From Rhizobiales bacterium 62-17 (GTDB lineage: Bacteria > Pseudomonadota > Alphaproteobacteria > Rhizobiales > Beijerinckiaceae), in NCBI GenBank assembly GCA_001898965.1, contig MKVW01000009.1:62001-126000 (forward strand): DNA of 64,000 bases, read 5' to 3'. The notes beneath the pieces are model-generated. The model did not search any database, was not told the DNA's origin, and was given only the letters and a program-made list of their open reading frames with translations. Below, one piece after another: positions 1 to 64,000 of the stretch. Position numbers and translations under genes: made by a program. Position 1 is the first letter of the stretch. Each line of letters begins with the position of its first letter.

Positions 1-939
1 AATGTCGCGTAGCTTCACGCCCTTCGGCAGGCCGGTGCCCAGTTCCCAATCCGGTTCCCAGAAATTGGTGTGGCGGCCATGCAGCGAATAGGTCGTCATC
101 GCGCCGACGATATCGGCCGGCGGCGGCCCCTTGGCCATTTCACCGACACGCCGCCCACCCGGCCCCGTCGACACCGCACCGACTTCGTTCATGTCCATCA
201 CATGGGTGGCCCAGACGTGATAGCCCTCCTGGAATTGGTCGACGCCATATTTCCAGTTGCATGGCAGGATTGTCGTGTAATGACGCAGAATGCGCATCTT
301 GCCGATCTCGAATTTCGCCAATCGCTCCGGCACCGGATCGAGATAATCGAGCAAGGGTCCGGCGTTCGGATCGAGATTGATGAAGACGAAGCCTTCCCAG
401 GTATCGACCAGCACTTTGCGCAGGCCGATCTTGTCGCGCTGAATGCATTCGGGCGCGAAATCCTTGGCGCCGGGCAGATGAGCGATCTCGCCGTCGAGAT
501 CCCAAGCCCAGCCGTGGAAGACGCACTGGATCTTGCCTTTGAAATGCGCCTTGTTGTTCTGCATCGTGCCCGTGCCGCCAATGGGTGTGCGCGTGCGGAA
601 GGACCCCGCGCCGCCCACCGGCGTGCCGCCTTCGGCGAGCCGCGTGCCGCGATGCATGCAGCTATTGTGGAAGGCGTTGATGCGGCCATCGTTGGTGCGG
701 ATGATCAGCACCGACTGATCGCCGATGCGATATTCGTAATAGTCGCCGGGATGGGGAATCTCCTCCTCGCGACAGGCCCATTGCCAGACGCGCGACCACA
801 GCTCGTCATATTCACGCTGCAACCACTCGGGCGAAATGTAGCGCTCGGCCGGAAACAGCCGGCTGTAGTCCTCATCCTCCACGGTCGCGGTGATCTGATT
901 GAAATCGACCCGCCCGGGTTTCTTGGATTGGATATTCAC
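1..939 (-). CDS. Rieske-type aromatic ring-hydroxylating oxygenase, alpha subunit (C-terminus cut by window edge)
   Basis: Terminal oxygenase that would hydroxylate an unidentified aromatic substrate with electrons from a reductase. The first 313 residues are visible. The Rieske 2Fe-2S half-motifs are C94-x-H96 and C139-x2-H142, followed by GW. They lie 42 residues apart, against the usual 15-17, because of a Gly/Thr-rich insert at about 105-136. The mononuclear iron site is visible as NWK at 228-230, E238, H241 and H246. The start is GTG at 939, chosen for an AGGGAG ribosome-binding site 7 nt upstream; no ATG fits. It is divergent from the LysR gene at 1040, its likely regulator. The 2Fe-2S reductase at 2086-3009 is the obvious electron donor. 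Family assignment is firm, substrate unknown. Confidence 0.9.
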   Translation of the reverse strand, partial: MNIQSKKPGRVDFNQITATVEDEDYSRLFPAERYISPEWLQREYDELWSRVWQWACREEEIPHPGDYYEYRIGDQSVLIIRTNDGRINAFHNSCMHRGTRLAEGGTPVGGAGSFRTRTPIGGTGTMQNNKAHFKGKIQCVFHGWAWDLDGEIAHLPGAKDFAPECIQRDKIGLRKVLVDTWEGFVFINLDPNAGPLLDYLDPVPERLAKFEIGKMRILRHYTTILPCNWKYGVDQFQEGYHVWATHVMDMNEVGAVSTGPGGRRVGEMAKGPPPADIVGAMTTYSLHGRHTNFWEPDWELGTGLPKGVKLRDI

Positions 940-999
940 GATGCCACTCCCTGTCGTGCTGTCGAGGACAGCGCCCTCCATGACAGCGACAGTGGTTCG

Positions 1000-1014
1000 A
1001 TTGACGCGATTAAT
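1000..1014. promoter_or_regulatory. Candidate LysR-type binding site (T-N11-A)
   Basis: ATTGACGCGATTAAT lies in the 100 nt between the divergent Rieske and LysR starts. It has short inverted arms ATT/AAT and satisfies T-N11-A, the LysR-family consensus. The arms are short, so chance is possible. Confidence 0.3.
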
Positions 1015-1039
1015 CCAACTCGTATAAATTCATTTCTTC

Positions 1040-1954
1040 ATGAGCCATTTCGATCTACGGCGAGCCAACCTCAACTATCTGATCGTGTTCGAAGTCCTCA
1101 TGGCCGAACGGCATGTCGGGCGCGCGGCGCAGCGCCTCGGCCTCACCCAGTCGGCGGTCAGCCACGCTTTGGGGCGGCTGCGCGAAACCCTCAACGATCC
1201 GCTGTTCGTGCGCCATCCCAAAGGCGTAGAGCCAACGCCGCGCGCCATGGCGCTGGCGCCACGCATCACGCAAGTGCTGGCCGATGCCAGCGACATTCTC
1301 GCCGATCCCACCCAGTTCGACGCGACCCGGACGCACGAATTCAAGATCGGCGCCACCGACGGCGCGATCAACGCGGTGCTGATCCCGCTGATGGAAAAAC
1401 TGCGCCGCGAGGCGCCGGCCGTTGGCATCAGCGTTTTGCCGACCGGCCGCGACGACGTGGTCGCCGCCATCGACCGGATGGAGATCGACCTCGCCATCAC
1501 CGTATCGTCGGCGACAATAGCGCGGCTGGAGCGTGCGCCGATCACCGCATTGGAATTCGTCGCCATCGTGCGCCGCGATCATCCCTGCCTGAAGGCGCCG
1601 ATGACGCTGCAAACCTTCGCCGCCCTGCCGCATCTCGTCATTGCGCCGCATGGCTATACGGGCGAGCCGATCGACGATGCCCTCGCCGCCGAAGGCCTGA
1701 AGCGCAATATCGTGGTCGTCGAGCCGCATTATCTGGCCGCGCCGCTCATGGTGGCGCGCACCGACATGGTCGCTATCGTCGACCGCACTTTGGCGAACCT
1801 CTTCGTCGATACGCAAGGCCTGGCAATGTTCGATCCGCCGGTGAAGCCGCCGCGCACCACGCTCGACATTCTGATCAGCAAGGCCCGCATGTCCGAGCCG
1901 CCGTTGGTGTGGCTGCAGGCGCAGATCAGAAGCCTTTATCCGGCGAAGGACTGA
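1040..1954 (+). CDS. LysR family transcriptional regulator
   Basis: 304 residues, normal LysR length. The N-terminal winged helix-turn-helix spans about residues 12-66 (AAQRLGLTQSAVSHALGRLR, then DPLFVR). The C-terminal effector-binding domain follows from about 90. It is transcribed away from the Rieske oxygenase gene, the classic LysR arrangement, so it probably controls that gene in response to an aromatic ligand. Autoregulation through the shared 100-nt spacer is likely but inferred. The start is the first in-frame ATG before the HTH. The gene ends 4 nt before a palindromic repeat that separates it from the convergent reductase gene. Confidence 0.9.
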   Translation: MSHFDLRRANLNYLIVFEVLMAERHVGRAAQRLGLTQSAVSHALGRLRETLNDPLFVRHPKGVEPTPRAMALAPRITQVLADASDILADPTQFDATRTHEFKIGATDGAINAVLIPLMEKLRREAPAVGISVLPTGRDDVVAAIDRMEIDLAITVSSATIARLERAPITALEFVAIVRRDHPCLKAPMTLQTFAALPHLVIAPHGYTGEPIDDALAAEGLKRNIVVVEPHYLAAPLMVARTDMVAIVDRTLANLFVDTQGLAMFDPPVKPPRTTLDILISKARMSEPPLVWLQAQIRSLYPAKD

Positions 1955-1957
1955 GCC

Positions 1958-2077
1958 TTGGTGTCATCCCGGACACTTGCGCAGCAAGTGATCCGGGAAC
2001 CAGGGGCGTGTGACGAATGGGACTTGACCACTCGCCCCTGGATACCGGATCGCCTGCGGCGTCCGGTATGACACCAA
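1958..2077. repeat. Palindromic intergenic repeat, GTGTCATCC family (copy 1, compound)
   Basis: A 120-bp element bounded by 10-bp perfect inverted ends (TTGGTGTCAT and ATGACACCAA). Nested inside are three more hairpins: GGACACTTGC/GCAAGTGATCC, CCAGGGGCG/CGCCCCTGG and ATACCGGA/TCCGGTAT. It fills the gap between the convergent LysR and reductase genes. Simpler relatives sit at 37327-37356 and 45136-45187, also between convergent genes. It may serve as a bidirectional terminator or a REP/BIME-like element. Confidence 0.75.
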
Positions 2078-2085
2078 GTGCACCG

Positions 2086-3009
2086 CTAGATATCCAACAC
2101 CAACGTCTTCGACCGACAGCGCGACACGCAAATCAGCATCTCGCGTTCGCGTTCCTCCGCACTCAACAGATTGTCGCGATGCTCCGGCTCGCCGCCGCAC
2201 CAGGGCGTGCGGCATGTGCCGCAGATACCAGTTTCGCAACTTAAAGGACGCTCGATGCCAGAGCGCCAGAGCGCCACCAAAATACTTTCATCCGCCTTCA
2301 CCGGCACGGTACGCCGCGAGCGCGCCAGCACCACCTCAAAGGCCATCGCATCGTCGGGCACCTGCGGCTTGAAGCTTTCGGTGTGAACGGGACAGAGGCC
2401 AGCATAGGCGACGCGCACTGCCTCCATCAGGGAAGACGGACCGCAACAATAGACCGAGCAACCTTCGGGCGGCGGATCCGCATCCGGCGCAAAACGCCGC
2501 GCATCCTCGCCCACGGAAAGATGCACATGCAAGGCGCCGCGCGGCACGAGCCGTTCCAGTTCCGGCAGAAACACCAGGCTTTCCCGATCGCGCGCGCAAT
2601 AATGAAAATCGAACGGCTGTTTCGCGCGCGCCAGATGATGCGCCATGGCGACCAACGGTGTCGCCCCGATACCGCCAGCGATCAAGCGGATGAACGACGC
2701 GCCCGAATGCAGCAGAAACAGGCTCCGCGGTTCTGAAATCCGCAGGCGGCGCCCTTTCGCCAGGGCGTCATGCATGGCGCGCGAGCCGCCCCGTCCCTGC
2801 GCCTCGCGCAAAACGGCGATTTCGCAAACGTCCTGCCGGGCCGGATCGCCGCACAAAGAATAGGGCCGCACGATCCCGCAGGGCGTTTCGACATCGACGT
2901 GATCGCCCGGCGCGGCAAGCGGCAACGGCTGGCCATCCACGCGCGCCAGCACGAAACGGCGCACACCAGCCACCGGACGCGTCACCGCCTGGACGACAAC
3001 GTCGATCAT
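2086..3009 (-). CDS. PDR/VanB-type oxidoreductase with C-terminal 2Fe-2S ferredoxin domain
   Basis: Reductase of the phthalate dioxygenase reductase class, passing electrons from NAD(P)H through a flavin to a plant-type 2Fe-2S centre and on to an oxygenase. Flavin-binding RPYS is at 48-51, the nucleotide-binding GGIGATP at 112-118, YCCGP at 186-190, and the ferredoxin cysteines are C257, C262, C265 and C293. At 307 residues it is a standard length. Its start overlaps the stop of the upstream dehydrogenase gene by 4 nt (ATGA), which implies translational coupling. The likely partner is the Rieske oxygenase at 1-939, although the LysR gene lies between them and the two are not in one transcript. 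Confidence 0.92.
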   Translation of the reverse strand: MIDVVVQAVTRPVAGVRRFVLARVDGQPLPLAAPGDHVDVETPCGIVRPYSLCGDPARQDVCEIAVLREAQGRGGSRAMHDALAKGRRLRISEPRSLFLLHSGASFIRLIAGGIGATPLVAMAHHLARAKQPFDFHYCARDRESLVFLPELERLVPRGALHVHLSVGEDARRFAPDADPPPEGCSVYCCGPSSLMEAVRVAYAGLCPVHTESFKPQVPDDAMAFEVVLARSRRTVPVKADESILVALWRSGIERPLSCETGICGTCRTPWCGGEPEHRDNLLSAEEREREMLICVSRCRSKTLVLDI

Positions 3010-4037
3010 GACGGCGCGATGATGATCTTGCCGATGGCATCGCCCTGTTCCGCCAGCCGATGCGCCTCGATCGTCTCCTCAAGCGGAAAGGTTTTGGCGA
3101 TCAGCGCTGACAGTTTGCCTTCGGCGCCCCATTGCAGGCAGCGCATCAGATCGACATCGCCCTTGGCGGGCGCGACGGAGAGCACGCGCAGACGTTTCAG
3201 ATGCAATTGCTTCACGTCGAGGGGCACGATGCCACCGCCATGATAACCCATGGTGACGAGTCGTCCGCCCGTGGCGAGGCTGGCGAAGGCACCCTTGAAC
3301 AGATCGGGATCGCCGATGTTTTCCAACACCGCATCGGCGCCATGACCATCGGTGATCTCCGTGACGCGCTTCGCCAAATTCTCGCGACGATAATCGATGC
3401 CGAAAGCAGCTCCCGCATCAAGTCCCGCCTGCACGCGCGCTGCAGAACCCGCAGCGGCGATTACTTTCGCACCAGCCATCGCGGCCAGTTGAATGAGGAT
3501 ATTGCCGAGCCCACCGGCGGCGCCCATCACCAACACCCATTCGCCCGGCTGCAAAGCCGCCGTGGCGATCTGGGCCGTTGCCGCCGCGCCGTGGCGGCAG
3601 ATCACCGTCGCATCGGCATAGCTAAGCCCATCGGGGATCGGGCGCACCTGCAGTTCATCGACAGACACATGTTCCGCGCAGCCGCCAGGCGCCTGCACGC
3701 CGATCGGCTTGTTGTGCAGGCAGCGTCGCCCGGCCTGGCACGGCTCGCATTTGCCGCAACGTACCATGCCGAGCACGGTCACGCGCTGGCCGATACGGGC
3801 GCGATCGACGCCATCGCCCACCGCGATGATCTCGCCCGACGGATCGACACCCGGCGTCACCGGATAGGTCGGATTGAACGGTGACGTGCCGGCACGCACG
3901 GCAAGATCATAAGAGCGATTGACCGAGACGGCACCGACACGCAGCACCACTTCGCTCGGTCCGGGCTTGGGTTCGGCGATTTCGCGTAACGCCAGAACTT
4001 CCGGGCCGCCCGGTTGCGGAATGACAATGGCTCGCAT
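3006..4037 (-). CDS. Zinc-binding medium-chain alcohol dehydrogenase / quinone oxidoreductase family
   Basis: 343-residue MDR-superfamily enzyme. The GroES-like N-terminal half carries a structural-zinc loop with C94, C97, C100 and C106; the last spacing is two residues shorter than usual. The Rossmann half has GAAGGLGN at about 172-179. Substrate is not determinable. It shares 4 nt with the reductase downstream and 1 nt (TGATG) with the SRPBCC gene upstream, so the three genes form one coupled operon. Context suggests oxidation of an alcohol or diol intermediate in the aromatic pathway served by the neighbouring Rieske system; that is inference. Confidence 0.88.
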   Translation of the reverse strand: MRAIVIPQPGGPEVLALREIAEPKPGPSEVVLRVGAVSVNRSYDLAVRAGTSPFNPTYPVTPGVDPSGEIIAVGDGVDRARIGQRVTVLGMVRCGKCEPCQAGRRCLHNKPIGVQAPGGCAEHVSVDELQVRPIPDGLSYADATVICRHGAAATAQIATAALQPGEWVLVMGAAGGLGNILIQLAAMAGAKVIAAAGSAARVQAGLDAGAAFGIDYRRENLAKRVTEITDGHGADAVLENIGDPDLFKGAFASLATGGRLVTMGYHGGGIVPLDVKQLHLKRLRVLSVAPAKGDVDLMRCLQWGAEGKLSALIAKTFPLEETIEAHRLAEQGDAIGKIIIAPS

Positions 4038-4606
4038 CAGACCGTCTCCTTTCCCAACGAGAGATCGCGGGCATAAAGATCGCGCAGCGCGAGAAAGCGC
4101 TGCCGATCGATCACGGCACGCGTACCGCGCGCGGTCGGCAATTGATCAAGACGCAGATGCGAAGCGGCGAGAATGTCAGGGACGCGCGGCTCGGGCACGC
4201 CACGGTGGCGAAACAATAAACGGCTGCCGCCGGGCGCAGGCCCAAGTCCCAGCGCCAACACCGAACCGGAAAATTCCGGCGCCTGACCATGCGCCGGCAC
4301 GGTCCAGGTGAATTCAAGCTTGCGGCCCTCTTCAAGCGCCAGAATTTCGCCATGGAGCCAGGCGCCGTTCTGCGGATGCAGGCACAAAACGATACGCCCG
4401 CCGACGCGCAACTCGATCTCTTCAACCGGGCCAAGCCAGCCGGCCATCCGATCAGGCTCGGTGAGACAGGCCCAGAGTTCGTCCATCGAAACGCGATAGT
4501 TGCGATCGAACGCGACGGTCAGACCCAGCAGATCGTAGGATAGAAAGCCGTCGCGATCCGCAGTGGATCGCGACCTCAACATCTCCGGCATAGGCGTCTC
4601 CCTCAC
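4037..4606 (-). CDS. SRPBCC (START/Bet v1-like, AHSA1-type) domain protein
   Basis: 189 residues. The core from about 28 resembles activator-of-Hsp90-ATPase-like SRPBCC proteins: VSMDELWACLTEPDRMAGWL, then a VGGRIV strand and a LEFTW strand. Such proteins have a hydrophobic ligand cavity. The C-terminal 40 residues extend beyond the fold. It is the first gene of the reductase operon, with its stop overlapping the dehydrogenase start (TGATG). Possible roles are binding or cyclising a hydrophobic intermediate, but nothing in the sequence proves this. A second ATG lies five codons in (4591), so the exact start is uncertain. Confidence 0.8.
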   Translation of the reverse strand: MRETPMPEMLRSRSTADRDGFLSYDLLGLTVAFDRNYRVSMDELWACLTEPDRMAGWLGPVEEIELRVGGRIVLCLHPQNGAWLHGEILALEEGRKLEFTWTVPAHGQAPEFSGSVLALGLGPAPGGSRLLFRHRGVPEPRVPDILAASHLRLDQLPTARGTRAVIDRQRFLALRDLYARDLSLGKETV

Positions 4607-4677
4607 ACCTCGTTTTCAAACACGGGAGAAGCCTAGGAGCCGGTCCTCAATCAATCCAACGCATAAAAACTAACGTC

Positions 4678-5910
4678 TCAATGAGCAGGACTGATCGGCT
4701 TCGCGGGCTCAGCGCGTTCGCTGCGCGGATTGGAAGAACGACCCCGCCAGAACAGCAGAAGATAGACGGCCGCGATCGCCGCCAATACGAGGCCAAAACC
4801 GTCGAACAGGATGACATGCGAGCCGAGCGCCTTGCCAAGCGTGACGCCGATCAAGGGACCCGCTGCCATGCCGAGAAAGAAGCAGGTGGTCTGCACACCC
4901 GCGACGCGACCGCGCGCCGTCACCGGCACTTGGCCAAACAGCAGGCTGAGACTGTTCGGCTGCACCATGCCGCAGCCGGTGCCGACGATAAGAATGCCCG
5001 CCACCATGAACGGCAAGGACGGCGCTGCCGCCAAAAACACATAGCCGGCGGAGGTGATGACGAAAATCACCACCCACAAGGCCGCACCTTCAAGACGGCG
5101 CGCGATGAAGGGAAAGGCGCTGGCGCCGATCAACATGCCCGTTGATGCGACGGCCGCGAGATAGCCGGCCATGCGCGCGCCGCCGAAGCCGCGTTCGATG
5201 GCCAAGAAGGGCGTGCCGGTAAGCAACACGTCGAAGGTCATCGCGCCGAGCAGCACACCGGCAAAGATCGGCGCCAGCCGCAGCCAGGGGATGGGCACGA
5301 CCGGCGCCGCCGCCACGCCCGGCTCCGCATTGGGCCGGCGCGGAATGAACATCCATGTCAGGCCGGCGGCAACAAGGCCCCAAAGGAAGATCAGGAAAGC
5401 ATTGCGCCAATCGGTTTCAGCGAGATGGCCGATCAAAGCGAAGGCGAAGATATGCGTGACACCGAGCGCCGCATATTTCATGCCGAGCATGCGCTGACGG
5501 CCGGGGCCGGTGAACAGATCGGCGATCAAAGCCGACGTGCACACCAGCAGCGTGCCGGTGGCAAGCCCCATGAGCAGGCGCGCAGTCAGCACCGCATAAA
5601 GCGACTCGAAGAAGAAGGGCGCGCAGCCGAACACGGTCGCCGAAAGCGATGCAGCGATAACGATGGCGCGGCGATCGATCCGATCGCTTAACGCGCCAAC
5701 GAAGGGCGCGATAACGACGCTGACCAGGAAAGGCAGGGTGACCACCAAAGGCACAAGCACGGTGGCATGGGCGACATCGCGATAATGATCCAGCATTTTC
5801 GGCAGGATCGGCGGCACGGTGATACTGGTCGTCAGGCTCGCGGCGATGATCGCGCTGACGACGCCCAGTCTGATGCCGGCCGGATTAGCCCGCTGCCCAC
5901 TCTCAGCCAT
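4678..5910 (-). CDS. MFS transporter
   Basis: 410 residues with about 12 hydrophobic segments and the MFS loop 2-3 signature (GALSDRIDRRAIVIA). Start chosen at the ATG at 5910 because GGAGGATGGG stands directly upstream; a longer reading frame to 5985 adds a non-hydrophobic, poorly spaced leader. It resembles drug/H+ antiporter 1-type members, but the substrate cannot be deduced. It lies on the same strand as the SRPBCC-dehydrogenase-reductase operon, 71 nt upstream, and may supply or export its compound. Confidence 0.88.
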   Translation of the reverse strand: MAESGQRANPAGIRLGVVSAIIAASLTTSITVPPILPKMLDHYRDVAHATVLVPLVVTLPFLVSVVIAPFVGALSDRIDRRAIVIAASLSATVFGCAPFFFESLYAVLTARLLMGLATGTLLVCTSALIADLFTGPGRQRMLGMKYAALGVTHIFAFALIGHLAETDWRNAFLIFLWGLVAAGLTWMFIPRRPNAEPGVAAAPVVPIPWLRLAPIFAGVLLGAMTFDVLLTGTPFLAIERGFGGARMAGYLAAVASTGMLIGASAFPFIARRLEGAALWVVIFVITSAGYVFLAAAPSLPFMVAGILIVGTGCGMVQPNSLSLLFGQVPVTARGRVAGVQTTCFFLGMAAGPLIGVTLGKALGSHVILFDGFGLVLAAIAAVYLLLFWRGRSSNPRSERAEPAKPISPAH

Positions 5911-6020
5911 CCCATCCTCCCCCGTCGCCGGATGCTGGAGCCGGCGCACGAAAGGAGGATAGCGATGCCCCCGACATCGATCCAAATCTTAAAGCTGTGC
6001 AAGTCGATGAACGATTTCGA

Positions 6021-7274
6021 TCAGCTATAGCGGCTGAGCGCCAGATCGGCGGTCTCGATCTCCGGCTTACGGCCACCGATCAGATCCGCCAACACGCGAC
6101 CGGAGCCGCAGGCCATGGTCCAGCCAAGCGTGCCGTGGCCGGAGTTGATGTAGAGATTCCGGAAGCGTGTCGCACCGATGATCGGCGTGCCGTCGGGTGT
6201 CATCGGCCGCAAGCCGGTCCAGAAACTGGCGCGGCTCTGGTCACCGGCGCCGCCAAACAGATCCTCGACCGAAAACTCCAACGTACCGCGCCGGCTGTCC
6301 GGCAGATCGGTGTTGAAGCCCGCGATCTCCGCCATGCCGCCGACACGGATGCGATCGCCCAGGCGCGTGATCGCGATCTTATAGGTCTCGTCCATGATGG
6401 TGGAGACCGGCGCACGGCTTTCTTCAACAATCGGCACGGTGATCGAATAGCCCTTCACCGGATAGATCGGCAGTTTCAACCCGAGCGGTTTCAACATGGC
6501 GGTGGAGAAGCTGCCGAGTGCCGTGACGAAGACATCGCCTGTCACCGCGCCCTGATCGGTTTCAACCGCCGCCACGCGATCACCCGCCTGAGTCAGCCCG
6601 CGCAAGTTCACGCCGAAGCGAAACGTCACGCCCAGAGCCTCGGCTTGCGCGCGCAGCGCCGTGGTGAATTTAAAGCAGTCGCCCGTCTCGTCGTGTGGCA
6701 ACCGCAGACCGCCGACGAATTTATCGCGCACGTGGGCGAGCGCCGGTTCGGCGGCGACACAGCCGTTGGGATCAAGCTCCTCATAGGCAACGCCATACGC
6801 GCGCAGCACTTCGATATCCTTAGCCGTGCCGTCGAGCTGCTTTTGCGTGCGGAACAATTGCAAAGTGCCCTGCGTTCGATGATCGTAAGCGATGCCGAGC
6901 TCGTCGCGCAGCGCGATCAGGCAATCGCGGCTATATTCGGCGACACGCACCATGCGGCTCTTGTTGAGCGCATAGCGCGACGCGGTGCAGTTCATCAGGA
7001 TCGCGAACATCCACCGCCACGTCGCCGTATCCATCAAGGGATGCAGGATCAGCGGCGCGTGTTTCATGAAAATCCACTTCGCCGCCTTCGTCGGAATGCC
7101 CGGCCCCGCCCAGGGCGAGGCATAGCCCGGCGAGATTTCACCGGCATTGGCGAAACTGGTCTCCAGCGCCACATCCGGCTGACGATCCAGCACGACCACC
7201 TCATGGCCGGCCTTCGCCAGATAATAGGCTGACGTGACGCCGATAACGCCTGCCCCCAGAACGACGATCTTCAT
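6021..7274 (-). CDS. dadA: D-amino acid dehydrogenase small subunit
   Basis: FAD enzyme of the inner membrane that oxidises D-alanine and other D-amino acids to 2-oxo acids, feeding electrons to the respiratory chain. 417 residues, matching the DadA family. The N-terminal FAD Rossmann motif is GAGVIG at 7-12, followed by the DadA signature [18 protein letters not shown] at about 42-59. The C-terminal part contains [14 protein letters not shown]. It lies 21 nt downstream of the alanine racemase gene on the same strand, with a divergent Lrp regulator beyond, the usual L-alanine catabolic arrangement. Confidence 0.96.
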
Positions 7275-7295
7275 AACGGCCCCAGTCCAAACAGT

Positions 7296-8417
7296 CTAAA
7301 CGACATAATGACGATGATAGCGACGACCAAGACTGGTCAAGATTTCATAGGAGATGGTGCCGGCGTCCGCCGCGATCATCTCCAGGCTCTGGTGCGGACC
7401 GATGATCTCCACCATACTGCCGAGACGCAGCGTCGATGGCGGCAAAGCGCTGATATCGATCGTCAGACTGTCCATGGAAACGCGGCCGACGATCGGCAGG
7501 CGGACACCAGCATAATAAGCAGCGCCTGTGTTGCCGAGACTGCGCGGCAGACCATCGGCATAACCGGCCGCGAGGGTCGCCAGCCGCATCTCGGCGGAAG
7601 CGACATAGGTGGCGCCATAACCAATGCGCGTCCCTGCCGGCACGGTGCGCGTCTGCACCACGCGCACGTCGAGGCGAACCACCGGCTGCATCGCGGCATC
7701 AGGCGCATCGCTCGGCGTACCGCCATAAAGCGCAATACCCGGACGCGCCAGGCTCCCGTGAAAGCCATGCCCGAGAAAAATGCCGCCGGAATTGGCGAGG
7801 CACAGCGGCAGATCGGGAAACAGGGCCGCGACCCGATGCAGCGCCGCCAGTTGCTCGGCATTCTGCCCATGGGCGTGCTCATCGCCACAGGCGAGATGAC
7901 TCATGAGAAAACGCAGATCAACGCCTTCGGCAAGGCTGCGATCGACGGCGAGCGCATCGACCTCTTGGCCTGACAAGCCAAGGCGCGACATGCCCGTATC
8001 GACCTGCAACAGCGCCGGCAGCATGACACCGCGCTGCTTGGCGAGCGCCGACCACAGCGAAAGCTGTTCGAGCGAATTGAGCACAGGGATGACGGTGAGA
8101 TCGGCAGCCGTTGCTTCCTCGCCGGGCTGCAAGCCGTTGAGCACATAGACGCGCGCCTCATCAGCGAGAAGCCACCGCAAAGACACCGCTTCGCTAAACT
8201 GCGCCACGAAGAAATCACGGCAGCCGGCGGTCTGGAGCGCCGGACCTACCTGATCGACCCCCAGCCCATAGGCATCGGCCTTGACCACCGCCGCCGTCGC
8301 GGCCGGGCGCGATCGGTCGGCCAGAGTCCGGTAGTTCCGCTGAAGGGCGCCAAGATCAATGGTGAGCATGCCGGAATAACCACTCGGGATGGTCCCCGAT
8401 CTCACCACATCATCCAT
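7296..8417 (-). CDS. alr: Alanine racemase (catabolic)
   Basis: PLP enzyme interconverting L- and D-alanine; here it would make D-alanine for DadA. 373 residues from the ATG at 8417, picked because AGGAGC precedes it at ideal spacing; the upstream ATGs at 8435 and 8444 lack this. PLP lysine is K46 (VVKADAYGLG) and the catalytic tyrosine Y267 (RIGYGATY). Together with dadA it forms a two-gene operon under the divergent Lrp-type regulator. The name dadX would be equally fitting; whether the strain has a second, biosynthetic racemase cannot be seen here. Confidence 0.95.
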   Translation of the reverse strand: MDDVVRSGTIPSGYSGMLTIDLGALQRNYRTLADRSRPAATAAVVKADAYGLGVDQVGPALQTAGCRDFFVAQFSEAVSLRWLLADEARVYVLNGLQPGEEATAADLTVIPVLNSLEQLSLWSALAKQRGVMLPALLQVDTGMSRLGLSGQEVDALAVDRSLAEGVDLRFLMSHLACGDEHAHGQNAEQLAALHRVAALFPDLPLCLANSGGIFLGHGFHGSLARPGIALYGGTPSDAPDAAMQPVVRLDVRVVQTRTVPAGTRIGYGATYVASAEMRLATLAAGYADGLPRSLGNTGAAYYAGVRLPIVGRVSMDSLTIDISALPPSTLRLGSMVEIIGPHQSLEMIAADAGTISYEILTSLGRRYHRHYVV

Positions 8418-8447
8418 TGCCCGCTCCTGCCACATGATGGGCAATCT

Positions 8448-8477
8448 ATTGCAAAATATGCGAAATTTTCGCGCAAT
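8448..8477. promoter_or_regulatory. Candidate Lrp operator between alr-dadA and the Lrp gene
   Basis: AT-rich block in the 127-nt divergent spacer. It contains the inverted pair ATTGC (8448-8452) and GCAAT (8473-8477), and inside it GCGAAA-T-TTTCGC (8460-8472), an exact 6-bp palindrome around one base. Lrp/AsnC proteins bind such degenerate AT-rich palindromes. Assignment rests on position and symmetry. Confidence 0.5.
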
Positions 8478-8544
8478 AACTCTCCATTTCTTGCAAAGAT
8501 AAAGGATTTTTGATTATTTATGGCAACTCACGCTGGATATTTGC

Positions 8545-9009
8545 ATGGCCGGACTGGACACGATCGACCGCAACATCATCCGCATGCTGCGGCTCAACGC
8601 CCGCATCAGCACGACCAAGCTTGCCGCCGAGGTCGGTCTGTCGCCCTCCGCCTGCCTGCGCCGCATCCAGATGCTCGAACGCGACGGCATTTTGCGCGGC
8701 TATACGGCGCTGATCGGCCAGGCGTCCGACGCTTCCGCCATCGCCGTCATCATCAACATCACCCTGGAGCGGCAGACGGAGGAGGATCTCGACCGTTTTG
8801 AAGCGGCCGTACGCCAGCATCCCGAAATTCTCGAATGCTATCTGATGACCGGCGGCGCCGATTATCTGCTGCGCGTCGAAGTGGCGAGCGCCGGCGATTT
8901 CGAGGCCATTCACAAGGGCATTCTCTCGCGCCTGCCCGGCGTACAGCGCATCCATTCGAGCTTCGCCATCCGCAACGTGCTGGCGACGCGGCTCGCCAAG
9001 AACCGTTGA
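8545..9009 (+). CDS. Lrp/AsnC family regulator (DadR-like)
   Basis: 154 residues, typical Lrp size. The N-terminal AsnC-type HTH is LDTIDRNIIRMLRLNARIS, then LAAEVGLSPSACLRR at about 27-41. The C-terminal RAM ligand-binding domain includes VLECYLMTGGADYLLRV-like strands (EILECYLMTGGADYLLRV). It diverges from alr-dadA, and by analogy with the dad systems of other proteobacteria should activate them in response to alanine. The Shine-Dalgarno is weak (GGAT), which suggests low expression. Confidence 0.93.
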   Translation: MAGLDTIDRNIIRMLRLNARISTTKLAAEVGLSPSACLRRIQMLERDGILRGYTALIGQASDASAIAVIINITLERQTEEDLDRFEAAVRQHPEILECYLMTGGADYLLRVEVASAGDFEAIHKGILSRLPGVQRIHSSFAIRNVLATRLAKNR

Positions 9010-9015
9010 GCGCCG

Positions 9016-9549
9016 TTAATCGCCGTCCAGCCGGCGCAAAATGAAATCGGCACGCTCCGCCACGCTCGCTTTCGGCAGGATGATCACGTCATAGCCGAGC
9101 GCCGGATAGGCCCGCAGCAGACGCTCATATTCGGCCACCGCCGCCTCGAAACCATGGCGCCGTTCCGGATCGGTGACGTAGATCTCCGGCCACGGCGGCG
9201 TCAGAAAGACTTGGACGTGGTAGCGATGCGCCTGTCCCAACGCCTGCAACATCGGCTCGCCCGTCTCATGCGCGAGACCGGCGGCGGCATCGACGAGGCC
9301 GCGATCGAAAAACACCCAGCCCGGCTGTTGCGCTGCCGCCGCGCGATCGGCCAGCGACACCGCCACCGCGCGACGCAGAAAAGCGGCAAGGTCGACCCAG
9401 GGCAAAGCCGTGCCGTGCTTGGCCTCCTCCTGCACGATCCGCCGCCCCGGCTCCTCGACGACCGCATGGCCGCGCCGCGCCAGCTCGGCGAGCAAGCTCG
9501 ACTTGCCGCCGCCGGAGCAGCCCGAAATGATGACGAAACGGTCCACCAT
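9016..9549 (-). CDS. P-loop ATPase, predicted AAA family (AAA_28-like)
   Basis: 177 residues. Walker A is GCSGGGKSS at about 10-18. A Walker B-like acid stretch WVFFDRGLVD follows at about 88-97. The short single-domain layout fits a group of uncharacterised kinase-like ATPases (AAA_28). GGGGAG precedes the ATG at 9549. It is convergent with the Lrp gene (6 nt apart) and divergent from guanine deaminase. No function is known to me for this group; nucleotide-dependent phosphotransfer is a guess from the fold. Confidence 0.82.
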   Translation of the reverse strand: MVDRFVIISGCSGGGKSSLLAELARRGHAVVEEPGRRIVQEEAKHGTALPWVDLAAFLRRAVAVSLADRAAAAQQPGWVFFDRGLVDAAAGLAHETGEPMLQALGQAHRYHVQVFLTPPWPEIYVTDPERRHGFEAAVAEYERLLRAYPALGYDVIILPKASVAERADFILRRLDGD

Positions 9550-9577
9550 AAAACTCCCCTTCGAATTTCAACCAATA

Positions 9578-9594
9578 TTTGCGAGAGCTGCAAA
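9578..9594. promoter_or_regulatory. Inverted repeat between the ATPase and guaD starts
   Basis: TTTGC-N7-GCAAA, an exact 5-bp inverted repeat in the 151-nt spacer between two divergent genes, 29 nt upstream of the ATPase start. Possible operator; regulator unknown. Confidence 0.35.
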
Positions 9595-9700
9595 ATCCGT
9601 TTGAATTCGAACTTCGATAAATCTCGCTACGAATTTTGTATCCATCCCGCTTTCATGCAATCTCCCGGAAGCGCCGCTTTGCCGTGAAGGACCTTCGATC

Positions 9701-10999
9701 ATGACTTCCGCCCTGCGTGGCGCTTTTCTCAGCTACACCGGCAATCCGTTTAAAGAGCCGGCGGAGAGCACTTATCGCTATGAGAGCGACGGCCTCATCG
9801 TCATCGCCGACGGCAAGATCAGCTATGCCGGCGCCTATGAGGCGAACCGCGTGCCCACAGGCGTGACACCAGAACATCATCGCGACGGGCTGATCATTCC
9901 AGGCTTTATCGATGCCCATGTACATTATCCGCAAATGCCCATGGTCGGTGCCTATGGCAAGAAATTGCTCGAATGGCTCGACAAATATGTCTTCGTCACC
10001 GAGCAACGCTATCGTGACAAGACGTTTGCCCGCCACGTCGCGAAAGTGTTCTTGCGCGAACAGATCAAGGCCGGCGTCACCACGCCCGTCACCTATGCCA
10101 CCGTGCATCCCGAGGCAGTCGATGCCTATTTCGAAGAGGCCGAACTTCTGGGCCTGCGCACCGGCACCGGCAAGGTGCTGATGAACCGCAATGCACCAGA
10201 CGGCCTGCGCGACACCACCCAGACCGGCTACGATCAATCGAAGGCGCTGGCGGAGAAATGGCACCAGCGCGGCCGCTTCTTCTATGTGGTGACGCCGCGC
10301 TTCGCGCCGACCAGCACGCCCGATCAGCTTGAAGCCGCCGGTGCGCTCTTCAAGGAAATTCCCGGCGCCTATATGCAAACCCATATTTCGGAAAACACCG
10401 ACGAGCTGCAATGGGTGCAAGAGCTGTTTCCCGACAACAAGAACTATCTCGACGTCTACGATCATTTCGGCCTCGTTGGCCCCCGCGCACTCTTCGGCCA
10501 CGGCGTCCATCTCGTTGAAGCCGAATGGCAGCGCCTTGCCGAAGCCGGCGCCACCATCGTTCATTGCCCGACCTCGAACCTGTTTCTCGGCTCCGGCCTA
10601 TTCAATCTCGAACGCGCTTTGGTCTCGGCCAATCCGGTGCGCACCGCATTAGGTTCCGACATTGGCGCCGGCACCAGTTTCTCACCGCTCGTCACGTTGA
10701 ACGAAGCCTATAAAGTCGCGCAGTTGCGCAACTTCCCGCTGTCGGCGCATCAAGCCTTTTATCTCGCCACCTTGGGTTCGGCGCGCGCCATCTATCAGGA
10801 TCAACACATCGGTAGCATCGAAGCCGGCAAGGACGCCGATCTCACCGTGCTCGATTTTCTGGCAACGCCGCTGCTCGCCGAACGCGAATCCTATGCCCGC
10901 AGCCTAGACGAGCGCCTGTTCATCCTGATGACTTTGGGCGATGACCGCGCCATTAAGGCAACTTATGTCGCTGGCCGAAAGGTTCACACGCGCGACTGA
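9701..10999 (+). CDS. guaD: Guanine deaminase
   Basis: Zinc amidohydrolase converting guanine to xanthine and ammonia in purine salvage and breakdown. 432 residues, matching the family. The metal-binding HxH is H73-x-H75 in PGFIDAHVHYPQ, and MNRNAPDGLRDT (about 166-177) is characteristic of guanine deaminase. THISE, GHGVHL and the later SDIGAGTS loop supply the remaining ligands and active-site acid. AAGGA precedes the ATG. A purine permease of the NCS2 family is present elsewhere in the window (43016-44305), so uptake and deamination may be linked, though not in one operon. Confidence 0.95.
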   Translation: MTSALRGAFLSYTGNPFKEPAESTYRYESDGLIVIADGKISYAGAYEANRVPTGVTPEHHRDGLIIPGFIDAHVHYPQMPMVGAYGKKLLEWLDKYVFVTEQRYRDKTFARHVAKVFLREQIKAGVTTPVTYATVHPEAVDAYFEEAELLGLRTGTGKVLMNRNAPDGLRDTTQTGYDQSKALAEKWHQRGRFFYVVTPRFAPTSTPDQLEAAGALFKEIPGAYMQTHISENTDELQWVQELFPDNKNYLDVYDHFGLVGPRALFGHGVHLVEAEWQRLAEAGATIVHCPTSNLFLGSGLFNLERALVSANPVRTALGSDIGAGTSFSPLVTLNEAYKVAQLRNFPLSAHQAFYLATLGSARAIYQDQHIGSIEAGKDADLTVLDFLATPLLAERESYARSLDERLFILMTLGDDRAIKATYVAGRKVHTRD

Positions 11000-11094
11000 T
11001 TTTCACCCGTTGTGAACATCACAAAACTGTCACGAAAGCTACGGCCGGTCGTCAGATAGGCTCCTCACATTGGAACGATCCAAAGGAGAAGCCG

Positions 11095-12687
11095 ATGCCT
11101 CGGATTGTTTCGCCGCGCCTGTCCCGCCGTCTGCTGCTTACCGGCAGCTCGGCGCTCGCCGCTTCTTTCGCCGGCGGCATCGCCAAGCCCGCCATCAGCC
11201 GCGCCGGCGACCGGCCGCAGATCACGCACGGCGTGCAATCCGGCGATGTCTCGAGCGATGGCGGCGTCGTCTGGGCGCGCGCCGATCGTCCCGCGCGCAT
11301 GCTCGTCGATGTCGCGACCACGGACAGTTTCAAGGAGATTCACACGTCGTTGTTCATGGATGCTTTGCCGGAGAGCGATTTCACCGCTAAAGCCCTGATC
11401 GAGGGCCTGCCGGCGAGCCAGGACATTTTCTATCGCATCCGCCTGCAAGATCTGTCCGAACCGACGATCATTGGCGAGGCGAAGATTGGCCGCTTTCGTT
11501 CGGCACCTGCCGATCGCCGCTCGATCTCTTTCGTCTGGTCGGGTGATACCGCCGGCCAGGGCTGGGGCATCGATGAATCCCGCGGCGGCATGCGCGCCTA
11601 TGCTACCATGCTGAAACACCGGCCGGATTTCTTCATTCATAGCGGCGACAACATCTATGCCGATGCGCCGATCCCGGCGGAACAAAAACTGCCTAATGGC
11701 GAGATGTGGAAAAACGTCGTCACGGAAGAGAAATCGAAGCCGGCCGAAACGCTCGCCGAATATCGCGGCAACTACAAATATAATCTGCTCGACAAGAACG
11801 TCCTCGCTTTCAATGCCGATGTGCCCGTCCTCACTCAATGGGACGATCACGAAGTCACCAACAATTGGTGGCCGCAGGAGCCTTTGACACGCGCCGAACA
11901 TCAGCGCCGCAAATATGCCGAGAAGAATGCGCTGTTGCTGGTGGCGCGCGCCGGCCGTGCCTTCCATGAATATATGCCGATGCGGACGTTCATTACCGAG
12001 CCCGGCCGCGTCTATCGCAAAATCTCTTATGGCCCGCTGCTCGACGTGTTCATGCTCGACATGCGCAGCTATCGCGGACCCAACGGCGAGAACCTGCAGG
12101 AAAGCTACGGTCCGGACGCTTATTTTCTCGGGCCGCAGCAGATCGCCTGGCTCAAGCGCGAACTGCTGGCCTCGAAAGCGACCTGGAAAGTCATCGCCGC
12201 CGACATGCCGATCGGCCTCGTCGTTGTCTATGACGGCGACCGCAAATGGGGCTCCGAAGCCATCGCGCAAGGCGATGGCCCGGCGCGCGGCCGTGAACTC
12301 GAAATCGCCGACATCCTGTCCTTCATGAAGCAGAACAAGATCGCCAACACGGTGTGGCTGACGGCCGACGTGCATTACACCGCCGCCCATTACTATGATC
12401 CCAACAAGGCCGTATTCCAGGATTTCGACCCATTCTGGGAATTCGTATCCGGCCCGCTGCATTCCGGCAGCTTCGGCCCGAACGATCTCGACAACACGTT
12501 TGGGCCGCAGCTCGCCTATATCAAGGCACCGAGCAAGGAACAGGGACAGAATGTGGCGCCCAGCGAAGGCCTACAGTTCTTCGGCCATGTGGCGATCGAA
12601 GGCGACAGCGGCGTGATGACCGTGACCCTGCGCGATATCGACGACAACGCTTTGTGGTCGACGAAACTCGAGCCGAAGCGCGCTTGA
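11095..12687 (+). CDS. phoD: Alkaline phosphatase D family protein, Tat-exported (copy 1)
   Basis: 530-residue phosphodiesterase/phosphomonoesterase that releases phosphate from organic esters outside the cytoplasm. The twin-arginine signal is SRRLLLTG with R11-R12, followed by a hydrophobic stretch and a cleavage region near 35. PhoD hallmarks are GVQSGDVSSDGGVVWARAD near the mature N-terminus, WSGDTAGQG, HSGDNIYAD, QWDDHE and TADVHYTAAHYYDPNKA. AAGGAG precedes the ATG. The gene is the first of a tandem duplicate pair whose second copy has the same length and is nearly collinear. A CTGTCAC stretch at 11027-11033 hints at phosphate control but is not a full Pho box. Confidence 0.93.
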   Translation: MPRIVSPRLSRRLLLTGSSALAASFAGGIAKPAISRAGDRPQITHGVQSGDVSSDGGVVWARADRPARMLVDVATTDSFKEIHTSLFMDALPESDFTAKALIEGLPASQDIFYRIRLQDLSEPTIIGEAKIGRFRSAPADRRSISFVWSGDTAGQGWGIDESRGGMRAYATMLKHRPDFFIHSGDNIYADAPIPAEQKLPNGEMWKNVVTEEKSKPAETLAEYRGNYKYNLLDKNVLAFNADVPVLTQWDDHEVTNNWWPQEPLTRAEHQRRKYAEKNALLLVARAGRAFHEYMPMRTFITEPGRVYRKISYGPLLDVFMLDMRSYRGPNGENLQESYGPDAYFLGPQQIAWLKRELLASKATWKVIAADMPIGLVVVYDGDRKWGSEAIAQGDGPARGRELEIADILSFMKQNKIANTVWLTADVHYTAAHYYDPNKAVFQDFDPFWEFVSGPLHSGSFGPNDLDNTFGPQLAYIKAPSKEQGQNVAPSEGLQFFGHVAIEGDSGVMTVTLRDIDDNALWSTKLEPKRA

Positions 12688-12692
12688 AAGAA

Positions 12693-12763
12693 CTGGATTG
12701 CCTCGTCGCTATGCTCCTCGCAATGACGCCCTCCGTCATTGCGAGCGAAGCGAAGCAATCCAG
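12693..12763. repeat. REP-like palindrome, ATTGCGAG family (copy 1)
   Basis: A 71-bp imperfect palindrome with outer arms CTGGATTGC/GCAATCCAG and inner arms TCGCAATGACG/CGTCATTGCGA. It fills most of the 136-nt spacer between the two phoD copies. A second occurrence with the arms in reversed order is at 57629-57767 in the prp cluster. Dispersed REP-like elements of this kind are common in alphaproteobacterial genomes. Confidence 0.8.
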
Positions 12764-12823
12764 AGCCAAGGCTGCATCTTGGATGAATTATCCAAAGAAA
12801 GAGCCCAAAAGGGACCTCACTCT

Positions 12824-14416
12824 ATGTCTCGACTGGTTGTGCCTAAACTTTCGCGCCGCCTCCTGCTCACCGGCAGTTCGGCGCTCGCCGTCTCTCTCGC
12901 CGGCGGCATCGCCAAGCCCTCCATCAGCCGCGCCGGCTCCCGTCCTCTGATCTCCCACGGCGTGCAATCGGGCGATGTCTCCGGCGATGGCGGCGTCGTC
13001 TGGGCGCGCGCCGACCGTCCCGCGCGCATGCTGGTCGATGTCGCGACGACGGATAGTTTCAAGGACATTCGCCATTCTCTTTTCATGGATGCGCTGCCCG
13101 AGAGCGATTTCACCGCCAAAGCCCTGATCGAGGGCCTGCCGGCCGGCCAGGATATTTTCTATCGCATCCGTTTGCAGGATCTCTCCGAGCCGACGATCAT
13201 CGGTCCCGAGAAAATCGGCCGTTTCCGCGCGGCGCCCGCCGATCACCGCGCGGTCTCCTTCATCTGGTCGGGCGACACCGCCGGTCAGGGCTGGGGTATC
13301 GATGAATCCCGTGGCGGCATGCGCATGTACGCCACCATGCTGAAACACCGGCCGGATTTCTTCATCCACAGCGGCGACAACATTTATGCCGACGCGCCGC
13401 TGTCGGCCGAGCAGAAACTACCGAACGGTGAGATCTGGAAGAATGTCGTCACCGAGGAAAAATCCCGGCCAGCGCAGACGCTCGACGACTATCGCGGCAA
13501 CTATAAATACAATCTCCTCGACAAGAACGCCCTCGCCTTCAATGCCGAAGTGCCGATCCTCACCCAATGGGACGATCACGAGGTCTCCAACAATTGGTGG
13601 CCGGCCGAGCCGTTGACGCGCGCCGAACATCTCTACAGGCGATACACTGAGAAAAACGCCATGGCGCTGATGGCGCGCGCCGGTCGTGCCTTCCACGAGT
13701 ATCTGCCGCTGCGCAATTCTATCGCCGAGCCCGGCCGCGTCTATCGCAAGATTTCCTATGGCCCGCTGCTCGACGTATTCATGCTCGACATGCGCAGCTA
13801 TCGCGGTCCCAACGGTGAAAACCAGCAAGAAGCCTATGGCCCGGACGCCTATTTTCTCGGACCCCAGCAGATCGCCTGGCTGAAGCGCGAATTGCTTGCC
13901 TCGAAAGCAACCTGGAAAGTGCTCGCCGCCGACATGCCGCTCAGCCTCTATGTGGTCTACGACACCTTCCGCCAATGGGGCTTTGAAGCCATTGCTCAAA
14001 GCGATGGTCCGCCGCGCGGCCGCGAGTTGGAGATCGCCGACATTCTCTTCTTCATGAAGCAGAACAAGATCAACAACACGGTCTGGCTGACGGCGGATGT
14101 CCATTACACGGCCGCCCATTACTACGATCCCAACAAGGCCGTGTTCCAGGACTTCGAACCGTTCTGGGAATTCGTCTCCGGCCCGCTCCATGCCGGCAGC
14201 GGCAGCCCGAAGCCGCTCGACAACACGTTTGGCCCGCAGCTCCACTATGCCAAGGGCCTGGGCCAGAACCAGCGCCGCAATGCCGGGCCGAGCGAAGGGC
14301 TGCAGTTCTTCGGCCATGTGGCGATCGACGGCGAGAGCGAAGCGATGACCGTGACCTTGCGCGATATCGACGACAACGCGCTCTGGTCGACGCAGATCGC
14401 ACCGAAGCGGACATAG
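12824..14416 (+). CDS. phoD: Alkaline phosphatase D family protein, Tat-exported (copy 2)
   Basis: Second of two tandem PhoD genes. From the ATG at 12824 it is 530 residues, exactly the length of copy 1; a longer frame to 12698 runs through the intergenic repeat and is not credible. The Tat signal SRRLLLTG and all PhoD motifs of copy 1 are retained. Differences cluster in a few segments, for example LPLRNSIAEPGR versus MPMRTFITEPGR, and the region following the ADMP motif (LSLYVVYDTFRQWGFEA versus IGLVVVYDGDRKWGSEA). The second copy may therefore differ in substrate or regulation. It ends 10 nt from the convergent ClC gene. Confidence 0.93.
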   Translation: MSRLVVPKLSRRLLLTGSSALAVSLAGGIAKPSISRAGSRPLISHGVQSGDVSGDGGVVWARADRPARMLVDVATTDSFKDIRHSLFMDALPESDFTAKALIEGLPAGQDIFYRIRLQDLSEPTIIGPEKIGRFRAAPADHRAVSFIWSGDTAGQGWGIDESRGGMRMYATMLKHRPDFFIHSGDNIYADAPLSAEQKLPNGEIWKNVVTEEKSRPAQTLDDYRGNYKYNLLDKNALAFNAEVPILTQWDDHEVSNNWWPAEPLTRAEHLYRRYTEKNAMALMARAGRAFHEYLPLRNSIAEPGRVYRKISYGPLLDVFMLDMRSYRGPNGENQQEAYGPDAYFLGPQQIAWLKRELLASKATWKVLAADMPLSLYVVYDTFRQWGFEAIAQSDGPPRGRELEIADILFFMKQNKINNTVWLTADVHYTAAHYYDPNKAVFQDFEPFWEFVSGPLHAGSGSPKPLDNTFGPQLHYAKGLGQNQRRNAGPSEGLQFFGHVAIDGESEAMTVTLRDIDDNALWSTQIAPKRT

Positions 14417-14426
14417 GCGCGCCGCG

Positions 14427-16205
14427 CTACTTCTCGCCCGCCAGATCGCGCCGCACCTTTTCCAGCTCCTCGGCATAGCGGCGCATCAGATGGCTTTCGG
14501 TCAAAAGGCCTATGACCACGGGATCGTTGACGCTGCGGATGACCGCCAGTTCTTCGGCATCGGCCTGCTGGAAGGCCGCGGCGGCGATGGACGCATCCAT
14601 GGCCGGCACCAGAACCGTGCCCTTATGTTTCGCCAAATCGCTGACGGGCACGCTGGCCTGTGCATCATGCGCATGCACATCGGCGACCAGCAGCATGCCG
14701 GCATAATGACCGTTCTCGTCGATGGCGATGACGCGTTGCGTGGCGCCGAGCGGGAACTTGGCGCAGAAGGCGCTGACCGTGGTTGAAGCGTCGATCGTCT
14801 CGGCATCCTTGCGCATCATCGTGGCGACGGTAAGATTGCGGATCCAGCCGACGTCCTGAGCGCTGCGGATCGTCTCGCCGCGCAGATGGAAACGCCAGGT
14901 CGAGAACGAATAGCCGAAGGTCTCGCGCACCAGGATGGACGTCATGATCGACGTGGCCAGCACGACGCCCGTCAAAGCGAGATCGCGGGTTGATTCCAAG
15001 GCCAGGAAGGTCATCGTCAAAGGCCCACCGACGATGCCAACCGCCATCGAGGTCATGCCGGCGACAGCCGCAACACCTGGATCGATACTGAACAGGGGCC
15101 CGGCGAAGGTAATCAGGCCGGCGAAGATGCGACCAAGCAAAGCGCCCAGCAACAACGATGCGAAGAACAGGCCGCCGCGAAAACCCGCACCCAGCGACAA
15201 AGCCGAAGCCGCCACCTTGAGCGCGAACAGGCCGGCGATGAAAGCCAGACTGTGATCGAGCTGGAAGACCGTGTGCAAGGCGCCATGGCCGCTGGAGAGC
15301 ACCTGTGGGCTGAGAAGGCCGAGCAGACCGACGAGACAGCCGCCGACGAAGGGACGCACGGCCTGCGGGATCGCCAATTTGGCGAAGCCCCGTTCGACAC
15401 CGGCGACCAGATACATCAGCGCGATCGACAGGACACCACCGATCAGCCCCAATACGATGAAGGGCACATATTGGCTGGCGGTCAGCTCTGGCAGATGCGG
15501 CAGCTCGATCGGAAACGGCACGCCGCCGAGCCAGTTCGTCACCAAGGCGGCTGAGATCGCTGCCGCCATCACCGGCGCCACATTGGCGATCGAATAGATG
15601 CCGATGATCAGCTCGAAACCGTAGAACGCGCCAGTCAACGGCGCATCGAAGGCGGCGGCGATGGCGCCGGCCGCGCCGCAGCCGACGAGAATGCGAATAT
15701 CGCTGCGCCGCAGGCGAAAGAAGCGGGCGAGAAAGGAAGCAAAGCCCGAGCCGACCTGCGTATAGCCGGCCTCGAGCCCCACCGACGCGCCAAAGCCGCT
15801 CGACAGCATGGTCTGCCCGGCGATGATGCAGGTGTCGGTCAAGGACATGCGGCCGCCATGCAGCGCATTGGCCTCGATCGGATCGACGGGCGTGCGGAAC
15901 TTGCGCCAGCGCAGCCAGAAGATGCTGAGGCCAAGAAGAAGGCCGCCCAGCGCCGGCATCGCCGCCTGCAGCGGATTGCCCAAAGCGAGCATGGCCGACA
16001 AGCGGCCGCCCGGCGGCGTGTTGAACAACAGCCAATGCAGGAACTGCACGAACTGGCTCATCGCCGTGACCAGCACGCCGGCGACGACCCCGACGACCAC
16101 CGCCAGCAACACAACCAGCAGGCCGCGCGCTTGCAGGAGGGCGCGCAATTGGCTGGCAGTGGCGGGCAGACGGATAGCGGAGAACAACGGAGAGCTCACG
16201 AACAT
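14427..16205 (-). CDS. ClC-family chloride channel/antiporter with C-terminal CBS domains
   Basis: 592-residue membrane protein. About ten to twelve hydrophobic helices occupy residues 25-445, and a pair of CBS-like domains follows at about 460-580 (VSAFCAKFPLGATQRVIAIDENG, then DASIAAAAFQQADAEELAVI). The gating-glutamate segment is GLEAG with E145, corresponding to GREGP in the E. coli ClC protein. The Gly-rich GSGFASFLARFF segment follows. CBS domains suggest nucleotide sensing. Whether it is a channel or a Cl-/H+ exchanger cannot be told. No operon partner. Confidence 0.9.
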   Translation of the reverse strand: MFVSSPLFSAIRLPATASQLRALLQARGLLVVLLAVVVGVVAGVLVTAMSQFVQFLHWLLFNTPPGGRLSAMLALGNPLQAAMPALGGLLLGLSIFWLRWRKFRTPVDPIEANALHGGRMSLTDTCIIAGQTMLSSGFGASVGLEAGYTQVGSGFASFLARFFRLRRSDIRILVGCGAAGAIAAAFDAPLTGAFYGFELIIGIYSIANVAPVMAAAISAALVTNWLGGVPFPIELPHLPELTASQYVPFIVLGLIGGVLSIALMYLVAGVERGFAKLAIPQAVRPFVGGCLVGLLGLLSPQVLSSGHGALHTVFQLDHSLAFIAGLFALKVAASALSLGAGFRGGLFFASLLLGALLGRIFAGLITFAGPLFSIDPGVAAVAGMTSMAVGIVGGPLTMTFLALESTRDLALTGVVLATSIMTSILVRETFGYSFSTWRFHLRGETIRSAQDVGWIRNLTVATMMRKDAETIDASTTVSAFCAKFPLGATQRVIAIDENGHYAGMLLVADVHAHDAQASVPVSDLAKHKGTVLVPAMDASIAAAAFQQADAEELAVIRSVNDPVVIGLLTESHLMRRYAEELEKVRRDLAGEK

Positions 16206-16316
16206 TCACGAACAATGGGCGCCTATAGCATGGCGCGCACATTGTTGCGACCAAACAAGGCTCCTTCTATAGGAACGACGTTTCACGATCCGTTCAACCG
16301 GGCCGACCTTTGCCGA

Positions 16317-18854
16317 TCAGTTCTGTTTAGCCGTCCCCAACGCCGCTTCCACCACCTTATACGTATAGGGCTTCTGAATCACCGGTACTCGACCAAGCCG
16401 CTCGGGAATTGGAGCCCGCTCGCCATAACCTGTGGCGAAGATGAACGGGATGCCGAGGCTTTGAAGTTTCTCACCAACCGGAATGCTATTCTCCCGCCCC
16501 AGATTGAGATCGAGGAGAGCGAAGCTCGGCCGATTTTGATCGATCGCAAGCAGGGCCTGGGCGACCGACGCGGCAGTTTCCACTTGCTGCGCGCCAAGCT
16601 CCATCAAGATATCCTCGGCGCCCAAAGCGATGATGAGATTGTCCTCGACGATCAAGACGGTTCCCGACAATTTTACATCTGCCGTTTCGTCAAGGCTCCC
16701 AAGGATCGATGCCCCGTTCAAATCTGCAGACAGCTTGACATAGGACGCAGGGATGACGAAACGCGCGTTCACCCCAAGCAAATCGAAACGCAGTTCGGCT
16801 TCTCCCTTGAGATCGAAAGGGATGGATCTTTCGATGATCGTCGTGCCAAATCCTTGCCGTAATGGCGGCTGAACGGGCGGCCCGCCGCGCTCTTTCCAAT
16901 CGATCGTCAGATTGGCATGCGGGCCAATCTGCCAACTGACCTCGACTTCTCCGGAGGAATCGGCGAGCGCGCCATACTTGGCGGAGTTCGTCATCAGTTC
17001 ATGAATGACGAGCGCCACGGTGGTAAAGGCTCGAGGATCGAGAGAAACTCCCGGTCCCGCCATCGCGATTCGTTCCGCCCGGGCACCTAGATACGCGCCA
17101 GCTTCTGACTCGAGCAGCAGCCGCAGAGGTGCCGGTGCCCAATTCTGATTGGTAATCTGATCATGGGCACGCGCCAGCGCCTGGATCCGCCCACCAAGGA
17201 CATTGACGAAACTCTCCAGACTATTGTTGTTCTCCTTGCTCTGCGTGATGAGCGCCCGCACGAGACTGAGAATGTTACGAACGCGATGATTGAGTTCCGC
17301 GATCAGCAGCTCCTGACGTTCCTGTGCCGCGCGCTGCTCGCGCGCGGCAACATCCGCAAGCTGCAAGATCACCTCAAGCAACGTGATGCGCAGGCTTTCC
17401 GCAATACCCAGATCCGACTTCGACCACGGCTTGGACTGTCCTCGAACGGTTTCCTGCCAAAGCTCGAAACTCTTGCGCGGCGTCAGACGAGGCCCTAGCG
17501 GCCCTTCCGCATAGACCTTTTCCGGTGCGCCGGCCCAGTTCACAGAGCGCAAGATTTCCCGGCGAAAAAACAACAGGCAATCACGTGGCGTACGTGAGAT
17601 GGGAATCGCCAGAAAACCGGCAGCACGATCTCGAAAAGTCGCACCGGCTGGATAAACGCTCGCGATTTCTCCGCTCGCCACGATGCGCCCCGGAGAGGTT
17701 CGGTTGATGAAACTGATGAGATCCTTGATCTCGCTATCGATCGGCGTATGGCCATCAAGAACCAATTTCTGATCGGTCCAGATGGCGATACCGTCGCAAT
17801 CGATCATCTTGCGATAATCGTCGATAAAGTCCGTAAGCGTCTGCGGACTGTTGACGTGATTGCTGGCTTTTTCAATGAGCCGTTCCTGCACCTTACGGGC
17901 GCGGGCTTCATAGCCGGCATTGCCTTCCTTATCTCGACTTTCGAGAATCCAGGAAAACATCTGGCCGAACAATTCCGCCGCCGTCCGCCGTTCGAACGGA
18001 ATATGCCTGGGACCATAGTGATGGCAGGCGATCAGCCCCCACAACTGGCCGTCACGCAGAAGAGAAACCGACATGGATGCGCCGACGCCCATGTTGCGCA
18101 AATATTCGATATGAATGGGCGAAACCGAGCGCAAAACGCTCATGGAAAGGTCGAGCAGTTCGGGACTGTGGGTGGCGTCAGCCGCGAGGTGAGCGGGAAT
18201 CGCATTGATGTCGGAGATGATACGCAGCCAGTTCCGCTGATACAGCGTGCGCGCCTGCTTGGGAATGTCAGAGGCCGGATAATGAAGCCCTAGATACGGT
18301 TCGAGATTTGAATTGGCGGCTTCAGCAACCACCTCGCCGGAATCGTCGGCATGAAAGCGGTAGACCATCACGCGATCGAAGCCGGTGAGAACTTTCACCT
18401 GTCGCGCCGCCTCCTGGCACAGCAGCCTTAGATCGGAGATCTTGTCGAGGCGCGCCAGCATCGTGCGCACGAGTTCGCCTGAATTGACGTTTCGCTCCAC
18501 AACACTGGGCTCAGCCTCAACGACGAGATAAGCCCCCGAGAAATGGACCGCGATATCAAACCTTGGGCCATTCTCTTGCAGAACCAACCCAAACATCCGT
18601 TCGACCGCATCCTTGCCGGTGAGATGATCGATCCGCTCACGAATGCTGGCGACGGCTTCCTCCGTCAGAATTTCGTCGACCGGCCGCCGCAGCAGCTCCT
18701 TGTAATCTTTACCCAAGAACGAAACCGTATTCTGCGAAGCAATACCAATCGTAAAGTCGGGCAGAAGAGCCAGCAAGAAGCCGAACGGCTGGACGCTGCC
18801 GGGAACGTGGATCGGCTCGCGATCGCAGTTTGTCAGATCGACGGAAGAGTTCAT
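16317..18854 (-). CDS. bphP: Bacteriophytochrome: PAS-GAF-PHY sensor, HWE histidine kinase and fused receiver domain
   Basis: Red/far-red photoreceptor kinase of 845 residues. Biliverdin-binding cysteine C10 lies in the N-terminal segment before the PAS domain. GAF follows at about 145-305 with PASDIP at 193-198, and PHY at about 320-500 with the tongue motif PRxSF at 459-463. The kinase has H523 in AELNHRVRN, and an HWE-type ATPase domain with HELMTNSAKYG at 618-628. A C-terminal receiver spans about 730-840, with phosphoacceptor D782 and K828. The receiver fused to the kinase may act as an internal phosphate sink or relay. Its start overlaps the end of the heme oxygenase gene by 4 nt, so enzyme and receptor are coupled. 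Confidence 0.95.
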   Translation of the reverse strand: MNSSVDLTNCDREPIHVPGSVQPFGFLLALLPDFTIGIASQNTVSFLGKDYKELLRRPVDEILTEEAVASIRERIDHLTGKDAVERMFGLVLQENGPRFDIAVHFSGAYLVVEAEPSVVERNVNSGELVRTMLARLDKISDLRLLCQEAARQVKVLTGFDRVMVYRFHADDSGEVVAEAANSNLEPYLGLHYPASDIPKQARTLYQRNWLRIISDINAIPAHLAADATHSPELLDLSMSVLRSVSPIHIEYLRNMGVGASMSVSLLRDGQLWGLIACHHYGPRHIPFERRTAAELFGQMFSWILESRDKEGNAGYEARARKVQERLIEKASNHVNSPQTLTDFIDDYRKMIDCDGIAIWTDQKLVLDGHTPIDSEIKDLISFINRTSPGRIVASGEIASVYPAGATFRDRAAGFLAIPISRTPRDCLLFFRREILRSVNWAGAPEKVYAEGPLGPRLTPRKSFELWQETVRGQSKPWSKSDLGIAESLRITLLEVILQLADVAAREQRAAQERQELLIAELNHRVRNILSLVRALITQSKENNNSLESFVNVLGGRIQALARAHDQITNQNWAPAPLRLLLESEAGAYLGARAERIAMAGPGVSLDPRAFTTVALVIHELMTNSAKYGALADSSGEVEVSWQIGPHANLTIDWKERGGPPVQPPLRQGFGTTIIERSIPFDLKGEAELRFDLLGVNARFVIPASYVKLSADLNGASILGSLDETADVKLSGTVLIVEDNLIIALGAEDILMELGAQQVETAASVAQALLAIDQNRPSFALLDLNLGRENSIPVGEKLQSLGIPFIFATGYGERAPIPERLGRVPVIQKPYTYKVVEAALGTAKQN

Positions 18855-19435
18855 CGGTGAGCTGCTCCCGCTGCGAAAAGCGAGAAGGCATAGCGTGCGC
18901 CGGCAATCGCCCGCTCAATCTCGTCAGGAGCAAGCGTCAAGCGATCGAGAAAAGAGAGGAAATTTCGCCAGAAGGGTTGTCCCGCGCCATGACCAAGATA
19001 AGCGGTCGCCGCAGCAACGGCCGGGTCGGAGGAGGCCGATACCATTTTGATGAGCATCCGCGCTCCGAGCCTCGAACCCTCGAGCACATAAATAATGCCG
19101 ACCATTTCCGCGACATCGAAACGATCACGTACGGACAAAGGTGCGATTGTCCCGCCAAGCGTTTGGATGTCTCGCATCAGGGCTTCGCTACGCATCCGTT
19201 CTGACCAATCGTCGAGAAGAACGGCCGCGCCGGACTGGGTCAGGCGCGCTTCGAGCGGAAGGAGTGCCGCTGCGGAAGCTTCTAGAAAGCTGAGATAAGA
19301 TGCCCGCGTGCGCAAATCGAGTTGCGTGAACAAGGCATCCAACTCTCGATGGGCATCGTTCGTGGCTGTTCGCAATCGATGGCGCAGTTCGCCGCCGCGC
19401 GAATGAAGGACAGCAGTGGCAGCTTCCGCCTGCAT
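18851..19435 (-). CDS. bphO: Biliverdin-producing heme oxygenase (BphO-like)
   Basis: 194 residues. It would open heme to biliverdin, the chromophore needed by the phytochrome encoded immediately downstream. The likely proximal heme ligand is H29 in LRTATNDAHRELD, and the distal helix shows YVLEGSRLGARM (about 132-143). Length fits bacterial heme oxygenases. The stop and the bphP start overlap as ATGA, strong evidence for coupled expression. No good Shine-Dalgarno is seen before the ATG at 19435. A palindrome at 19514-19530 lies 79 nt upstream and may be its operator. Confidence 0.92.
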   Translation of the reverse strand: MQAEAATAVLHSRGGELRHRLRTATNDAHRELDALFTQLDLRTRASYLSFLEASAAALLPLEARLTQSGAAVLLDDWSERMRSEALMRDIQTLGGTIAPLSVRDRFDVAEMVGIIYVLEGSRLGARMLIKMVSASSDPAVAAATAYLGHGAGQPFWRNFLSFLDRLTLAPDEIERAIAGARYAFSLFAAGAAHR

Positions 19436-19513
19436 GAAAAACCCTGAGTTAGCCGATGAGCCGGCGAGAAACCGCTAAACATGTCGAGATCCGGGCGGGT
19501 CGCGGAACGTGCA

Positions 19514-19530
19514 AAATGATCATGTCATTT
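19514..19530. promoter_or_regulatory. Palindrome upstream of bphO
   Basis: AAATGA-TCATG-TCATTT has exact 6-bp arms and lies 79 nt before the bphO start. Its position suits an operator for the photoreceptor pair. Regulator unknown. Confidence 0.4.
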
Positions 19531-19663
19531 GCCTCCCCGATTCCGCCAAGAGTCTGAAACGTCACGTTTTAGGCTAACGCCCGGGATCGAGGCTTGTTCC
19601 GATGAATCACCGGATCAAAAAGTGGCAGGGCTGCTCCGGCCACGCGGCCCCATGCGGACCACC

Positions 19664-19677
19664 ATCAATATATTGAT
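19664..19677. promoter_or_regulatory. 14-nt perfect palindrome ATCAATATATTGAT
   Basis: Self-complementary over all 14 bases and followed by a second ATTGATAA. It lies between the DUF4142 gene and bphO in an AT-rich pocket. It could be a distal operator or a nucleoid-protein site. Confidence 0.35.
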
Positions 19678-19739
19678 AATATTGATAAAATTTAGAGCGA
19701 TCTCGATCATCACCGAAGTGGCTCGATGACGAGGATGGA

Positions 19740-20282
19740 TCAAGAGCGCGGTAGTTTTTCCGCCGCCGCCAGATCATGTCGAATGGCAGGCAGCATGCGT
19801 CGCGCCCAGGCTTTCAGGTTCATATTGTCGCCATCCTTGGCATAGCGCTCGAACAAGGCGAGCGCATTGCGATGCTTGGTCACTTGCAGCGTCGTATATT
19901 CGGCGATGAATTTCGCCGCTTCGACGGACTTCAGCTTATCGAGCCGCGTCTCATCGGCCTTATCGAACTCCACGGGCAGTTCGACGGGGATTTTCTCGAC
20001 CGAAACCAGGCGCTTCAAGTCAGCGACGATCTTTTCGTGGCTCTCGATCATCTGTTTGGCGAAAGCCTGCTGGTCCGGGCTACCCCGCTCCATGGCGATC
20101 CGGCTGCTGGCGATTTCAAGCTGATCGGACACAGCCACCTTCCGCACGAAATCGGCGGCGGCCATGGAACCGACCGACGGATTCGTGTCGGCGGGTGCTT
20201 CGGGCGCGGACATGGGCGGCGACTGAGCAAAGCCGGCGGTGGCGAGCAAGAGCCAGCCGGCCGTCAGCACGGGACGCATCAT
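19740..20282 (-). CDS. DUF4142 family exported protein
   Basis: 180 residues. The N-terminal signal peptide MMRPVLTAGWLLLATAGFAQ has a likely cleavage after GFA. The rest is helical and matches the ferritin-like DUF4142 family: AADFVRKVAVSDQLEIASSRIAMERG, then FAKQMIESHEKIVADL and ARRMLPAIRHDL. The family is periplasmic or secreted and of unknown biochemical function; links to stress have been suggested. AGGGAG precedes the first of two adjacent ATG codons. Monocistronic, divergent from the SH3-like gene at 20540. Confidence 0.85.
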   Translation of the reverse strand: MMRPVLTAGWLLLATAGFAQSPPMSAPEAPADTNPSVGSMAAADFVRKVAVSDQLEIASSRIAMERGSPDQQAFAKQMIESHEKIVADLKRLVSVEKIPVELPVEFDKADETRLDKLKSVEAAKFIAEYTTLQVTKHRNALALFERYAKDGDNMNLKAWARRMLPAIRHDLAAAEKLPRS

Positions 20283-20431
20283 GGCAATCTCCCTTCGGAA
20301 AGCCAGCCTCGTCGGATGAACGCGGGACGTCAGCAGATGTTCCGGAAGAGTGCCTCAAACCACGGAACAACCATCTGGCACCGGCAGAATGGGCCGCTGT
20401 CTTCAGTTAGTTACCGAAATCAGCCAAACGG

Positions 20432-20445
20432 CGAACGCGCGTTCG
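20432..20445. promoter_or_regulatory. 14-nt perfect palindrome CGAACGCGCGTTCG
   Basis: Self-complementary 14-mer in the 257-nt spacer between the divergent DUF4142 and SH3-like genes, 95 nt upstream of the latter's start. Possible operator, though GC-rich palindromes arise by chance more often in this genome. Confidence 0.3.
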
Positions 20446-20539
20446 GCCTGGAATGAAGGCGCCGTTTGCTATCGCACATCGGTCCAGCGCGTCCCTTGTG
20501 TTAATCTGGTGCGCCGGAGCGATGGATCGCGAGGACGAG

Positions 20540-20887
20540 ATGAAGACACTATGGCTCGGGAGCCTTTTGGCCAGTGCCCTGCTTTCCCACGCTGCGCACG
20601 CGGCCTGCACCGCGCCGGAAACGGGCAGCGACAAGGCACCCGCCCTCTCGCCACCGCTCGCCCAGGTCGTCACTGGAAACGGCCGGCTGCAATTCTATTC
20701 CGCACCGGACAACCGCTGTTCCATGAAAGGCGTGTTCGTCATCCCCAAGGATCAAGTGATCGCCTATGCGCAGACGAGGGATGGGTGGACGTCGGTGATG
20801 TATCTCAATCCAACCGGGGATGACGTCACCGGCTGGGTGAGATCGGCCCGTTTGAAGACCACCGGAACGATCAGCCCGAAGCAGTAG
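20540..20887 (+). CDS. Small exported SH3-like domain protein
   Basis: 115 residues from the ATG at 20540, which has GAGG upstream and starts a clean signal peptide (MKTLWLGSLLASALLSHAAHA); a longer frame from 20453 would bury it. The mature part has one Cys near its start and one in the middle (C31-like and NRC), perhaps a disulfide. The end resembles a bacterial SH3 fold (LQFYSAPDNRC, VIAYAQTRDGWTSVMYL, GWVRSARLK). It probably acts in the periplasm, binding a wall or protein partner. Family assignment is by pattern only. Confidence 0.7.
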   Translation: MKTLWLGSLLASALLSHAAHAACTAPETGSDKAPALSPPLAQVVTGNGRLQFYSAPDNRCSMKGVFVIPKDQVIAYAQTRDGWTSVMYLNPTGDDVTGWVRSARLKTTGTISPKQ

Positions 20888-21024
20888 GCGCAAAAGGCAA
20901 GTTACCGCGACGGCTTTCCTGCACTCTCGCTTGAGCCCATGGGCAAAAAGATGTCCAATGAAGCTCAGGCAAGGCCTCGGCTTCGCAGGTGAAGCACGGC
21001 GCCCACAATTGAAGGGAGAACACC

Positions 21025-21555
21025 ATGTCCCTTTCCGTCAAGGCCGAACGCTCTTTGATGGCGCACGACGAATTCGAACTGCTGTCGCAAACGCACTATC
21101 CCGCCCTGATCGATCTGAGCGATGAAGACCTTTCCAAGACGCGGCAACGCTTGCGCGATCTGCGCGACAAGGAACGCACCTTCGTGCGCGGCATGCGGCG
21201 CGGCCAACGCGGCAAGGCCAGTGCGCGCGGCGGCAGCTTTCCCGGCAATGTCGAAAAGCCGGCGCGACGCAAGCAGGTCTTCACCAGCGCTCTGAAACGT
21301 TTGAATGCCGAGGTGGCGCGACGCGAAGCGATCGCCGCGCAACAAGCGCTCGTCGAATCGGCGCAGCGCGCATTGGCCATGAAGAGCAGCGCGGCGCGGC
21401 GTCCTCATCCCGCGCCCGGACGCAGCAAACGCTCAGGCATGCGTCCTGTCGAAAGCAACCGGACGGAGAATTTGGTCGATCGCGCCCATGTCGGACGCGT
21501 CGTACGCGCGACCAAAGTCGCGCAGGCGCGTAAGGACGCGCGCCCCAACGTTTAA
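21025..21555 (+). CDS. Conserved basic protein of unknown function
   Basis: 176 residues, strongly basic, with no signal peptide or membrane segment. The middle (residues about 35-90) is an Arg/Lys-rich helix followed by RGGSFPGNVEKPARRKQVF. I recall similar uncharacterised proteins in Methylobacterium and related genera with the same order: a short acidic start, a helix, then a GGSFPG-like loop. Nucleic-acid or ribosome binding is possible from charge alone. AAGGGAG precedes the ATG. A strong hairpin follows its stop at 21580-21608. Confidence 0.75.
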   Translation: MSLSVKAERSLMAHDEFELLSQTHYPALIDLSDEDLSKTRQRLRDLRDKERTFVRGMRRGQRGKASARGGSFPGNVEKPARRKQVFTSALKRLNAEVARREAIAAQQALVESAQRALAMKSSAARRPHPAPGRSKRSGMRPVESNRTENLVDRAHVGRVVRATKVAQARKDARPNV

Positions 21556-21579
21556 CGAGAGGAATACCACCTATGAAAA

Positions 21580-21608
21580 GGCCCTGTCGCTGAGGGAGCG
21601 GCAGGGCC
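21580..21608. terminator. Strong hairpin downstream of the basic protein gene
   Basis: GGCCCTGTCGCT-GAGGG-AGCGGCAGGGCC gives a 12-bp stem with one T-G pair, 24 nt after the stop. No T-tract follows on the plus strand, whereas four T follow on the minus strand. It could therefore act as a stabiliser or weak terminator, or be part of the leader of the IclR gene. Confidence 0.5.
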
Positions 21609-21626
21609 GAGTAATTGGGAGGGTTT

Positions 21627-21650
21627 GAGTCCCTTTCTCATGAGGGACTC
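21627..21650. other. Second hairpin in the IclR leader region
   Basis: GAGTCCCT-TTCTCATG-AGGGACTC, an exact 8-bp stem 18 nt after the previous hairpin, within the 268-nt spacer before the IclR gene. Two stable stems in a row suggest a structured leader or a small RNA. Confidence 0.4.
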
Positions 21651-21823
21651 ATATCTCCTGAGGTGCCCGAAGACGCATAAGGGAGGGGGCGAACTTCGCG
21701 CGTAGCTCAGAAGAGCATTGAAATGCACGCCTGATGTAGGGCTCTGAGTTGATTTCTTCAACTATGGAATGATGGTCAAAACGCCGCATCTCAAGCGGCA
21801 AGCCGCCCAAAAGAGGAATTATC

Positions 21824-22654
21824 TTGCCGGTTTCGCGACAACCCAGCCGATCTTCCGCCAGCCGCGAGCAGCAGCCGGACAAAACCGCCGATGGCCATGC
21901 CGACATGCGCAGCGTGCTGCGGGCGCTGACGGTTCTGCGGCAACTCAATATCAACAACGGCGCGACGATCCGCGATCTGCATCGATCGACACAGATTTCC
22001 CGCACGGCGCTGTATCGCATCCTGCGGACGCTGTGCAGCGCTGGCTATCTCGTCGCCGATTCAGACATCGAATCCTATCGGCTCACGCCCCTGGTGCGGC
22101 AGCTCAGCGAAGGCTTTAACGAGGATTCCTGGATATCGGAGATTGCCGGCCCGCTGCTCGACGAATTGCAGAAGAAAGTCATCTGGCCGACGGATCTGTT
22201 CGCCTTTTTCGACGATACGATGATCATGCGCCGCACGACGCGCCGCATCAGCCCATGGACGATCGATCGCGCCTGGGTGGGGCTGCGAACGCCGGTTCTG
22301 GTGACCGCCTGCGGCCGCGTTTATCTCGCTTTTCAACCCGACGACATCGCTGACGGCGTGCTCCAGCGCCTCGCCGGCAGCCAGCATCCCGACGACACCT
22401 TGGCGAAGGAACCCAGAGCCGTACGTCAAATGCTGCGCAAGGTGCGCCAGGATGGCTATGCGCTGCGCGAGAAAAGTTTCATGCCCGAAACCGGCAGCAT
22501 CGCCGTGCCGGTACTCGTCGACGGGCAGGCGCGCTGCGCGATCGCCATCACCTATATCGCTTCGGCGAAAAGCGCCAAGGATGTCATCGAAACCTACCTG
22601 CCGCTGCTGCAGGCCACCGCGCGGCAAATCTCCGACGGTATCGCTAAATCCTGA
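21824..22654 (+). CDS. IclR family transcriptional regulator
   Basis: 276 residues. The winged HTH is at about 30-90 (VLRALTVLRQLN, ATIRDLHRSTQISRTALYRILRTL), and the IclR effector domain follows to the C-terminus (GSIAVPVLVDGQARCAIAITYI). It resembles the MhpR/aromatic-pathway branch of the family. It converges with the flavin hydroxylase gene at only 3 nt, so it does not share a promoter with it, but it probably governs that aromatic pathway. The first ATG at 21824 gives an Arg/Ser-rich tail before the HTH; the ATG at about 21905 (MRSVLRAL) is an alternative start. Confidence 0.88.
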   Translation: MPVSRQPSRSSASREQQPDKTADGHADMRSVLRALTVLRQLNINNGATIRDLHRSTQISRTALYRILRTLCSAGYLVADSDIESYRLTPLVRQLSEGFNEDSWISEIAGPLLDELQKKVIWPTDLFAFFDDTMIMRRTTRRISPWTIDRAWVGLRTPVLVTACGRVYLAFQPDDIADGVLQRLAGSQHPDDTLAKEPRAVRQMLRKVRQDGYALREKSFMPETGSIAVPVLVDGQARCAIAITYIASAKSAKDVIETYLPLLQATARQISDGIAKS

Positions 22655-22657
22655 TCA

Positions 22658-23917
22658 CTATCCAAGGCGGCGCAAAGCGTCCGGCTGCGTTCGATCGGCG
22701 AGCGCCCGCTGCACATAATCGGGCGCGGTGAACAGCCACGCCAGGCGATCGTAATAGTCGGCCGCCTGCCGCCCTTCGAAAATGGAGTTGCGCACCAGCC
22801 GCTCGACGCCGGAGACGTGATAGAGCCGATCCAGCATCAACGACGATATCTGCACGCGCGCCGAACGCACGATCCGCACCGCCTGATAGGCCAGGAAAGC
22901 CGCCGGCATGTCGCCATCGGCGCGATCGACTTCCTCGGCCAGGCATATCGCATCCTCGAGTGCCTGCGCCGCCCCTTGCGCGATATATTGCACCATCGGA
23001 TGCGCCGCATCGCCCAGCAAGGTCACCGCGCCCTCGGTCCAATTGTCGATGGGCGCGCGGTGGCGGATGACATAACGCTGAAAGCGCGGCTGGATGTCGA
23101 CCAGCTGCGTTACCTCATGCGACCAGCCGTCCAGCGCGGCGCGCGGCTTCTGCGCATCCGTCTCCCCTTCCCAGGTGTCATCGGGCGGTGCATGGACGGT
23201 GATGGCGAAGTTGAACTCGCTCCAATCCCGCACCGGGTAATAGATCGCATGCGCTCTGGGCCCGACCCAAAGCGTCGGGAAAGGATGTTGGCATTCACGC
23301 GGCATCCGCGCCGCCGGCACCAAGGCGCGATAGATGACGGCCCCTGCGGGCGACGGCTCGCCATCGCCGACCAATTGCTGGCGCACGCGCGAGCGCACGC
23401 CATCGGCGCCGACCAATCCGGCGGCCTGGAGGATCTCGCCATCCTGCAATTGAACGCGAACCGAGGCGCCGTCATTGGCATAACCGACGACCCTGCTGTT
23501 GGTGCGCAATTCGATGAAAGAGGCCAGCGCCATGCACCCTTGCAGAAGCGCGCCATGCACATCGGCACGATGGGCCACCGCATAGGGATTGCCGAAACGC
23601 CGGATGAAATCGGCACCGCAGGGAATGTCACAAACCGTCTGCCCGTCGATCCCGTCGTTCATCACCATGCGTTCGATGAGCAGGCCTTCGCTTTTGACGC
23701 GGTCGCCCACGCCCAGCGCATCCAGCACCGACAGCGCATTGGGCGCGACCTGCAGGCCGACACCGACCTGCCCGAATTCGAACGCCTGCTCGCAGACAAT
23801 GGTGCGAAAGCCGCGTTGCGCCAGCGCCAAGGCGCAGGCCAGGCCACCGATGCCGCCACCGGCGATGACGATAGGCAAAGCGTTGCGAGCCAAAGTGTTG
23901 CGAGCCCTGGGCACCAT
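22658..23917 (-). CDS. FAD-dependent monooxygenase, 3-hydroxybenzoate 6-hydroxylase-like
   Basis: 419 residues, class A flavoprotein hydroxylase. The FAD motif GGGIGG is at about 20-25, the DG motif GADGVRSRVR in the middle, and the GDAAHP motif late, followed by QYIAQGAAQALEDA. The C-terminal YHVSG and AADYYDRLAWLF segments resemble 3-hydroxybenzoate 6-hydroxylases, which make gentisate using NADH. GGGGAGG precedes the ATG. It is 23 nt downstream of the GST gene, so both are one operon. No gentisate dioxygenase is present in the window, so the product's fate is unknown; salicylate hydroxylase is an alternative reading. Confidence 0.85.
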   Translation of the reverse strand: MVPRARNTLARNALPIVIAGGGIGGLACALALAQRGFRTIVCEQAFEFGQVGVGLQVAPNALSVLDALGVGDRVKSEGLLIERMVMNDGIDGQTVCDIPCGADFIRRFGNPYAVAHRADVHGALLQGCMALASFIELRTNSRVVGYANDGASVRVQLQDGEILQAAGLVGADGVRSRVRQQLVGDGEPSPAGAVIYRALVPAARMPRECQHPFPTLWVGPRAHAIYYPVRDWSEFNFAITVHAPPDDTWEGETDAQKPRAALDGWSHEVTQLVDIQPRFQRYVIRHRAPIDNWTEGAVTLLGDAAHPMVQYIAQGAAQALEDAICLAEEVDRADGDMPAAFLAYQAVRIVRSARVQISSLMLDRLYHVSGVERLVRNSIFEGRQAADYYDRLAWLFTAPDYVQRALADRTQPDALRRLG

Positions 23918-23940
23918 GATGTCCTCCCCGTCGAACTTGT

Positions 23941-24690
23941 CTAAGCCGCACTCGGACGGACGGCGGCGGCAAAGCGCTGTTCATTGTCCGGAATGGCGAT
24001 TTGATAGGCGGGCCGCGCCTTGGTGCGCGCGATCCAATCGCGGATCGCGCCATGGCTTTTCCAGAGATCGGTGAGATTGAGCTCCTCCAACCGATCGATG
24101 AAGGGGGCGGCGGCGATGTCGGCGAGCGAATAGGTCTGCCCGCCAAGCCACGGCACCTCCGACAGGCGCCGCTCCAGCCGACCGAGCGCGGTGATGATCG
24201 TCTGGCGCGCTGCCTCGACCTTCGCCTGATCGATCGGCTGGCGTGCCGTGCGGCGATATTCCTCGGCGCGCGCCTTGTTGGGATGCGACGCCACCATCGC
24301 CTCAAGCTCTTCGTCCGATCGTTCCGCCAATTCGGGGCTCATCATCAAGGCGAAGGTCGCCGGCCGGATCGCCGGATGCAGCACGTCGTCTTCGAACTTG
24401 ACCCAGAAGCGCGCACGGGCGCGATCGACCGGATTGTCCGGCATCAAGGCCGGCGTCGGAAAGACTTCGTTCAAATATTCGTTGATGATCGTGCTCTCAT
24501 GGATCGGCACGCCATCATGAACCAGCGTCGGCACCACGCCATTCGGATTGAGCTTCAGATAATCCGGCGTCGTATGTTCGAGCTTCATCAGATCGACGAA
24601 GCGGCTTTCCCAGGACAATCCCTTCTCGGCCAGGCAGAGGCGCACCTTGATCGAACAGAAGGACCGCCAGTCGTGATAGAGTTCCAGCAT
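23941..24690 (-). CDS. Glutathione S-transferase family protein
   Basis: 249 residues. The thioredoxin-like N-terminal domain is at about 1-80 (LYHDWRSFCSIKVRLCLAEKGL, NPNGVVPTLVHDG, ESTIINEYL) and the helical C-terminal domain follows. It is longer than the usual 200-215 because of an insert around residues 100-150. GGGAGG precedes the ATG. Its operon with a gentisate-forming hydroxylase suggests a glutathione-dependent isomerase such as maleylpyruvate isomerase, but the length and lack of an unequivocal zeta-class motif leave this open. Confidence 0.88.
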   Translation of the reverse strand: MLELYHDWRSFCSIKVRLCLAEKGLSWESRFVDLMKLEHTTPDYLKLNPNGVVPTLVHDGVPIHESTIINEYLNEVFPTPALMPDNPVDRARARFWVKFEDDVLHPAIRPATFALMMSPELAERSDEELEAMVASHPNKARAEEYRRTARQPIDQAKVEAARQTIITALGRLERRLSEVPWLGGQTYSLADIAAAPFIDRLEELNLTDLWKSHGAIRDWIARTKARPAYQIAIPDNEQRFAAAVRPSAA

Positions 24691-24847
24691 CGCTTACCTC
24701 CCAAGTTGGGGAGAGCCGAGCACCATAGCCGATGGCTTTCAATCCCGCTCGCGCGATCCGTCCGCCTGGCGAACAGAGCGGAACTGGCGACCTGATCGCG
24801 GATTGGCTAAGAACGACATCAGTCAATCGCAGCGCGGCCGCCCGAAC

Positions 24848-26110
24848 ATGGATTCCACGGAAATTCTCTCCCGTCTCGCTGTTTCGCTGGCCATCGGGCT
24901 TCTGATCGGCCTGGAGCGAGGCTGGCGCTCGCGCGACGAACAGGACCATCAGCGCGCCGCCGGCCTGCGCACCTTCGCTTTGTCGGGCTTGCTCGGCGGC
25001 GTCACCGGCGTGCTGTCGCAACAGGTCGGCCAAGCCCTCGTCGGCTTTGTCTTCGTCGCCTATGCGCTCGCCTTCACCGCCTTCCACTGGCTGGAAGCCA
25101 AGGCCGAACACAATATGAGCGTGACGGCCGTCGTCGCCGGCATGATCACCTTTCTGCTCGGCACCATGGCGGTCACCGGCGAAGAACGCATCGCCATCGC
25201 GGGCGCCGTCGCCATGGCCATTCTGCTGGCGCTCCGCGAACAGCTGCATCGCTGGGTCGCTTCGCTGACCTGGCCGGAAATCCGCTCCGTCCTCGTTCTG
25301 GCGACGATGTCGTTCCTGTTGCTGCCGCTGTTGCCCAACCGGCCGGTCGATCCGTGGAATGCGATCAATCCTTATGAACTCTGGCTGCTCGCCATCCTGA
25401 TCGCGACGATTTCCTTCGCCGGCTATATCGCCGTGAAAGTCGTCGGCGACCGGCTCGGCATCGTCATGACGGCGGTGGCCGGCGGCCTCGCCTCATCGAC
25501 CGCGACGACGCTCACCTTCGCGCAGATGAATCGCGAACATCCGGAAGCCTCCCGTCTGCTCGGTGCTGGCATCTTGATCGCTGGCGTCATCATGGTCGCC
25601 CGCGTCGCCATCGTCGCGGTGGCCATCAACAACACTTTGTTGAAAGGCCTGGCGCCCCCGCTGATCGCCGGCGGCATCATTCTCTGCCTCGGCGCCGCCA
25701 TCCTCCTGGCCCGCCGCGACGACAACGCGCAGAAGCCAAACCTTGAAATCGCCAATCCCCTCGCCCTCGGCACGACGATCAAACTCGTCCTCTTCATCGC
25801 GGTCGTCATGTTGGCGGCCGAAGTGCTGCGCGATTATCTCGGCAACATCGGCGTCATCCTCCTGGCCTTCCTCTCCGGCATCGCCGATGTCGACGCCATC
25901 ACTTTGTCGATGGCCAAACTCGGCGGCAAGGACATCGCGCTGACCACCGCGACCCTGGCCATCCTCGTCGCCGTCGCCACCAATACCCTGGCGAAAGCCG
26001 CGCTCACCGCCTGGACCGGCGGCGCCCGCATCGGCCTGCTGGTAGGCTGGATCAGCGCGGCAGCGGTCGCCGCCGGCCTGGCCGTGGTTCTGTGGTGGCC
26101 GCAGGCATAG
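24848..26110 (+). CDS. MgtC/SapB-like integral membrane protein with DUF4010 domain
   Basis: 420 residues from the ATG at 24848, which places the first membrane helix (LAVSLAIGLLIGLERGW) near the N-terminus; a start at 24803 would add a polar leader. The N-terminal quarter has the MgtC/SapB signature GLLIGLERGW and RTFALSGLLGG. The remaining nine or so helices fit DUF4010. Proteins with this combination are uncharacterised inner-membrane proteins; the MgtC domain is linked to Mg2+ limitation in other bacteria. No operon partner; convergent with the methyltransferase gene 13 nt away. Confidence 0.85.
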   Translation: MDSTEILSRLAVSLAIGLLIGLERGWRSRDEQDHQRAAGLRTFALSGLLGGVTGVLSQQVGQALVGFVFVAYALAFTAFHWLEAKAEHNMSVTAVVAGMITFLLGTMAVTGEERIAIAGAVAMAILLALREQLHRWVASLTWPEIRSVLVLATMSFLLLPLLPNRPVDPWNAINPYELWLLAILIATISFAGYIAVKVVGDRLGIVMTAVAGGLASSTATTLTFAQMNREHPEASRLLGAGILIAGVIMVARVAIVAVAINNTLLKGLAPPLIAGGIILCLGAAILLARRDDNAQKPNLEIANPLALGTTIKLVLFIAVVMLAAEVLRDYLGNIGVILLAFLSGIADVDAITLSMAKLGGKDIALTTATLAILVAVATNTLAKAALTAWTGGARIGLLVGWISAAAVAAGLAVVLWWPQA

Positions 26111-26123
26111 CGGTTCTACGTCC

Positions 26124-26756
26124 TCACCGCTTGCGCGCCACGATGAAAGGCCGGTTGCCGTTGCCTTTCGTCGCGTGATTTTCGCTGGCCAGAATATCGA
26201 AGCCTGCGGCCGATATCTGTTGGCTCAGCTCCGCCGCGCGAAAGATGCCGGCATAGGGCGCCAGGCCGACGGCGCGCATCGCCGGCACCGCCAAGCGGAT
26301 CAGTGGATTCATCTCGCCGACGCAGGGCGTCTTGGAGATGAACACACCGTCAGCCACCAGAAGCGCGTGGATCGTGCGAAGCGTACCCGGCAGATCGCGC
26401 ACCAGATGAAGATAGTTGAAGCCGAGCACGGTATTGAACGAGGCGTCGGGCATCAGCTCTTCCGCCGTCGCCGTGCGGAAAACGAGACTTTGCACGGGAT
26501 CGGCCGCGCGTTTTTCTTCGGCGATCGCGATCATGCCGGTGGAGACATCGGTCGCCAGATAATCCCGCACATCGCCTGCAAGCTTCAGCGCTGTCGTGCC
26601 CGTGCCGCAGCCGAGTTCCAGCACTTTGTCGCTCGACCGCAACAGAGCGCGGGTGCGTTCCAAGGTGCGCTGGTAGCCGGCCTGATCGGCGATTACGCCC
26701 TTGGCATATTTCCGTGATGTCCGATCCCAGAAGCGGGCGTCGCTTGCAATGCTCAT
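26124..26756 (-). CDS. SAM-dependent class I methyltransferase
   Basis: 210 residues from the ATG at 26756 (GGAGAAA ribosome-binding site); the frame continues further upstream but has no start signal there. SAM-binding motif I is VLELGCGTGT at about 45-54, followed by DVSTGMIAIAEEKR and the LGFNYLHLVRDL motif. Methyl acceptor unknown. It lies 49 nt downstream of an alpha/beta hydrolase on the same strand and may be co-transcribed. Single-domain protein with no membrane segment. Confidence 0.88.
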   Translation of the reverse strand: MSIASDARFWDRTSRKYAKGVIADQAGYQRTLERTRALLRSSDKVLELGCGTGTTALKLAGDVRDYLATDVSTGMIAIAEEKRAADPVQSLVFRTATAEELMPDASFNTVLGFNYLHLVRDLPGTLRTIHALLVADGVFISKTPCVGEMNPLIRLAVPAMRAVGLAPYAGIFRAAELSQQISAAGFDILASENHATKGNGNRPFIVARKR

Positions 26757-26805
26757 GATAGGTTTCTCCTCGCACGCATCTTTAGCGGAGAAACACGCAC
26801 TGGTG

Positions 26806-27711
26806 TTAACGCGCTTTTGCCCGCTCTTTTTTCGCCGTCCGGTCGATCGCCGCGATGACAGCGCGAGAAAATTCGGGTGGCAGATCGTGCCCCATGCCTT
26901 CGATGAGCAGGAAGTCAGCGGCCGGGATCGCAGCGGCGGTGTCGCGGCCGCAAGCCGGAAGGATGAGAAGGTCGTCGGCCCCGTGAATGACGCAGGCCGG
27001 CGCGGTAATGGTCGCCAGGCGCGGGCGACGGTCGCCAGCGACCGCCATCGCAGCGATCTGACGCCCGACACCAGCGGGATCATAGGCGCGCCGGGCCTCG
27101 TCCAGAATCAGGCGACGATGGCTGTCTTCATCGAATGGATAGCCCCTGCCGGCGATGCGACGGGCAAAGGCGAGGCTCTGCGTCAGGAAGCCTACCTCAT
27201 CAGAGAAGGGATCAGGCGCGGGACGCATCAACATCGCCATGATGTCGGGAGCAGCCTGCGGCAGCGCCGGATTGCCCGTGCTCGACATGATCGAAGTAAG
27301 CGACAAAACGCGCGCGGGGTATTCGCTCGCCATGATCTGCGCGATCATCCCGCCCATCGAGCGGCCGACGACATGCGCTCGGTCGATGGCCAGGGCATCG
27401 AGCAGGCCTACGGCATCGGCCGCCATGTCCTGGAGCGTGTAGGGCACGTCCGGTCGCTGCCCGGCCATGAGCGCCGTCACCAGCGTGCCAAAATCAGGCG
27501 CGGCACTGGCGCTGAAATGCGTCGAGCCTCCAGTGTCGCGATTGTCGAACCGAATCACGCGATAGCCGCATGCGGCAAGCGCCTTACAGAAAGGCACGGT
27601 CCAACGGATCATTTGGGTTCCCAACCCGGCGATCAGGAAGACGGCCGGATCGGCGTCGTGGCCGAAACTCTCATATGTGAGTTCGATGCCGTTGGCATTG
27701 GCGAGGGTCAT
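26806..27711 (-). CDS. Alpha/beta hydrolase
   Basis: 301 residues. Nucleophile elbow GRSMGG with S118, acid in HGADD (D246 or D247), base H275 in GMGHD; the DNRDTGGS loop at about 56-63 is typical of this hydrolase class. Likely a cytoplasmic esterase or lactonase; the substrate is not deducible. Upstream of and probably co-transcribed with the methyltransferase gene. The ATG at 27711 follows an AT-rich segment with no clear Shine-Dalgarno. Confidence 0.9.
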   Translation of the reverse strand: MTLANANGIELTYESFGHDADPAVFLIAGLGTQMIRWTVPFCKALAACGYRVIRFDNRDTGGSTHFSASAAPDFGTLVTALMAGQRPDVPYTLQDMAADAVGLLDALAIDRAHVVGRSMGGMIAQIMASEYPARVLSLTSIMSSTGNPALPQAAPDIMAMLMRPAPDPFSDEVGFLTQSLAFARRIAGRGYPFDEDSHRRLILDEARRAYDPAGVGRQIAAMAVAGDRRPRLATITAPACVIHGADDLLILPACGRDTAAAIPAADFLLIEGMGHDLPPEFSRAVIAAIDRTAKKERAKAR

Positions 27712-27772
27712 GATGGCAAATTAATACCCGGATAAAATAAATTTGCCAAGGGGCTTCAAGCGCCCGTCCCAA

Positions 27773-29356
27773 CTACTCGCCGCGCTGGAAAACGAACATC
27801 ATTTCCTCGATGTCGAGATCGCGCTCCAGGTCGTGCAGCACTTCGTCCTCGATCAATCCGGCGCGATGCACCCGGATGAGTTCTTCGCGGCCCGCGACAA
27901 GAGCCTGTAGATGCACGTCCACATGCGTGCGCAGATTGTCCATCGCCGTACTGGTGTCCTGCACATAGCGCTCCATGAACTTGAGCCGCTGGCGATGCTG
28001 ATCGAGAAATTGCGGATGGATGAGCGTGCCATCCGCCCCGTAGGCCACCACTTCCGCGATGGCGGCCCTGGCCCGCATCATCGCGGCCTCCGCCTGCGCC
28101 ATGTTCATCGGCGCTGGCGGCTCCTGATCGACGGGCCGCACCGCACGGATGAGCCAGCCGAGGCTCGAACCTTGCAGAATGACCGTGACGAAGATCACCG
28201 CGAAGGCGCAGACCAGCATAAAATCGCGGCCAGGCATATCGACGGGTAACGTCAAAGCAATGGCCAGCGTGACGACGCCACGCATGCCCGCCCAGCTCAG
28301 CACCGTCGCCTGCCGCCACCCCAGGGGACGGGCGCGCTGCACGCCCGCCTGATAGAAAATCGCAAGAACCGCATCGCAAGCGAAAACCCACACGAACCGC
28401 GCCACCGTCACGGCCACCACGACGCCGAGCACCGCCAGCATCGTCGATGTCGAGAACCCTTCGATACCCCCCACTCTTTCGACGACGCCGCGCAGGGAAA
28501 AGCCGATCAAGATAAAAACCAGCGCTTCGAGCACGAAGCCGATCGTCTGCATGACGGATCGGCTCTGCAACCGCACGTCGGCGGGCAGCACCGTGTGTTG
28601 ATACCAGCCCTGCATCAGACCGGCGACGACGGTGGCGATCACGCCCGAGACATGAACGGCCTCACCGGCGAGATAAGCGACCCAGCACAGCAGCGCCGAA
28701 GCGCAAATGATCAGCATCCGATCGCGCAGATGTTTGGCGATGAAGACCCAGGCCGCGCCGGCCAGCAGACCGACGATCGCGCCGCCGAGCGCCAGAACGA
28801 TGAACCCCTGGATCGCTTCGCCGGCATGAAACGCCCCACTGAGCGCGGCGGCGACGGCGAAGCGAAACAGGATGAGGCCCGTCGCATCGTTCAACAGGCT
28901 CTCGCCTTCCAGCAAAGTGGTCAGCCGGCGGGGCAGACGAATGCCTTTCAACACCGCGCGCGCCGAGACCGCATCGGGCGGCGAGACGATGGCGCCGAGC
29001 GCGAAACAGGCGGCCCACGGCAGCTCCGGCATCAACCAGTGTATGACGACGCCGACAGCCAAAGTGGTGAAGATTACCGCACCCACGGCAAGCGACAGGA
29101 TGCCCGGCAATTGCCGCCGAAAGCGCCCATGCGGCGTATAGAAAGCGCCATCGACCAGCAATGGCGGCAGGAAGAGAACGAGCGCCAGCTCCGGATCGAG
29201 CGCGATCGACGGCAGCCCGGGCACGAAAGCCAGCGCCCCGCCACCGACGAGCAACACGCTGGCCGGCGGCATCTTCAGCTTGGACGCCAGCCAATGCAGC
29301 CCCAGCACGAGCGCCAGGAGCGTCAGCACAAGCTCGAAAGTGTCGACGGCGTGCAT
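27773..29356 (-). CDS. CPA1-family Na+/H+ antiporter
   Basis: 527 residues from the ATG at 29356, chosen because GGAGGGGG lies 9 nt upstream and the first helix then starts within ten residues. About twelve hydrophobic helices fill residues 5-410. The ion-binding Asn-Asp pair of CPA1 exchangers is visible in LLEGESLLNDATG. A 110-residue cytoplasmic tail is acidic and helical (LHDLERDLDIEEMMFVFQRGE). It probably exports Na+ or K+ in exchange for protons. Followed after 61 nt by the hydrolase-methyltransferase pair. Confidence 0.9.
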   Translation of the reverse strand: MHAVDTFELVLTLLALVLGLHWLASKLKMPPASVLLVGGGALAFVPGLPSIALDPELALVLFLPPLLVDGAFYTPHGRFRRQLPGILSLAVGAVIFTTLAVGVVIHWLMPELPWAACFALGAIVSPPDAVSARAVLKGIRLPRRLTTLLEGESLLNDATGLILFRFAVAAALSGAFHAGEAIQGFIVLALGGAIVGLLAGAAWVFIAKHLRDRMLIICASALLCWVAYLAGEAVHVSGVIATVVAGLMQGWYQHTVLPADVRLQSRSVMQTIGFVLEALVFILIGFSLRGVVERVGGIEGFSTSTMLAVLGVVVAVTVARFVWVFACDAVLAIFYQAGVQRARPLGWRQATVLSWAGMRGVVTLAIALTLPVDMPGRDFMLVCAFAVIFVTVILQGSSLGWLIRAVRPVDQEPPAPMNMAQAEAAMMRARAAIAEVVAYGADGTLIHPQFLDQHRQRLKFMERYVQDTSTAMDNLRTHVDVHLQALVAGREELIRVHRAGLIEDEVLHDLERDLDIEEMMFVFQRGE

Positions 29357-29429
29357 CAGCGAATACCCCCTCCATGGCGATGGTGAACGTAGACGATTTA
29401 CACACAAGCAGGTCGGGAAGCGACCTAGC

Positions 29430-30107
29430 CTACCGCACGCTCTCGATCCCAGCCAGGATCAGATCAATGCCGGCGAGAAATTGCTCGCGGTCATCGTGCT
29501 CGGGCAATACCGCCGCCACCTGCCGCACAAACGGGTGTTCGATCGGATCGAGTTGCGCCCATTTGGCGGCGACCGCCCGTAGCGCCGTTGTCCGATCCAT
29601 GCCGCGCGCGTGGAATTCGGCGCCCGCCGCATATTGTCCGGCAAGACCGAGGATGAAACTCATCAGCGCGGTAGCCGCATTGAACTGCGCCTGTTGCGGA
29701 ACACCCAGTGCCTGAACCTGACCGCCGACACCTTCGAGAATGCGCAGCACCGCATATTGAAAAGGATCACGCGAGAGCTGCCCGCCGACCCAGGGGTGAG
29801 CGTCGATCGCATCGAATACGCCCAACGCCAGGGCGCGGATCGCCTCCTGCGGCGTCGCGCCCTTCACCGCCTTGGTCGTGACCTGGGCCGTGACCTGAGC
29901 AATGACATGGTCGGTCGCCGCCGCTAGCAGGTCTTGCTTGTCGGCGACATGCCAATAAATCGCGCCACTGCCGGTCGCCAGACGCGCCGCCAACGCCCGG
30001 AACGTCAGCGCGCCCTCGCCGTCCTGGTCGAGAATTGCGATGGCGGCCTCGACAATCCTCTCCTTCGAAAGGGCATCGGCACGCCGTTCGGTCCGAATCT
30101 TGGTCAT
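29430..30107 (-). CDS. TetR family regulator (tetracycline-repressor-type C-terminal domain)
   Basis: 225 residues from the ATG at 30107. The N-terminal HTH is at about 14-60 (ERIVEAAIAILDQDGEGALTFRALAARLATGSGAIYWHVADKQDLL), with the GAIYWHV segment seen in class TetR/drug repressors. The C-terminal domain resembles TetR_C. It diverges from two flavin monooxygenases, and two TGGAAC/GTTCCA palindromes lie between them. A repressor that senses a small molecule destroyed by those enzymes is the simplest reading. Confidence 0.92.
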   Translation of the reverse strand: MTKIRTERRADALSKERIVEAAIAILDQDGEGALTFRALAARLATGSGAIYWHVADKQDLLAAATDHVIAQVTAQVTTKAVKGATPQEAIRALALGVFDAIDAHPWVGGQLSRDPFQYAVLRILEGVGGQVQALGVPQQAQFNAATALMSFILGLAGQYAAGAEFHARGMDRTTALRAVAAKWAQLDPIEHPFVRQVAAVLPEHDDREQFLAGIDLILAGIESVR

Positions 30108-30127
30108 GAAACGCATCTTGACATCAA

Positions 30128-30142
30128 TGGAACAATGTTCCA
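30128..30142. promoter_or_regulatory. TetR operator 1 (TGGAACA-A-TGTTCCA)
   Basis: Perfect 7-bp inverted repeat around one base, 20 nt upstream of the TetR start. With the second copy at 30155-30169 it forms a matched pair in the spacer to the divergent monooxygenase. Confidence 0.75.
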
Positions 30143-30154
30143 ATAAGAGACTTA

Positions 30155-30169
30155 TGGAACAACGTTCCA
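30155..30169. promoter_or_regulatory. TetR operator 2 (TGGAAC-AAC-GTTCCA)
   Basis: Same half-sites as operator 1 with exact 6-bp arms, centre-to-centre distance 27 bp, 25 nt before the first monooxygenase start. Two similar sites in one divergent promoter strongly suggest TetR binding. Confidence 0.75.
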
Positions 30170-30194
30170 GTCTTATTTCTTAGGAAACCCCATC

Positions 30195-31355
30195 ATGATC
30201 CCCGTGACGATCATCGGAGCGGGCCTCGGCGGCCTGGTCCTGGCCCGCGTCCTCCATATTCACGGCATCGCCGCGACGATCTACGAAGCCGACCCTTCAG
30301 AAGAGGCGCGCACCCAAGGCGGCCAGCTCGATATCCATGCCCACGACGGCCAGGTGGCGCTGGCCGCCGCCGGCCTCACCGACGCCTTCCGCGCCATCAT
30401 CCATCCCGGCGGCGAGGCCACCCGCATGCTCGACCGGCACGGCACGGTGCTGTTCGAACAAGCCGACGACGGCACGGGCGGACGGCCCGAAGTGCTGCGC
30501 GGCGATCTCCGGCGCATTCTTCTTCAATCCCTGCCCCCGGAAACGATCCAATGGGGCAAGAAGCTCAACGAGGTCACAGCCCTGGGCGATGGCCGACACG
30601 CCCTGACCTTCGCCGATGGATCGACCGCGATCAGCCAGCTCCTTGTCGGCGCCGATGGTGCCTGGTCGAAAGTGAGGCCCCTGCTGTCGCAGGCACAGCC
30701 CGAATATATCGGCACGTCGTTTGTCGAGACCTATCTGCACGATGTCGATGCGCGGCACCCGGCCACGGCCGCAGCCGCCGGTGGCGGCGCGCTTTTCGCG
30801 CTGGCGCCGGGACAGGGAATTTTCACCCATCGCGAGTCCGGCGACATTCTGCACGCCTATATCGCGCTGAACCGCCCCGCCGCCTGGTTCGCCGATCTTA
30901 ATTTCAACGATGCGACCGCGATGGCGAAAATCGCCACCGAGTTCGACGGATGGGCGCCGGCACTCACCGCTTTGATCACCGAGGGCGAGACCACGCCGGT
31001 ATTGCGCATGCTCCATACCTTGCCGAGCGAACACCGCTGGCAGCGCGTGCCCGGCGTGACGCTTATCGGCGATGCCGCACATCTGGCGCCGCCGGCCGGA
31101 GAAGGCGCCAATCTCGCCCTGCTCGACGGTGCCGAACTCGCGCAGGCGATCGTGGCTCACCCCGATGATATCGAGACAACCCTTGCCGCCTTCGAAGCGA
31201 CGATGTTCCCGCGCAGCCAATCGGCCGCGGCTGATGCGCATCAAATGCTGGCCCTCTGCCTCGACGAGCGCGCCCCCTTCAGCCTCGTCGATTTCTTCAC
31301 GAGCGCGCTTCAGGCGCACGACGAAATGAACGGGAAATCCTCCCATGATCTATGA
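30195..31355 (+). CDS. TetX-like FAD-dependent monooxygenase
   Basis: 386-residue class A flavoprotein. FAD motif GAGLGG at 8-13, the TetX-type segment GGQLDIH at 42-48, a conserved RGDLRRILLQSL at 102-113, the DG motif VGADGAWSKV at 151-160 and GDAAHLAPP at 292-300. The order and wording follow tetracycline-inactivating TetX proteins (which read GGTLDLH and GDAAHLMPP), so it may hydroxylate a polyketide-like antibiotic or a related aromatic. It is separated from a divergent TetR gene by two operators and overlaps the next monooxygenase by 11 nt. Antibiotic substrate is inference. Confidence 0.88.
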   Translation: MIPVTIIGAGLGGLVLARVLHIHGIAATIYEADPSEEARTQGGQLDIHAHDGQVALAAAGLTDAFRAIIHPGGEATRMLDRHGTVLFEQADDGTGGRPEVLRGDLRRILLQSLPPETIQWGKKLNEVTALGDGRHALTFADGSTAISQLLVGADGAWSKVRPLLSQAQPEYIGTSFVETYLHDVDARHPATAAAAGGGALFALAPGQGIFTHRESGDILHAYIALNRPAAWFADLNFNDATAMAKIATEFDGWAPALTALITEGETTPVLRMLHTLPSEHRWQRVPGVTLIGDAAHLAPPAGEGANLALLDGAELAQAIVAHPDDIETTLAAFEATMFPRSQSAAADAHQMLALCLDERAPFSLVDFFTSALQAHDEMNGKSSHDL

Positions 31356-32874
31356 TGTCGTCATTGCCGGCGCTGGCCCTGTCGGCCTGTTTCTTTCCTG
31401 CGAGCTGCGTCTCGCCGGCCTTTCCGTGTTGGTGCTGGAGCAAGCCGAAGATCCAAGCTCGCCCTTGAAGCGGCTGCCGTTCGGCATGCGCGGCCTCTCC
31501 GTGCCGACGCTCGAAGCCTTTGACCGACGTGGTTTGCTGGACGAACTCGTTGCGGCGCAACGCGCCAGCGATCCGTCGGGCGGCAACACCACGGCGACCG
31601 CCCATTGGATGCAACAAGCACGGCGCCCAGCCGGCCATTTCGCCGGCATCCAATTTTATTTCGATAAGGTCGACACGTCGCGATGGCCCTATCGTCTGCC
31701 AGGTCCGGTCGGCACCACCATGATGGTGGCGATGGAAACCCTGGAACAGACCCTTACCGCCCGTGCCGTCGCAATGGGTGTCGAGATCAAACGCGGGCGG
31801 GGCGTCGAGGACTTCGACGCCTCAGACGATGAGGTGACCGTCAGCGCTGGCGGCAAGACTTTTCGCGCACGCTGGCTTGTGGGCTGCGATGGTGGCCGCA
31901 GCACGGTGCGCAAGGCCGGTGGCTTTGCTTTCGTCGGCACCCCTCCCGAACTCACCGGCTATTCCGTTGACGTGGAGATGGCCGATCCAGACATACTCCG
32001 CCCCGGTCGCCATTACACGCCGACGGGCATGTACACTTACGCCCGGCCTGGAACGATCGCGATGGTCGATTTCGACGGCGGCGCCTTCCATCGCAGCCAG
32101 CCGGTCACGCGCGAACATGTGCAGGCGGTGTTGCGACACATCACCGGCCCGGATGTCACGCTGACCGCGCTCAAACTGGCCACCACCTGGACCGATCGCG
32201 CTTATCAGGCGGCGGCTTACCGCAAGGGACGCGTGCTCTTAGCGGGCGATGCCGCGCACACCCATTCGCCCTTGGGCGGCCAGGGACTGAACCTCGGGCT
32301 CGGCGACGCCATGAATCTCGGCTGGAAACTGGCGGCCACGATCCGTGGCGACGCACCGATCGATCTCATCGACAGCTATCAACATGAACGCCATCCGGCG
32401 GGCGCGCAAATCCTCGACTGGTCGCGCGCCCAGATCGCGCTGATGCGGCCGACCGAAAGCACGCGCGCGCTCGAAGCCGTCATCCGCGATCTCATCGACA
32501 CGCGCGATGGCGCCACCTATTTCGCCGAACACGTCTGGGGCGTTTCGCAGCGCTATGACTTAGGCGACGGCCATCCACTCGTCGGGCGCAGCGTTCCCGA
32601 TTTCGAACTGATCGACGGCACGAAGATCGGCGCGCTCTTGCGAACAGGCAGAGGCTTGTTGCTGGACTTCGACGCGCATTCCTCGCTGCAAGCGCTGGCG
32701 AGCGGCTGGCCTGATCGGATCATCTATGTAACGAGCGACGCCAAGGATCGGCTGGGTCTGAGCGCCGTTCTCGTACGCCCCGATGGTTTCGTCGCCTGGG
32801 CCAGCGAGGACACGCCCGATCGCGATGAAGCGGCGCAGGCTGCGACGCGATGGTTCGGCGCGATCAAATCTTGA
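31345..32874 (+). CDS. FAD-dependent aromatic hydroxylase (RdmE/MhpA-like)
   Basis: 509 residues: an FAD/NADPH hydroxylase core with GAGPVG at 9-14, the DG motif CDGGRSTVRKAGG, and GDAAHTHSPLGGQGLNLGLGDA, then a thioredoxin-like C-terminal extension from about 415 as in phenol hydroxylase relatives. The closest-looking types are polyketide hydroxylases (PgaE, RdmE) and rifampicin or 3-(3-hydroxyphenyl)propionate monooxygenases. Translationally linked to the TetX-like gene by an 11-nt overlap, so both should be induced together by release of TetR. Its 3' end overlaps the convergent GNAT gene by 11 nt. Confidence 0.88.
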   Translation: MIYDVVIAGAGPVGLFLSCELRLAGLSVLVLEQAEDPSSPLKRLPFGMRGLSVPTLEAFDRRGLLDELVAAQRASDPSGGNTTATAHWMQQARRPAGHFAGIQFYFDKVDTSRWPYRLPGPVGTTMMVAMETLEQTLTARAVAMGVEIKRGRGVEDFDASDDEVTVSAGGKTFRARWLVGCDGGRSTVRKAGGFAFVGTPPELTGYSVDVEMADPDILRPGRHYTPTGMYTYARPGTIAMVDFDGGAFHRSQPVTREHVQAVLRHITGPDVTLTALKLATTWTDRAYQAAAYRKGRVLLAGDAAHTHSPLGGQGLNLGLGDAMNLGWKLAATIRGDAPIDLIDSYQHERHPAGAQILDWSRAQIALMRPTESTRALEAVIRDLIDTRDGATYFAEHVWGVSQRYDLGDGHPLVGRSVPDFELIDGTKIGALLRTGRGLLLDFDAHSSLQALASGWPDRIIYVTSDAKDRLGLSAVLVRPDGFVAWASEDTPDRDEAAQAATRWFGAIKS

Positions 32875-33361
32875 AGTACCGATAAACGAGATCGATCGCA
32901 TCGAGTCTCGGTGCTTGCTCATCCAGCGTTCCACCAAGACGCTCGGCCAATCGGCGCGAGCGTTCATTCTGTGGATCGACATAGCTGACCAAAGTGTTCA
33001 GCCGCCGCTCCTCACACGCCCAATCGCGCAAGGCGCGCGCGGCCTCGAAAGCATAGCCTTTTCCTTCAGCCCCCGAGTAAAGCAGCCAGCCGAGTTCCCA
33101 TTCCGGAAACAGCGGCCCGGCATTGATGCCAACTTGCCCGATGCAGGCGCCGTTGTCGCGCTCATCGATCATCAGCGCGCCGCAGCCGTGGAAATCCCAC
33201 AGCGCATGGTCGGAGCAGAACATGCCCCAAGCCAATTTGAGCGCGAAGGGCCCGCCCATATAGCGCGCACGCTCCGAGGCCAGGAAATCACGATAGGCCG
33301 GCCAATCCTCCGCGCGCAGCGGACGCAGGATCAGCCGGCCGGTCGTGAGAGTCGGTATCAT
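32864..33361 (-). CDS. GNAT acetyltransferase, RimJ/RimL type
   Basis: 165 residues from the ATG at 33361. Acetyl-CoA-binding core: CIGQVGINAGPLFPEWELGWLL, then EGKGYAFEAARALRDWAC, then NERSRRLAERLGG and a final aromatic strand. It could acetylate a protein N-terminus or a small amine; nothing distinguishes the two. The start lies 8 nt downstream of the MHS transporter stop, so they are likely co-transcribed. A tail-to-tail 11-nt overlap with the aromatic hydroxylase gene is unusual but readable on both strands. Confidence 0.88.
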   Translation of the reverse strand: MIPTLTTGRLILRPLRAEDWPAYRDFLASERARYMGGPFALKLAWGMFCSDHALWDFHGCGALMIDERDNGACIGQVGINAGPLFPEWELGWLLYSGAEGKGYAFEAARALRDWACEERRLNTLVSYVDPQNERSRRLAERLGGTLDEQAPRLDAIDLVYRYFKI

Positions 33362-33369
33362 CGTCCTTA

Positions 33370-34662
33370 TCAGACCTCGTCGCGACGCGATGCCAGCAGG
33401 CACAGCAGCGAAATGATCGTGCAGATCAGCAGGTAATAGCCGACGGCGGCGATGCCATAATGGCTTTGCAGCCAGACCGCCGCATAGGGCGCCAGCGACG
33501 CACCCAGAATGCCGGCGATGTTGAAGGTCATCGACGAGCCGGTGTAGCGCACCTGCGCCGGGAACGGCGCGGCAAGCACCGCACCGATGATGCCGTAGTT
33601 GAGACCGAACAGAAACATCGCCACGGTGACGAAGATGTAGATCGCGTCGATATCGCCCGACAGCATCGGACCGAAGGCGAACGAAAACGCCGCGATCGCC
33701 AGCATGCCGACAAGCAACAGCGTGCGGCGGCCGATGAGATCGCCGAGCTTGCCGGCGAGTATGGTCGAGATGCCGAAGATCACCGAGGCATAGGCCTGCA
33801 CGCCGATGGCATCGACCAAGGTCATGTTCAAAACCTTGGTGTTGTAGGCGAGCAGATAAGCCGTCGCGAGATAGAACAGCACGAAGGTGACGAGGGCCAG
33901 GAAGGAGCCGAGGAACAGGCTGCGCTTGTGGCTGCGCAGCAGCTCCCAGATCGGCACGGCCACCCGCTCGGCGCGATCGATCGCCGCCTGGAATTCCGGC
34001 GTCTCGCTGATCGACAGGCGCACCCACAGGCCAACGACGATTAGAACAACCGAGATGATGAAGGGAATGCGCCAGCCCCAGGCCAGCAAATCCTCGCGCG
34101 ACATGAAATGCAGGAGAATCCAGAACGTACCGGACGCCAGGAACAGGCCGAGCGGCGCGCCGAACTGCGGGAACATGCCATACCAGCTACGCTTGCCTTC
34201 CGGCGCGTTCTCGGTGGCGAGCAGCACCGCACCGCCCCATTCGCCGCCCAGGCCAAAACCCTGGCCGAAACGACAGAGTGCCAGCAGCAACGGCGCCAGC
34301 ACGCCGACAGAGGCATGGGTCGGCAGCAGGCCGATCGCAACCGTCGAAATGCCCATGGTCAACAGCGCCGCCACCAGCGTCGTCTTGCGGCCGACGCGAT
34401 CGCCGAAATGGCCGAAGACCAGAGCGCCGAACGGGCGGGCGAAAAAGGCGATCGAGAAGGTGACGAACGAGGCGAGCAACGCCGTCGTGTCATCGGTGCC
34501 GGGGAAGAACAGCGTCGGGAACACCACGACCGCGGCGGTCGCATAGATATAGAAATCATAGAATTCGATGGTCGTGCCGATGAGGCTCGCCGTCAGCACC
34601 CGCGCGGGGGAGTTCAACGGCTTGGCGGGGGCAGCGAGCGGCGACGAGGTCGTTTGGGTCAT
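33370..34662 (-). CDS. MFS transporter, metabolite:H+ symporter (MHS) family
   Basis: 430 residues from the ATG at 34662 (GGAT upstream). Twelve hydrophobic segments. MHS signatures are GTTIEFYDFYIYATAA near the first helix, FGHFGDRVGRKTTL in loop 2-3 and GFGLGGEWGGAVLL. Family members carry osmolytes, dicarboxylates, aromatic acids or shikimate. An organic acid is therefore the likely cargo. Upstream of GNAT in a probable two-gene unit; a tRNA-Ser gene lies 120 nt beyond its start. Confidence 0.9.
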   Translation of the reverse strand: MTQTTSSPLAAPAKPLNSPARVLTASLIGTTIEFYDFYIYATAAVVVFPTLFFPGTDDTTALLASFVTFSIAFFARPFGALVFGHFGDRVGRKTTLVAALLTMGISTVAIGLLPTHASVGVLAPLLLALCRFGQGFGLGGEWGGAVLLATENAPEGKRSWYGMFPQFGAPLGLFLASGTFWILLHFMSREDLLAWGWRIPFIISVVLIVVGLWVRLSISETPEFQAAIDRAERVAVPIWELLRSHKRSLFLGSFLALVTFVLFYLATAYLLAYNTKVLNMTLVDAIGVQAYASVIFGISTILAGKLGDLIGRRTLLLVGMLAIAAFSFAFGPMLSGDIDAIYIFVTVAMFLFGLNYGIIGAVLAAPFPAQVRYTGSSMTFNIAGILGASLAPYAAVWLQSHYGIAAVGYYLLICTIISLLCLLASRRDEV

Positions 34663-34781
34663 CTTCGTATCCAGCGGGTCGTATACGCCTCCAGGCGGAT
34701 CGTCCGCAATTGGCGACAATAGCCTGGCCGACCGCGTAACCCACGCGATCAAGTCCGACCCAGTCGTTTCCAAGGTTTAAA

Positions 34782-34871
34782 TGGCGGAGAGGGAGGGATT
34801 CGAACCCCCGATACCGTTGCCGGTATGCCGCATTTCGAGTGCGGTGCATTCGACCACTCTGCCACCTCTCC
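34782..34871 (-). tRNA. tRNA-Ser (anticodon CGA)
   Basis: Read on the minus strand: acceptor GGAGAGG pairs with CCTCTCC near the 3' end, and CCA is encoded. The anticodon loop CTCGAAA gives CGA for codon UCG. A long variable arm (about 34 nt from anticodon stem to T stem) and the T loop GGTTCGAATCC are class II features expected for serine. 90 nt including CCA. Confidence 0.97.
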
Positions 34872-35098
34872 GGGTGCGGACAAGGTGTCCGGTGGTGGCG
34901 GCGACCTAACATGAACCGGACGCCGCCGACAAGCACCACGGGACGAAATTGCGCCGTTTCGCCGCCCCTGCCCCCAGGGCGGGGCTGCGCAGGCTGGAAG
35001 CCCCTGAAAATAACCCGGCAAACCGCGATTTTGCCGGTTGACCCGGAGTCGTCCCTGGCTATGATCCGCGCCGCCGCAAGGGGTTACACCTAAGCGCG
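34872..35098. other. Spacer between the two divergent tRNA genes
   Basis: 227 nt holding the outward promoters of both tRNAs. One clear hairpin, CCGGCAAA-N7-TTTGCCGG at 35015-35037, lies 61 nt before tRNA-Leu; a weaker GGGGCT/AGCCCC pair precedes it. No gene is apparent. Confidence 0.5.
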
Positions 35099-35183
35099 GC
35101 CCCTGTGGCGGAACTGGTAGACGCGCTCGACTCAAAATCGAGTTCCGCAAGGAGTGCTGGTTCGATCCCGGCCAGGGGCACCA
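35099..35183 (+). tRNA. tRNA-Leu (anticodon CAA)
   Basis: Acceptor GCCCCTG pairs with CAGGGGC, and CCA is encoded. The anticodon stem CTCGA/TCGAG encloses the loop CTCAAAA, giving anticodon CAA for codon UUG. Class II variable arm and T loop GGTTCGATCC present. 85 nt. Confidence 0.97.
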
Positions 35184-35233
35184 TTCCTTTCTTTCCAAGC
35201 TGTTTTCGGCTGCCCTGACGGGTGGCGGGCCTA

Positions 35234-35608
35234 TTAGCTTGCGGCCTTACGCCCACGCGAGACCTTCGGGGCGACGCTCTTGCCATAGGTGCGCCACCAA
35301 GCCGTCAGCGCCTCCATCGCCGGCCCAAGGCCGCGTGCCTTAGCCGTGATCTCATATTCAACGCGCAGCGGCACTTCCGCGAAGACCGTGCGCGACACCA
35401 GGCCATCGGCCTCTAGCTCACGTAGTTGTGCCGTAAGCATATGTTGCGTGATGCCTGGAATTGCTTTTCGCAACTCGCCGAAGCGGTGCATCCGCTGATT
35501 GAGCAACCAGAGAATCTCCAGCTTCCATTTACCCGAGAGCAGCGCGAAAGCCCGGCGCATCTCCTCGTGCATGTTGACTTGATCGTTGCTCATAGTCTGA
35601 ATTTCCAT
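35234..35608 (-). CDS. HxlR-type transcriptional regulator
   Basis: 124 residues, single winged-helix domain of the HxlR/MarR-like family: ALLSGKWKLEILWLL, RFGELRKAIPGITQHMLTAQLRELEADGLV, then YEITAKARGLGPAMEALTAW. Two in-frame ATGs (35608 and 35593) are possible, and neither has a strong ribosome-binding site. It is divergent from a DoxX-SDR-MAPEG gene group and most likely controls it; HxlR proteins commonly respond to electrophiles or quinones. No conserved redox cysteine is visible in this one. Confidence 0.9.
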   Translation of the reverse strand: MEIQTMSNDQVNMHEEMRRAFALLSGKWKLEILWLLNQRMHRFGELRKAIPGITQHMLTAQLRELEADGLVSRTVFAEVPLRVEYEITAKARGLGPAMEALTAWWRTYGKSVAPKVSRGRKAAS

Positions 35609-35722
35609 ACCTACCGACGATAATTCATCCTACTTGCGCTTATCCACCTAAGGCAACATTTTCCATGCACGTTGCCGGCGCAGATGTAAACGCGCCTGCA
35701 TCCAGCATCTGGAAAAAGAGAC

Positions 35723-36112
35723 ATGACCGCCATCTATACCTATTGGATCAGCACGGCGCTGCTGTCGCTGCTCTATCTGACATCCGCCTATCTATACGTC
35801 ACCAAGGCCGATCGGGTGCGGCAGGCCCTCGCCGATCTCGGCTATCCAGCCTATCTCGTGCAAGTCATGATCGCCGTGAAAGTCTTAGGCGTGGTCGCCA
35901 TCCTGTCGCGCTTCAACATAGCGCTTAGCGATCTCGCCTATGCAGGCATCTTCTATCACCTGTTGCTGTCGGGCCTCGCGCATCTCGGCGTCCGTAAGCC
36001 CATTGACGCCGTGCCGGCGGTGGTGGGTCTCGTTCTGGTCATAGCCTCGTTCGTCACGCAAAACGCCGGCCGCGACGTCCCTTCGCCCTACCTGCTCGCA
36101 GCAATGCTCTGA
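35723..36112 (+). CDS. DoxX-family small membrane protein
   Basis: 129 residues with four hydrophobic helices (STALLSLLYLTSAYLYV, AYLVQVMIAVKVLGVVAIL, LAYAGIFYHLLLSGLAHLGV, VPAVVGLVLVIASFV), the DoxX-like plan. AAAGAGA precedes the ATG. It is first of three genes divergent from HxlR; the frequent pairing of DoxX proteins with HxlR regulators and oxidoreductases fits a role in redox or membrane stress, which is inferred from context only. Confidence 0.87.
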   Translation: MTAIYTYWISTALLSLLYLTSAYLYVTKADRVRQALADLGYPAYLVQVMIAVKVLGVVAILSRFNIALSDLAYAGIFYHLLLSGLAHLGVRKPIDAVPAVVGLVLVIASFVTQNAGRDVPSPYLLAAML

Positions 36113-36153
36113 CGCAACCAACCGACAACCATCCTGATCACATGGAGATGAAT

Positions 36154-36894
36154 ATGAGCCGTCTCAACGGAAAAGTTGCTATCGTCACAGGTGCCAGCCG
36201 GGGCATCGGCCGCGCCGCCGCCAAGCTACTGGCCGCGGAAGGCGCGGAAGTCGCTGTCCTTTCGAGAACATCCGAAGGCGTTGATCGCGTTGTCGCCGAC
36301 ATCGTGGAAGCGGGCGGCACTGCGCTCGGCGTCGTTTGCGACATTTCGGACGCCAATCAGATCAAAGCGGCGGTGGACAAGGTGGTCGCCGCTTATGGCG
36401 GGATCGACATTCTCGTCAACAATGCCTTCGATCCTTCCGCACCGTTCTCGTCCATCATCGATCTTTCGATCGAGCAGTTACAGCGCAATTTCGATGTGGG
36501 ACCGATCGCCTATCTGCGGACGATGCAAGCTTGCTATCCTTATTTGAAAGCAAGCGGCGATGGGCGCATCATCAATTTTGGCTCGATGGCGGGCATTGTC
36601 GGCCTGACAGGCTATGGCCCTTACAACATGGCGAAGGAGGCGGTGCGCGCCCTGACCAGAGTTGCCGCGCGCGAATGGGGTGCCGACAAGATCACCGTCA
36701 ACAATGTGCTTCCAATCGCGAACACCTGGGGCACGGACGAAATTCCTCCGCCAAACAATGCTCTTGGACGCTTTGGTTCCGCAGAGGAAGACATCGCCCC
36801 CGTCGTCCTCTTTCTCGCCAGCAAGGACGCGCAGTTCCTCACGGGCTACAGCCTCACCCCTGATGGCGGTGCCATCATCGACAGCGCGCGCTGA
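36154..36894 (+). CDS. Short-chain dehydrogenase/reductase (SDR)
   Basis: 246 residues from the ATG at 36154, which has GGAG 6 nt upstream; the codon at 36142 overlaps that site. Cofactor motif TGASRGIG at 12-19, NN at 89-90, catalytic S144, Y157 and K161. The C-terminal NVLPIANTWGTDEIPPPNN loop and the DGGAIID end are typical of 3-oxoacyl or unspecific SDRs. NAD(P) preference and substrate unknown. Between DoxX and MAPEG, 14 nt from the latter, in one transcript under HxlR control. Confidence 0.92.
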   Translation: MSRLNGKVAIVTGASRGIGRAAAKLLAAEGAEVAVLSRTSEGVDRVVADIVEAGGTALGVVCDISDANQIKAAVDKVVAAYGGIDILVNNAFDPSAPFSSIIDLSIEQLQRNFDVGPIAYLRTMQACYPYLKASGDGRIINFGSMAGIVGLTGYGPYNMAKEAVRALTRVAAREWGADKITVNNVLPIANTWGTDEIPPPNNALGRFGSAEEDIAPVVLFLASKDAQFLTGYSLTPDGGAIIDSAR

Positions 36895-36908
36895 ACAGGA
36901 GCGCCCGA

Positions 36909-37313
36909 ATGACGATCCTTCCCATCACCTCTCTCTTCGCGGCGGTCTTCGCCATCGCCTTGGTCGCCCTTTCGCTGCCCATCACCTTGCAACGCGTCAA
37001 AGTCGGCACGTTGATGGGCGACGGGGCCGACACGACCTTGCACCAGCGCATTCGCGCGCAGGGCAATTTCATCGAATACGTACCCCTGGGGATCATCACC
37101 CTCGCACTGGTCGAGGCGCAGGCAGTGCCAGCTTGGATGGTCGTGGCCATCGGCACCTCGCTCGCTTTCGGCCGCGTGCTGCATGCGATCGGCATGCTCA
37201 ACGCTTCCGCGCCACTGCGCGGCCTGGGGATGATCTTGACTTATCTGGCGTTGATTTCGGCAGCCGCACGTCTGTTCATTGACGCCGGGAGCTGGTGGGC
37301 ATCGACATCGTAG
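36909..37313 (+). CDS. MAPEG-family membrane protein
   Basis: 134 residues with four hydrophobic helices. The MAPEG features are LHQRIRAQGNFIEYVPLGIITLAL, with conserved Arg, Asn, Glu and Tyr for glutathione binding, and FGRVLHAIGM. Bacterial members are glutathione-linked transferases or peroxidases of the inner membrane. Downstream of SDR and DoxX, which supports a detoxification operon. It ends 13 nt before a palindromic repeat. Confidence 0.88.
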   Translation: MTILPITSLFAAVFAIALVALSLPITLQRVKVGTLMGDGADTTLHQRIRAQGNFIEYVPLGIITLALVEAQAVPAWMVVAIGTSLAFGRVLHAIGMLNASAPLRGLGMILTYLALISAAARLFIDAGSWWASTS

Positions 37314-37326
37314 CGTTTGCCCCTGG

Positions 37327-37356
37327 ATGCCGGATCACGCTTCGCGTGTCCGGCAT
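37327..37356. repeat. Palindromic intergenic repeat, GTGTCATCC family (copy 2, short)
   Basis: ATGCCGGATCACGC/GCGTGTCCGGCAT hairpin preceded by CCCCTGG and followed by GACACAG, matching the right end of the element at 1958-2077. It lies between the convergent MAPEG and ilvD genes. Likely a bidirectional terminator. Confidence 0.7.
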
Positions 37357-37380
37357 GACACAGAGGTTTCAGATCTTCTT

Positions 37381-39237
37381 CTACTTCCGCTCCACCTGGC
37401 TGACATCGCGCACCGCGCCACGCGCCGCGTTGGTGGTCAGCGCCGCATAGGCGCGCAGCGCCGGCGAGACGTTGCGCGTGCGCGCGGCCACCGGCTTCCA
37501 GGCATCGCTGCCCTTGGCATCCATGGCCTTGCGGCGTGCCGCGAGCGTCGCGTCATCGACTTCGAGCTTCATGACGCGGTTGGGGATGTCGATGAGGATC
37601 GAATCGCCCTGCTCGACCAGGCCGATCAGGCCACCCTCGGCCGCTTCCGGCGAGACATGGCCGATGGACAGGCCCGAGGTGCCGCCGGAGAAGCGCCCGT
37701 CGGTGATCAGAGCGCAGGCTTTGCCGAGGCCCTTCGATTTCAGATAGCTGGTCGGATAGAGCATTTCCTGCATACCCGGGCCGCCCTTTGGCCCCTCGTA
37801 GCGGATGACCACCACGTCACCGGCCTTCACCTTGCCCGTGAGAATGGCGCTCACCGAGGCTTCCTGGCTCTCGAAGACGACGGCCGGGCCGCGGAAGGTG
37901 AGGATCGATTCATCGACACCGGCCGTTTTCACGATCGAGCCTTCCGGCGCCAGATTGCCAAACAGCACAGCGAGGCCGCCGTCCTTGGAGAACGGATGCT
38001 CGGCCGAGCGGATGACGCCCTTCTCGCGATCGGTGTCGAGCTCTTTCCAGCGCGCCGATTGGCTGAAGGCGGTCTGCGTCGGCACGCCGCCCGGACCCGC
38101 CTTATAGAAATTGCGCACGTCTTCGCTCTTGGTGCGGCCGATGTCCCAGCGTGCCAAGGCATCGCCGACGGTCGGCGCATGCACGGTCGGCAAGGTCGCA
38201 TCGATCAGGCCGGCCTTCTCGAGTTCGCCGAGGATCGACATGATGCCGCCGGCGCGATGCACGTCTTCCATATGCACGTCGCTCTTGGCCGGCGCCACCT
38301 TGCACAGGCACGGCACGCGCCGCGACAGCCGATCGATATCGGCCATGGTGAAATCGACGCCGCCTTCCTGCGCGGCCGCCAGCAAATGCAGCACCGTATT
38401 GGTCGAGCCGCCCATGGCGATGTCGAGGCTCATGGCATTCTCGAACGCCTTGAAGCTGGCGATGTTGCGCGGCAGGGCGGTGGCATCGTCCTGTTCGTAC
38501 CAGCGCCGGGCCAGATCGACGATCACATGGCCGGCTTCGCGGAACAGCCGCTCGCGATCGGCATGGGTGGCCAGCGTCGAGCCATTGCCCGGCAGCGACA
38601 GGCCCAGTGCCTCGGTCAGGCAGTTCATCGAATTGGCGGTGAACATGCCCGAGCACGAACCACACGTCGGACAGGCTGAACGTTCGATCGTCTTCACTTC
38701 TTCATCGGTGTAGGAATCGTCAGCCGCGACGACCATGGCATCGATGAGATCGAGCGCGCGCGTCTGGCCCTTCACCACCACCTTGCCGGCTTCCATCGGG
38801 CCGCCGGAGACGAAGACCACCGGAATGTTGAGGCGCATGGCGGCCATCAGCATCCCGGGCGTGATCTTGTCGCAATTGGAAATGCAGACCATCGCATCGG
38901 CGCAATGGGCATTGACCATATATTCGACGCTGTCAGCGATCAGCTCACGGCTCGGCAGCGAATAGAGCATGCCGTCGTGACCCATGGCGATGCCGTCATC
39001 GACGGCGATCGTATTAAATTCCTTGGCGACGCCGCCAGCCGCTTCGACCTCACGCGCCACGAGCTGGCCGAGGTCCTTCAAATGGACATGGCCCGGCACG
39101 AACTGAGTGAAAGAATTGGCGATGGCGATGATCGGCTTGCCGAAATCCTCGTCCTTCATGCCCGTGGCGCGCCACAGGCCGCGGGCGCCCGCCATGTTGC
39201 GGCCGTGGGTGGTGGTTCTGGAACGATATGCCGGCAT
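37381..39237 (-). CDS. ilvD: Dihydroxy-acid dehydratase
   Basis: Fe-S enzyme of branched-chain amino acid and pantothenate synthesis, converting 2,3-dihydroxy-3-methylbutanoate and homologues to 2-oxo acids. 618 residues from the ATG at 39237 ([20 protein letters not shown], close to the E. coli start). Cluster cysteines appear in [12 protein letters not shown] and [19 protein letters not shown]; the Mg-binding region is [11 protein letters not shown]. The last 60 residues are Ala/Arg-rich with [16 protein letters not shown]. Divergent from a LysR gene with two palindromes between, so local regulation is likely. Confidence 0.97.
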
Positions 39238-39319
39238 TGGATCCAAGCCCTCGATGGCGCGCCCCGGGACGGGCGACGGGTTAGTTTGGAACTTCTCTAC
39301 GCTGCTTCCGGGCCAAGGT

Positions 39320-39334
39320 GAAATATATTATTTC
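39320..39334. promoter_or_regulatory. Palindrome GAAATA-TAT-TATTTC between ilvD and LysR
   Basis: Exact 6-bp arms around three bases, in an AT-rich pocket of the 133-nt divergent spacer. Candidate LysR recall or autoregulatory site. Confidence 0.45.
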
Positions 39335-39351
39335 ATGGCTATTAGGTCGCT

Positions 39352-39367
39352 GGATATATTATTATCC
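39352..39367. promoter_or_regulatory. Palindrome GGATA-N6-TATCC just before the LysR start
   Basis: Exact 5-bp arms ending 3 nt before the LysR ATG. With the site at 39320 it forms a pair of AT-rich palindromes, as often seen for LysR autoregulation. Confidence 0.35.
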
Positions 39368-39370
39368 GCC

Positions 39371-40276
39371 ATGGACATTCGCCAGCTCCGCCAATTCGCC
39401 ACCGTGGCCGAGACCCTGCACTTCGGCCGTGCCGCCGCCCAGCTCGGCATGACCCAGCCGCCGCTCAGCCAGTCGATCCAGGCGCTGGAGCGGGAACTGG
39501 GCACAATGCTGTTCACGCGCACCAAGCGCAGCGTCGCGCTCACCCCCTTCGGCGAACAATGGCTGGTGCATGTGCGCGCCGCGCTCGACCGCGTTGCGGC
39601 CCTGCCCGACATCGCCAAAAGACTGCGCGACGGCGAAACCGGCCGTCTCGAACTCTCCTTCGTCTCGACTGCCGACTACAGCATCCTGCCCGATCTCGTG
39701 CGCCGCTATGCTCAGCTCTATCCCGATGTCGAGATCGCGCTGACGGAAGCCACCAGCGACGTGCAGATATCAGCCCTCCTCGAAGGACGCGGCCATGCCG
39801 GGCTCATCATTCCGCCAGCGGAAGGTGCGCTACCGCACCAGCTCGGCTATCACCGTCTCGTCCTTGAACCTCTGGTGGCGGCGGTGCCCGAGATCTGGAT
39901 CGCGCAGAAGCGCATCAAGCTCACCCACGATCGCTTGGCACCCGACGCGGTGGTGAACGCGCCGCTCGTCATCTTTCCACGCCAGTCGGCGCCCTCGTTC
40001 TACGATCTCGTCACCGGCTATTTCACCGCCCATGGACGGCCCGCGACCATCGTGCAAAAGGCCATTCAGATGCAGACGATCATCAGCCTCGTTTCGGCCG
40101 GCATGGGCATCGCACTTGTGCCTGCCTCGCTGCGGCATCTGGCGCGCACGGGCGTACGCTACATAGATCTACAACTCGAACCGCCGACACTCGAAACCGG
40201 CATCGCCTGGCGTCGCGATGACATGACACCGACCTTGCGCCGCTTCCTCGCGACGGTGAATAGCGAAGAGCGGTAA
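39371..40276 (+). CDS. LysR family transcriptional regulator
   Basis: 301 residues from the ATG at 39371, where the canonical LysR beginning MDIRQLRQFATVAETLHFGRAA occurs; a longer frame runs back into ilvD and is not credible. The HTH is at about 3-60 (LGMTQPPLSQSIQALERELG, LFTRTKRSVALT). The C-terminal part resembles CatR/BenM-type effector domains (FVSTADYSILPDLVRRYAQLYPDVEIAL). Divergent from ilvD. Control of a branched-chain amino acid gene by such a regulator would be atypical, so its true target may be elsewhere. Confidence 0.92.
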   Translation: MDIRQLRQFATVAETLHFGRAAAQLGMTQPPLSQSIQALERELGTMLFTRTKRSVALTPFGEQWLVHVRAALDRVAALPDIAKRLRDGETGRLELSFVSTADYSILPDLVRRYAQLYPDVEIALTEATSDVQISALLEGRGHAGLIIPPAEGALPHQLGYHRLVLEPLVAAVPEIWIAQKRIKLTHDRLAPDAVVNAPLVIFPRQSAPSFYDLVTGYFTAHGRPATIVQKAIQMQTIISLVSAGMGIALVPASLRHLARTGVRYIDLQLEPPTLETGIAWRRDDMTPTLRRFLATVNSEER

Positions 40277-40494
40277 CGCTCCGCAGTCTTCTCGTCTTCC
40301 CGCACGCGCGAGGCAAAGAGTATCGCAACGGCGATACGCATCGCGCCATTCATCGCCACGCGAACGACCTGTGCGACGTTGCACATCGATCATGCCGCGT
40401 TCGTGCGACCTTCTGAGCGTGGTCGATGCCCGCCTTCATCTCCACACGGACTGTCAGAGCTGAATGTTCAACACCCCTTGTTAGGAGATATGTC

Positions 40495-40725
40495 ATGAAG
40501 AAACTCATTCTCGCTGCTTCGCTCGCCACCTTCGCCACGCTCGGCCTTGCCGCCACCAGCGCTTCGGCCAAGGGCTTCCACAAGCATTTCCATGGTGGCT
40601 GGGGCCACGGCCATCACCACCACTTCCATGGTGGCTGGGGTTATGGCGGCGGCTACGGCTTCGCCTATATGCCGCGCTGCCGTTGGGTTCCCGGTTACGC
40701 CGGTTGGGTTCGCGTCTGCCGCTAG
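40495..40725 (+). CDS. Small exported His/Gly-rich peptide
   Basis: 76 residues from the ATG at 40495 with AGGAGA upstream. Signal peptide to about residue 25 (ATSASA-KG). The mature peptide is a repeat of FHGGWG with a run of four His (GHGHHHHFHGGWG), then Tyr/Gly-rich sequence and two Cys near the end (RCRWVPGYAGWVRVC). It ends in a good terminator, so it is a real monocistronic gene. Metal (Ni, Zn, Cu) binding is suggested by composition. Similar short Gly/His-rich exported proteins are widespread in Hyphomicrobiales, mostly unstudied. Confidence 0.82.
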   Translation: MKKLILAASLATFATLGLAATSASAKGFHKHFHGGWGHGHHHHFHGGWGYGGGYGFAYMPRCRWVPGYAGWVRVCR

Positions 40726-40743
40726 CCGCCGTGCCTGAACGAG

Positions 40744-40773
40744 AGAGCCGGTTCATCTGAGCCGGCTCTTTTC
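40744..40773 (+). terminator. Rho-independent terminator of the His/Gly-rich peptide gene
   Basis: AGAGCCGG/CCGGCTCT stem of 8 bp with a 10-nt loop, followed by TTTTC. It starts 19 nt after the stop. The best terminator seen in the window. Confidence 0.8.
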
Positions 40774-40877
40774 GTTGTATCGAATCTTCGCAACATGCTT
40801 GCGCTTCTTGCCGCACGCGACGCCCCTCCTTAAGCTGGTCCGCACGTCGAACAACCAGATGGGCCACGGAGGAAACG

Positions 40878-41840
40878 ATGCGCCTTTGGATTTTCTTGAG
40901 CGCTTGTCTCTTCATCGGCTTAAATCCCGCCACCGCGCAGACAACTCCCGAATCGACACAACCCATCAAAATCCTTGTCGGCGCACCGCCCGGCGGCACC
41001 ACCGACACGATGGCCCGCGCCATCGCCGCTGAAATGGCACCGGCGCTTGGTCAAACCGTCATCGTTGAAAACCGCCCCGGTGCCGGCGGCAATATCGCCG
41101 CCGATGCGGTTGCCAAGGCGCCGCCGGATGGCAACACACTGCTGATGAGTTTCACCAGCCATACGATCAACGCCACGCTCTATTCGAAACTACCGTTCGA
41201 TCCGGTGAATGATTTCACGCCGATCAGCATGATCGCCACGGTGCCCAACATTCTCGTTGGCAATCCGCAAGTGCCGGCCAAGACGCTGCCCGAACTCATC
41301 GCGCTCGCCAAACAGAAACCAGGCAAACTCACCGTCGCCATCGGCGGCACCGGCTCATCGCTGCATATGGCGGGCGAGCAGTTCAAGACGATGGCCCAAC
41401 TCGATCTCTTGAACGTGCCCTACAAAGGCACGGCACCCGCCATTGCCGATGTGGTGGCCGGCCATGTCGATTTGATGTTCGTCAGTCCTGTCGTCGGCCT
41501 GTCGCAGATCCGCGCCGGCACGCTGCGCGCCTATGCGGTGTCGACCGTCGGCCGCCAGCCTTTCCTGCCCGATGTGCCCGCCATCAGCGAAGTGATCCCA
41601 GGATTCGAATCCGCCGCGTGGTTTGGCCTATTTGCGCCAGCCAAACTACCCGCGCCCATTGCCGCCAAGTTGAATGGCGTTGTCGTGACCGCGCTCAATG
41701 GTCCGAAAATGCGCGCCCAGATGGCGACCGAAGGCGCGACGCCGGCCGGCACAAGCCTCGCCGACTTCGCCGCTTTCGTGCGCCGCGACGTGGAACGCTG
41801 GGCGCCGATCGTCAAGCAATCGGGCGCCACCGTCGAGTAG
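40878..41840 (+). CDS. Bug-family solute-binding receptor (tripartite tricarboxylate transporter type)
   Basis: 320-residue periplasmic receptor. A signal peptide of about 22 residues is followed by KILVGAPPGGTTDTMARAIAAEMAPALGQTVIVENRPGAGGNIAAD, the Bug/TctC beginning. Further landmarks are GGTGSSLHMAGEQFK and VPYKGTAPAIADVVAGHVDLMF. Typical ligands are carboxylates or aromatic acids. No TctA or TctB membrane genes are nearby, as usual for orphan Bug proteins. GGAGG precedes the ATG. It converges at 6 nt with the next gene. Confidence 0.93.
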   Translation: MRLWIFLSACLFIGLNPATAQTTPESTQPIKILVGAPPGGTTDTMARAIAAEMAPALGQTVIVENRPGAGGNIAADAVAKAPPDGNTLLMSFTSHTINATLYSKLPFDPVNDFTPISMIATVPNILVGNPQVPAKTLPELIALAKQKPGKLTVAIGGTGSSLHMAGEQFKTMAQLDLLNVPYKGTAPAIADVVAGHVDLMFVSPVVGLSQIRAGTLRAYAVSTVGRQPFLPDVPAISEVIPGFESAAWFGLFAPAKLPAPIAAKLNGVVVTALNGPKMRAQMATEGATPAGTSLADFAAFVRRDVERWAPIVKQSGATVE

Positions 41841-41846
41841 CGCTCA

Positions 41847-42437
41847 TTATTGCGTCGGCTTGACGCCGTCCTTCGACACCTGCACGCGCACGGCGGTGGT
41901 CTTGCCACCCTCGTTGCGCGCAAAGACATAGATCACTTCGCCCGGCTTGATATCAGCACGTGATCCAGGCGCGGCTTGTGACATCGGCGTGCCCGGCGGC
42001 ACCAGCACTTTCACCGTGCCGGTCTTGTAGTTGAGCGTCAGTTCATTGCCGCCGGTCGCCGCGACGGAAGCTTCCAGCACCGCATTGGTCATGGTCGATT
42101 GCGGCGCCAGATCGTAAGGCGTCAGACCCGGAGGTGCCGCCGGTGGAATGGGCCTGACGTCGATGGCAACGATCTTGTCGTCGCGCACCACGGTCGTGAC
42201 GCCCAATGTCATGCCGGGCTTCACATCGGCCATGGTGAAAGGACGCGTGACCGCCACATTCACCGCTTCTGGCAGATCGACCGAGACTTCGGTGCCGGCA
42301 TTCGTCTTGATCGCGATGACCTTGCCATCGAACGCCGTGACCGTGCCACGGATATTGCTGGCCTGTTGCGCCAGCGCCGGCCCAGCCGCCAACATCATCA
42401 GTCCGACCATGGCTTGAAAAGAAACCCTCGACCGCAT
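41847..42437 (-). CDS. Exported beta-rich protein of unknown function
   Basis: 196 residues from the ATG at 42437 (GGAGG upstream). Signal peptide to AALAQ-like cleavage near residue 20 (MRSRVSFQAMVGLMMLAAGPALA). The mature part has two short repeats of small beta modules, IRGTVTAFDGKVIAIKTNAGTEVSVDLP and LTLNYKTGTVKVLVPPGTPM, reminiscent of DUF5666-like domains. A proline-rich hinge (RPIPPAAPPGLTPYD) separates them. Cell-surface or periplasmic role presumed. I do not recognise a defined family. Confidence 0.75.
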   Translation of the reverse strand: MRSRVSFQAMVGLMMLAAGPALAQQASNIRGTVTAFDGKVIAIKTNAGTEVSVDLPEAVNVAVTRPFTMADVKPGMTLGVTTVVRDDKIVAIDVRPIPPAAPPGLTPYDLAPQSTMTNAVLEASVAATGGNELTLNYKTGTVKVLVPPGTPMSQAAPGSRADIKPGEVIYVFARNEGGKTTAVRVQVSKDGVKPTQ

Positions 42438-42518
42438 GCGCGCCTCCCTCTGGCATTTTGTTGGCGCCATGGTCGAGCACCGCCAGCAGCGATGCAATGC
42501 AACTTCATGTGAAGGCGT

Positions 42519-42716
42519 CTAACGGCTGAGCCAGGAGGAAACGAGCGGCCAGGATGAGACGACACCGGCACCGACGACGAGACAGGCCAGAGCCGACAGC
42601 GCCAGCTTGAGCCAGGGGCGACGCGGCGGTTGCGGCTTTTCAGGCGGCTTCAAACCGCCGACGCGCGGCGCCGGCAACTGACGCTTATAGGCAGGATCAA
42701 GCTTGATCTGGCTCAC
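42519..42716 (-). CDS. Small single-pass membrane protein, unknown function
   Basis: 65 residues if started at GTG 42716 (MSQIKLDPAYKRQLPAPRVGG), with a GAAGAGA-like site upstream; an alternative GTG at 42755 would give 78. A proline-rich basic N-terminal half is followed by one membrane helix (WLKLALSALACLVVGAGVV) and a short tail. N-in topology is likely from the positive charges. It is 82 nt upstream of the exported beta-rich protein on the same strand, which may be its partner. Confidence 0.55.
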   Translation of the reverse strand: MSQIKLDPAYKRQLPAPRVGGLKPPEKPQPPRRPWLKLALSALACLVVGAGVVSSWPLVSSWLSR

Positions 42717-42909
42717 GGGACATTCTCTTCGCTCTCGAATGTTCCGTGTCCCCACGCGGAACTGATGCGTCGAAATTGCCGCGTTAGTCTTGATGGATGC
42801 TTGCCAAGATCAGCGCAATTGCAGTGATCGCCTCGCTTTGCGCCTGAACGAGGTCAGCATTGTCACACAGGCTTTGCAAGATATGAATCGCACCGGTGAA
42901 ACTCGCCGC

Positions 42910-42951
42910 GATCTTGCCGGGATGATCTTGCCAAAATGACCTTGCAATGTC
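42910..42951. repeat. Three tandem 14-bp repeats
   Basis: GATCTTGCCGGGAT, GATCTTGCCAAAAT and GACCTTGCAATGTC follow each other without gap. They lie 29 nt beyond the hairpin downstream of the purine permease gene, in a non-coding spacer. Function unknown; could be protein-binding iterons of low copy or a decaying minisatellite. Confidence 0.6.
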
Positions 42952-42979
42952 GCCGCAATCAGGAGCGACGCGAAGAATA

Positions 42980-43007
42980 GCGCAGGCCGCGATTCAACGG
43001 CCTGCGC
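42980..43007 (-). terminator. Hairpin downstream of the purine permease gene
   Basis: GCGCAGGCCG/CGGCCTGCGC, an exact 10-bp stem with an 8-nt loop, 8 nt after the stop codon on the minus strand. The following CTATTCTTCG is only moderately T-rich. Confidence 0.7.
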
Positions 43008-43015
43008 CCGATCGA

Positions 43016-44305
43016 TCAGCCGACGATCAGCTTCACCAGGAAGGCGATGGCGATCAGCGGCACGGCGAGATTCAGATCCGACCAGCGGCCAGCCAGGATC
43101 TTGATCGCCGTATAGACGATGAAGCCGATGCCCAGGCCGTCGGCGATCGAGAAGGTGAGCGGCATGGTAATCGCCGTCACCATGGCCGGAACGAATTCCG
43201 TGGAATCCTCCCAGTCCAGATCCTTCAGGCTGCGCGCCATCAGACAAGCGACATAGAGCAGCGCGGGCGCCGTGGCGAAGGCCGGCACCGAGCCCGCCAG
43301 CGGTGCAAAGAACACGGCCAGCAGGAAGCAGATAGCCACGACGACGGCAGTGAGGCCGGTGCGCCCGCCCGCGTCGACACCCGCCGCGCTCTCGATATAG
43401 CTCGTCGTCGTCGACGTCCCGAGCGCCGCGCCGACCGCCGCCGACGTCGAATCGACCATCAAAGCCTTGCCGATGCGCGGCAGCTTGCCGTCCTTGTCGA
43501 GAAAGCCACCGCGATGCGCGACGCCGATCAGGGTGCCGGTGTTGTCGAACATGTCGACGAAGAGGAACACGAAGACGATCGTCCACAAGCCAACCTCGAA
43601 CGCGCCTCTGATATCCATTTTTAGGAACACCGGGCTCATCGACGGCGGCATCGACGCGATGCCCTTGAATTCCGTCAGGCCGAGCGCGATCGCGATCACC
43701 GTCACCACGAGGATCGAGATGATGATGGCGCCGGTGATCTTGCGCGCCGACAAAGCGGCGATCAAAACGAAACCGAGCGTCGCCAGCAAAACTGGCAGCG
43801 ACTTGACATGGCCGAGCGTGACCAGGGTCGCCGGGCTCGCGACGATGATCTTGGCGTTCTCAAGCGCGATGATGCCGAGGAACAGGCCGATGCCGGCGGC
43901 AATACCGAGCTTCAAAGACAACGGGATGGCGTTGACGATCCACTCGCGCAGTTTCACCGCCGAGATCAGGAAGAAGATCAGGCCCGAGATAAAAACCGCG
44001 CCCAGCGCCGTTTCCCAGGAATAGCCCAATGTCTTGACGACGACGAAGGTGAAATAGGCGTTCAGGCCCATGCCGGGCGCGAGTGCGATCGGATAATTGG
44101 CGAACAGCCCCATGAAGGCGCTGCCGAAGGCCGCAGCGAGACAGGTCGCCACGAAGACGGCGCCGAAGTCCATGCCGGTCTGGCTGAGGATCGAGGGATT
44201 GACGAAGATGATATAGGCCATCGTCAGGAAGGTCGTGATCCCGGCGATGACCTCGGTGCGAACGTTCGTGCCGTTCGCTTCGAGCTTGAAATAGTCGTTT
44301 AGCAT
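43016..44305 (-). CDS. NCS2-family purine permease (adenine/guanine/hypoxanthine type)
   Basis: 429 residues from the ATG at 44305, where the family's usual start MLNDYFKLEANGTNVRTEVIAGITTFLTMAYI appears. About twelve to fourteen hydrophobic segments. The AzgA/PbuG-like signatures are FVNPSILSQTGMDFGAVFVATCLAAAFGS, PIALAPGMGLNAYFTF and GTSTTTSYIESAAGVDAGGRTGLTA. It would bring purine bases in by proton symport, feeding guanine deaminase and salvage. Monocistronic with its own hairpin terminator. Confidence 0.93.
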   Translation of the reverse strand: MLNDYFKLEANGTNVRTEVIAGITTFLTMAYIIFVNPSILSQTGMDFGAVFVATCLAAAFGSAFMGLFANYPIALAPGMGLNAYFTFVVVKTLGYSWETALGAVFISGLIFFLISAVKLREWIVNAIPLSLKLGIAAGIGLFLGIIALENAKIIVASPATLVTLGHVKSLPVLLATLGFVLIAALSARKITGAIIISILVVTVIAIALGLTEFKGIASMPPSMSPVFLKMDIRGAFEVGLWTIVFVFLFVDMFDNTGTLIGVAHRGGFLDKDGKLPRIGKALMVDSTSAAVGAALGTSTTTSYIESAAGVDAGGRTGLTAVVVAICFLLAVFFAPLAGSVPAFATAPALLYVACLMARSLKDLDWEDSTEFVPAMVTAITMPLTFSIADGLGIGFIVYTAIKILAGRWSDLNLAVPLIAIAFLVKLIVG

Positions 44306-44514
44306 TGACGCCCCCGCGTTCTTGTCTGCCAAAGGCACTGTCCAACAGGCTCCCCGGTACAGCAAGGCTTTATTAACGATTTCCGCCGCTTCGCACAGGT
44401 CAGGCGGCCCGTAACAGGCGGCGGCGTTTGCCTTTCATTAACCATGCCAGCGCACAGTCCATCGATCGTTAACCACCTGATTCCGGTTTCGGATTCAACG
44501 GCCTGGACCTGTTC

Positions 44515-45117
44515 ATGCGACGGCGCAGACCCAGCACGGCGCCGGCCCTGCTCATCAGGGCGTCGTCCTGGGCAGTTTTTTGGGCAGTCGCAGCCCTGGG
44601 CGCCGCTGGCTTCGCTCAGGCGGGCGATGCGCTGCGGCCGAGTTTCGATCCGTCGGGCTTCGAACTGCGCCTCGGCACGCTCGTACACGATACTCTCAGC
44701 CCCGAACGCGGCAGCGTCGACATCAATGCGGAAGCCTTGATGCACCTAGTCCGGCCAGCGCCCTCCGCCTGGTCCTGGCTGACACCGCGCCTGCATGTCG
44801 GCACGACGATCAACACGGCCGGCAAGACCGGCTCGCTCTATACCGGCCTGACCTGGACCTTCGATCTGACCCAACGCCTATTCGCCGAAATGTCGCTTGG
44901 CGGTGCGGTTCACAACGGCACCGTCGGCCGCATTCCTGTGGCCGGTCATAACGCCATGGGCTGCCGTGCCGCCTTCCGCGAAAGCCTGTCGCTTGGCTAT
45001 CGCTTCACGACCAACTTCGCGCTGATGGGCACGGTCGAACATATGTCGAATGCCGGCCTGTGCGCACGAAATCGCGGCCTGACCAATTTCGGCCTGCGCG
45101 CCGCCTGGTCGTTTTGA
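44515..45117 (+). CDS. pagL: Lipid A 3-O-deacylase (PagL-like)
   Basis: 200-residue outer-membrane beta-barrel that removes an acyl chain from lipid A. A signal peptide to about residue 37 precedes repeated amphipathic strands. The PagL catalytic signature EHMSNAG provides H176 and S178 with N179; the FRESLSLGYRF strand also fits. The protein ends in phenylalanine, as outer-membrane proteins do. Such enzymes change lipid A acylation. Monocistronic; a palindromic repeat separates it from the convergent rppH. Confidence 0.87.
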   Translation: MRRRRPSTAPALLIRASSWAVFWAVAALGAAGFAQAGDALRPSFDPSGFELRLGTLVHDTLSPERGSVDINAEALMHLVRPAPSAWSWLTPRLHVGTTINTAGKTGSLYTGLTWTFDLTQRLFAEMSLGGAVHNGTVGRIPVAGHNAMGCRAAFRESLSLGYRFTTNFALMGTVEHMSNAGLCARNRGLTNFGLRAAWSF

Positions 45118-45135
45118 AGGTGAGAGGACCGAAAC

Positions 45136-45187
45136 CTCCGTGTCATCCCGGATCACTTGCTGCGCAAGTGTCCGGGATGACACGGAG
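45136..45187. repeat. Palindromic intergenic repeat, GTGTCATCC family (copy 3)
   Basis: A 52-nt near-perfect hairpin, CTCCGTGTCATCCCGGA...TCCGGGATGACACGGAG, with an inner CACTTGC/GCAAGTG pair. It shares TGTCATCCCGGA and CACTTGC...GCAAGTG with the left arm of the element at 1958-2077. It lies between the convergent pagL and rppH genes. Confidence 0.8.
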
Positions 45188-45198
45188 AGACATCGTGT

Positions 45199-45699
45199 TC
45201 ATCGCACCAAAGGCGCAAAAATCGTCACGACCTGCTCGTAGACGGGGCGTTTGAACGGAATGATCAACGACGGCAGATTGGCCATCGGTTCCCAACGCCA
45301 GGCATCGAATTCAGGTTTATGACCGCCCGGCGGATGTTCGATATTGATTTCATCGTCGGCGCCGGTGAAGCGGAACGCGAACCACTTCTGCGTCTGGCCA
45401 CGATATTTGCCGCGCCACGATTGCTGGGCGATGTCATCAGGCAGGTCGTAGGCGAGCCAGTCCGGCGCTTCGGCGATCAGGGTCACGGAGGTGACGCCGG
45501 TCTCTTCCATCAATTCGCGGTGCGCTGCCGCCAAAGGCTCTTCACCGTCGTCGATGCCGCCTTGCGGCATCTGCCACTCATGTCCTGGCGCCACATGTTC
45601 GACGAGTTTTTTGTTGCGGCGGCGACCGATGAAGGCCAGGCCATCGCCATTGAGCAGCATCACGCCGACACACGGACGGTACGCGTCTTTCATCATCAT
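45199..45699 (-). CDS. rppH: RNA pyrophosphohydrolase
   Basis: Nudix enzyme that removes pyrophosphate from the 5' end of mRNA, starting its decay. 166 residues, the family size. The Nudix box starts at G47 in [17 protein letters not shown] and ends with the EE pair at 65-66. The C-terminal [30 protein letters not shown] is typical of RppH. Two or three adjacent ATGs at 45699-45693 are equivalent. 15 nt downstream of the polysaccharide deacetylase-family gene, as usual in Hyphomicrobiales. Confidence 0.96.
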
Positions 45700-45714
45700 C
45701 GCCTCGATTTGAAT

Positions 45715-46962
45715 TTAACGCTTCGTGCGTGACGAGACCGCGGACCCACGCACCGCTAGCGCGCTCACAGGAACCAGCGTTATGCCGCGGTTCTCCAACG
45801 TTTTGGTGAAACGCGCAACACGCTCCATCACGACAGGCAGACCGCTCGCCGTGCCGACGGCCATGCCCTTGTCCCGCGCCATGGTCTCGAGCTGCGCCAG
45901 AGCCGCGTCGATCTCATCGGCATTGCGGCTGTCGATCAAAAGATCAGCACCGACGAAAGCCGTATTGGTGCCTTGGCTGAGCGAACGGGCGAGCGAACGC
46001 GGCGAACTGGCGTCATCCAGATAAAGCAGGCCGCGCTGACCGATCTCGCGCAACACCGGGGAGAAGGCCGGCTCGCTCGCGGTGAACCGCGCCCCGAGGA
46101 AGCCGGCGATGCCGATATAGCCCTGGAAGCGGCTCATCTGCCAGCGCAGGTTATCGACGATCTGCCCTTTGTCCTGCCCGGTCTTCAATACGAAGGGACC
46201 GGGGTCATCGCTCTCGCCAAAACTTTCCATCGGCGATTGCAGGATGACCTCGTGGCCGGCGCTGCGCGCCTCCGCCACCAAACTGTCGAGTTCGCTGCCA
46301 TAGGGCGCGAAGCCCAAGGTCACCGCCCCGGGCAATTGATTGATCGCCTCGCGCGTCAAGGCGATGTTGAGTCCCATGCCACCGATCATCAGCGCCAGCT
46401 TCGCCGGAGCGCGTCCATCGGCCCGGTTGATCAGCGGGCGCGCATAAACTTCCATCGGCCGCGACCCGTCGGCGCCGATCTTCGGCAGCGGCCCATAGGG
46501 TCCCTTCTCGACGAGGCGGCGATCCGGTGCCGGTGTCAGTTGCACGTCGAATGTCTTGGGCACTTGAATGATCAGCCCGGCCGGCACGTCGCCGCCCTCG
46601 GTGCCGCGCGTGACCTTCACGCCCGTCGCGGCTTCCACTTCAGCGCCGCTGGCGCGGGGCGGGATCGAGCCGGTGACGTCGGGCGCCGTCGCGACAGGTG
46701 CCGTGGCGGCAGGTCCGGCGGCCGCCGGTTTCTCCGGCGCGACCCGTTCGATGCGCGCCACCGCATAGGGCTCGCCGTTCGTGTCCTTGCCGCGCCACAC
46801 CAGGACGCTGATGCCAATCACCGCGACGACACTGGCGCCGATCGCCAGTTGCCGGGCCGACAGATGGCTCGGCGGTCCGCGGCGTCGCTGGTTCAAACCA
46901 AGCGGCGCATGCAGAGGGGAACCGGAAAGCGAGTCAAATTCGTCCTGCTCTGGACCCTTCAT
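45715..46962 (-). CDS. Divergent polysaccharide deacetylase family protein (DUF610/YibQ-like)
   Basis: 415 residues from the ATG at 46962; a longer frame from 47061 has no membrane logic. An N-terminal cytoplasmic stretch is followed by one membrane helix (LAIGASVVAVIGISVLVW, about 36-53), a Pro/Ala-rich linker, then the divergent polysaccharide deacetylase domain from about 175 (KLALMIGGMGLNIALTREAINQLPGAVTLGFAPYGSEL, SPMESFGESDDPGPF). It probably acts on a cell-wall or capsular sugar in the periplasm. Stands between ctpA and rppH in a conserved cell-envelope block. Confidence 0.93.
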   Translation of the reverse strand: MKGPEQDEFDSLSGSPLHAPLGLNQRRRGPPSHLSARQLAIGASVVAVIGISVLVWRGKDTNGEPYAVARIERVAPEKPAAAGPAATAPVATAPDVTGSIPPRASGAEVEAATGVKVTRGTEGGDVPAGLIIQVPKTFDVQLTPAPDRRLVEKGPYGPLPKIGADGSRPMEVYARPLINRADGRAPAKLALMIGGMGLNIALTREAINQLPGAVTLGFAPYGSELDSLVAEARSAGHEVILQSPMESFGESDDPGPFVLKTGQDKGQIVDNLRWQMSRFQGYIGIAGFLGARFTASEPAFSPVLREIGQRGLLYLDDASSPRSLARSLSQGTNTAFVGADLLIDSRNADEIDAALAQLETMARDKGMAVGTASGLPVVMERVARFTKTLENRGITLVPVSALAVRGSAVSSRTKR

Positions 46963-47033
46963 GCCAGTCCGTCCACCAATCCTGTAGTCCCGCACACGCC
47001 AAGCTTCCCAATCGGAAAGCTTTCGAATCAGAA

Positions 47034-47069
47034 GGCCCGGCGTCGCATTTTCATGCGACACGCCGGGCC
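47034..47069 (-). terminator. Hairpin downstream of ctpA
   Basis: On the minus strand GGCCCGGCGT(GT)CGCAT-GAAA-ATGCGACGCCGGGCC forms a 15-bp stem with one 2-nt bulge, about 60 nt after the ctpA stop. TTCTG follows, a weak T-run. Confidence 0.7.
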
Positions 47070-47130
47070 AGTCGAGTTGAAATCTTCAACTTGATCGTAT
47101 CTGGCCCGCAGGCCAGACGCGATGAACGCC

Positions 47131-48597
47131 TTACTTCACCGTTTCCGGCTGCTTCTCGACAGGAGCAGGAGCCGGTTGCGCCGGAGCCGGAGCACCAGGC
47201 GTCGGCGCGGTCGTGGGAGCCGCCGGCGCCGGTTGCGCGGGAGCTGGGGTAGCCGGCGTCTGCGCCGCAGCCATCAGTTCCTTCTTGTTCTGCTCGACGA
47301 GTTCCGCCGCCTTCTTCTGGCCGCGCAGCAGTTCGGCAGCCGCGATGAGCTGCTTGTCCTTGGTCGGATCGGTCGGCACATAGGCCTGCGAACCGCCCTT
47401 CTCGTCATCGCCATTCTTCAGATGGCCGCGCAGCGCCGCTTCACCCTTGGTGGAGTCGCGGCCCTTAAACTCATCCGGCACTTCCTGCAGGATCTGGATA
47501 TCGGGATCGATACCCTTGGCCTGGATCGAACGACCCGACGGCGTGTAGTAGCGCGCCGTGGTCAGGCGCAGCGCGCCATTGTTCTGGCCGAGCGGAATGA
47601 TCGTCTGCACCGAACCCTTGCCGAACGAACGGGTGCCGAGAATGGTCGCCCGCTTGTGATCCTGCAGTGCGCCGGCCACGATTTCCGACGCCGAGGCGGA
47701 ACCGCCGTTGATCAGCACGACGATCGGCTTGTTCTTGGCGAGCTCGCCGCCCGGCTTGGCATTGTAGCGCTGCGTCTCGTCGGCGTTACGGCCGCGCGTC
47801 GAGACGATCTCGCCACGCTCCAGGAAGGCGTTCGACACATAGATCGACTGATCGAGCAAGCCGCCCGGATTGTTGCGCAGGTCGATGATGAAGCCCTTGA
47901 GCTGATCGCCCGGCTTCTCGGTCTGCATCTTCTGGATGGCGCTCTTCAGACCATCGAAGGTCTGCTCGTTGAACTGGGTGACGCGGATATAGCCGACATC
48001 ATCACCTTCCATGCGCGAGCGCACGGCGCGGATCTGAATGCGATCGCGGGTGATACGGAACTCTTTCTGCTCGCGCGAGGCGCCGCGCACCACGGTCAGC
48101 TTGACGCTGGTGTTGATGGCGCCGCGCATCTTGTCGACCGCCTGATTGAGCGTCAGGCCCTGCGTCTGTTCATCGTCGATGGCGGTGATCACGTCGCCGG
48201 CCATGATGCCCGCGCGGGACGCCGGCGTATCGTCGATCGGCGTCACCACCTTCACGAAACCGTCTTCCTGAGTGACTTCGATGCCGAGGCCGCCGAACTC
48301 GCCACGCGTCTGCACCTGCATGTCGCGGAAGCTCTTGGCGTCCATATAGCTCGAATGCGGATCGAGGCTGGTAAGCATGCCATTGATGGCCGACTCGATC
48401 AGCTTCTGTTCCGACGGCTTCTCGACATAGTCGGTACGCACTTTCTCAAAGACGTCACCGAACAGGTTCAAGCTCTTGTAGGTCTCGGAGACGGCGGCAC
48501 GCGCTGCCATGCCATCGACCAAGTTCAAATGCGAGACAGCCGTGGCCGCACCCGCACCCACCGCTGCACCCAATAAAATGAGGGATAGTTTCCGCAT
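47131..48597 (-). CDS. ctpA: C-terminal processing peptidase, S41 family
   Basis: Periplasmic serine protease. 488 residues. An N-terminal signal or anchor helix (MRKLSLILLGAAVGAGAATAV), a PDZ domain at about 95-175, and the S41 protease core at about 195-345. The catalytic Ser-Lys pair is S302 (GSASASE) and K327 (SFGKGS). The C-terminal tail from about 425 is unusually Pro/Ala/Thr-rich and lacks secondary structure. Its start overlaps the stop of the EnvC-like gene as TAATG, so the two are translationally coupled; both act on peptidoglycan turnover. Confidence 0.96.
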   Translation of the reverse strand: MRKLSLILLGAAVGAGAATAVSHLNLVDGMAARAAVSETYKSLNLFGDVFEKVRTDYVEKPSEQKLIESAINGMLTSLDPHSSYMDAKSFRDMQVQTRGEFGGLGIEVTQEDGFVKVVTPIDDTPASRAGIMAGDVITAIDDEQTQGLTLNQAVDKMRGAINTSVKLTVVRGASREQKEFRITRDRIQIRAVRSRMEGDDVGYIRVTQFNEQTFDGLKSAIQKMQTEKPGDQLKGFIIDLRNNPGGLLDQSIYVSNAFLERGEIVSTRGRNADETQRYNAKPGGELAKNKPIVVLINGGSASASEIVAGALQDHKRATILGTRSFGKGSVQTIIPLGQNNGALRLTTARYYTPSGRSIQAKGIDPDIQILQEVPDEFKGRDSTKGEAALRGHLKNGDDEKGGSQAYVPTDPTKDKQLIAAAELLRGQKKAAELVEQNKKELMAAAQTPATPAPAQPAPAAPTTAPTPGAPAPAQPAPAPVEKQPETVK

Positions 48598-49991
48598 TAT
48601 CCGCGAACCTTCTCAGCTACCGGCTTCGCCCACCAGGGCGATGAATCTATGGCCGTCCCGTCTTTCCGAAACTCTACATAGAGAATGGGTTGAGTCGCGC
48701 CAATGGCAAGGGCGGCGGCATTCCTGGCCGACGCATCTCCCATGAGCCCAACGGGTTCGCCCGAAAGGACAAACTGACCAACCTCGACATTGTTCCGGGC
48801 CATTCCAGCGAGCAGTATATAATATCCGCCGCCGGCGTTGATGATTAATAATTGTCCATAGGTTCGGAAAGTGCCCGAAAACAACACCCAGCCATCAATC
48901 GGCGAGGCGACGACCGCACCCGGTCGGGTGGCGACATAAAGCCCGCGCTCGGCACTGCCGAAGCCATCCGGTTCGCCGAATTTCTTCACGATCGAGCCCG
49001 AAACCGGCATCGGAAGCATGTTTTTGGCCTCGGAAAAGGCCATTGCGGGCTGTAAACGCGAGGAATCGGCCGGTTTACGCGGATCCGGCGGCTTGATCGC
49101 AGCCATTTTTTGGCGCTCGGCTTCCGCCTTTTGAGCGGCCTCGGCCGCCCGCCGGGCGCTCTCAACCTCGCCTTCCATGCGGGCGATCAAATCCTTGAGA
49201 TCGAGCGCCTGGCGGCTGAGCTGCTGCGCTTTGCCGCGCTCGCTCGTCAGCGCCTGTTCGGTCGCGCCCATGGCGGTCTGGCGAGCATCGATGAGGCCAG
49301 CGAGCCGCTGGCGCTCGGCCGCCATGGTCTTCACCTCGCCATCGAGCCGCTCCCGCTCCACCGCGATGGCCTTGCGCAGCTCCACCAACTCATTGAGATC
49401 ATTGACCAGAACCTGCGTCTCAGCGCGCAGCTCCGGCACCACGCCGCCCAGCATCATCGAGGTGCGGATCGCTTTCAGGATGTCTTCCGGCGCGATCAGC
49501 AGCGCCGGCGGCGGATTGCGCCCCATGCGCTGCAGACTGGCGAGGATTTCGGCGATGACGCCGCGCCGCGCTTCCAGCGACTTGCGGATCGCCTGTTCGG
49601 CGGTGACCGAACTCTCGAGCCGGCGCTCCACCTCGCTGATGCTGGTTTCGGCCGCCTGCACTTTCGCCGTCGTCTCGACCAAGGCCGTGTTCAGCCGCGC
49701 CCGATCGGTCTTGATCGCTTCGAGTTCGGCTTCGATCTTGCGGCGCTGTTCGTCCGACAGGCGCAGGCCCTGCTCGATCGCCCGCAATTCTTCCTGGCGC
49801 ACCTCGATCCGGCTGCGCTCATTGGCAGCCGGCGTGGCGGACGGCGCCGGGGTTGCTGGCGCCGGCTGCGCCTGCCCTTTCGCCGCAACGAGGCCAAAGC
49901 CAAGCGCCACGCTCAGCGCCAGAACCGATGCGCCGGCGAAGCGAAGCCGGCGAAATCCGGACGCCGAGAGAAGGAACGGGCTGCGCTGCAT
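48597..49991 (-). CDS. EnvC-like murein hydrolase activator (coiled coil plus degenerate LytM domain)
   Basis: 464 residues. A signal peptide or anchor at about 14-42 is followed by a Pro/Ala linker and a long coiled coil at about 55-290 (EVRQEELRAIEQGL...). The C-terminal M23/LytM-like domain spans about 320-460. The metal ligands of active M23 peptidases are missing: the HxxxD segment reads RGLYVATRPG, and the HxH segment reads LYVEFRKDG. It thus fits the EnvC class, which activates amidases without being an enzyme. It overlaps ctpA by 1 nt. Its promoter and start lie 135 nt from rlmH. Confidence 0.93.
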   Translation of the reverse strand: MQRSPFLLSASGFRRLRFAGASVLALSVALGFGLVAAKGQAQPAPATPAPSATPAANERSRIEVRQEELRAIEQGLRLSDEQRRKIEAELEAIKTDRARLNTALVETTAKVQAAETSISEVERRLESSVTAEQAIRKSLEARRGVIAEILASLQRMGRNPPPALLIAPEDILKAIRTSMMLGGVVPELRAETQVLVNDLNELVELRKAIAVERERLDGEVKTMAAERQRLAGLIDARQTAMGATEQALTSERGKAQQLSRQALDLKDLIARMEGEVESARRAAEAAQKAEAERQKMAAIKPPDPRKPADSSRLQPAMAFSEAKNMLPMPVSGSIVKKFGEPDGFGSAERGLYVATRPGAVVASPIDGWVLFSGTFRTYGQLLIINAGGGYYILLAGMARNNVEVGQFVLSGEPVGLMGDASARNAAALAIGATQPILYVEFRKDGTAIDSSPWWAKPVAEKVRG

Positions 49992-50125
49992 GGTCTCTTA
50001 CCGGCCGCTGAACGAAGGCGCCGCCGCGGCCGGGTTCGGGGGCGCTGTGATCACGAGATGGACGCCGATTGCGGCGATTCGCAGCCAGCATAGTGGCACG
50101 GGAGCCTTTTCGCCGCGAACGCCTT

Positions 50126-50608
50126 TCACACGCGATGATAGGGATGACCGGCCAGAATAGTGATGGCGCGATAGATCTGCTCTGTCGCCATGATGCGCAC
50201 GAGCTGGTGCGGCCAGGTCATCGCGCCAAAGGCGATCACCTTATGCGCCTTGGCCCGCAAGTCCGGATCGATCCCATCGGGACCGCCGATGACGAGCGCA
50301 TAGGCCGGCGCACCGTCATCGCGGGCGCGGCCGATATCGGCGGCGAAATCGGCGCTGCTGATGGCCCGCCCCCGCTCGTCGAGCACGATGAGACGGGCGC
50401 CGTCGGCGATGAACCCGGCGAGGGCCTTCGCCTCTTCCGCCTTGCGATCTTCGACGCGGCGCGCCCGCCCCTCATCTATCTCTTTCATCTCGACGCCGCT
50501 CAGCGCCACGCCGCGCGCGCTCGCCTGCGCGCGCTCCAGATAGCGCGCGCATAAATCCCGCTCCGGTCCATTCTTCAGCCGGCCGACCGCCGCGAGAATG
50601 ATTTTCAC
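50126..50608 (-). CDS. rlmH: 23S rRNA (pseudouridine1915-N3)-methyltransferase
   Basis: SPOUT-class methyltransferase that modifies the 23S rRNA in intact ribosomes. 160 residues, exactly the family length. Knot motifs: LIVLDERGRAISSADFA, LVIGGPDGIDPDL and FGAMTWPHQLVRIMATEQIYRA, then the conserved C-terminal HPYHR. It lies between rsfS and the EnvC-like gene on the same strand. A 245-nt spacer separates it from rsfS, larger than usual, with no recognisable gene. Confidence 0.97.
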   Translation of the reverse strand: MKIILAAVGRLKNGPERDLCARYLERAQASARGVALSGVEMKEIDEGRARRVEDRKAEEAKALAGFIADGARLIVLDERGRAISSADFAADIGRARDDGAPAYALVIGGPDGIDPDLRAKAHKVIAFGAMTWPHQLVRIMATEQIYRAITILAGHPYHRV

Positions 50609-50853
50609 GGCGGGGCCGCTTTCGAAGAGAAGTGCTTTTGAAAGACGTGCGTCATGACTGTTGGACGTTTGCTATTGCAAGATCGCACCATCGGATGCCA
50701 CGCGGCGCCGACAACGTCCATCGCGGATGCGCAAATCCCATCTCCGCCGCAAAATGCGGCGGCCTTTGCGCAACCCGGTCCGCGGCCCGCCTCATACGGG
50801 CACGGACAGCGATCAGGCGGTCACAGCAGGACGATCGAGATCGGAACGACCGA

Positions 50854-51273
50854 TCAGGATTGTCGCGCCTGAGCCTCGTTAGGCCGGTCGCCACCCCACA
50901 TCTTTTCAAGATTGTAGAATTTGCGAACTTCCGGCCGGAAGATATGGACGATCAGATCGCCCGCATCCACCACCACCCAATCACAATGCGGCAGGCCTTC
51001 GACGCGCGGCGAACCAATGCCGGCATCCTTGCAGGCCTTCACGACGCTTTCGGCGATCGCCCCCACGTGCACATTCGACCGTCCGGACGCGACAATCATC
51101 GTGTCCGCAAGGGTCGTTTTGCCGGCGAGTTCGATTGAGATGATCTCTTCCGCCTTCAGGTCTTCAAGGCTCTGCAACACGTTCTGCACGAAGCTTCCGG
51201 TCTCAAGGCCACGCGGCGAGGGAACCGGGTGAAGCGGCGCCAGGGCTGCTTCCAGATGAACGGTGCTTGTCAG
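50854..51273 (-). CDS. rsfS: Ribosomal silencing factor
   Basis: RsfS binds ribosomal protein L14 and blocks subunit joining when nutrients are low. The conserved core is LEDLKAEEIISIELAGKTTLADTMIVASGRSNVHVGAIAESV...GLPHCDWVVVDAGDLIVHIF. The start is unclear: no ATG lies in frame before the core. I choose CTG at 51273 because AAGGAGA precedes it by 7 nt, giving 139 residues. TTG at 51306 (150 residues) has no ribosome-binding site, and GTG at 51189 (GGAAG upstream) would give a compact 111-residue protein. Its usual neighbour nadD is absent here; a GntR gene lies upstream. Confidence 0.85.
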   Translation of the reverse strand: MTSTVHLEAALAPLHPVPSPRGLETGSFVQNVLQSLEDLKAEEIISIELAGKTTLADTMIVASGRSNVHVGAIAESVVKACKDAGIGSPRVEGLPHCDWVVVDAGDLIVHIFRPEVRKFYNLEKMWGGDRPNEAQARQS

Positions 51274-51485
51274 TGCGACTTCTCCTTGACCTCGCGCATC
51301 CAACAAATTTTGCGCGACACCCTATAAATGGACCCGATTCGCGACAATTTCAATTCAACCGGAACGATTGGACGAAATCGCCTGAAAAGAGTGCGATAGA
51401 AGCAACACTCCGGGCCGGAAACTGCCCTCGCCGGGTAAGATTTCCTTAAGCTCCCAGAGGTGGTGCGGGGCTACCTTTTCGCACC

Positions 51486-52166
51486 CTATTCGACATATTG
51501 CGCCACATGCGTCGCCGTTTTGGCGATGTGCTCACGCATCAAAGCCGCCGCCGTCGCCTTATCGCGCGCCAGCGCCGCCTCCAGAATGCGGCGATGCTCG
51601 GCCGAACCGTTGCGCGCCCCTGTCCGGTTCAAGGCATAGAGGCTGCGATAGCGCTGCGACTGGTCGAACAGCGACGAACATTGCTCCTGCAATCGCTCCG
51701 AGCCGCAGGCCGAGATCAGCGCCATGTGAAAATCCTTATGCCGCTCGATCCAGACCTCCGCATGCAAACGCTCCGGCCGTGGCAATTTGCTCTCCACCGC
51801 ATCGAGCCGATCGAGGGCGTCGATAATCCTTGTCTCCCAAGACTTTTGGCCACGTTCGATCGAATCGACCAGGCCATGCACCTCGATCACCAAGCGAAAA
51901 TGCGTGATATCGTTGAGATCGCCGAGCGAGGCCCGCGCCGCGCGAAAACCGCGCCGCTGATCGGCAACGACGAAATCCTCCGCCGCCAACCGCGTCAGCG
52001 CTTCACGTAGCGGACTGCTGGAAAATCCAAACTGCCGCTGCAAGGCATCGACCTTGAGCTTCGTGCCCGGCGCAATCCGCGCCGTGACGATCTCATGCTT
52101 GATCGCGCGATAGGCGGCCTCCGATCGCACGGTCTCCGTTTCCAAAACGTCGCTCTGGTTCGTCAT
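51486..52166 (-). CDS. GntR family regulator (FadR/FCD type)
   Basis: 226 residues from the ATG at 52166; GTG at 52181 would add five residues. The winged HTH is at about 15-70 (AYRAIKHEIVTARIAPGTKLKVDALQRQFGFSSSPLREALTRLAAEDFV). The all-helical FCD effector domain follows (FHMALISACGSERLQEQCSSLFDQSQRYRSLY, then EHRRILEAALARD and HIAKTATHV), with conserved His and Asp metal ligands visible. It is divergent from the extradiol dioxygenase-Bug-amidohydrolase genes, and two TTTTATGCATAAAA palindromes lie between them, so it very probably controls that locus. Confidence 0.93.
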   Translation of the reverse strand: MTNQSDVLETETVRSEAAYRAIKHEIVTARIAPGTKLKVDALQRQFGFSSSPLREALTRLAAEDFVVADQRRGFRAARASLGDLNDITHFRLVIEVHGLVDSIERGQKSWETRIIDALDRLDAVESKLPRPERLHAEVWIERHKDFHMALISACGSERLQEQCSSLFDQSQRYRSLYALNRTGARNGSAEHRRILEAALARDKATAAALMREHIAKTATHVAQYVE

Positions 52167-52204
52167 GCTCGCGCCTGCCACTCGCCATTCCCAGCGAGTT
52201 TAAT

Positions 52205-52218
52205 TTTTATGCATAAAA
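52205..52218. promoter_or_regulatory. GntR operator 1 (TTTTATGCATAAAA)
   Basis: Perfect 14-bp palindrome 39 nt upstream of the GntR start. Identical core to the site at 52306-52321; centres are 102 bp apart. Candidate autoregulatory site. Confidence 0.75.
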
Positions 52219-52305
52219 TATGGTCGTTGTAAATTCGATCATCGAGAATGATCCGCCCAAACGTGCACATTTGACCCGAACTATCTTTGGCTTGCGCATC
52301 ATAAA

Positions 52306-52321
52306 TTTTTATGCATAAAAA
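52306..52321. promoter_or_regulatory. GntR operator 2 (TTTTTATGCATAAAAA)
   Basis: Perfect 16-bp palindrome, 53 nt before the dioxygenase start. Its ATG and the following codons are in frame with that gene but lack a Shine-Dalgarno, so the site is regulatory, not coding. Confidence 0.75.
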
Positions 52322-52373
52322 TGAGCATAAGCGCGCCAATCCATTGGCGGCCAAAATCGACGGGAGCGAACGC

Positions 52374-53264
52374 ATGATTCAGGTGAAGCGACTGGGGCAC
52401 GCCACTTTCTCGACGCCTGATCTGGACCGCCAAACCGACTACTGGACGCAGGTGATGGGCCTGTCGCTGGTCGACCGTTCGCCCAAGCGCGCCATTCTCG
52501 CCAGCAAACTGGGACAGGAATCGGTCGTCCTCGAAACCGCCGATCATGCCGATTTGCAGCGCATCTCCTTCCAGGTGGCGCCCGGTACCGACCTGAAAGC
52601 CCTGGCGCAAAAGCTGCAGAAGGAAGGCGTTGCCAGCGACCGGCAATCCGACCCGACGCCTGGCATCGCCGATTGCCTGACCTTCACCGACCCGAAAGGC
52701 ACGACCGTCGAGATTTTTTCCGACTGCCAGTTCCACAAGCGCGATGCCAGCGAAGGCGGCGTCAATCCGTTGAAAATCGGCCACGTCGCCTCGCGCGTCA
52801 ACGACGTGCAGAAGGTCGCTAAATTCTATCAGGAGTTTCTCGGCTTCCGCGTTTCCGACTGGCTCGGCGATCACTTCGTCTTCATGCGCTGCGGCATCGA
52901 ACATCACACCGTGAACTTCGTGCAATATGAAACGCAGCGCCTGCATCACGTCGCCTTCGAGGTGAAGGATTGGGCGGCCATTCATCATGCCTGCGAAGTG
53001 CTGACGCGCAACGAAATCCAACTGGTGTGGGGGCCGCTGCGCCACATCGTCGGCCATAACGTCGCTGCCTATCACCGCAACAGCGATGACCTGCGCATCG
53101 AATGCTATTGCGAAATGGACATCATGGCCGACGAGGAACTGGGCTATTGGCAGCCTCGCCCCTGGCACGAGGAAATGCCGTTACGGCCGAAGAAATGGCC
53201 GAAGGAGACGTGGCGCAGCGCTTGGGGCTTTGGCTCGTTCGGGACGTTCCCCGGCTATCCATAA
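52374..53264 (+). CDS. VOC-family extradiol ring-cleavage dioxygenase
   Basis: 296 residues from the ATG at 52374 (GGAG 8 nt upstream). Two vicinal-oxygen-chelate modules: a non-catalytic half at about 5-115 and a catalytic half at about 135-250. Fe(II) ligands are H137, H191/H192 and E243. The C-terminal 40 residues are Trp/Pro/Lys-rich, a type of extension I do not recognise. Cleavage of a catechol-like ring is the expected reaction; the substrate is unknown. First gene of a plus-strand set with a Bug receptor and an amidohydrolase, all facing away from the GntR gene. Confidence 0.9.
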   Translation: MIQVKRLGHATFSTPDLDRQTDYWTQVMGLSLVDRSPKRAILASKLGQESVVLETADHADLQRISFQVAPGTDLKALAQKLQKEGVASDRQSDPTPGIADCLTFTDPKGTTVEIFSDCQFHKRDASEGGVNPLKIGHVASRVNDVQKVAKFYQEFLGFRVSDWLGDHFVFMRCGIEHHTVNFVQYETQRLHHVAFEVKDWAAIHHACEVLTRNEIQLVWGPLRHIVGHNVAAYHRNSDDLRIECYCEMDIMADEELGYWQPRPWHEEMPLRPKKWPKETWRSAWGFGSFGTFPGYP

Positions 53265-53300
53265 AGGCTAAACGCCTGCTGCACATAGGGGAGGATGCGG

Positions 53301-54329
53301 ATGGCCAATGCATGGCAGAAGCTTCAGCTCGCCGTCATCGTGACGCTCGCCGGCACCGGTTTGGCGCAGGCGCAAAGTGCTGACGGCTATTTCAAGGGCA
53401 AGACGATCACCATCGCCGTCGGCGGCACCGCGGGCGGCGGCATCGATATCGGCGCGCGCATGCTGGCGCAATATATCGGCAAATATTATCCCGGCGAACC
53501 GCGCGTGCAGGTGCAGCTCATGCCCGGCGCCGGTGGCGTGCGCCTGATCGAATATTTGAACAGCGTCGCGCCCAAGGACGGCACCTATATCGGCGCCTTC
53601 TCGACCGGGCCGATCATCGAACCGCTGACGTCGCTGCGCGAGACCAAATATAAGATCAGCGATTTCACCGCCGTCGGCGCGTTGGAAAAAGACGTCAGCC
53701 TCTGCGTGACTTGGCACGGCTCGCCGATCAAGACCCTGGAAGACGCCAGGAAACGCGAAGTAACGGTCGCCGGCACGGGTGCCGCCTCGCCGACCGACAT
53801 CATCCCCCTGGCGCTCAACGCGACGCTGGGCACGAAATTCCGCGTCATCACCGGCTATGTCGGCACGCAGGAAACCATCATGGCGATCGAGCGCGGCGAA
53901 GCCGATGGGCGCTGTGGCTGGGGCTTCTCCAGCATGAAATCGTCAAAGCCCGACTGGTTGCGCGAGAAGAAGCTGAACTTCATCGTGCAGCTCGGCCAAC
54001 ATCCAGACGCCGCGGGCGTGCCGAGCGCGCTCGATCTTGCCACCGACGACGCCGGCCGGCAGATGCTTAACGTCATCATCGCCCCGCAAACCATCAACCG
54101 GCCCTATCTGGCTCCGGGCCAAATGCCCGCCGATCGCGCGAAGGAAATGCGTGCCGCCTTCATGGGCGCCATGAACGACAAGGATTTCCGCGCCGAATTC
54201 GAGAAGGTCGCCGGCGAACCGCCCGGCCCCACCGACGGTGAGGCCATGCAGAAGATTCTTGAAAGCATCGACGCAACGCCACCCGACGTGGTGAGCCGGC
54301 TCAAGAAAATTCTTAACACGGCGAAATGA
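53301..54329 (+). CDS. Bug-family solute-binding receptor
   Basis: 342 residues from the ATG at 53301, which has GGGGAGG 6 nt upstream; the ATG at 53295 sits inside that site. Signal peptide to LAQA-QS (about residue 25). Mature start GKTITIAVGGTAGGGIDIGARMLAQYIGKYYPGEPRVQVQLMPGAGG is a Bug/TctC beginning. Two Cys in the second lobe (VSLCVTW, GRCGWG) may pair. No TctA/TctB genes are nearby. It is 36 nt downstream of the dioxygenase and 31 nt upstream of the amidohydrolase, so it probably captures the compound that they process. Confidence 0.92.
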   Translation: MANAWQKLQLAVIVTLAGTGLAQAQSADGYFKGKTITIAVGGTAGGGIDIGARMLAQYIGKYYPGEPRVQVQLMPGAGGVRLIEYLNSVAPKDGTYIGAFSTGPIIEPLTSLRETKYKISDFTAVGALEKDVSLCVTWHGSPIKTLEDARKREVTVAGTGAASPTDIIPLALNATLGTKFRVITGYVGTQETIMAIERGEADGRCGWGFSSMKSSKPDWLREKKLNFIVQLGQHPDAAGVPSALDLATDDAGRQMLNVIIAPQTINRPYLAPGQMPADRAKEMRAAFMGAMNDKDFRAEFEKVAGEPPGPTDGEAMQKILESIDATPPDVVSRLKKILNTAK

Positions 54330-54360
54330 CAGCCTGTCGTTCGTTTGCAGGGAGGATGCG

Positions 54361-55830
54361 ATGTGCCACTTCTGCGCCACCGTCAGCGGCAGGCCACGGA
54401 GCCGACGCGCCTTCCTGCGATCGAGCCTTGCCGCCTGTGCCTATGCCTTCTCCGCGCCCATCGTTTGGCCGGCCTTCGCACAGTCAACACCCATAGACGA
54501 CGCCGACCTCGCCCGGCTCACTGGCGCCCGCCGCATTCTGGTGAAAGGCGGCAGCGTCCTCACCATGGACAAGCAGGTCGGCGACTTCGCCCAGGGCGAC
54601 GTGCTGATCGAGGACGGCAAGATCAAAGCCGTCGGCCGGCTGGCCGATACGCCGACCGATGCCGTCGTCGTCGAGGCACAAAACCGCATCGTCATGCCGG
54701 GCTTCGTCGACACCCATCATCATTTCTACCAGGGTATCCTGCGCAGCATTCTCGTCAACGGCCTGCTCAATCCCGACTATAACGCCACCATCAACGGGCC
54801 GATCACCGCCGCTTATCTGCCGCCTGACGTCTATGCCGGCTCGCTGATCTCCGCGCTCGGCATGATCGACATGGGTACGACCCTGGCGGTCGACACGTCG
54901 CAGGTGTCCCATACGCCCGAGCATACCGATGCCGGCATCAAGGCGCTGACGGAATCCGGCATGCGCGTGGTCTATGCCTATTGGCTCGGCCAAGGCGACA
55001 AGATGCAGTATCCGCAGGATTCGCGCCGGCTGCGCCAGCGCTATTTCAATTCCGAGGACCAACTTCTCACGCTGGCGCTGGGCTCGGTGCTCGATCCAAA
55101 GATTTTCGCTTATGCGCGGCAGAATGATCTGCGCATCGTCTCGCATGGCGTCGACCAGCGCCGCGAACCGCGCCTGCACGAATTGCAGAAGGCGGGTCTC
55201 TTGCGCGCAGGTGACGAACTCATCCACTGCAACGATCTCTCCGATACCGCCTGGCGTCTCATCGCCGACGCCGGCATCCGCGTGTCACTCGCGCCGCCCA
55301 TCGAAATGACGATGGGCCATGGCATGCCCGGCATTCAGGGCGCGCTCGATCATGGCATCCGTCCGAGCCTGAGTTCCGACGTCGACGCCACCATGGCACA
55401 GGATCCGTTCACGATCATGCGCACGACGCTCACCCTGCAACGCGCCCTCGTTCTGCAACGCGCGCGCCAGGGCGAGAAAAACCTGCCTCCCCTGCTCACC
55501 GCTCGCGACGTCCTCGAATTCGCCACCATCGAAGGCGCGCGCTGCGCCCATCTCGACCACAGAACCGGCAGCCTCACCCCCGGCAAACAGGCCGATCTCA
55601 TTCTGCTGCGCACCGACAGTCTCTCGGCCTGGCCGATCAACAATGCGGTGGGCGCCGTCGTCAACGTGATGAATCCGAGCCATGTCGAGACGGTGATGAT
55701 CGACGGCAAGGTGAAGAAATGGCGCGGCCAGATGGTCGGCGTCGATACCGCCCGTGTTCTGCGTTTGGCGGAGGAAGCGCGGGCCGGCGTTCTGCAACGC
55801 TGCGGCTTCAAGCGCGATTTGCTGGAGTAA
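54361..55830 (+). CDS. Tat-exported amidohydrolase (chlorohydrolase/cytosine deaminase-like)
   Basis: 489 residues. The N-terminal 40 residues form a twin-arginine signal (SRRAFLRSS with R15-R16, then a hydrophobic stretch and AFA-QS). The amidohydrolase barrel follows. The first metal motif is H119-x-H121 in GFVDTHHHFYQG; a later SHGVDQRR may provide the next His, and SSDVDATMAQDP the Asp. The C-terminal beta domain (GSLTPGKQADLILL) is the usual one. The TRZ/ATZ branch is mainly cytoplasmic, so export makes it unusual. An extra CHFC at residues 2-5 may be part of the leader. Substrate unknown. Confidence 0.88.
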   Translation: MCHFCATVSGRPRSRRAFLRSSLAACAYAFSAPIVWPAFAQSTPIDDADLARLTGARRILVKGGSVLTMDKQVGDFAQGDVLIEDGKIKAVGRLADTPTDAVVVEAQNRIVMPGFVDTHHHFYQGILRSILVNGLLNPDYNATINGPITAAYLPPDVYAGSLISALGMIDMGTTLAVDTSQVSHTPEHTDAGIKALTESGMRVVYAYWLGQGDKMQYPQDSRRLRQRYFNSEDQLLTLALGSVLDPKIFAYARQNDLRIVSHGVDQRREPRLHELQKAGLLRAGDELIHCNDLSDTAWRLIADAGIRVSLAPPIEMTMGHGMPGIQGALDHGIRPSLSSDVDATMAQDPFTIMRTTLTLQRALVLQRARQGEKNLPPLLTARDVLEFATIEGARCAHLDHRTGSLTPGKQADLILLRTDSLSAWPINNAVGAVVNVMNPSHVETVMIDGKVKKWRGQMVGVDTARVLRLAEEARAGVLQRCGFKRDLLE

Positions 55831-56004
55831 TCGCGCTAAATTCCAGTTGCGAAGGCGATTCGAATACCCGATGTGCGAAATCGCACAGTCCGAGCCCGGA
55901 CAATTTTGTCCAATCCGGGCGCGCGAGACCTTCGCGTCGGCCTGACACCTCTTCGATTCCCGCCCCGTCAGCGACCGTCAAATCCTGACATCTCGGACCA
56001 TGCG

Positions 56005-56661
56005 ATGAGCATCGAAACCCTGCGCACGACCATCGATCGTCACGTCAGCGCCCTTCTCGACATCTGCCCCGCCTATCGGGCCAGCATCGATGAGATCACG
56101 ATGGCCGATTATCACGAACTGCTCGGGCAATTGTTTCATCATGTCTCCGCCTCATCCTGCACATTCGCCATTGCCGGCGACAATCTCGGTCCCGAGCGGC
56201 CCGAGGCGCGCGACTATCTGAAGCGCCATGCGGCCCGGGAGAAATCGCGCTGGCAGTGGATTCGCAATGATCTGGCGGCCACCCGCTACGAGGGACCGGA
56301 CCCCGATGGTCAGTTTCCCGGCGTTGAAACCACCGCCTATCTCGCCCTCAGCCACTATGTGGCCTATCGCATGCCTTTGGCGAAGCTCGCCATCGCCGCC
56401 ATGCTGGACGCGGTCAGCGCGCGCCTCGGCAATGGCTCGGCCCTCCAGATCGTGCAGGCGCTGGGGTTGACGCCCGAGGAAACCAGCTTCCTGCTCGCGC
56501 GCCAGACCGGCGACGGCACCGTTACCGAAGAAATCTTCGATATTCTGGGGCGCTCCCGGCTCACCGAGCAGGAATGGCATGACGTGATCTGGGCGACGGA
56601 AGTCGCCGCTGTGCTCTATCAGCGCGTGCGTGCGGCGCAGCGCCTTTACACCTTTCACTGA
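56005..56661 (+). CDS. Heme-oxygenase-like-fold protein (iron-containing redox enzyme type), possibly degenerate
   Basis: 218 residues, all helical. Helices carry the pattern of heme-oxygenase-like iron enzymes: ITMADYHELLGQLFHHVSASSCTF near 35-55, then HAAREKSRWQWIRNDLAA (about 78-95) where related proteins have a Glu-x-Gly-His triad. At the last expected ligand helix the sequence reads GDGTVTEEIFDILG, with no His. I therefore infer the fold but doubt a complete di-iron site. It lies 174 nt downstream of the amidohydrolase on the same strand, with an ATG at 56005 and weak upstream signals. Alternative: a regulatory helical protein. Confidence 0.65.
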   Translation: MSIETLRTTIDRHVSALLDICPAYRASIDEITMADYHELLGQLFHHVSASSCTFAIAGDNLGPERPEARDYLKRHAAREKSRWQWIRNDLAATRYEGPDPDGQFPGVETTAYLALSHYVAYRMPLAKLAIAAMLDAVSARLGNGSALQIVQALGLTPEETSFLLARQTGDGTVTEEIFDILGRSRLTEQEWHDVIWATEVAAVLYQRVRAAQRLYTFH

Positions 56662-56676
56662 AACGCTTCGAGGGGC

Positions 56677-57591
56677 CTATTCGGCGGCGCGCGGCACGAT
56701 CGTCGCCACGATCGAGGCATCGAGCGCTTCAAAAGCCTTGAGGTCGATCAGGTCGTAGAGCTCGGCGCGGGTTTGCATGTCGTTAAGCAGCGCCTTGCTG
56801 CTGCCGTCGCGGCGCAAAGTGGCATAGAGCCGCTCCTGCGCCTTATTGGCCATGCGCAAAGACGACACCGGCCAGATCACCATGCGATAGCCCATCGCCT
56901 CGAATTCCGCCGCCGTGAAAAATGGTGTGCGGCCGAACTCGGTCATGTTGGCGAGCAGCGGCACGCCGGGCAAGGCACGGGCAAATGCGCGGAACATCTC
57001 CGCGTCGGTCAGTGCTTCGGGAAAGATCGCGTCGGCACCGGCTTCCAGATAGAGCTTGGCGCGCGCCACAGCGCTATCAAGGCCCTCGCTTGCCGCCGCA
57101 TCGGTGCGCGCGATGATGTAAAGATGGCGGCGTGCCCGCGCCGCCGCCGCCACTTTCGCTGCCATGTCGCGCGCATCGGCGAGTTTCTTGTCGTTGAGAT
57201 GGCCGCATTTTTTCGGCAGCAATTGATCTTCGATATGAACGGCGCCGGCGCCCGCATCCTCGAAGGCGCGCACCATATGCATGACGTTGAGGGCTTCGCC
57301 ATAACCCGTGTCGCCATCGACGAGGAGCGGCAGACCGCTGGCACGAGCGACCTGACGGATGAAGAAAGCCACTTCATCGACGGTGATGACGCCGAGATCG
57401 GGCAGGCCCATGGAGGCCGTCATCGCCGCGCCGGACAGATAGAGCGCTTCGAACCCGGCCGCCTTGGCCTGCAAGGCCGCCATGCCGTTATGGGCACCAG
57501 GCATTGGCACGATACCGCCGCGCGCGATCAAAGCACGAAAGCGCTGTCCGGCTGGCTCCTGCGGCAGATCGGAAGCAACGAGATAAGGCAT
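56677..57591 (-). CDS. prpB: Methylisocitrate lyase
   Basis: Cleaves 2-methylisocitrate to pyruvate and succinate, the last step of the methylcitrate cycle. 304 residues. PEP-mutase/isocitrate-lyase superfamily motifs: YLSGAAMTASMGLPDLGVI, D92 and D94 in VDGDTGYG (Mg2+), and the catalytic KKCGH at 127-131 with C129. AAGGAAAG precedes the ATG. It is separated from prpC by 187 nt occupied largely by a REP-like element, so the prp genes are probably transcribed in two parts or with reduced coupling. Confidence 0.96.
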   Translation of the reverse strand: MPYLVASDLPQEPAGQRFRALIARGGIVPMPGAHNGMAALQAKAAGFEALYLSGAAMTASMGLPDLGVITVDEVAFFIRQVARASGLPLLVDGDTGYGEALNVMHMVRAFEDAGAGAVHIEDQLLPKKCGHLNDKKLADARDMAAKVAAAARARRHLYIIARTDAAASEGLDSAVARAKLYLEAGADAIFPEALTDAEMFRAFARALPGVPLLANMTEFGRTPFFTAAEFEAMGYRMVIWPVSSLRMANKAQERLYATLRRDGSSKALLNDMQTRAELYDLIDLKAFEALDASIVATIVPRAAE

Positions 57592-57628
57592 GGTCTTTCC
57601 TTCAATTTATAATGTTCCGGGCCTTTCC

Positions 57629-57767
57629 CGTCATTGCGAGGAGTGCAACGACGAAGCAATCCAGGGGCGCGTGGTAGATTATTAGAGAACGCCTGTGGCG
57701 CGGGTATATTCGCGTCCATGATCTATACCTTGGCTCCTGGATTGCTTCGCTCCGCTCGCAATGACGG
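57629..57767. repeat. REP-like palindrome, ATTGCGAG family (copy 2, compound)
   Basis: 139-bp element with outer arms CCGTCATTGCGAG/CTCGCAATGACGG and inner arms GAAGCAATCCAGG/CCTGGATTGCTTC. It is the same family as the element at 12693-12763, but the arms stand in the opposite order, so the pair here is oriented inside out. The core (57672-57733) is about 60 nt without similarity to the first copy. Located between prpC and prpB. Confidence 0.8.
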
Positions 57768-57778
57768 TGAGGTGTTTG

Positions 57779-58966
57779 CTAGGCGGCCCGCACGGCGGCT
57801 TCCGCCACACCGCGTTTCTCGATCGGCACGAAAACGCGGTTCTCCGGCCCGATATAATGGGCGGACGGACGGATGATCTTGTTGTCGGCGCGCTGTTCCA
57901 TCACATGGGCGCTCCAGCCCGACGTGCGCGCGATGACGAAAAGCGGCGTGAACATCGCCGTCGGCACGCCCATTCTATGATAGGAAACGGCGCTGAACCA
58001 ATCGAGATTGGCGAACATTTTCTTGGTTTGCGCCATCACGGCCTCGATCCGCTCGGCAATGTCGAACATTTTCATCGATTGGGCGTCGCGCGACAGGCGC
58101 CGCGCCACATCCTTAATCAGTCGGTTACGCGGGTCGGCGACGGTGTAGACCGGATGGCCAAAACCGATCACCACTTCCTTTTCGGCGACACGGCGGCGGA
58201 TGTCGGCTTCCGCTTCATCGGCATCGCCGTAACGTTTCTGAATTTCGAACGCCACTTCATTGGCGCCGCCATGTTTCGGCCCGCGCAGCGCGCCGATGGC
58301 GCCGGTGATCGCCGAATAGATGTCGGCGCCGGTGCCGGCGATGGAGCGCGCCGTGAAAGTCGAGGCATTGAACTCGTGTTCGGCATAGAGATTGAGGGAC
58401 GTGTGCATCGCCCGCACATGCTCTGGCGCTGGCGGCACGCCGTGCAGGAGATGCAGGAAGTGACCGCCGATGCTGTCGTCATCGGTTTCCACATCGACAC
58501 GCCGGCCGTTCTGGGCGAAGTGATGCCAGTAGAGCAGCATCGAACCGAGGCATCCCATCAGCCGATCGGCGATATCGCGCGCGCCTGGCGCGTTATGATC
58601 GTGCGCCTCCGGCAGCACGCAGCCGAGCGCCGACACGCCGCTGCGCATGACATCCATCGGATGCGCTGCCGCCGGCAGTGCTTCCAAGGTCGTCCGCACG
58701 GCAGCGGGCAGGCCGCGCAACGCTTTCAGTTTCGACTGATAGGCGGCGAGTTCCGTCGTCGTCGGCAAAGTGCCGTGGACGAGCAGATGGGCGATCTCCT
58801 CGAAGGTGCAGGTCTCCGCCACGTCGAGAATGTCATAACCGCGATAGTGCAGATCGTTGCCGCTGCGCCCGACGGTACAGAGCGCCGTATTGCCGGCGAC
58901 GACGCCGGACAGGGCCACGGACTTTTTCGGCGGCGGGTTCGTGCGATCGTTCGTCTCAGCGACCAT
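57779..58966 (-). CDS. prpC: 2-methylcitrate synthase
   Basis: Condenses propionyl-CoA with oxaloacetate. 395 residues, matching PrpC-type citrate synthases. Citrate-synthase landmarks: LLVHGTLPT near the start, [16 protein letters not shown] in the middle, [18 protein letters not shown] with the active-site His, and [13 protein letters not shown] with the CoA-side Arg. GGAGGAGAG precedes the ATG at 58966, 9 nt after the prpD stop, so the two are tightly coupled. Confidence 0.96.
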
Positions 58967-58975
58967 GCTCTCCTC

Positions 58976-60529
58976 CTATTCGGCCGCGAGGCCACTGGCA
59001 GCACCAGCTTTGCGCCCATCGAAAATCCCCGACTTGCGCTGTCCTTGCAGCAAAGCCGGATCGACCGAGAAGGTAAGGCCGCCGATTTCCTGCGCCGTCA
59101 GCACCGGCAGCCGCTCGACGAGGCCGAGGAAACGATCCTGTTCGGGGCGCGCGATAATGCCTTCAGCCAGCGTGCGGAACTTGGCGACATATTGCGCCCG
59201 CTTGAACGGACGTGCGCCGAGCGGATGCGCATCGGCGACGGCGATTTCATCTTCAATCACCGATCCGTCTGTCAGGGTGATGACGACGCGGCCGCCAAAA
59301 GCCAGTTCCTTCGGATCGCGGCTGTGATAGCGCCGCGTCCATTCGGCGTCCTCGGCGGTGGAAATCTTGTGCCAGAGCGCGATCGTCTCCGGCCGGTTGG
59401 CGCGCGCGGGCGCGTAAGAGCGTTCATGATGCCAGCCGCCGTCTTCCAGCGCGACGGCGAAAATATACATGATCGAATGATCCAGCGTTTCGCGGCTCGC
59501 CTTCGGATCCATCTTCTGCGGATCGTTGGCGCCGGTGCCGATCACATAATGAGTGTGATGGCTGGTGTGGATGACGATGCTGCCGATAGCACCGAAACCG
59601 CCCTTGGCATGAACCTGCGGCCCCATGCGCCGCGCCAGATCGATCAAGGCCTGGCTTTGATATTCGGCCGAATGTTCCTTGGTGTAAGTGTTCAGAATGG
59701 CGCGCTTGGCTTCGCCGCGTTCCGGCAGCGGCACATGATATTCGGCCTTCGGGCCGCTGAGCAGCCAGGCGACGAATCCATCCTCGCCTTCCCAGGCTGG
59801 TGACGGCGCGCCCTCGCCGCGCATGACGCGATCGACCGCCTCGATCGCCATCTTGCCGGCAAAGGCCGGCGCATAGGCTTTCCAGCTCGAAATCTCGCCC
59901 TTGCGCGATTGCCGCGTCGTCGTCGTCACATGCAGTGCCTGCTGCACGGCCTGATAGATCGTCTCCGTCGGCAAGCCCAAAGCCGTGCCGATGCCGGCGG
60001 CGGCCGAAGGGCCGAGATGGGCGATGTGATCGATCTTGTGCTCGTGCAGGCAGATACCGGTGACGAGATCGACCTGGATTTCATAGCCGGTGGCAAGACC
60101 GCGCACGAGCGCCGCGCCATCGAGGCCGCAATGCTGCGCCACCGCCAGGATCGGCGGAATATTGTCGCCGGGATGCGAGTAATCGGCGGCAAGATACGTA
60201 TCGTGAAAGTCGAGTTCGCGCACTGCCACGCCATTGGCCCAGGCCGCCCATTCCGGCGACAGGCGCTGCGTCGGCGCCAGGCCGAACACCGTGGCGCCCG
60301 GCTGGAACGGATGCGCCTCGGCCTGCGCCCGCGCGCTCGCCACCGGCCGGCGATTGAGCGAAGCCGCCGCGACAGCCGCATTGTCGATGATCCGATTGCC
60401 GATCATCTCGATCACGTCATCGGCGACATCGACCGGATCGCTCGCCACCTCGGCGATCTTCCAGGCCAACTGTCCCTCGCGCGGCAGGTTCTCGGCGGAT
60501 TTATGGGTGCGAACGCTGTGCGATTTCAC
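58976..60529 (-). CDS. prpD: 2-methylcitrate dehydratase
   Basis: Converts 2-methylcitrate to cis-2-methylaconitate. 517 residues, normal PrpD length; the MmgE/PrpD fold is recognisable by the conserved [36 protein letters not shown] segment, then [22 protein letters not shown]-like sequence ([20 protein letters not shown]) and [30 protein letters not shown] near 330. The start overlaps the end of the thioesterase gene by 4 nt (ATGA). Same strand as prpC. Confidence 0.95.
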
Positions 60530-60948
60530 GTTGAACTATCCTTGCATGGGGTTGAATGCGTGATGGGCACCGGTCGGCCCTCAGCGTCGACGGCGACCAT
60601 TTCGAAGGAGCCGCGCACAGCCAGACGGCGCCGGCCGGACACCAGACCTTCCGAAGTGACTTCGACCACCACGGTCATGGAGGAGCGGCCGACCCGCGCC
60701 ACATGGGCGGCAAGCTCGATCAATTCGCCGACGCGCACCGGCACATGGAATTCGACCTTGTCGGACCGCGCCATGACGACGGGCGCCCGCGCCCGCCGCG
60801 TCGCGGCGATGAAGGCCGCCTTGCCCATCAGCGACAAGGCGTGGCCGCCAAACAAGGTGCCGTAATGATTGGCCTGTTCCGGAAACACCATTTCGGTGAA
60901 CCGGGCGCCGGTCTCGGTCGATGTGTCAGCCAGGACATCCTGCGCCAT
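60526..60948 (-). CDS. Acyl-CoA thioesterase, hotdog fold (YciA-like)
   Basis: 140 residues. Hotdog-fold core: [30 protein letters not shown], then [30 protein letters not shown]. The N in [12 protein letters not shown] and the D of the family (here [12 protein letters not shown]) mark the active site. First gene of the prp operon, overlapping prpD by 4 nt (ATGA). Possible role: removing excess propionyl-CoA or methylcitryl-CoA, protecting CoA pools. This location at the head of prpD is not part of the standard methylcitrate set I know. Confidence 0.88.
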
Positions 60949-60990
60949 CGCTTAAGTCCCTTGCCAATGCCCTTGCCAGACGAAGCTGAG

Positions 60991-61080
60991 TTCGCAATAT
61001 TCGCAATTCAAAAGATGGGTAAAGAACTGAAAATGCGTAGATTTGCGAAGACTTGCATCAGAATTTGCAAAGTTTGCGAA
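60991..61080. promoter_or_regulatory. Divergent prp operator region with five TTGC(G/A)AA half-sites
   Basis: Between the thioesterase and the regulator. TTCGCAA (reverse complement TTGCGAA) occurs at 60991-60997 and 61000-61006; TTGCGAA or TTGCAAA occurs at 61043-61049, 61065-61071 and 61074-61080. Two sites point left and three right. Very likely the binding array of the XRE/RamB-type regulator at 61095, controlling prp and itself. Confidence 0.7.
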
Positions 61081-61094
61081 GCTCGGAGGTTGCC

Positions 61095-62519
61095 ATGAAG
61101 AAGGCCTTCGTCGGCGTGCGGCTCAAGCGGCTGCGCGAGGAGCGGCAGATGACCCAGCAGGCGCTCGCCTCCGCCATCGGCCTGTCGCTCAGCTATCTCA
61201 ACCAGATCGAGAACAATCAGCGCCCGCTCACTGTTCCTGTCCTGCTCAAACTCAACGCCGCCTTCGGCATCGATGTGCAATTGTTCTCCGAAGACGACGA
61301 AGCCCGCCTCATCGCCGATCTCAGGGAAGCGCTCACCGATCCGGCGCTGGGCGAACCGATCGCCTTGGCCGACATGCGCGAACTGGCCAATGCCATGCCC
61401 GCCGTCGGCCGCGCCCTCGTCGCTTTGCACCGGCGCTATCGTCGGGCGCTGGAACAATCGGCCGCGCTTGCCGCCCGCTTTGGCGACGACCGGCAAGATC
61501 GCACACCCGATCACACGCCCTCGCCTGTCTCGACGCCATTCGAGGAAGTGCGCGACTTCTTCTATGGCAAACACAACTACATCGCCGAACTCGACGAGGC
61601 GGCCGAACGGATCGCCCTCGAAGCCGAACTGCCCGTCGGCAATATGGCTGGCGCATTGGCGCAGCGTCTGCAAACACGCCACGGCATCCGCGTCATCTCC
61701 GGCACGCCCGATGACGCCTTGCGCCACTTCGACCGCGAAGCGCGCGTGCTGCGCCTGTCCTCCCGCCTGCATCCCGGCCAGCAGATGTTTCAGATGGCCA
61801 CGCAAGTGGCCTTCCTCGAGCAGGGTCAGACGATCGATCGGATCGTCTCGGAGGGGGCGCTGGCGGACGAAGCCTCGCGCCGTCTCGCCCGCATCGGCCT
61901 TGCCAATTATTTCGCCGGCGCGCTGCTTTTGCCTTATACCGCCTTTCGCGACAGGGCCGAGGCCTGCCGCTACGACATCGATGTGCTGAGCCAGCAGTTC
62001 GGCGTCGGTTTCGAAACCACGTGCCACCGTCTCAGCACCTTGCAGAAACCCGGCGCGCGCGGCGTGCCGTTCTTCTTCATCCGCGTCGACCGCGCCGGCA
62101 ATATTTCCAAGCGCCAGTCGGCGACCGACTTTCACTTCTCGCGCATCGGCGGCACCTGCCCGCTGTGGAATGTCTATGAAGCCTTCGCGCAGCCGCAGCG
62201 CATCCTGACGCAACTGGCGCGCATGCCGGACGAGCGCACCTACCTTTGGATCGCCCGCACGGTCTCACACGGCCAGGGCGGCTATCATGCGCCGCGCAAG
62301 ACCTTCGCCATTGCGCTCGGCTGCGACCTGCAGCACGCCGCACGCGTGGTCTATTCAGATGGACTTGATCTCAAAAACCCCGCCGCCGCCACGCCGATCG
62401 GCGCCGGCTGCCGCATCTGCGAGCGCGATGCCTGTCCGCAGCGCGCCTTTCCACCTGTCGGCAAAGCGCTGCACGTGGACGACACGCGCAGCGCTTTCGC
62501 GCCCTATGGAGCGAATTGA
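61095..62519 (+). CDS. XRE-family transcriptional regulator of short-chain acyl metabolism (RamB/PrpR-like)
   Basis: 474 residues from the ATG at 61095 (GGAGGTTGCC ahead). N-terminal HTH at about 12-65 (LKRLREERQMTQQALASAIGLSLSYLNQIENNQRPLTVPVLLKL). The middle is an ImmA/IrrE-like domain region (TRHGIRVISGTPDDALRHFDREARVLRLSSRL, then QMATQVAFLEQGQTID). The C-terminal domain has a short Cys cluster, GCRICERDACPQ. It matches the short-chain fatty acyl regulators that act on propionate genes in actinobacteria and alphaproteobacteria. Divergent from prp, with a clear array of half-sites between. Confidence 0.92.
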   Translation: MKKAFVGVRLKRLREERQMTQQALASAIGLSLSYLNQIENNQRPLTVPVLLKLNAAFGIDVQLFSEDDEARLIADLREALTDPALGEPIALADMRELANAMPAVGRALVALHRRYRRALEQSAALAARFGDDRQDRTPDHTPSPVSTPFEEVRDFFYGKHNYIAELDEAAERIALEAELPVGNMAGALAQRLQTRHGIRVISGTPDDALRHFDREARVLRLSSRLHPGQQMFQMATQVAFLEQGQTIDRIVSEGALADEASRRLARIGLANYFAGALLLPYTAFRDRAEACRYDIDVLSQQFGVGFETTCHRLSTLQKPGARGVPFFFIRVDRAGNISKRQSATDFHFSRIGGTCPLWNVYEAFAQPQRILTQLARMPDERTYLWIARTVSHGQGGYHAPRKTFAIALGCDLQHAARVVYSDGLDLKNPAAATPIGAGCRICERDACPQRAFPPVGKALHVDDTRSAFAPYGAN

Positions 62520-63728
62520 CTACGCCACCGCTGGCACGCGCCCAAGCCGCTCCAGTGCATCCTTCTCGACGTCATAGTCATAGAGCGACTTGCGGAATTG
62601 CGCCGATGTGGCGATCTCGCGATCGCGCTGTTCAAGACTGCCGCTGCGCGAATCGTAACGCAGACCATTGCGCCGCGCTTCCGCCTGAATGAGATCGGTA
62701 CGCGGTCGTCGGAAGGCTTCATAATCCTTCAGCACAGCCGGCACATCGGCTGGCGCATGGCCTTCAAGGAAGATCGACAGAGCGCAGCCATCCTCGATCG
62801 CCTGATTGGCGCCCTGGCCCAGATGCGGCAGCATCGCATGCGCCGCATCGCCCAGCAGCACGAGGCGGCCGTTGGTCCACGACGACAGCGGCAAGCGATC
62901 GTAAAGACCCCACCAGAAGCAGCTTTCAACTTTGGTCAGCAGATCGACGATCGGCGCATGCCAGCCGGCGAAAGACGCCGCCAGCTCGTCACGATCGCCC
63001 ACCGCCGACCAGGATTCGGCCAGCTCGTCGCCTGTCGGCACGAAGCCGACATAGTTGAGCAGAGTGCCGCCGCGCACCGGGAACACCATGAAATGCTTGC
63101 CGTCGCCCATCCACACCTGATGGGTGCGATCGTTCCAGGTGGCGAGCTTGTCGCGCGAGACGAGACCGCGATAGGCACGCGAGCCGGAATATTCCGGCGC
63201 CTGCGGCTCGACCACGAATTTCTGCAGCACCGATTGAATGCCGTCGGCGGCAATCACCACATCGGCTTCCGCCTGGGCGCCATGGGCGAAGAACAGGCGC
63301 GCCACCTGCTCGTCCTGCTCGAAGCCGGTGCAGCGATGGCCGGTGCGCACGCAGCCCTCCGGCAGTGCCGCCGCCAGCGCGTTCAGCATATCGGCGCGAT
63401 GCATGCCATACATGCCGTTCCAGCCGTTCGAATCCGTCGTCAGGATGGGGCCGACGACGGTGCCGTCCATGCGATAATATTGCGAGCCCGGGCCGACCTT
63501 GGCGCCGACTTGGTTCAACGGCCCTTGAAAGCCGATACGTTCCAAGACCCGCAGACTGTTGGGATAGATGAACAGGCCGGCGCCGACTTCGCCCAGCTTT
63601 CCCGCCTGCTCATAGACCGTGACGTCGAAGCCGCGCCGCACCAAAAAATTCGCCGCCGCCAATCCGCCCATGCCGCCGCCGACGATGGCGACGCGGAGTT
63701 TCCGTCCCATATTCACGTGCCTGTTCAT
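62520..63728 (-). CDS. FAD-dependent monooxygenase (salicylate/nicotinate hydroxylase-like)
   Basis: 402 residues from the ATG at 63728 (AAGG upstream); ATG at 63710 is also possible. Class A flavoprotein: GGGMGG at 17-22, E of the FAD ribose site in TVYEQAGKLGEVGAGL, an ADGIQSVL segment as the DG motif, and GDAAHAMLPHLGQGANQAIEDG late. It resembles salicylate hydroxylase and 6-hydroxynicotinate 3-monooxygenase. 71 nt downstream of a Bug receptor on the same strand, so receptor and enzyme probably form one unit. Its stop abuts that of the prp regulator with no gap. Confidence 0.88.
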   Translation of the reverse strand: MNRHVNMGRKLRVAIVGGGMGGLAAANFLVRRGFDVTVYEQAGKLGEVGAGLFIYPNSLRVLERIGFQGPLNQVGAKVGPGSQYYRMDGTVVGPILTTDSNGWNGMYGMHRADMLNALAAALPEGCVRTGHRCTGFEQDEQVARLFFAHGAQAEADVVIAADGIQSVLQKFVVEPQAPEYSGSRAYRGLVSRDKLATWNDRTHQVWMGDGKHFMVFPVRGGTLLNYVGFVPTGDELAESWSAVGDRDELAASFAGWHAPIVDLLTKVESCFWWGLYDRLPLSSWTNGRLVLLGDAAHAMLPHLGQGANQAIEDGCALSIFLEGHAPADVPAVLKDYEAFRRPRTDLIQAEARRNGLRYDSRSGSLEQRDREIATSAQFRKSLYDYDVEKDALERLGRVPAVA

Positions 63729-63798
63729 TGTTTTTGCCTTCAGACTGTTTCGCACATCGTTGCGGGGTTGGCCAGAAGGCCAATGGTTGAGAGCGTGC

Positions 63799-64000
63799 TC
63801 AGCCGGAACCGATTTTGACGTTCGCTTGCTTGATGACACCGCCCCAAAGCTTCTCCTCGGCGGCGATGAAGGTGGCGGCCTCTTGCGGCGTATTGCCGAT
63901 CGGCTTGGCGGCCTGATCGACGAATTTGCGGGTAATCTCCGGCGAACGGATGATCGCCACCACGTCGCGATTGATCTTCTCGATCAGCGCATCCGGCGTG
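63799..64000 (-). CDS. Bug-family solute-binding receptor, C-terminal end (cut by window edge)
   Basis: The last 66 or so residues of a reading frame entering from the right edge. The visible part (PDALIEKINRDVVAIIRSPEI, then FVDQAAKPIGNTPQEAATFIAAEEKLWGGVIKQANVKIG) fits the C-terminus of Bug/TctC receptors: the helix after the LN(R/x) motif and the final KLWGxVIKxANVK. No start is available in the window. It is upstream of the FAD monooxygenase on the same strand, so both may serve uptake and oxidation of one aromatic compound. Confidence 0.8.
   Translation of the reverse strand, partial: TPDALIEKINRDVVAIIRSPEITRKFVDQAAKPIGNTPQEAATFIAAEEKLWGGVIKQANVKIGSG

What the first reader, a model, noticed from the sequence alone, without database searches (positions are those of the whole stretch)
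51486..56661. A GntR-controlled locus with extradiol dioxygenase, Bug receptor, exported amidohydrolase and heme-oxygenase-like protein
Four plus-strand genes with short gaps, except the last at 174 nt, face a divergent GntR gene and share a two-operator spacer. I know of no catabolic operon with this set. Particularly unusual are the Tat-exported amidohydrolase and the trailing heme-oxygenase-like protein. A compound may be hydrolysed outside the cytoplasm, picked up by the Bug receptor, and its ring cleaved inside.
Basis: partly seen in the sequence, partly recalled or inferred. Interest (0 to 1): 0.7.

Follow-up and report, generated by a model that had tools for sequence, protein, structure and literature searches.

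The report
Mosaic aromatic-degradation operon, substrate unknown
A soil bacterium carries a small, probably self-regulated set of genes that seems to take up and break open an aromatic compound; the parts are known kinds, the combination is new, and the protein that looked like a heme-oxygenase-type enzyme appears to have lost its metal-binding site.

Summary
The locus reads best as a mosaic of two recurring modules. Module 1: FCD-type GntR regulator, class I (VOC) extradiol dioxygenase, periplasmic receptor. The receptor orthologue (70-74%) lies directly downstream of VOC in 3 other genomes, two of them close kin. GntR with VOC recurs in more distant lineages. The two spacer palindromes are the only exact copies in the 5.66 Mb genome; their core recurs upstream of 4 of 9 other related gntR genes, and not in 0.94 Mb of 64 other fetched loci. 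Module 2: a Tat-type exported PRK08204-class amidohydrolase. In 14 genus loci it is never beside VOC. On plasmids, distant kin lie with a LigB or VOC dioxygenase in 4 of 8 records examined. The last gene has only remote relatives and lacks all three histidines of the heme-oxygenase-like diiron motif; it follows a 174-nt gap and is probably no active oxygenase. 'Hydrolyse outside, import, cleave inside' is plausible, unproven. No recognisable ring hydroxylase or ring-fission hydrolase is in the operon. Ordinary in kind, new in combination.

The parts
51486..52181 (-). FCD-type GntR regulator, predicted repressor of the divergent operon and of itself
   Evidence: Pfam GntR 3.6e-16 and FCD 2.1e-21; best NCBIfam relative CsiR, below cut-off; 9 relatives of 44-51% in 6 of 51 genus genomes, own included, 6 of them with some VOC match in the fetched locus, two of these only 36 residues long
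52202..52218 (.). operator-like palindrome 1, proximal to gntR
   Evidence: exact 17-nt repeat; core TTTTATGCAYAAA upstream of 5 of 10 gntR genes, the window's included, and in 0 of 938,955 nt of 64 other fetched loci
52304..52320 (.). operator-like palindrome 2, proximal to the dioxygenase gene; contains the first ATG of the ORF
   Evidence: 18-nt perfect palindrome at 52305-52322
52374..53264 (+). class I (VOC-fold) extradiol dioxygenase; metal ligands H137, H192, E243 (numbered from ATG 52374)
   Evidence: NCBIfam HpaD 2.8e-40 and catechol 2,3-dioxygenase 1.7e-36, both below equivalog cut-offs; PDB 3b59, 1mpy and others; positions
53301..54329 (+). exported periplasmic solute receptor, TctC/Bug-like or TAXI-like (Sec-type signal read by eye)
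   Evidence: phmmer TTT receptor 7ndr 2.6e-4; NCBIfam TRAP_TAXI 4e-6, below cut-off; 70-74% orthologues directly downstream of VOC in three genomes
54361..55830 (+). Tat-type exported amidohydrolase of the PRK08204 subfamily (MCHFC, then SRRAFL, then a likely signal cut near PAFA-QS, read by eye)
   Evidence: NCBIfam NF006056 400.8 bits, above its 391 cut-off; metal ligands HxH, H, H, D kept
56005..56661 (+). degenerate heme-oxygenase-like (HDO-like) protein lacking the three His ligands; operon membership doubtful
   Evidence: alignment with 15 homologues and with 3dde, E 0.0071; 174-nt gap

Best explanation
The locus is a GntR-repressed catabolic operon for an aromatic (possibly N-containing) compound, put together from two recurring modules. 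Without inducer the GntR dimer binds the two TTTTATGCATAAAA sites in the shared spacer and shuts off both its own gene and the operon; inducer releases it. The operon then makes a periplasmic receptor that delivers a hydroxylated aromatic acid or similar ligand to a permease encoded elsewhere. It also makes a cytoplasmic class I extradiol dioxygenase that cleaves the catechol-type ring, and a Tat-exported PRK08204-type amidohydrolase that probably hydrolyses a precursor in the periplasm. The last protein is a degenerate HDO-fold relative: at most a binding or accessory protein, perhaps unrelated. Shown by sequence: gene layout, recurrence of the operator core, intact metal ligands of dioxygenase and amidohydrolase, Tat-type signal, loss of the HDO His ligands. 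Inferred: substrate class, order of steps, repression, co-transcription, the permease.
For: GntR with VOC: a GntR relative is in the same fetched locus in 7 of 9 order-level loci L018-L026 (in one about 4.5 kb away), in 1 of 20 genus loci, L088, where gntR-receptor-VOC are colinear, in L156 of the gntR search, and in 4 of 5 plasmid loci L166-L170. Operator core; L088 has TTTTTATGC/TTTTTGTGC half-sites. Receptor orthologue directly downstream of VOC: L028, L029, L030. VOC relatives have near them, in one or more loci, an aromatic-acid-type MFS transporter, Rieske oxygenase, FAD hydroxylase, MaiA and receptors; 41-46% relatives lie with an FAA hydrolase in the 5 plasmid records examined. Amidohydrolase relatives lie beside a LigB dioxygenase in Martelella, Sinorhizobium and Neorhizobium, and near a VOC dioxygenase in Cupriavidus: 4 of 8 records examined. 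Inside the genus 6 of 14 amidohydrolase loci have a homologue of the window receptor within 1 kb, a seventh (L092) by eye; 1.9 expected from receptor density.
Against: VOC loci of the genus (53-87% identity, 20 fetched) mostly lack GntR (19 of 20) and this receptor orthologue (17 of 20), and none has the amidohydrolase; some stretches end at contig ends. No genus amidohydrolase locus of 14 has a match to the window VOC or to Martelella LigB. Receptors are so numerous (18-345 first-look candidates per genus genome) that with a 2.5-kb flank 3.6 of 14 are expected and 6 is not remarkable (P 0.12); within 1 kb P is 0.007 only if loci were independent, and L098-L100 look like one subclade. Four of ten gntR genes have no operator core or half-site upstream. 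No sigma-70-like promoter was found. No hydroxylase or ring-fission-product hydrolase is recognisable in the operon.
Confidence: 0.58

Rival explanations
1. Only gntR, the two operators, VOC and the receptor form the functional unit. The amidohydrolase and the HDO-like gene are recent neighbours with an unrelated substrate, transcribed by read-through.
For: Amidohydrolase orthologues at 81% and 74% lie in other contexts in G1001 and G1016. The HDO-like gene has only 31% and 25% relatives in the genus and 24-29% ones in the phylum sample, and sits 174 nt downstream.
Against: The receptor and amidohydrolase genes are 31 nt apart and share nearly the same leader, gggaggatgcg. Amidohydrolase kin occur beside extradiol dioxygenases in other lineages.
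Confidence: 0.27
2. The amidohydrolase acts after ring cleavage on a lactone, lactam or amide product, as in N-heterocycle or protocatechuate 4,5-cleavage pathways, rather than before uptake.
For: Kin without a clear Tat signal lie beside a LigB dioxygenase with a CitE-like lyase and a CoA transferase in Sinorhizobium, Martelella and Neorhizobium.
Against: The window protein and its closest relatives carry a Tat-type signal, which would separate it from a cytoplasmic ring-fission product.
Confidence: 0.12

Closest known systems
GntR-VOC-receptor catabolic loci of Hyphomicrobiales and Rhodobacterales (unnamed; L088, L166, L167, L169, L170)
   Same: FCD-type regulator, class I extradiol dioxygenase and, in most, a solute receptor or transporter; in L088 half-sites of the same operator
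   Different: The plasmid ones carry FAA hydrolase and oxidoreductases; the window locus carries a Tat amidohydrolase instead. Their operators were not examined.
kpi cluster, 4-hydroxypyridine catabolism, Arthrobacter sp. IN13 (PMC7356986; outline, abstract and passages seen)
   Same: FadR-family regulator together with an Amidohydro_1 protein and an extradiol ring-cleavage step
   Different: There the Amidohydro_1 protein KpiC itself is the dioxygenase, and an FAD monooxygenase and FAA hydrolase are encoded. Relation of KpiC to the window amidohydrolase was not tested.
Heme-oxygenase-like dimetal oxidases (HDO; PMC13108848, passages seen)
   Same: Remote sequence similarity to 3dde (E 0.0071) and to homologues with the full ligand set
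   Different: All three His ligands replaced (R, R, V) and the middle Glu changed to Asp
Bug/TctC receptors (PMC11452294, passages seen: Bug27 and Bug69 bind quinolinate)
   Same: Periplasmic receptor beside metabolic genes
   Different: Remote in sequence; ligand unknown; no TctAB permease in the operon (the genome was not searched for one)

Membership tests
Class I (VOC) extradiol dioxygenase | Two VOC modules with a 2-His-1-carboxylate metal site in the C-terminal one | tested here: met
   Pfam Glyoxalase (2 stretches) and Glyoxalase_6; H192 and E243 align with 1mpy; H137 falls at the same place in the alignment; ligand roles recalled
Catechol 2,3-dioxygenase / HpaD (equivalog) | NCBIfam curated cut-off reached | tested here: not met
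   126 and 138.4 bits against 320.2 and 321.4
PRK08204-type amidohydrolase (NF006056) | Score above curated cut-off | tested here: met
   400.8 bits against 391
ATZ/TRZ-type deaminases | H-x-x-E on strand 5 (proton shuttle; recalled) | tested here: not met
   SHGVDQ in the window protein; metal ligands HxH, H, H, D kept
Tat substrate | Twin-arginine motif, hydrophobic stretch, signal peptidase site | tested here: met
   By eye: SRRAFL, hydrophobic run, PAFA-QS; RR seen in relatives. No export assay and no signal-peptide predictor available.
Bug/TctC receptor | Match to the curated family | tested here: inconclusive
   No Pfam match at 0.001, none of TctC type at E<=5; TTT receptor 7ndr at 2.6e-4
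HDO (three His, three carboxylates) | ExxH, E, HxxxDxxH ligand set (spacing recalled; 3H/3C set from PMC13108848) | tested here: not met
   Window: ExxR, D, RxxxDxxV. Among 15 homologues ExxH is kept in 14, the middle E and HxxxDxxH in 15
HDO | Heme-oxygenase-like seven-helix fold | tested here: inconclusive
   Single-sequence model, all helical, mean pLDDT 42.9, too poor to search
GntR, FCD subfamily | wHTH plus FCD domain | tested here: met

The most novel reading that the evidence does not exclude
A periplasm-first route: the Tat amidohydrolase (with its conserved N-terminal MCxxC) unmasks or even opens an aromatic or N-heteroaromatic substrate outside the cytoplasm, the receptor imports the product, the VOC enzyme cleaves the ring, and the HDO-fold protein has become a non-catalytic binding or sensor subunit. 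Like KpiC, the amidohydrolase could itself be an oxygenase.
Probability: 0.1. Interest if true: 0.6.

Novelty: new variant of a known kind. Interest (0 to 1): 0.32.

Why it matters
It gives a testable regulon: a GntR operator core, TTTTATGCAYAAA, found upstream of several related gntR genes with receptor or VOC genes nearby in one genus. It also links a Tat-exported amidohydrolase family of unknown substrate to extradiol dioxygenases in other lineages, which narrows the search for its substrate. The HDO-like gene is a reminder that a fold name alone does not imply an oxygenase.

Tried and rejected
Rejected: the HDO-like protein as an active diiron oxygenase (ligands lost). Rejected: the four genes as a conserved operon. 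Rejected: Bug membership as certain. Weakened on recount: receptor beside amidohydrolase.

Led nowhere: single-sequence fold of the last protein (mean pLDDT 42.9), so no fold search was run; nucleotide search of plasmids for the whole locus (0 of 17 matching records cover 80%); tblastn of the last protein on plasmids (no match); promoter and terminator scan (0 promoters against 1.6 in shuffles; 6 terminators against 4.9); taxonomy look-up of one record title (no name found). Paper searches for such an operon showed none in the listings seen (in only 12 of 26, 16 and 21 papers were listed), apart from the kpi and lumichrome parallels. The search on the N-terminal CxxC listed 8 of 164 papers, none fitting. 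The downstream prpBCD-like genes are convergent and were not treated as part of the locus.
Full report
Observation. Regulator: GntR plus FCD domains. Second gene: VOC modules. Fourth gene: Amidohydro_1. The third and fifth have no Pfam family at 0.001. Beyond the last gene, after 15 nt and convergent, lie genes that I read from their translations as a prpB-prpC-prpD-like set (56677-60529; names recalled, not tested).

Regulation. The spacer holds two exact 17-nt repeats 102 nt apart, each palindromic at its core. The 14-mer core occurs only there in 5,662,285 bases, the reversed control giving 0; up to 3 mismatches to the 18-mer adds one site. In a search of 51 genus genomes, 6 have gntR matches at 1e-45, 10 matches in all. 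The core TTTTATGCAYAAA lies within about 340 nt upstream of five of the ten, the window's own included (L153, L154, L157, L160, L162), and in none of 938,955 nt of 64 other fetched loci, some of which overlap one another; the remaining fetched loci were not part of that count. A sixth, L161 (the same place as L088), has TTTTTATGC and TTTTTGTGC half-sites. The other four have none upstream. In order-level relatives a different palindrome, ATTTTCGAAAAT, stands near gntR in 3 of the 7 stretches read (L020, L021, L023). This supports an autoregulated divergent unit; binding itself is untested.

Module 1. VOC relatives at 1e-40 or better: 9 of 297 order genomes, own included; 44 of 121 in the relatives search, 43 of them among the 51 genus genomes, own included; 7 named loci from one scan of genome contigs. 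GntR is in the locus in 7 of 9 order-level loci, 1 of 20 genus loci and 0 of 7 of L027-L033, and in 4 of 5 plasmid loci (5 of the 30 rows listed of 420 records). VOC-neighbour families (output partly cut; 10 representatives scanned, 8) include NMT1 receptors, an FAD aromatic hydroxylase, MaiA (above its cut-off), a Rieske oxygenase, an Amidohydro_2 protein with a Tat-like start, and an MFS transporter of the aromatic-acid type (best match TIGR00895, below cut-off) beside the 87% VOC of G1014. All 5 plasmid VOC relatives examined lie with an annotated FAA hydrolase. The dioxygenase keeps its metal ligands but fails the catechol 2,3-dioxygenase and HpaD cut-offs, so its substrate is open.

Module 2. 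The amidohydrolase passes the PRK08204 subfamily cut-off. At 1e-60 it is in 19 of 51 genus genomes and 6 of 398 phylum genomes, own included in both. I fetched 14 of the 23 places listed outside the own genome; none is beside VOC. A homologue of the window receptor lies within 1 kb in 6 (L094, L097, L098, L099, L100, L102), and in L092 a receptor recognised by eye is adjacent. With each genome's own receptor density 1.9 of 14 are expected within 1 kb (P for 6 or more 0.007 if loci were independent) and 3.6 within 2.5 kb (P 0.12), so this is moderate evidence. On plasmids I examined the first 8 of 30 rows listed of 340 records. Martelella, Sinorhizobium and Neorhizobium share an orthologous cluster with a LigB dioxygenase and a small partner gene without Pfam family. 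Cupriavidus necator N-1 has a VOC dioxygenase (27% to the window's) and FAA hydrolase close by. Two Alloyangia records, Streptomyces and Pantoea show neither class by tblastn or annotation, though Alloyangia has an annotated 2,4'-dihydroxyacetophenone dioxygenase-family gene about 5.5 kb away. The pairing with ring cleavage thus occurs with two unrelated dioxygenase classes. Metal ligands HxH, H, H, D are kept, while the deaminase-type Glu is absent.

Last gene. Matches are rare: 2 of 385 class genomes, 3 of 51 genus, 13 of 349 phylum, own included each time. Aligned with 15 homologues, the three His of the ExxH / E / HxxxDxxH set are R, R and V here and the middle Glu is Asp; the homologues keep ExxH in 14 of 15 (L106 does not) and the rest in 15 of 15; 3dde shows the same contrast. 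The review PMC13108848 (passages seen) gives three His and three carboxylates as the majority ligand set and mentions a mononuclear variant that lacks two ligands of one helix; loss of all three His fits neither. The gene is best seen as a degenerate relative. The fold model was unusable.

Mechanism. Most likely a GntR-repressed unit for import and extradiol cleavage of an aromatic compound, joined to an exported amidohydrolase. No hydroxylase to make the catechol and no hydrolase for the ring-fission product is recognisable in the operon, so it would depend on genes elsewhere. A described precedent for an Amidohydro_1 protein with an extradiol step and a FadR-family regulator is the kpi cluster (PMC7356986, outline and passages), where the Amidohydro_1 protein is itself the dioxygenase; this keeps open the novel reading that the window amidohydrolase is not a plain hydrolase. 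Lumichrome catabolism (PMC12746152, passages) likewise joins amidases with an extradiol dioxygenase.

Verdict.

Noticed in passing
window 54361-54375; L090-L095; L163-L165: The amidohydrolase clade begins with MCxxC: the window and 6 of 6 genus relatives with an intact ORF at 56-79% (L093 from an internal Met), Alloyangia (with Tat signal), Sinorhizobium (no clear Tat signal) and Martelella (upstream of the annotated start). Not seen in L096-L100, L102 or the Neorhizobium frame; L103 unclear. Among 80 Tat-like start/ORF combinations in 1.0 Mb of window and fetched loci, MCxxC occurred 7 times, all in this clade.
   Followed up: partly
L088:11560-11800: Array of TTTTTATGC/TTTTTGTGC half-sites upstream of a colinear gntR-receptor-VOC set, with a divergent gene that looks UbiD-like by eye.
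   Followed up: partly
L101:5574-7066: An amidohydrolase copy (69-80% identity in two pieces) with a stop inside, beside a gene that looks like an FAA hydrolase by eye.
   Followed up: no
L135, L137, L139, L140, L142, L147: A 61-68% paralogue of the receptor lies within a few kb of a cysteine-hydrolase-like gene in these six loci, and near a mutY-like gene in L135, L137 and L139; read by eye from translations.
   Followed up: no
L164, L165, L172: Conserved cluster of PRK08204-type amidohydrolase, LigB dioxygenase with a small partner gene, CitE-like lyase and CoA transferase: possibly an undescribed ring-cleavage route; no paper search was made for it as such.
   Followed up: partly
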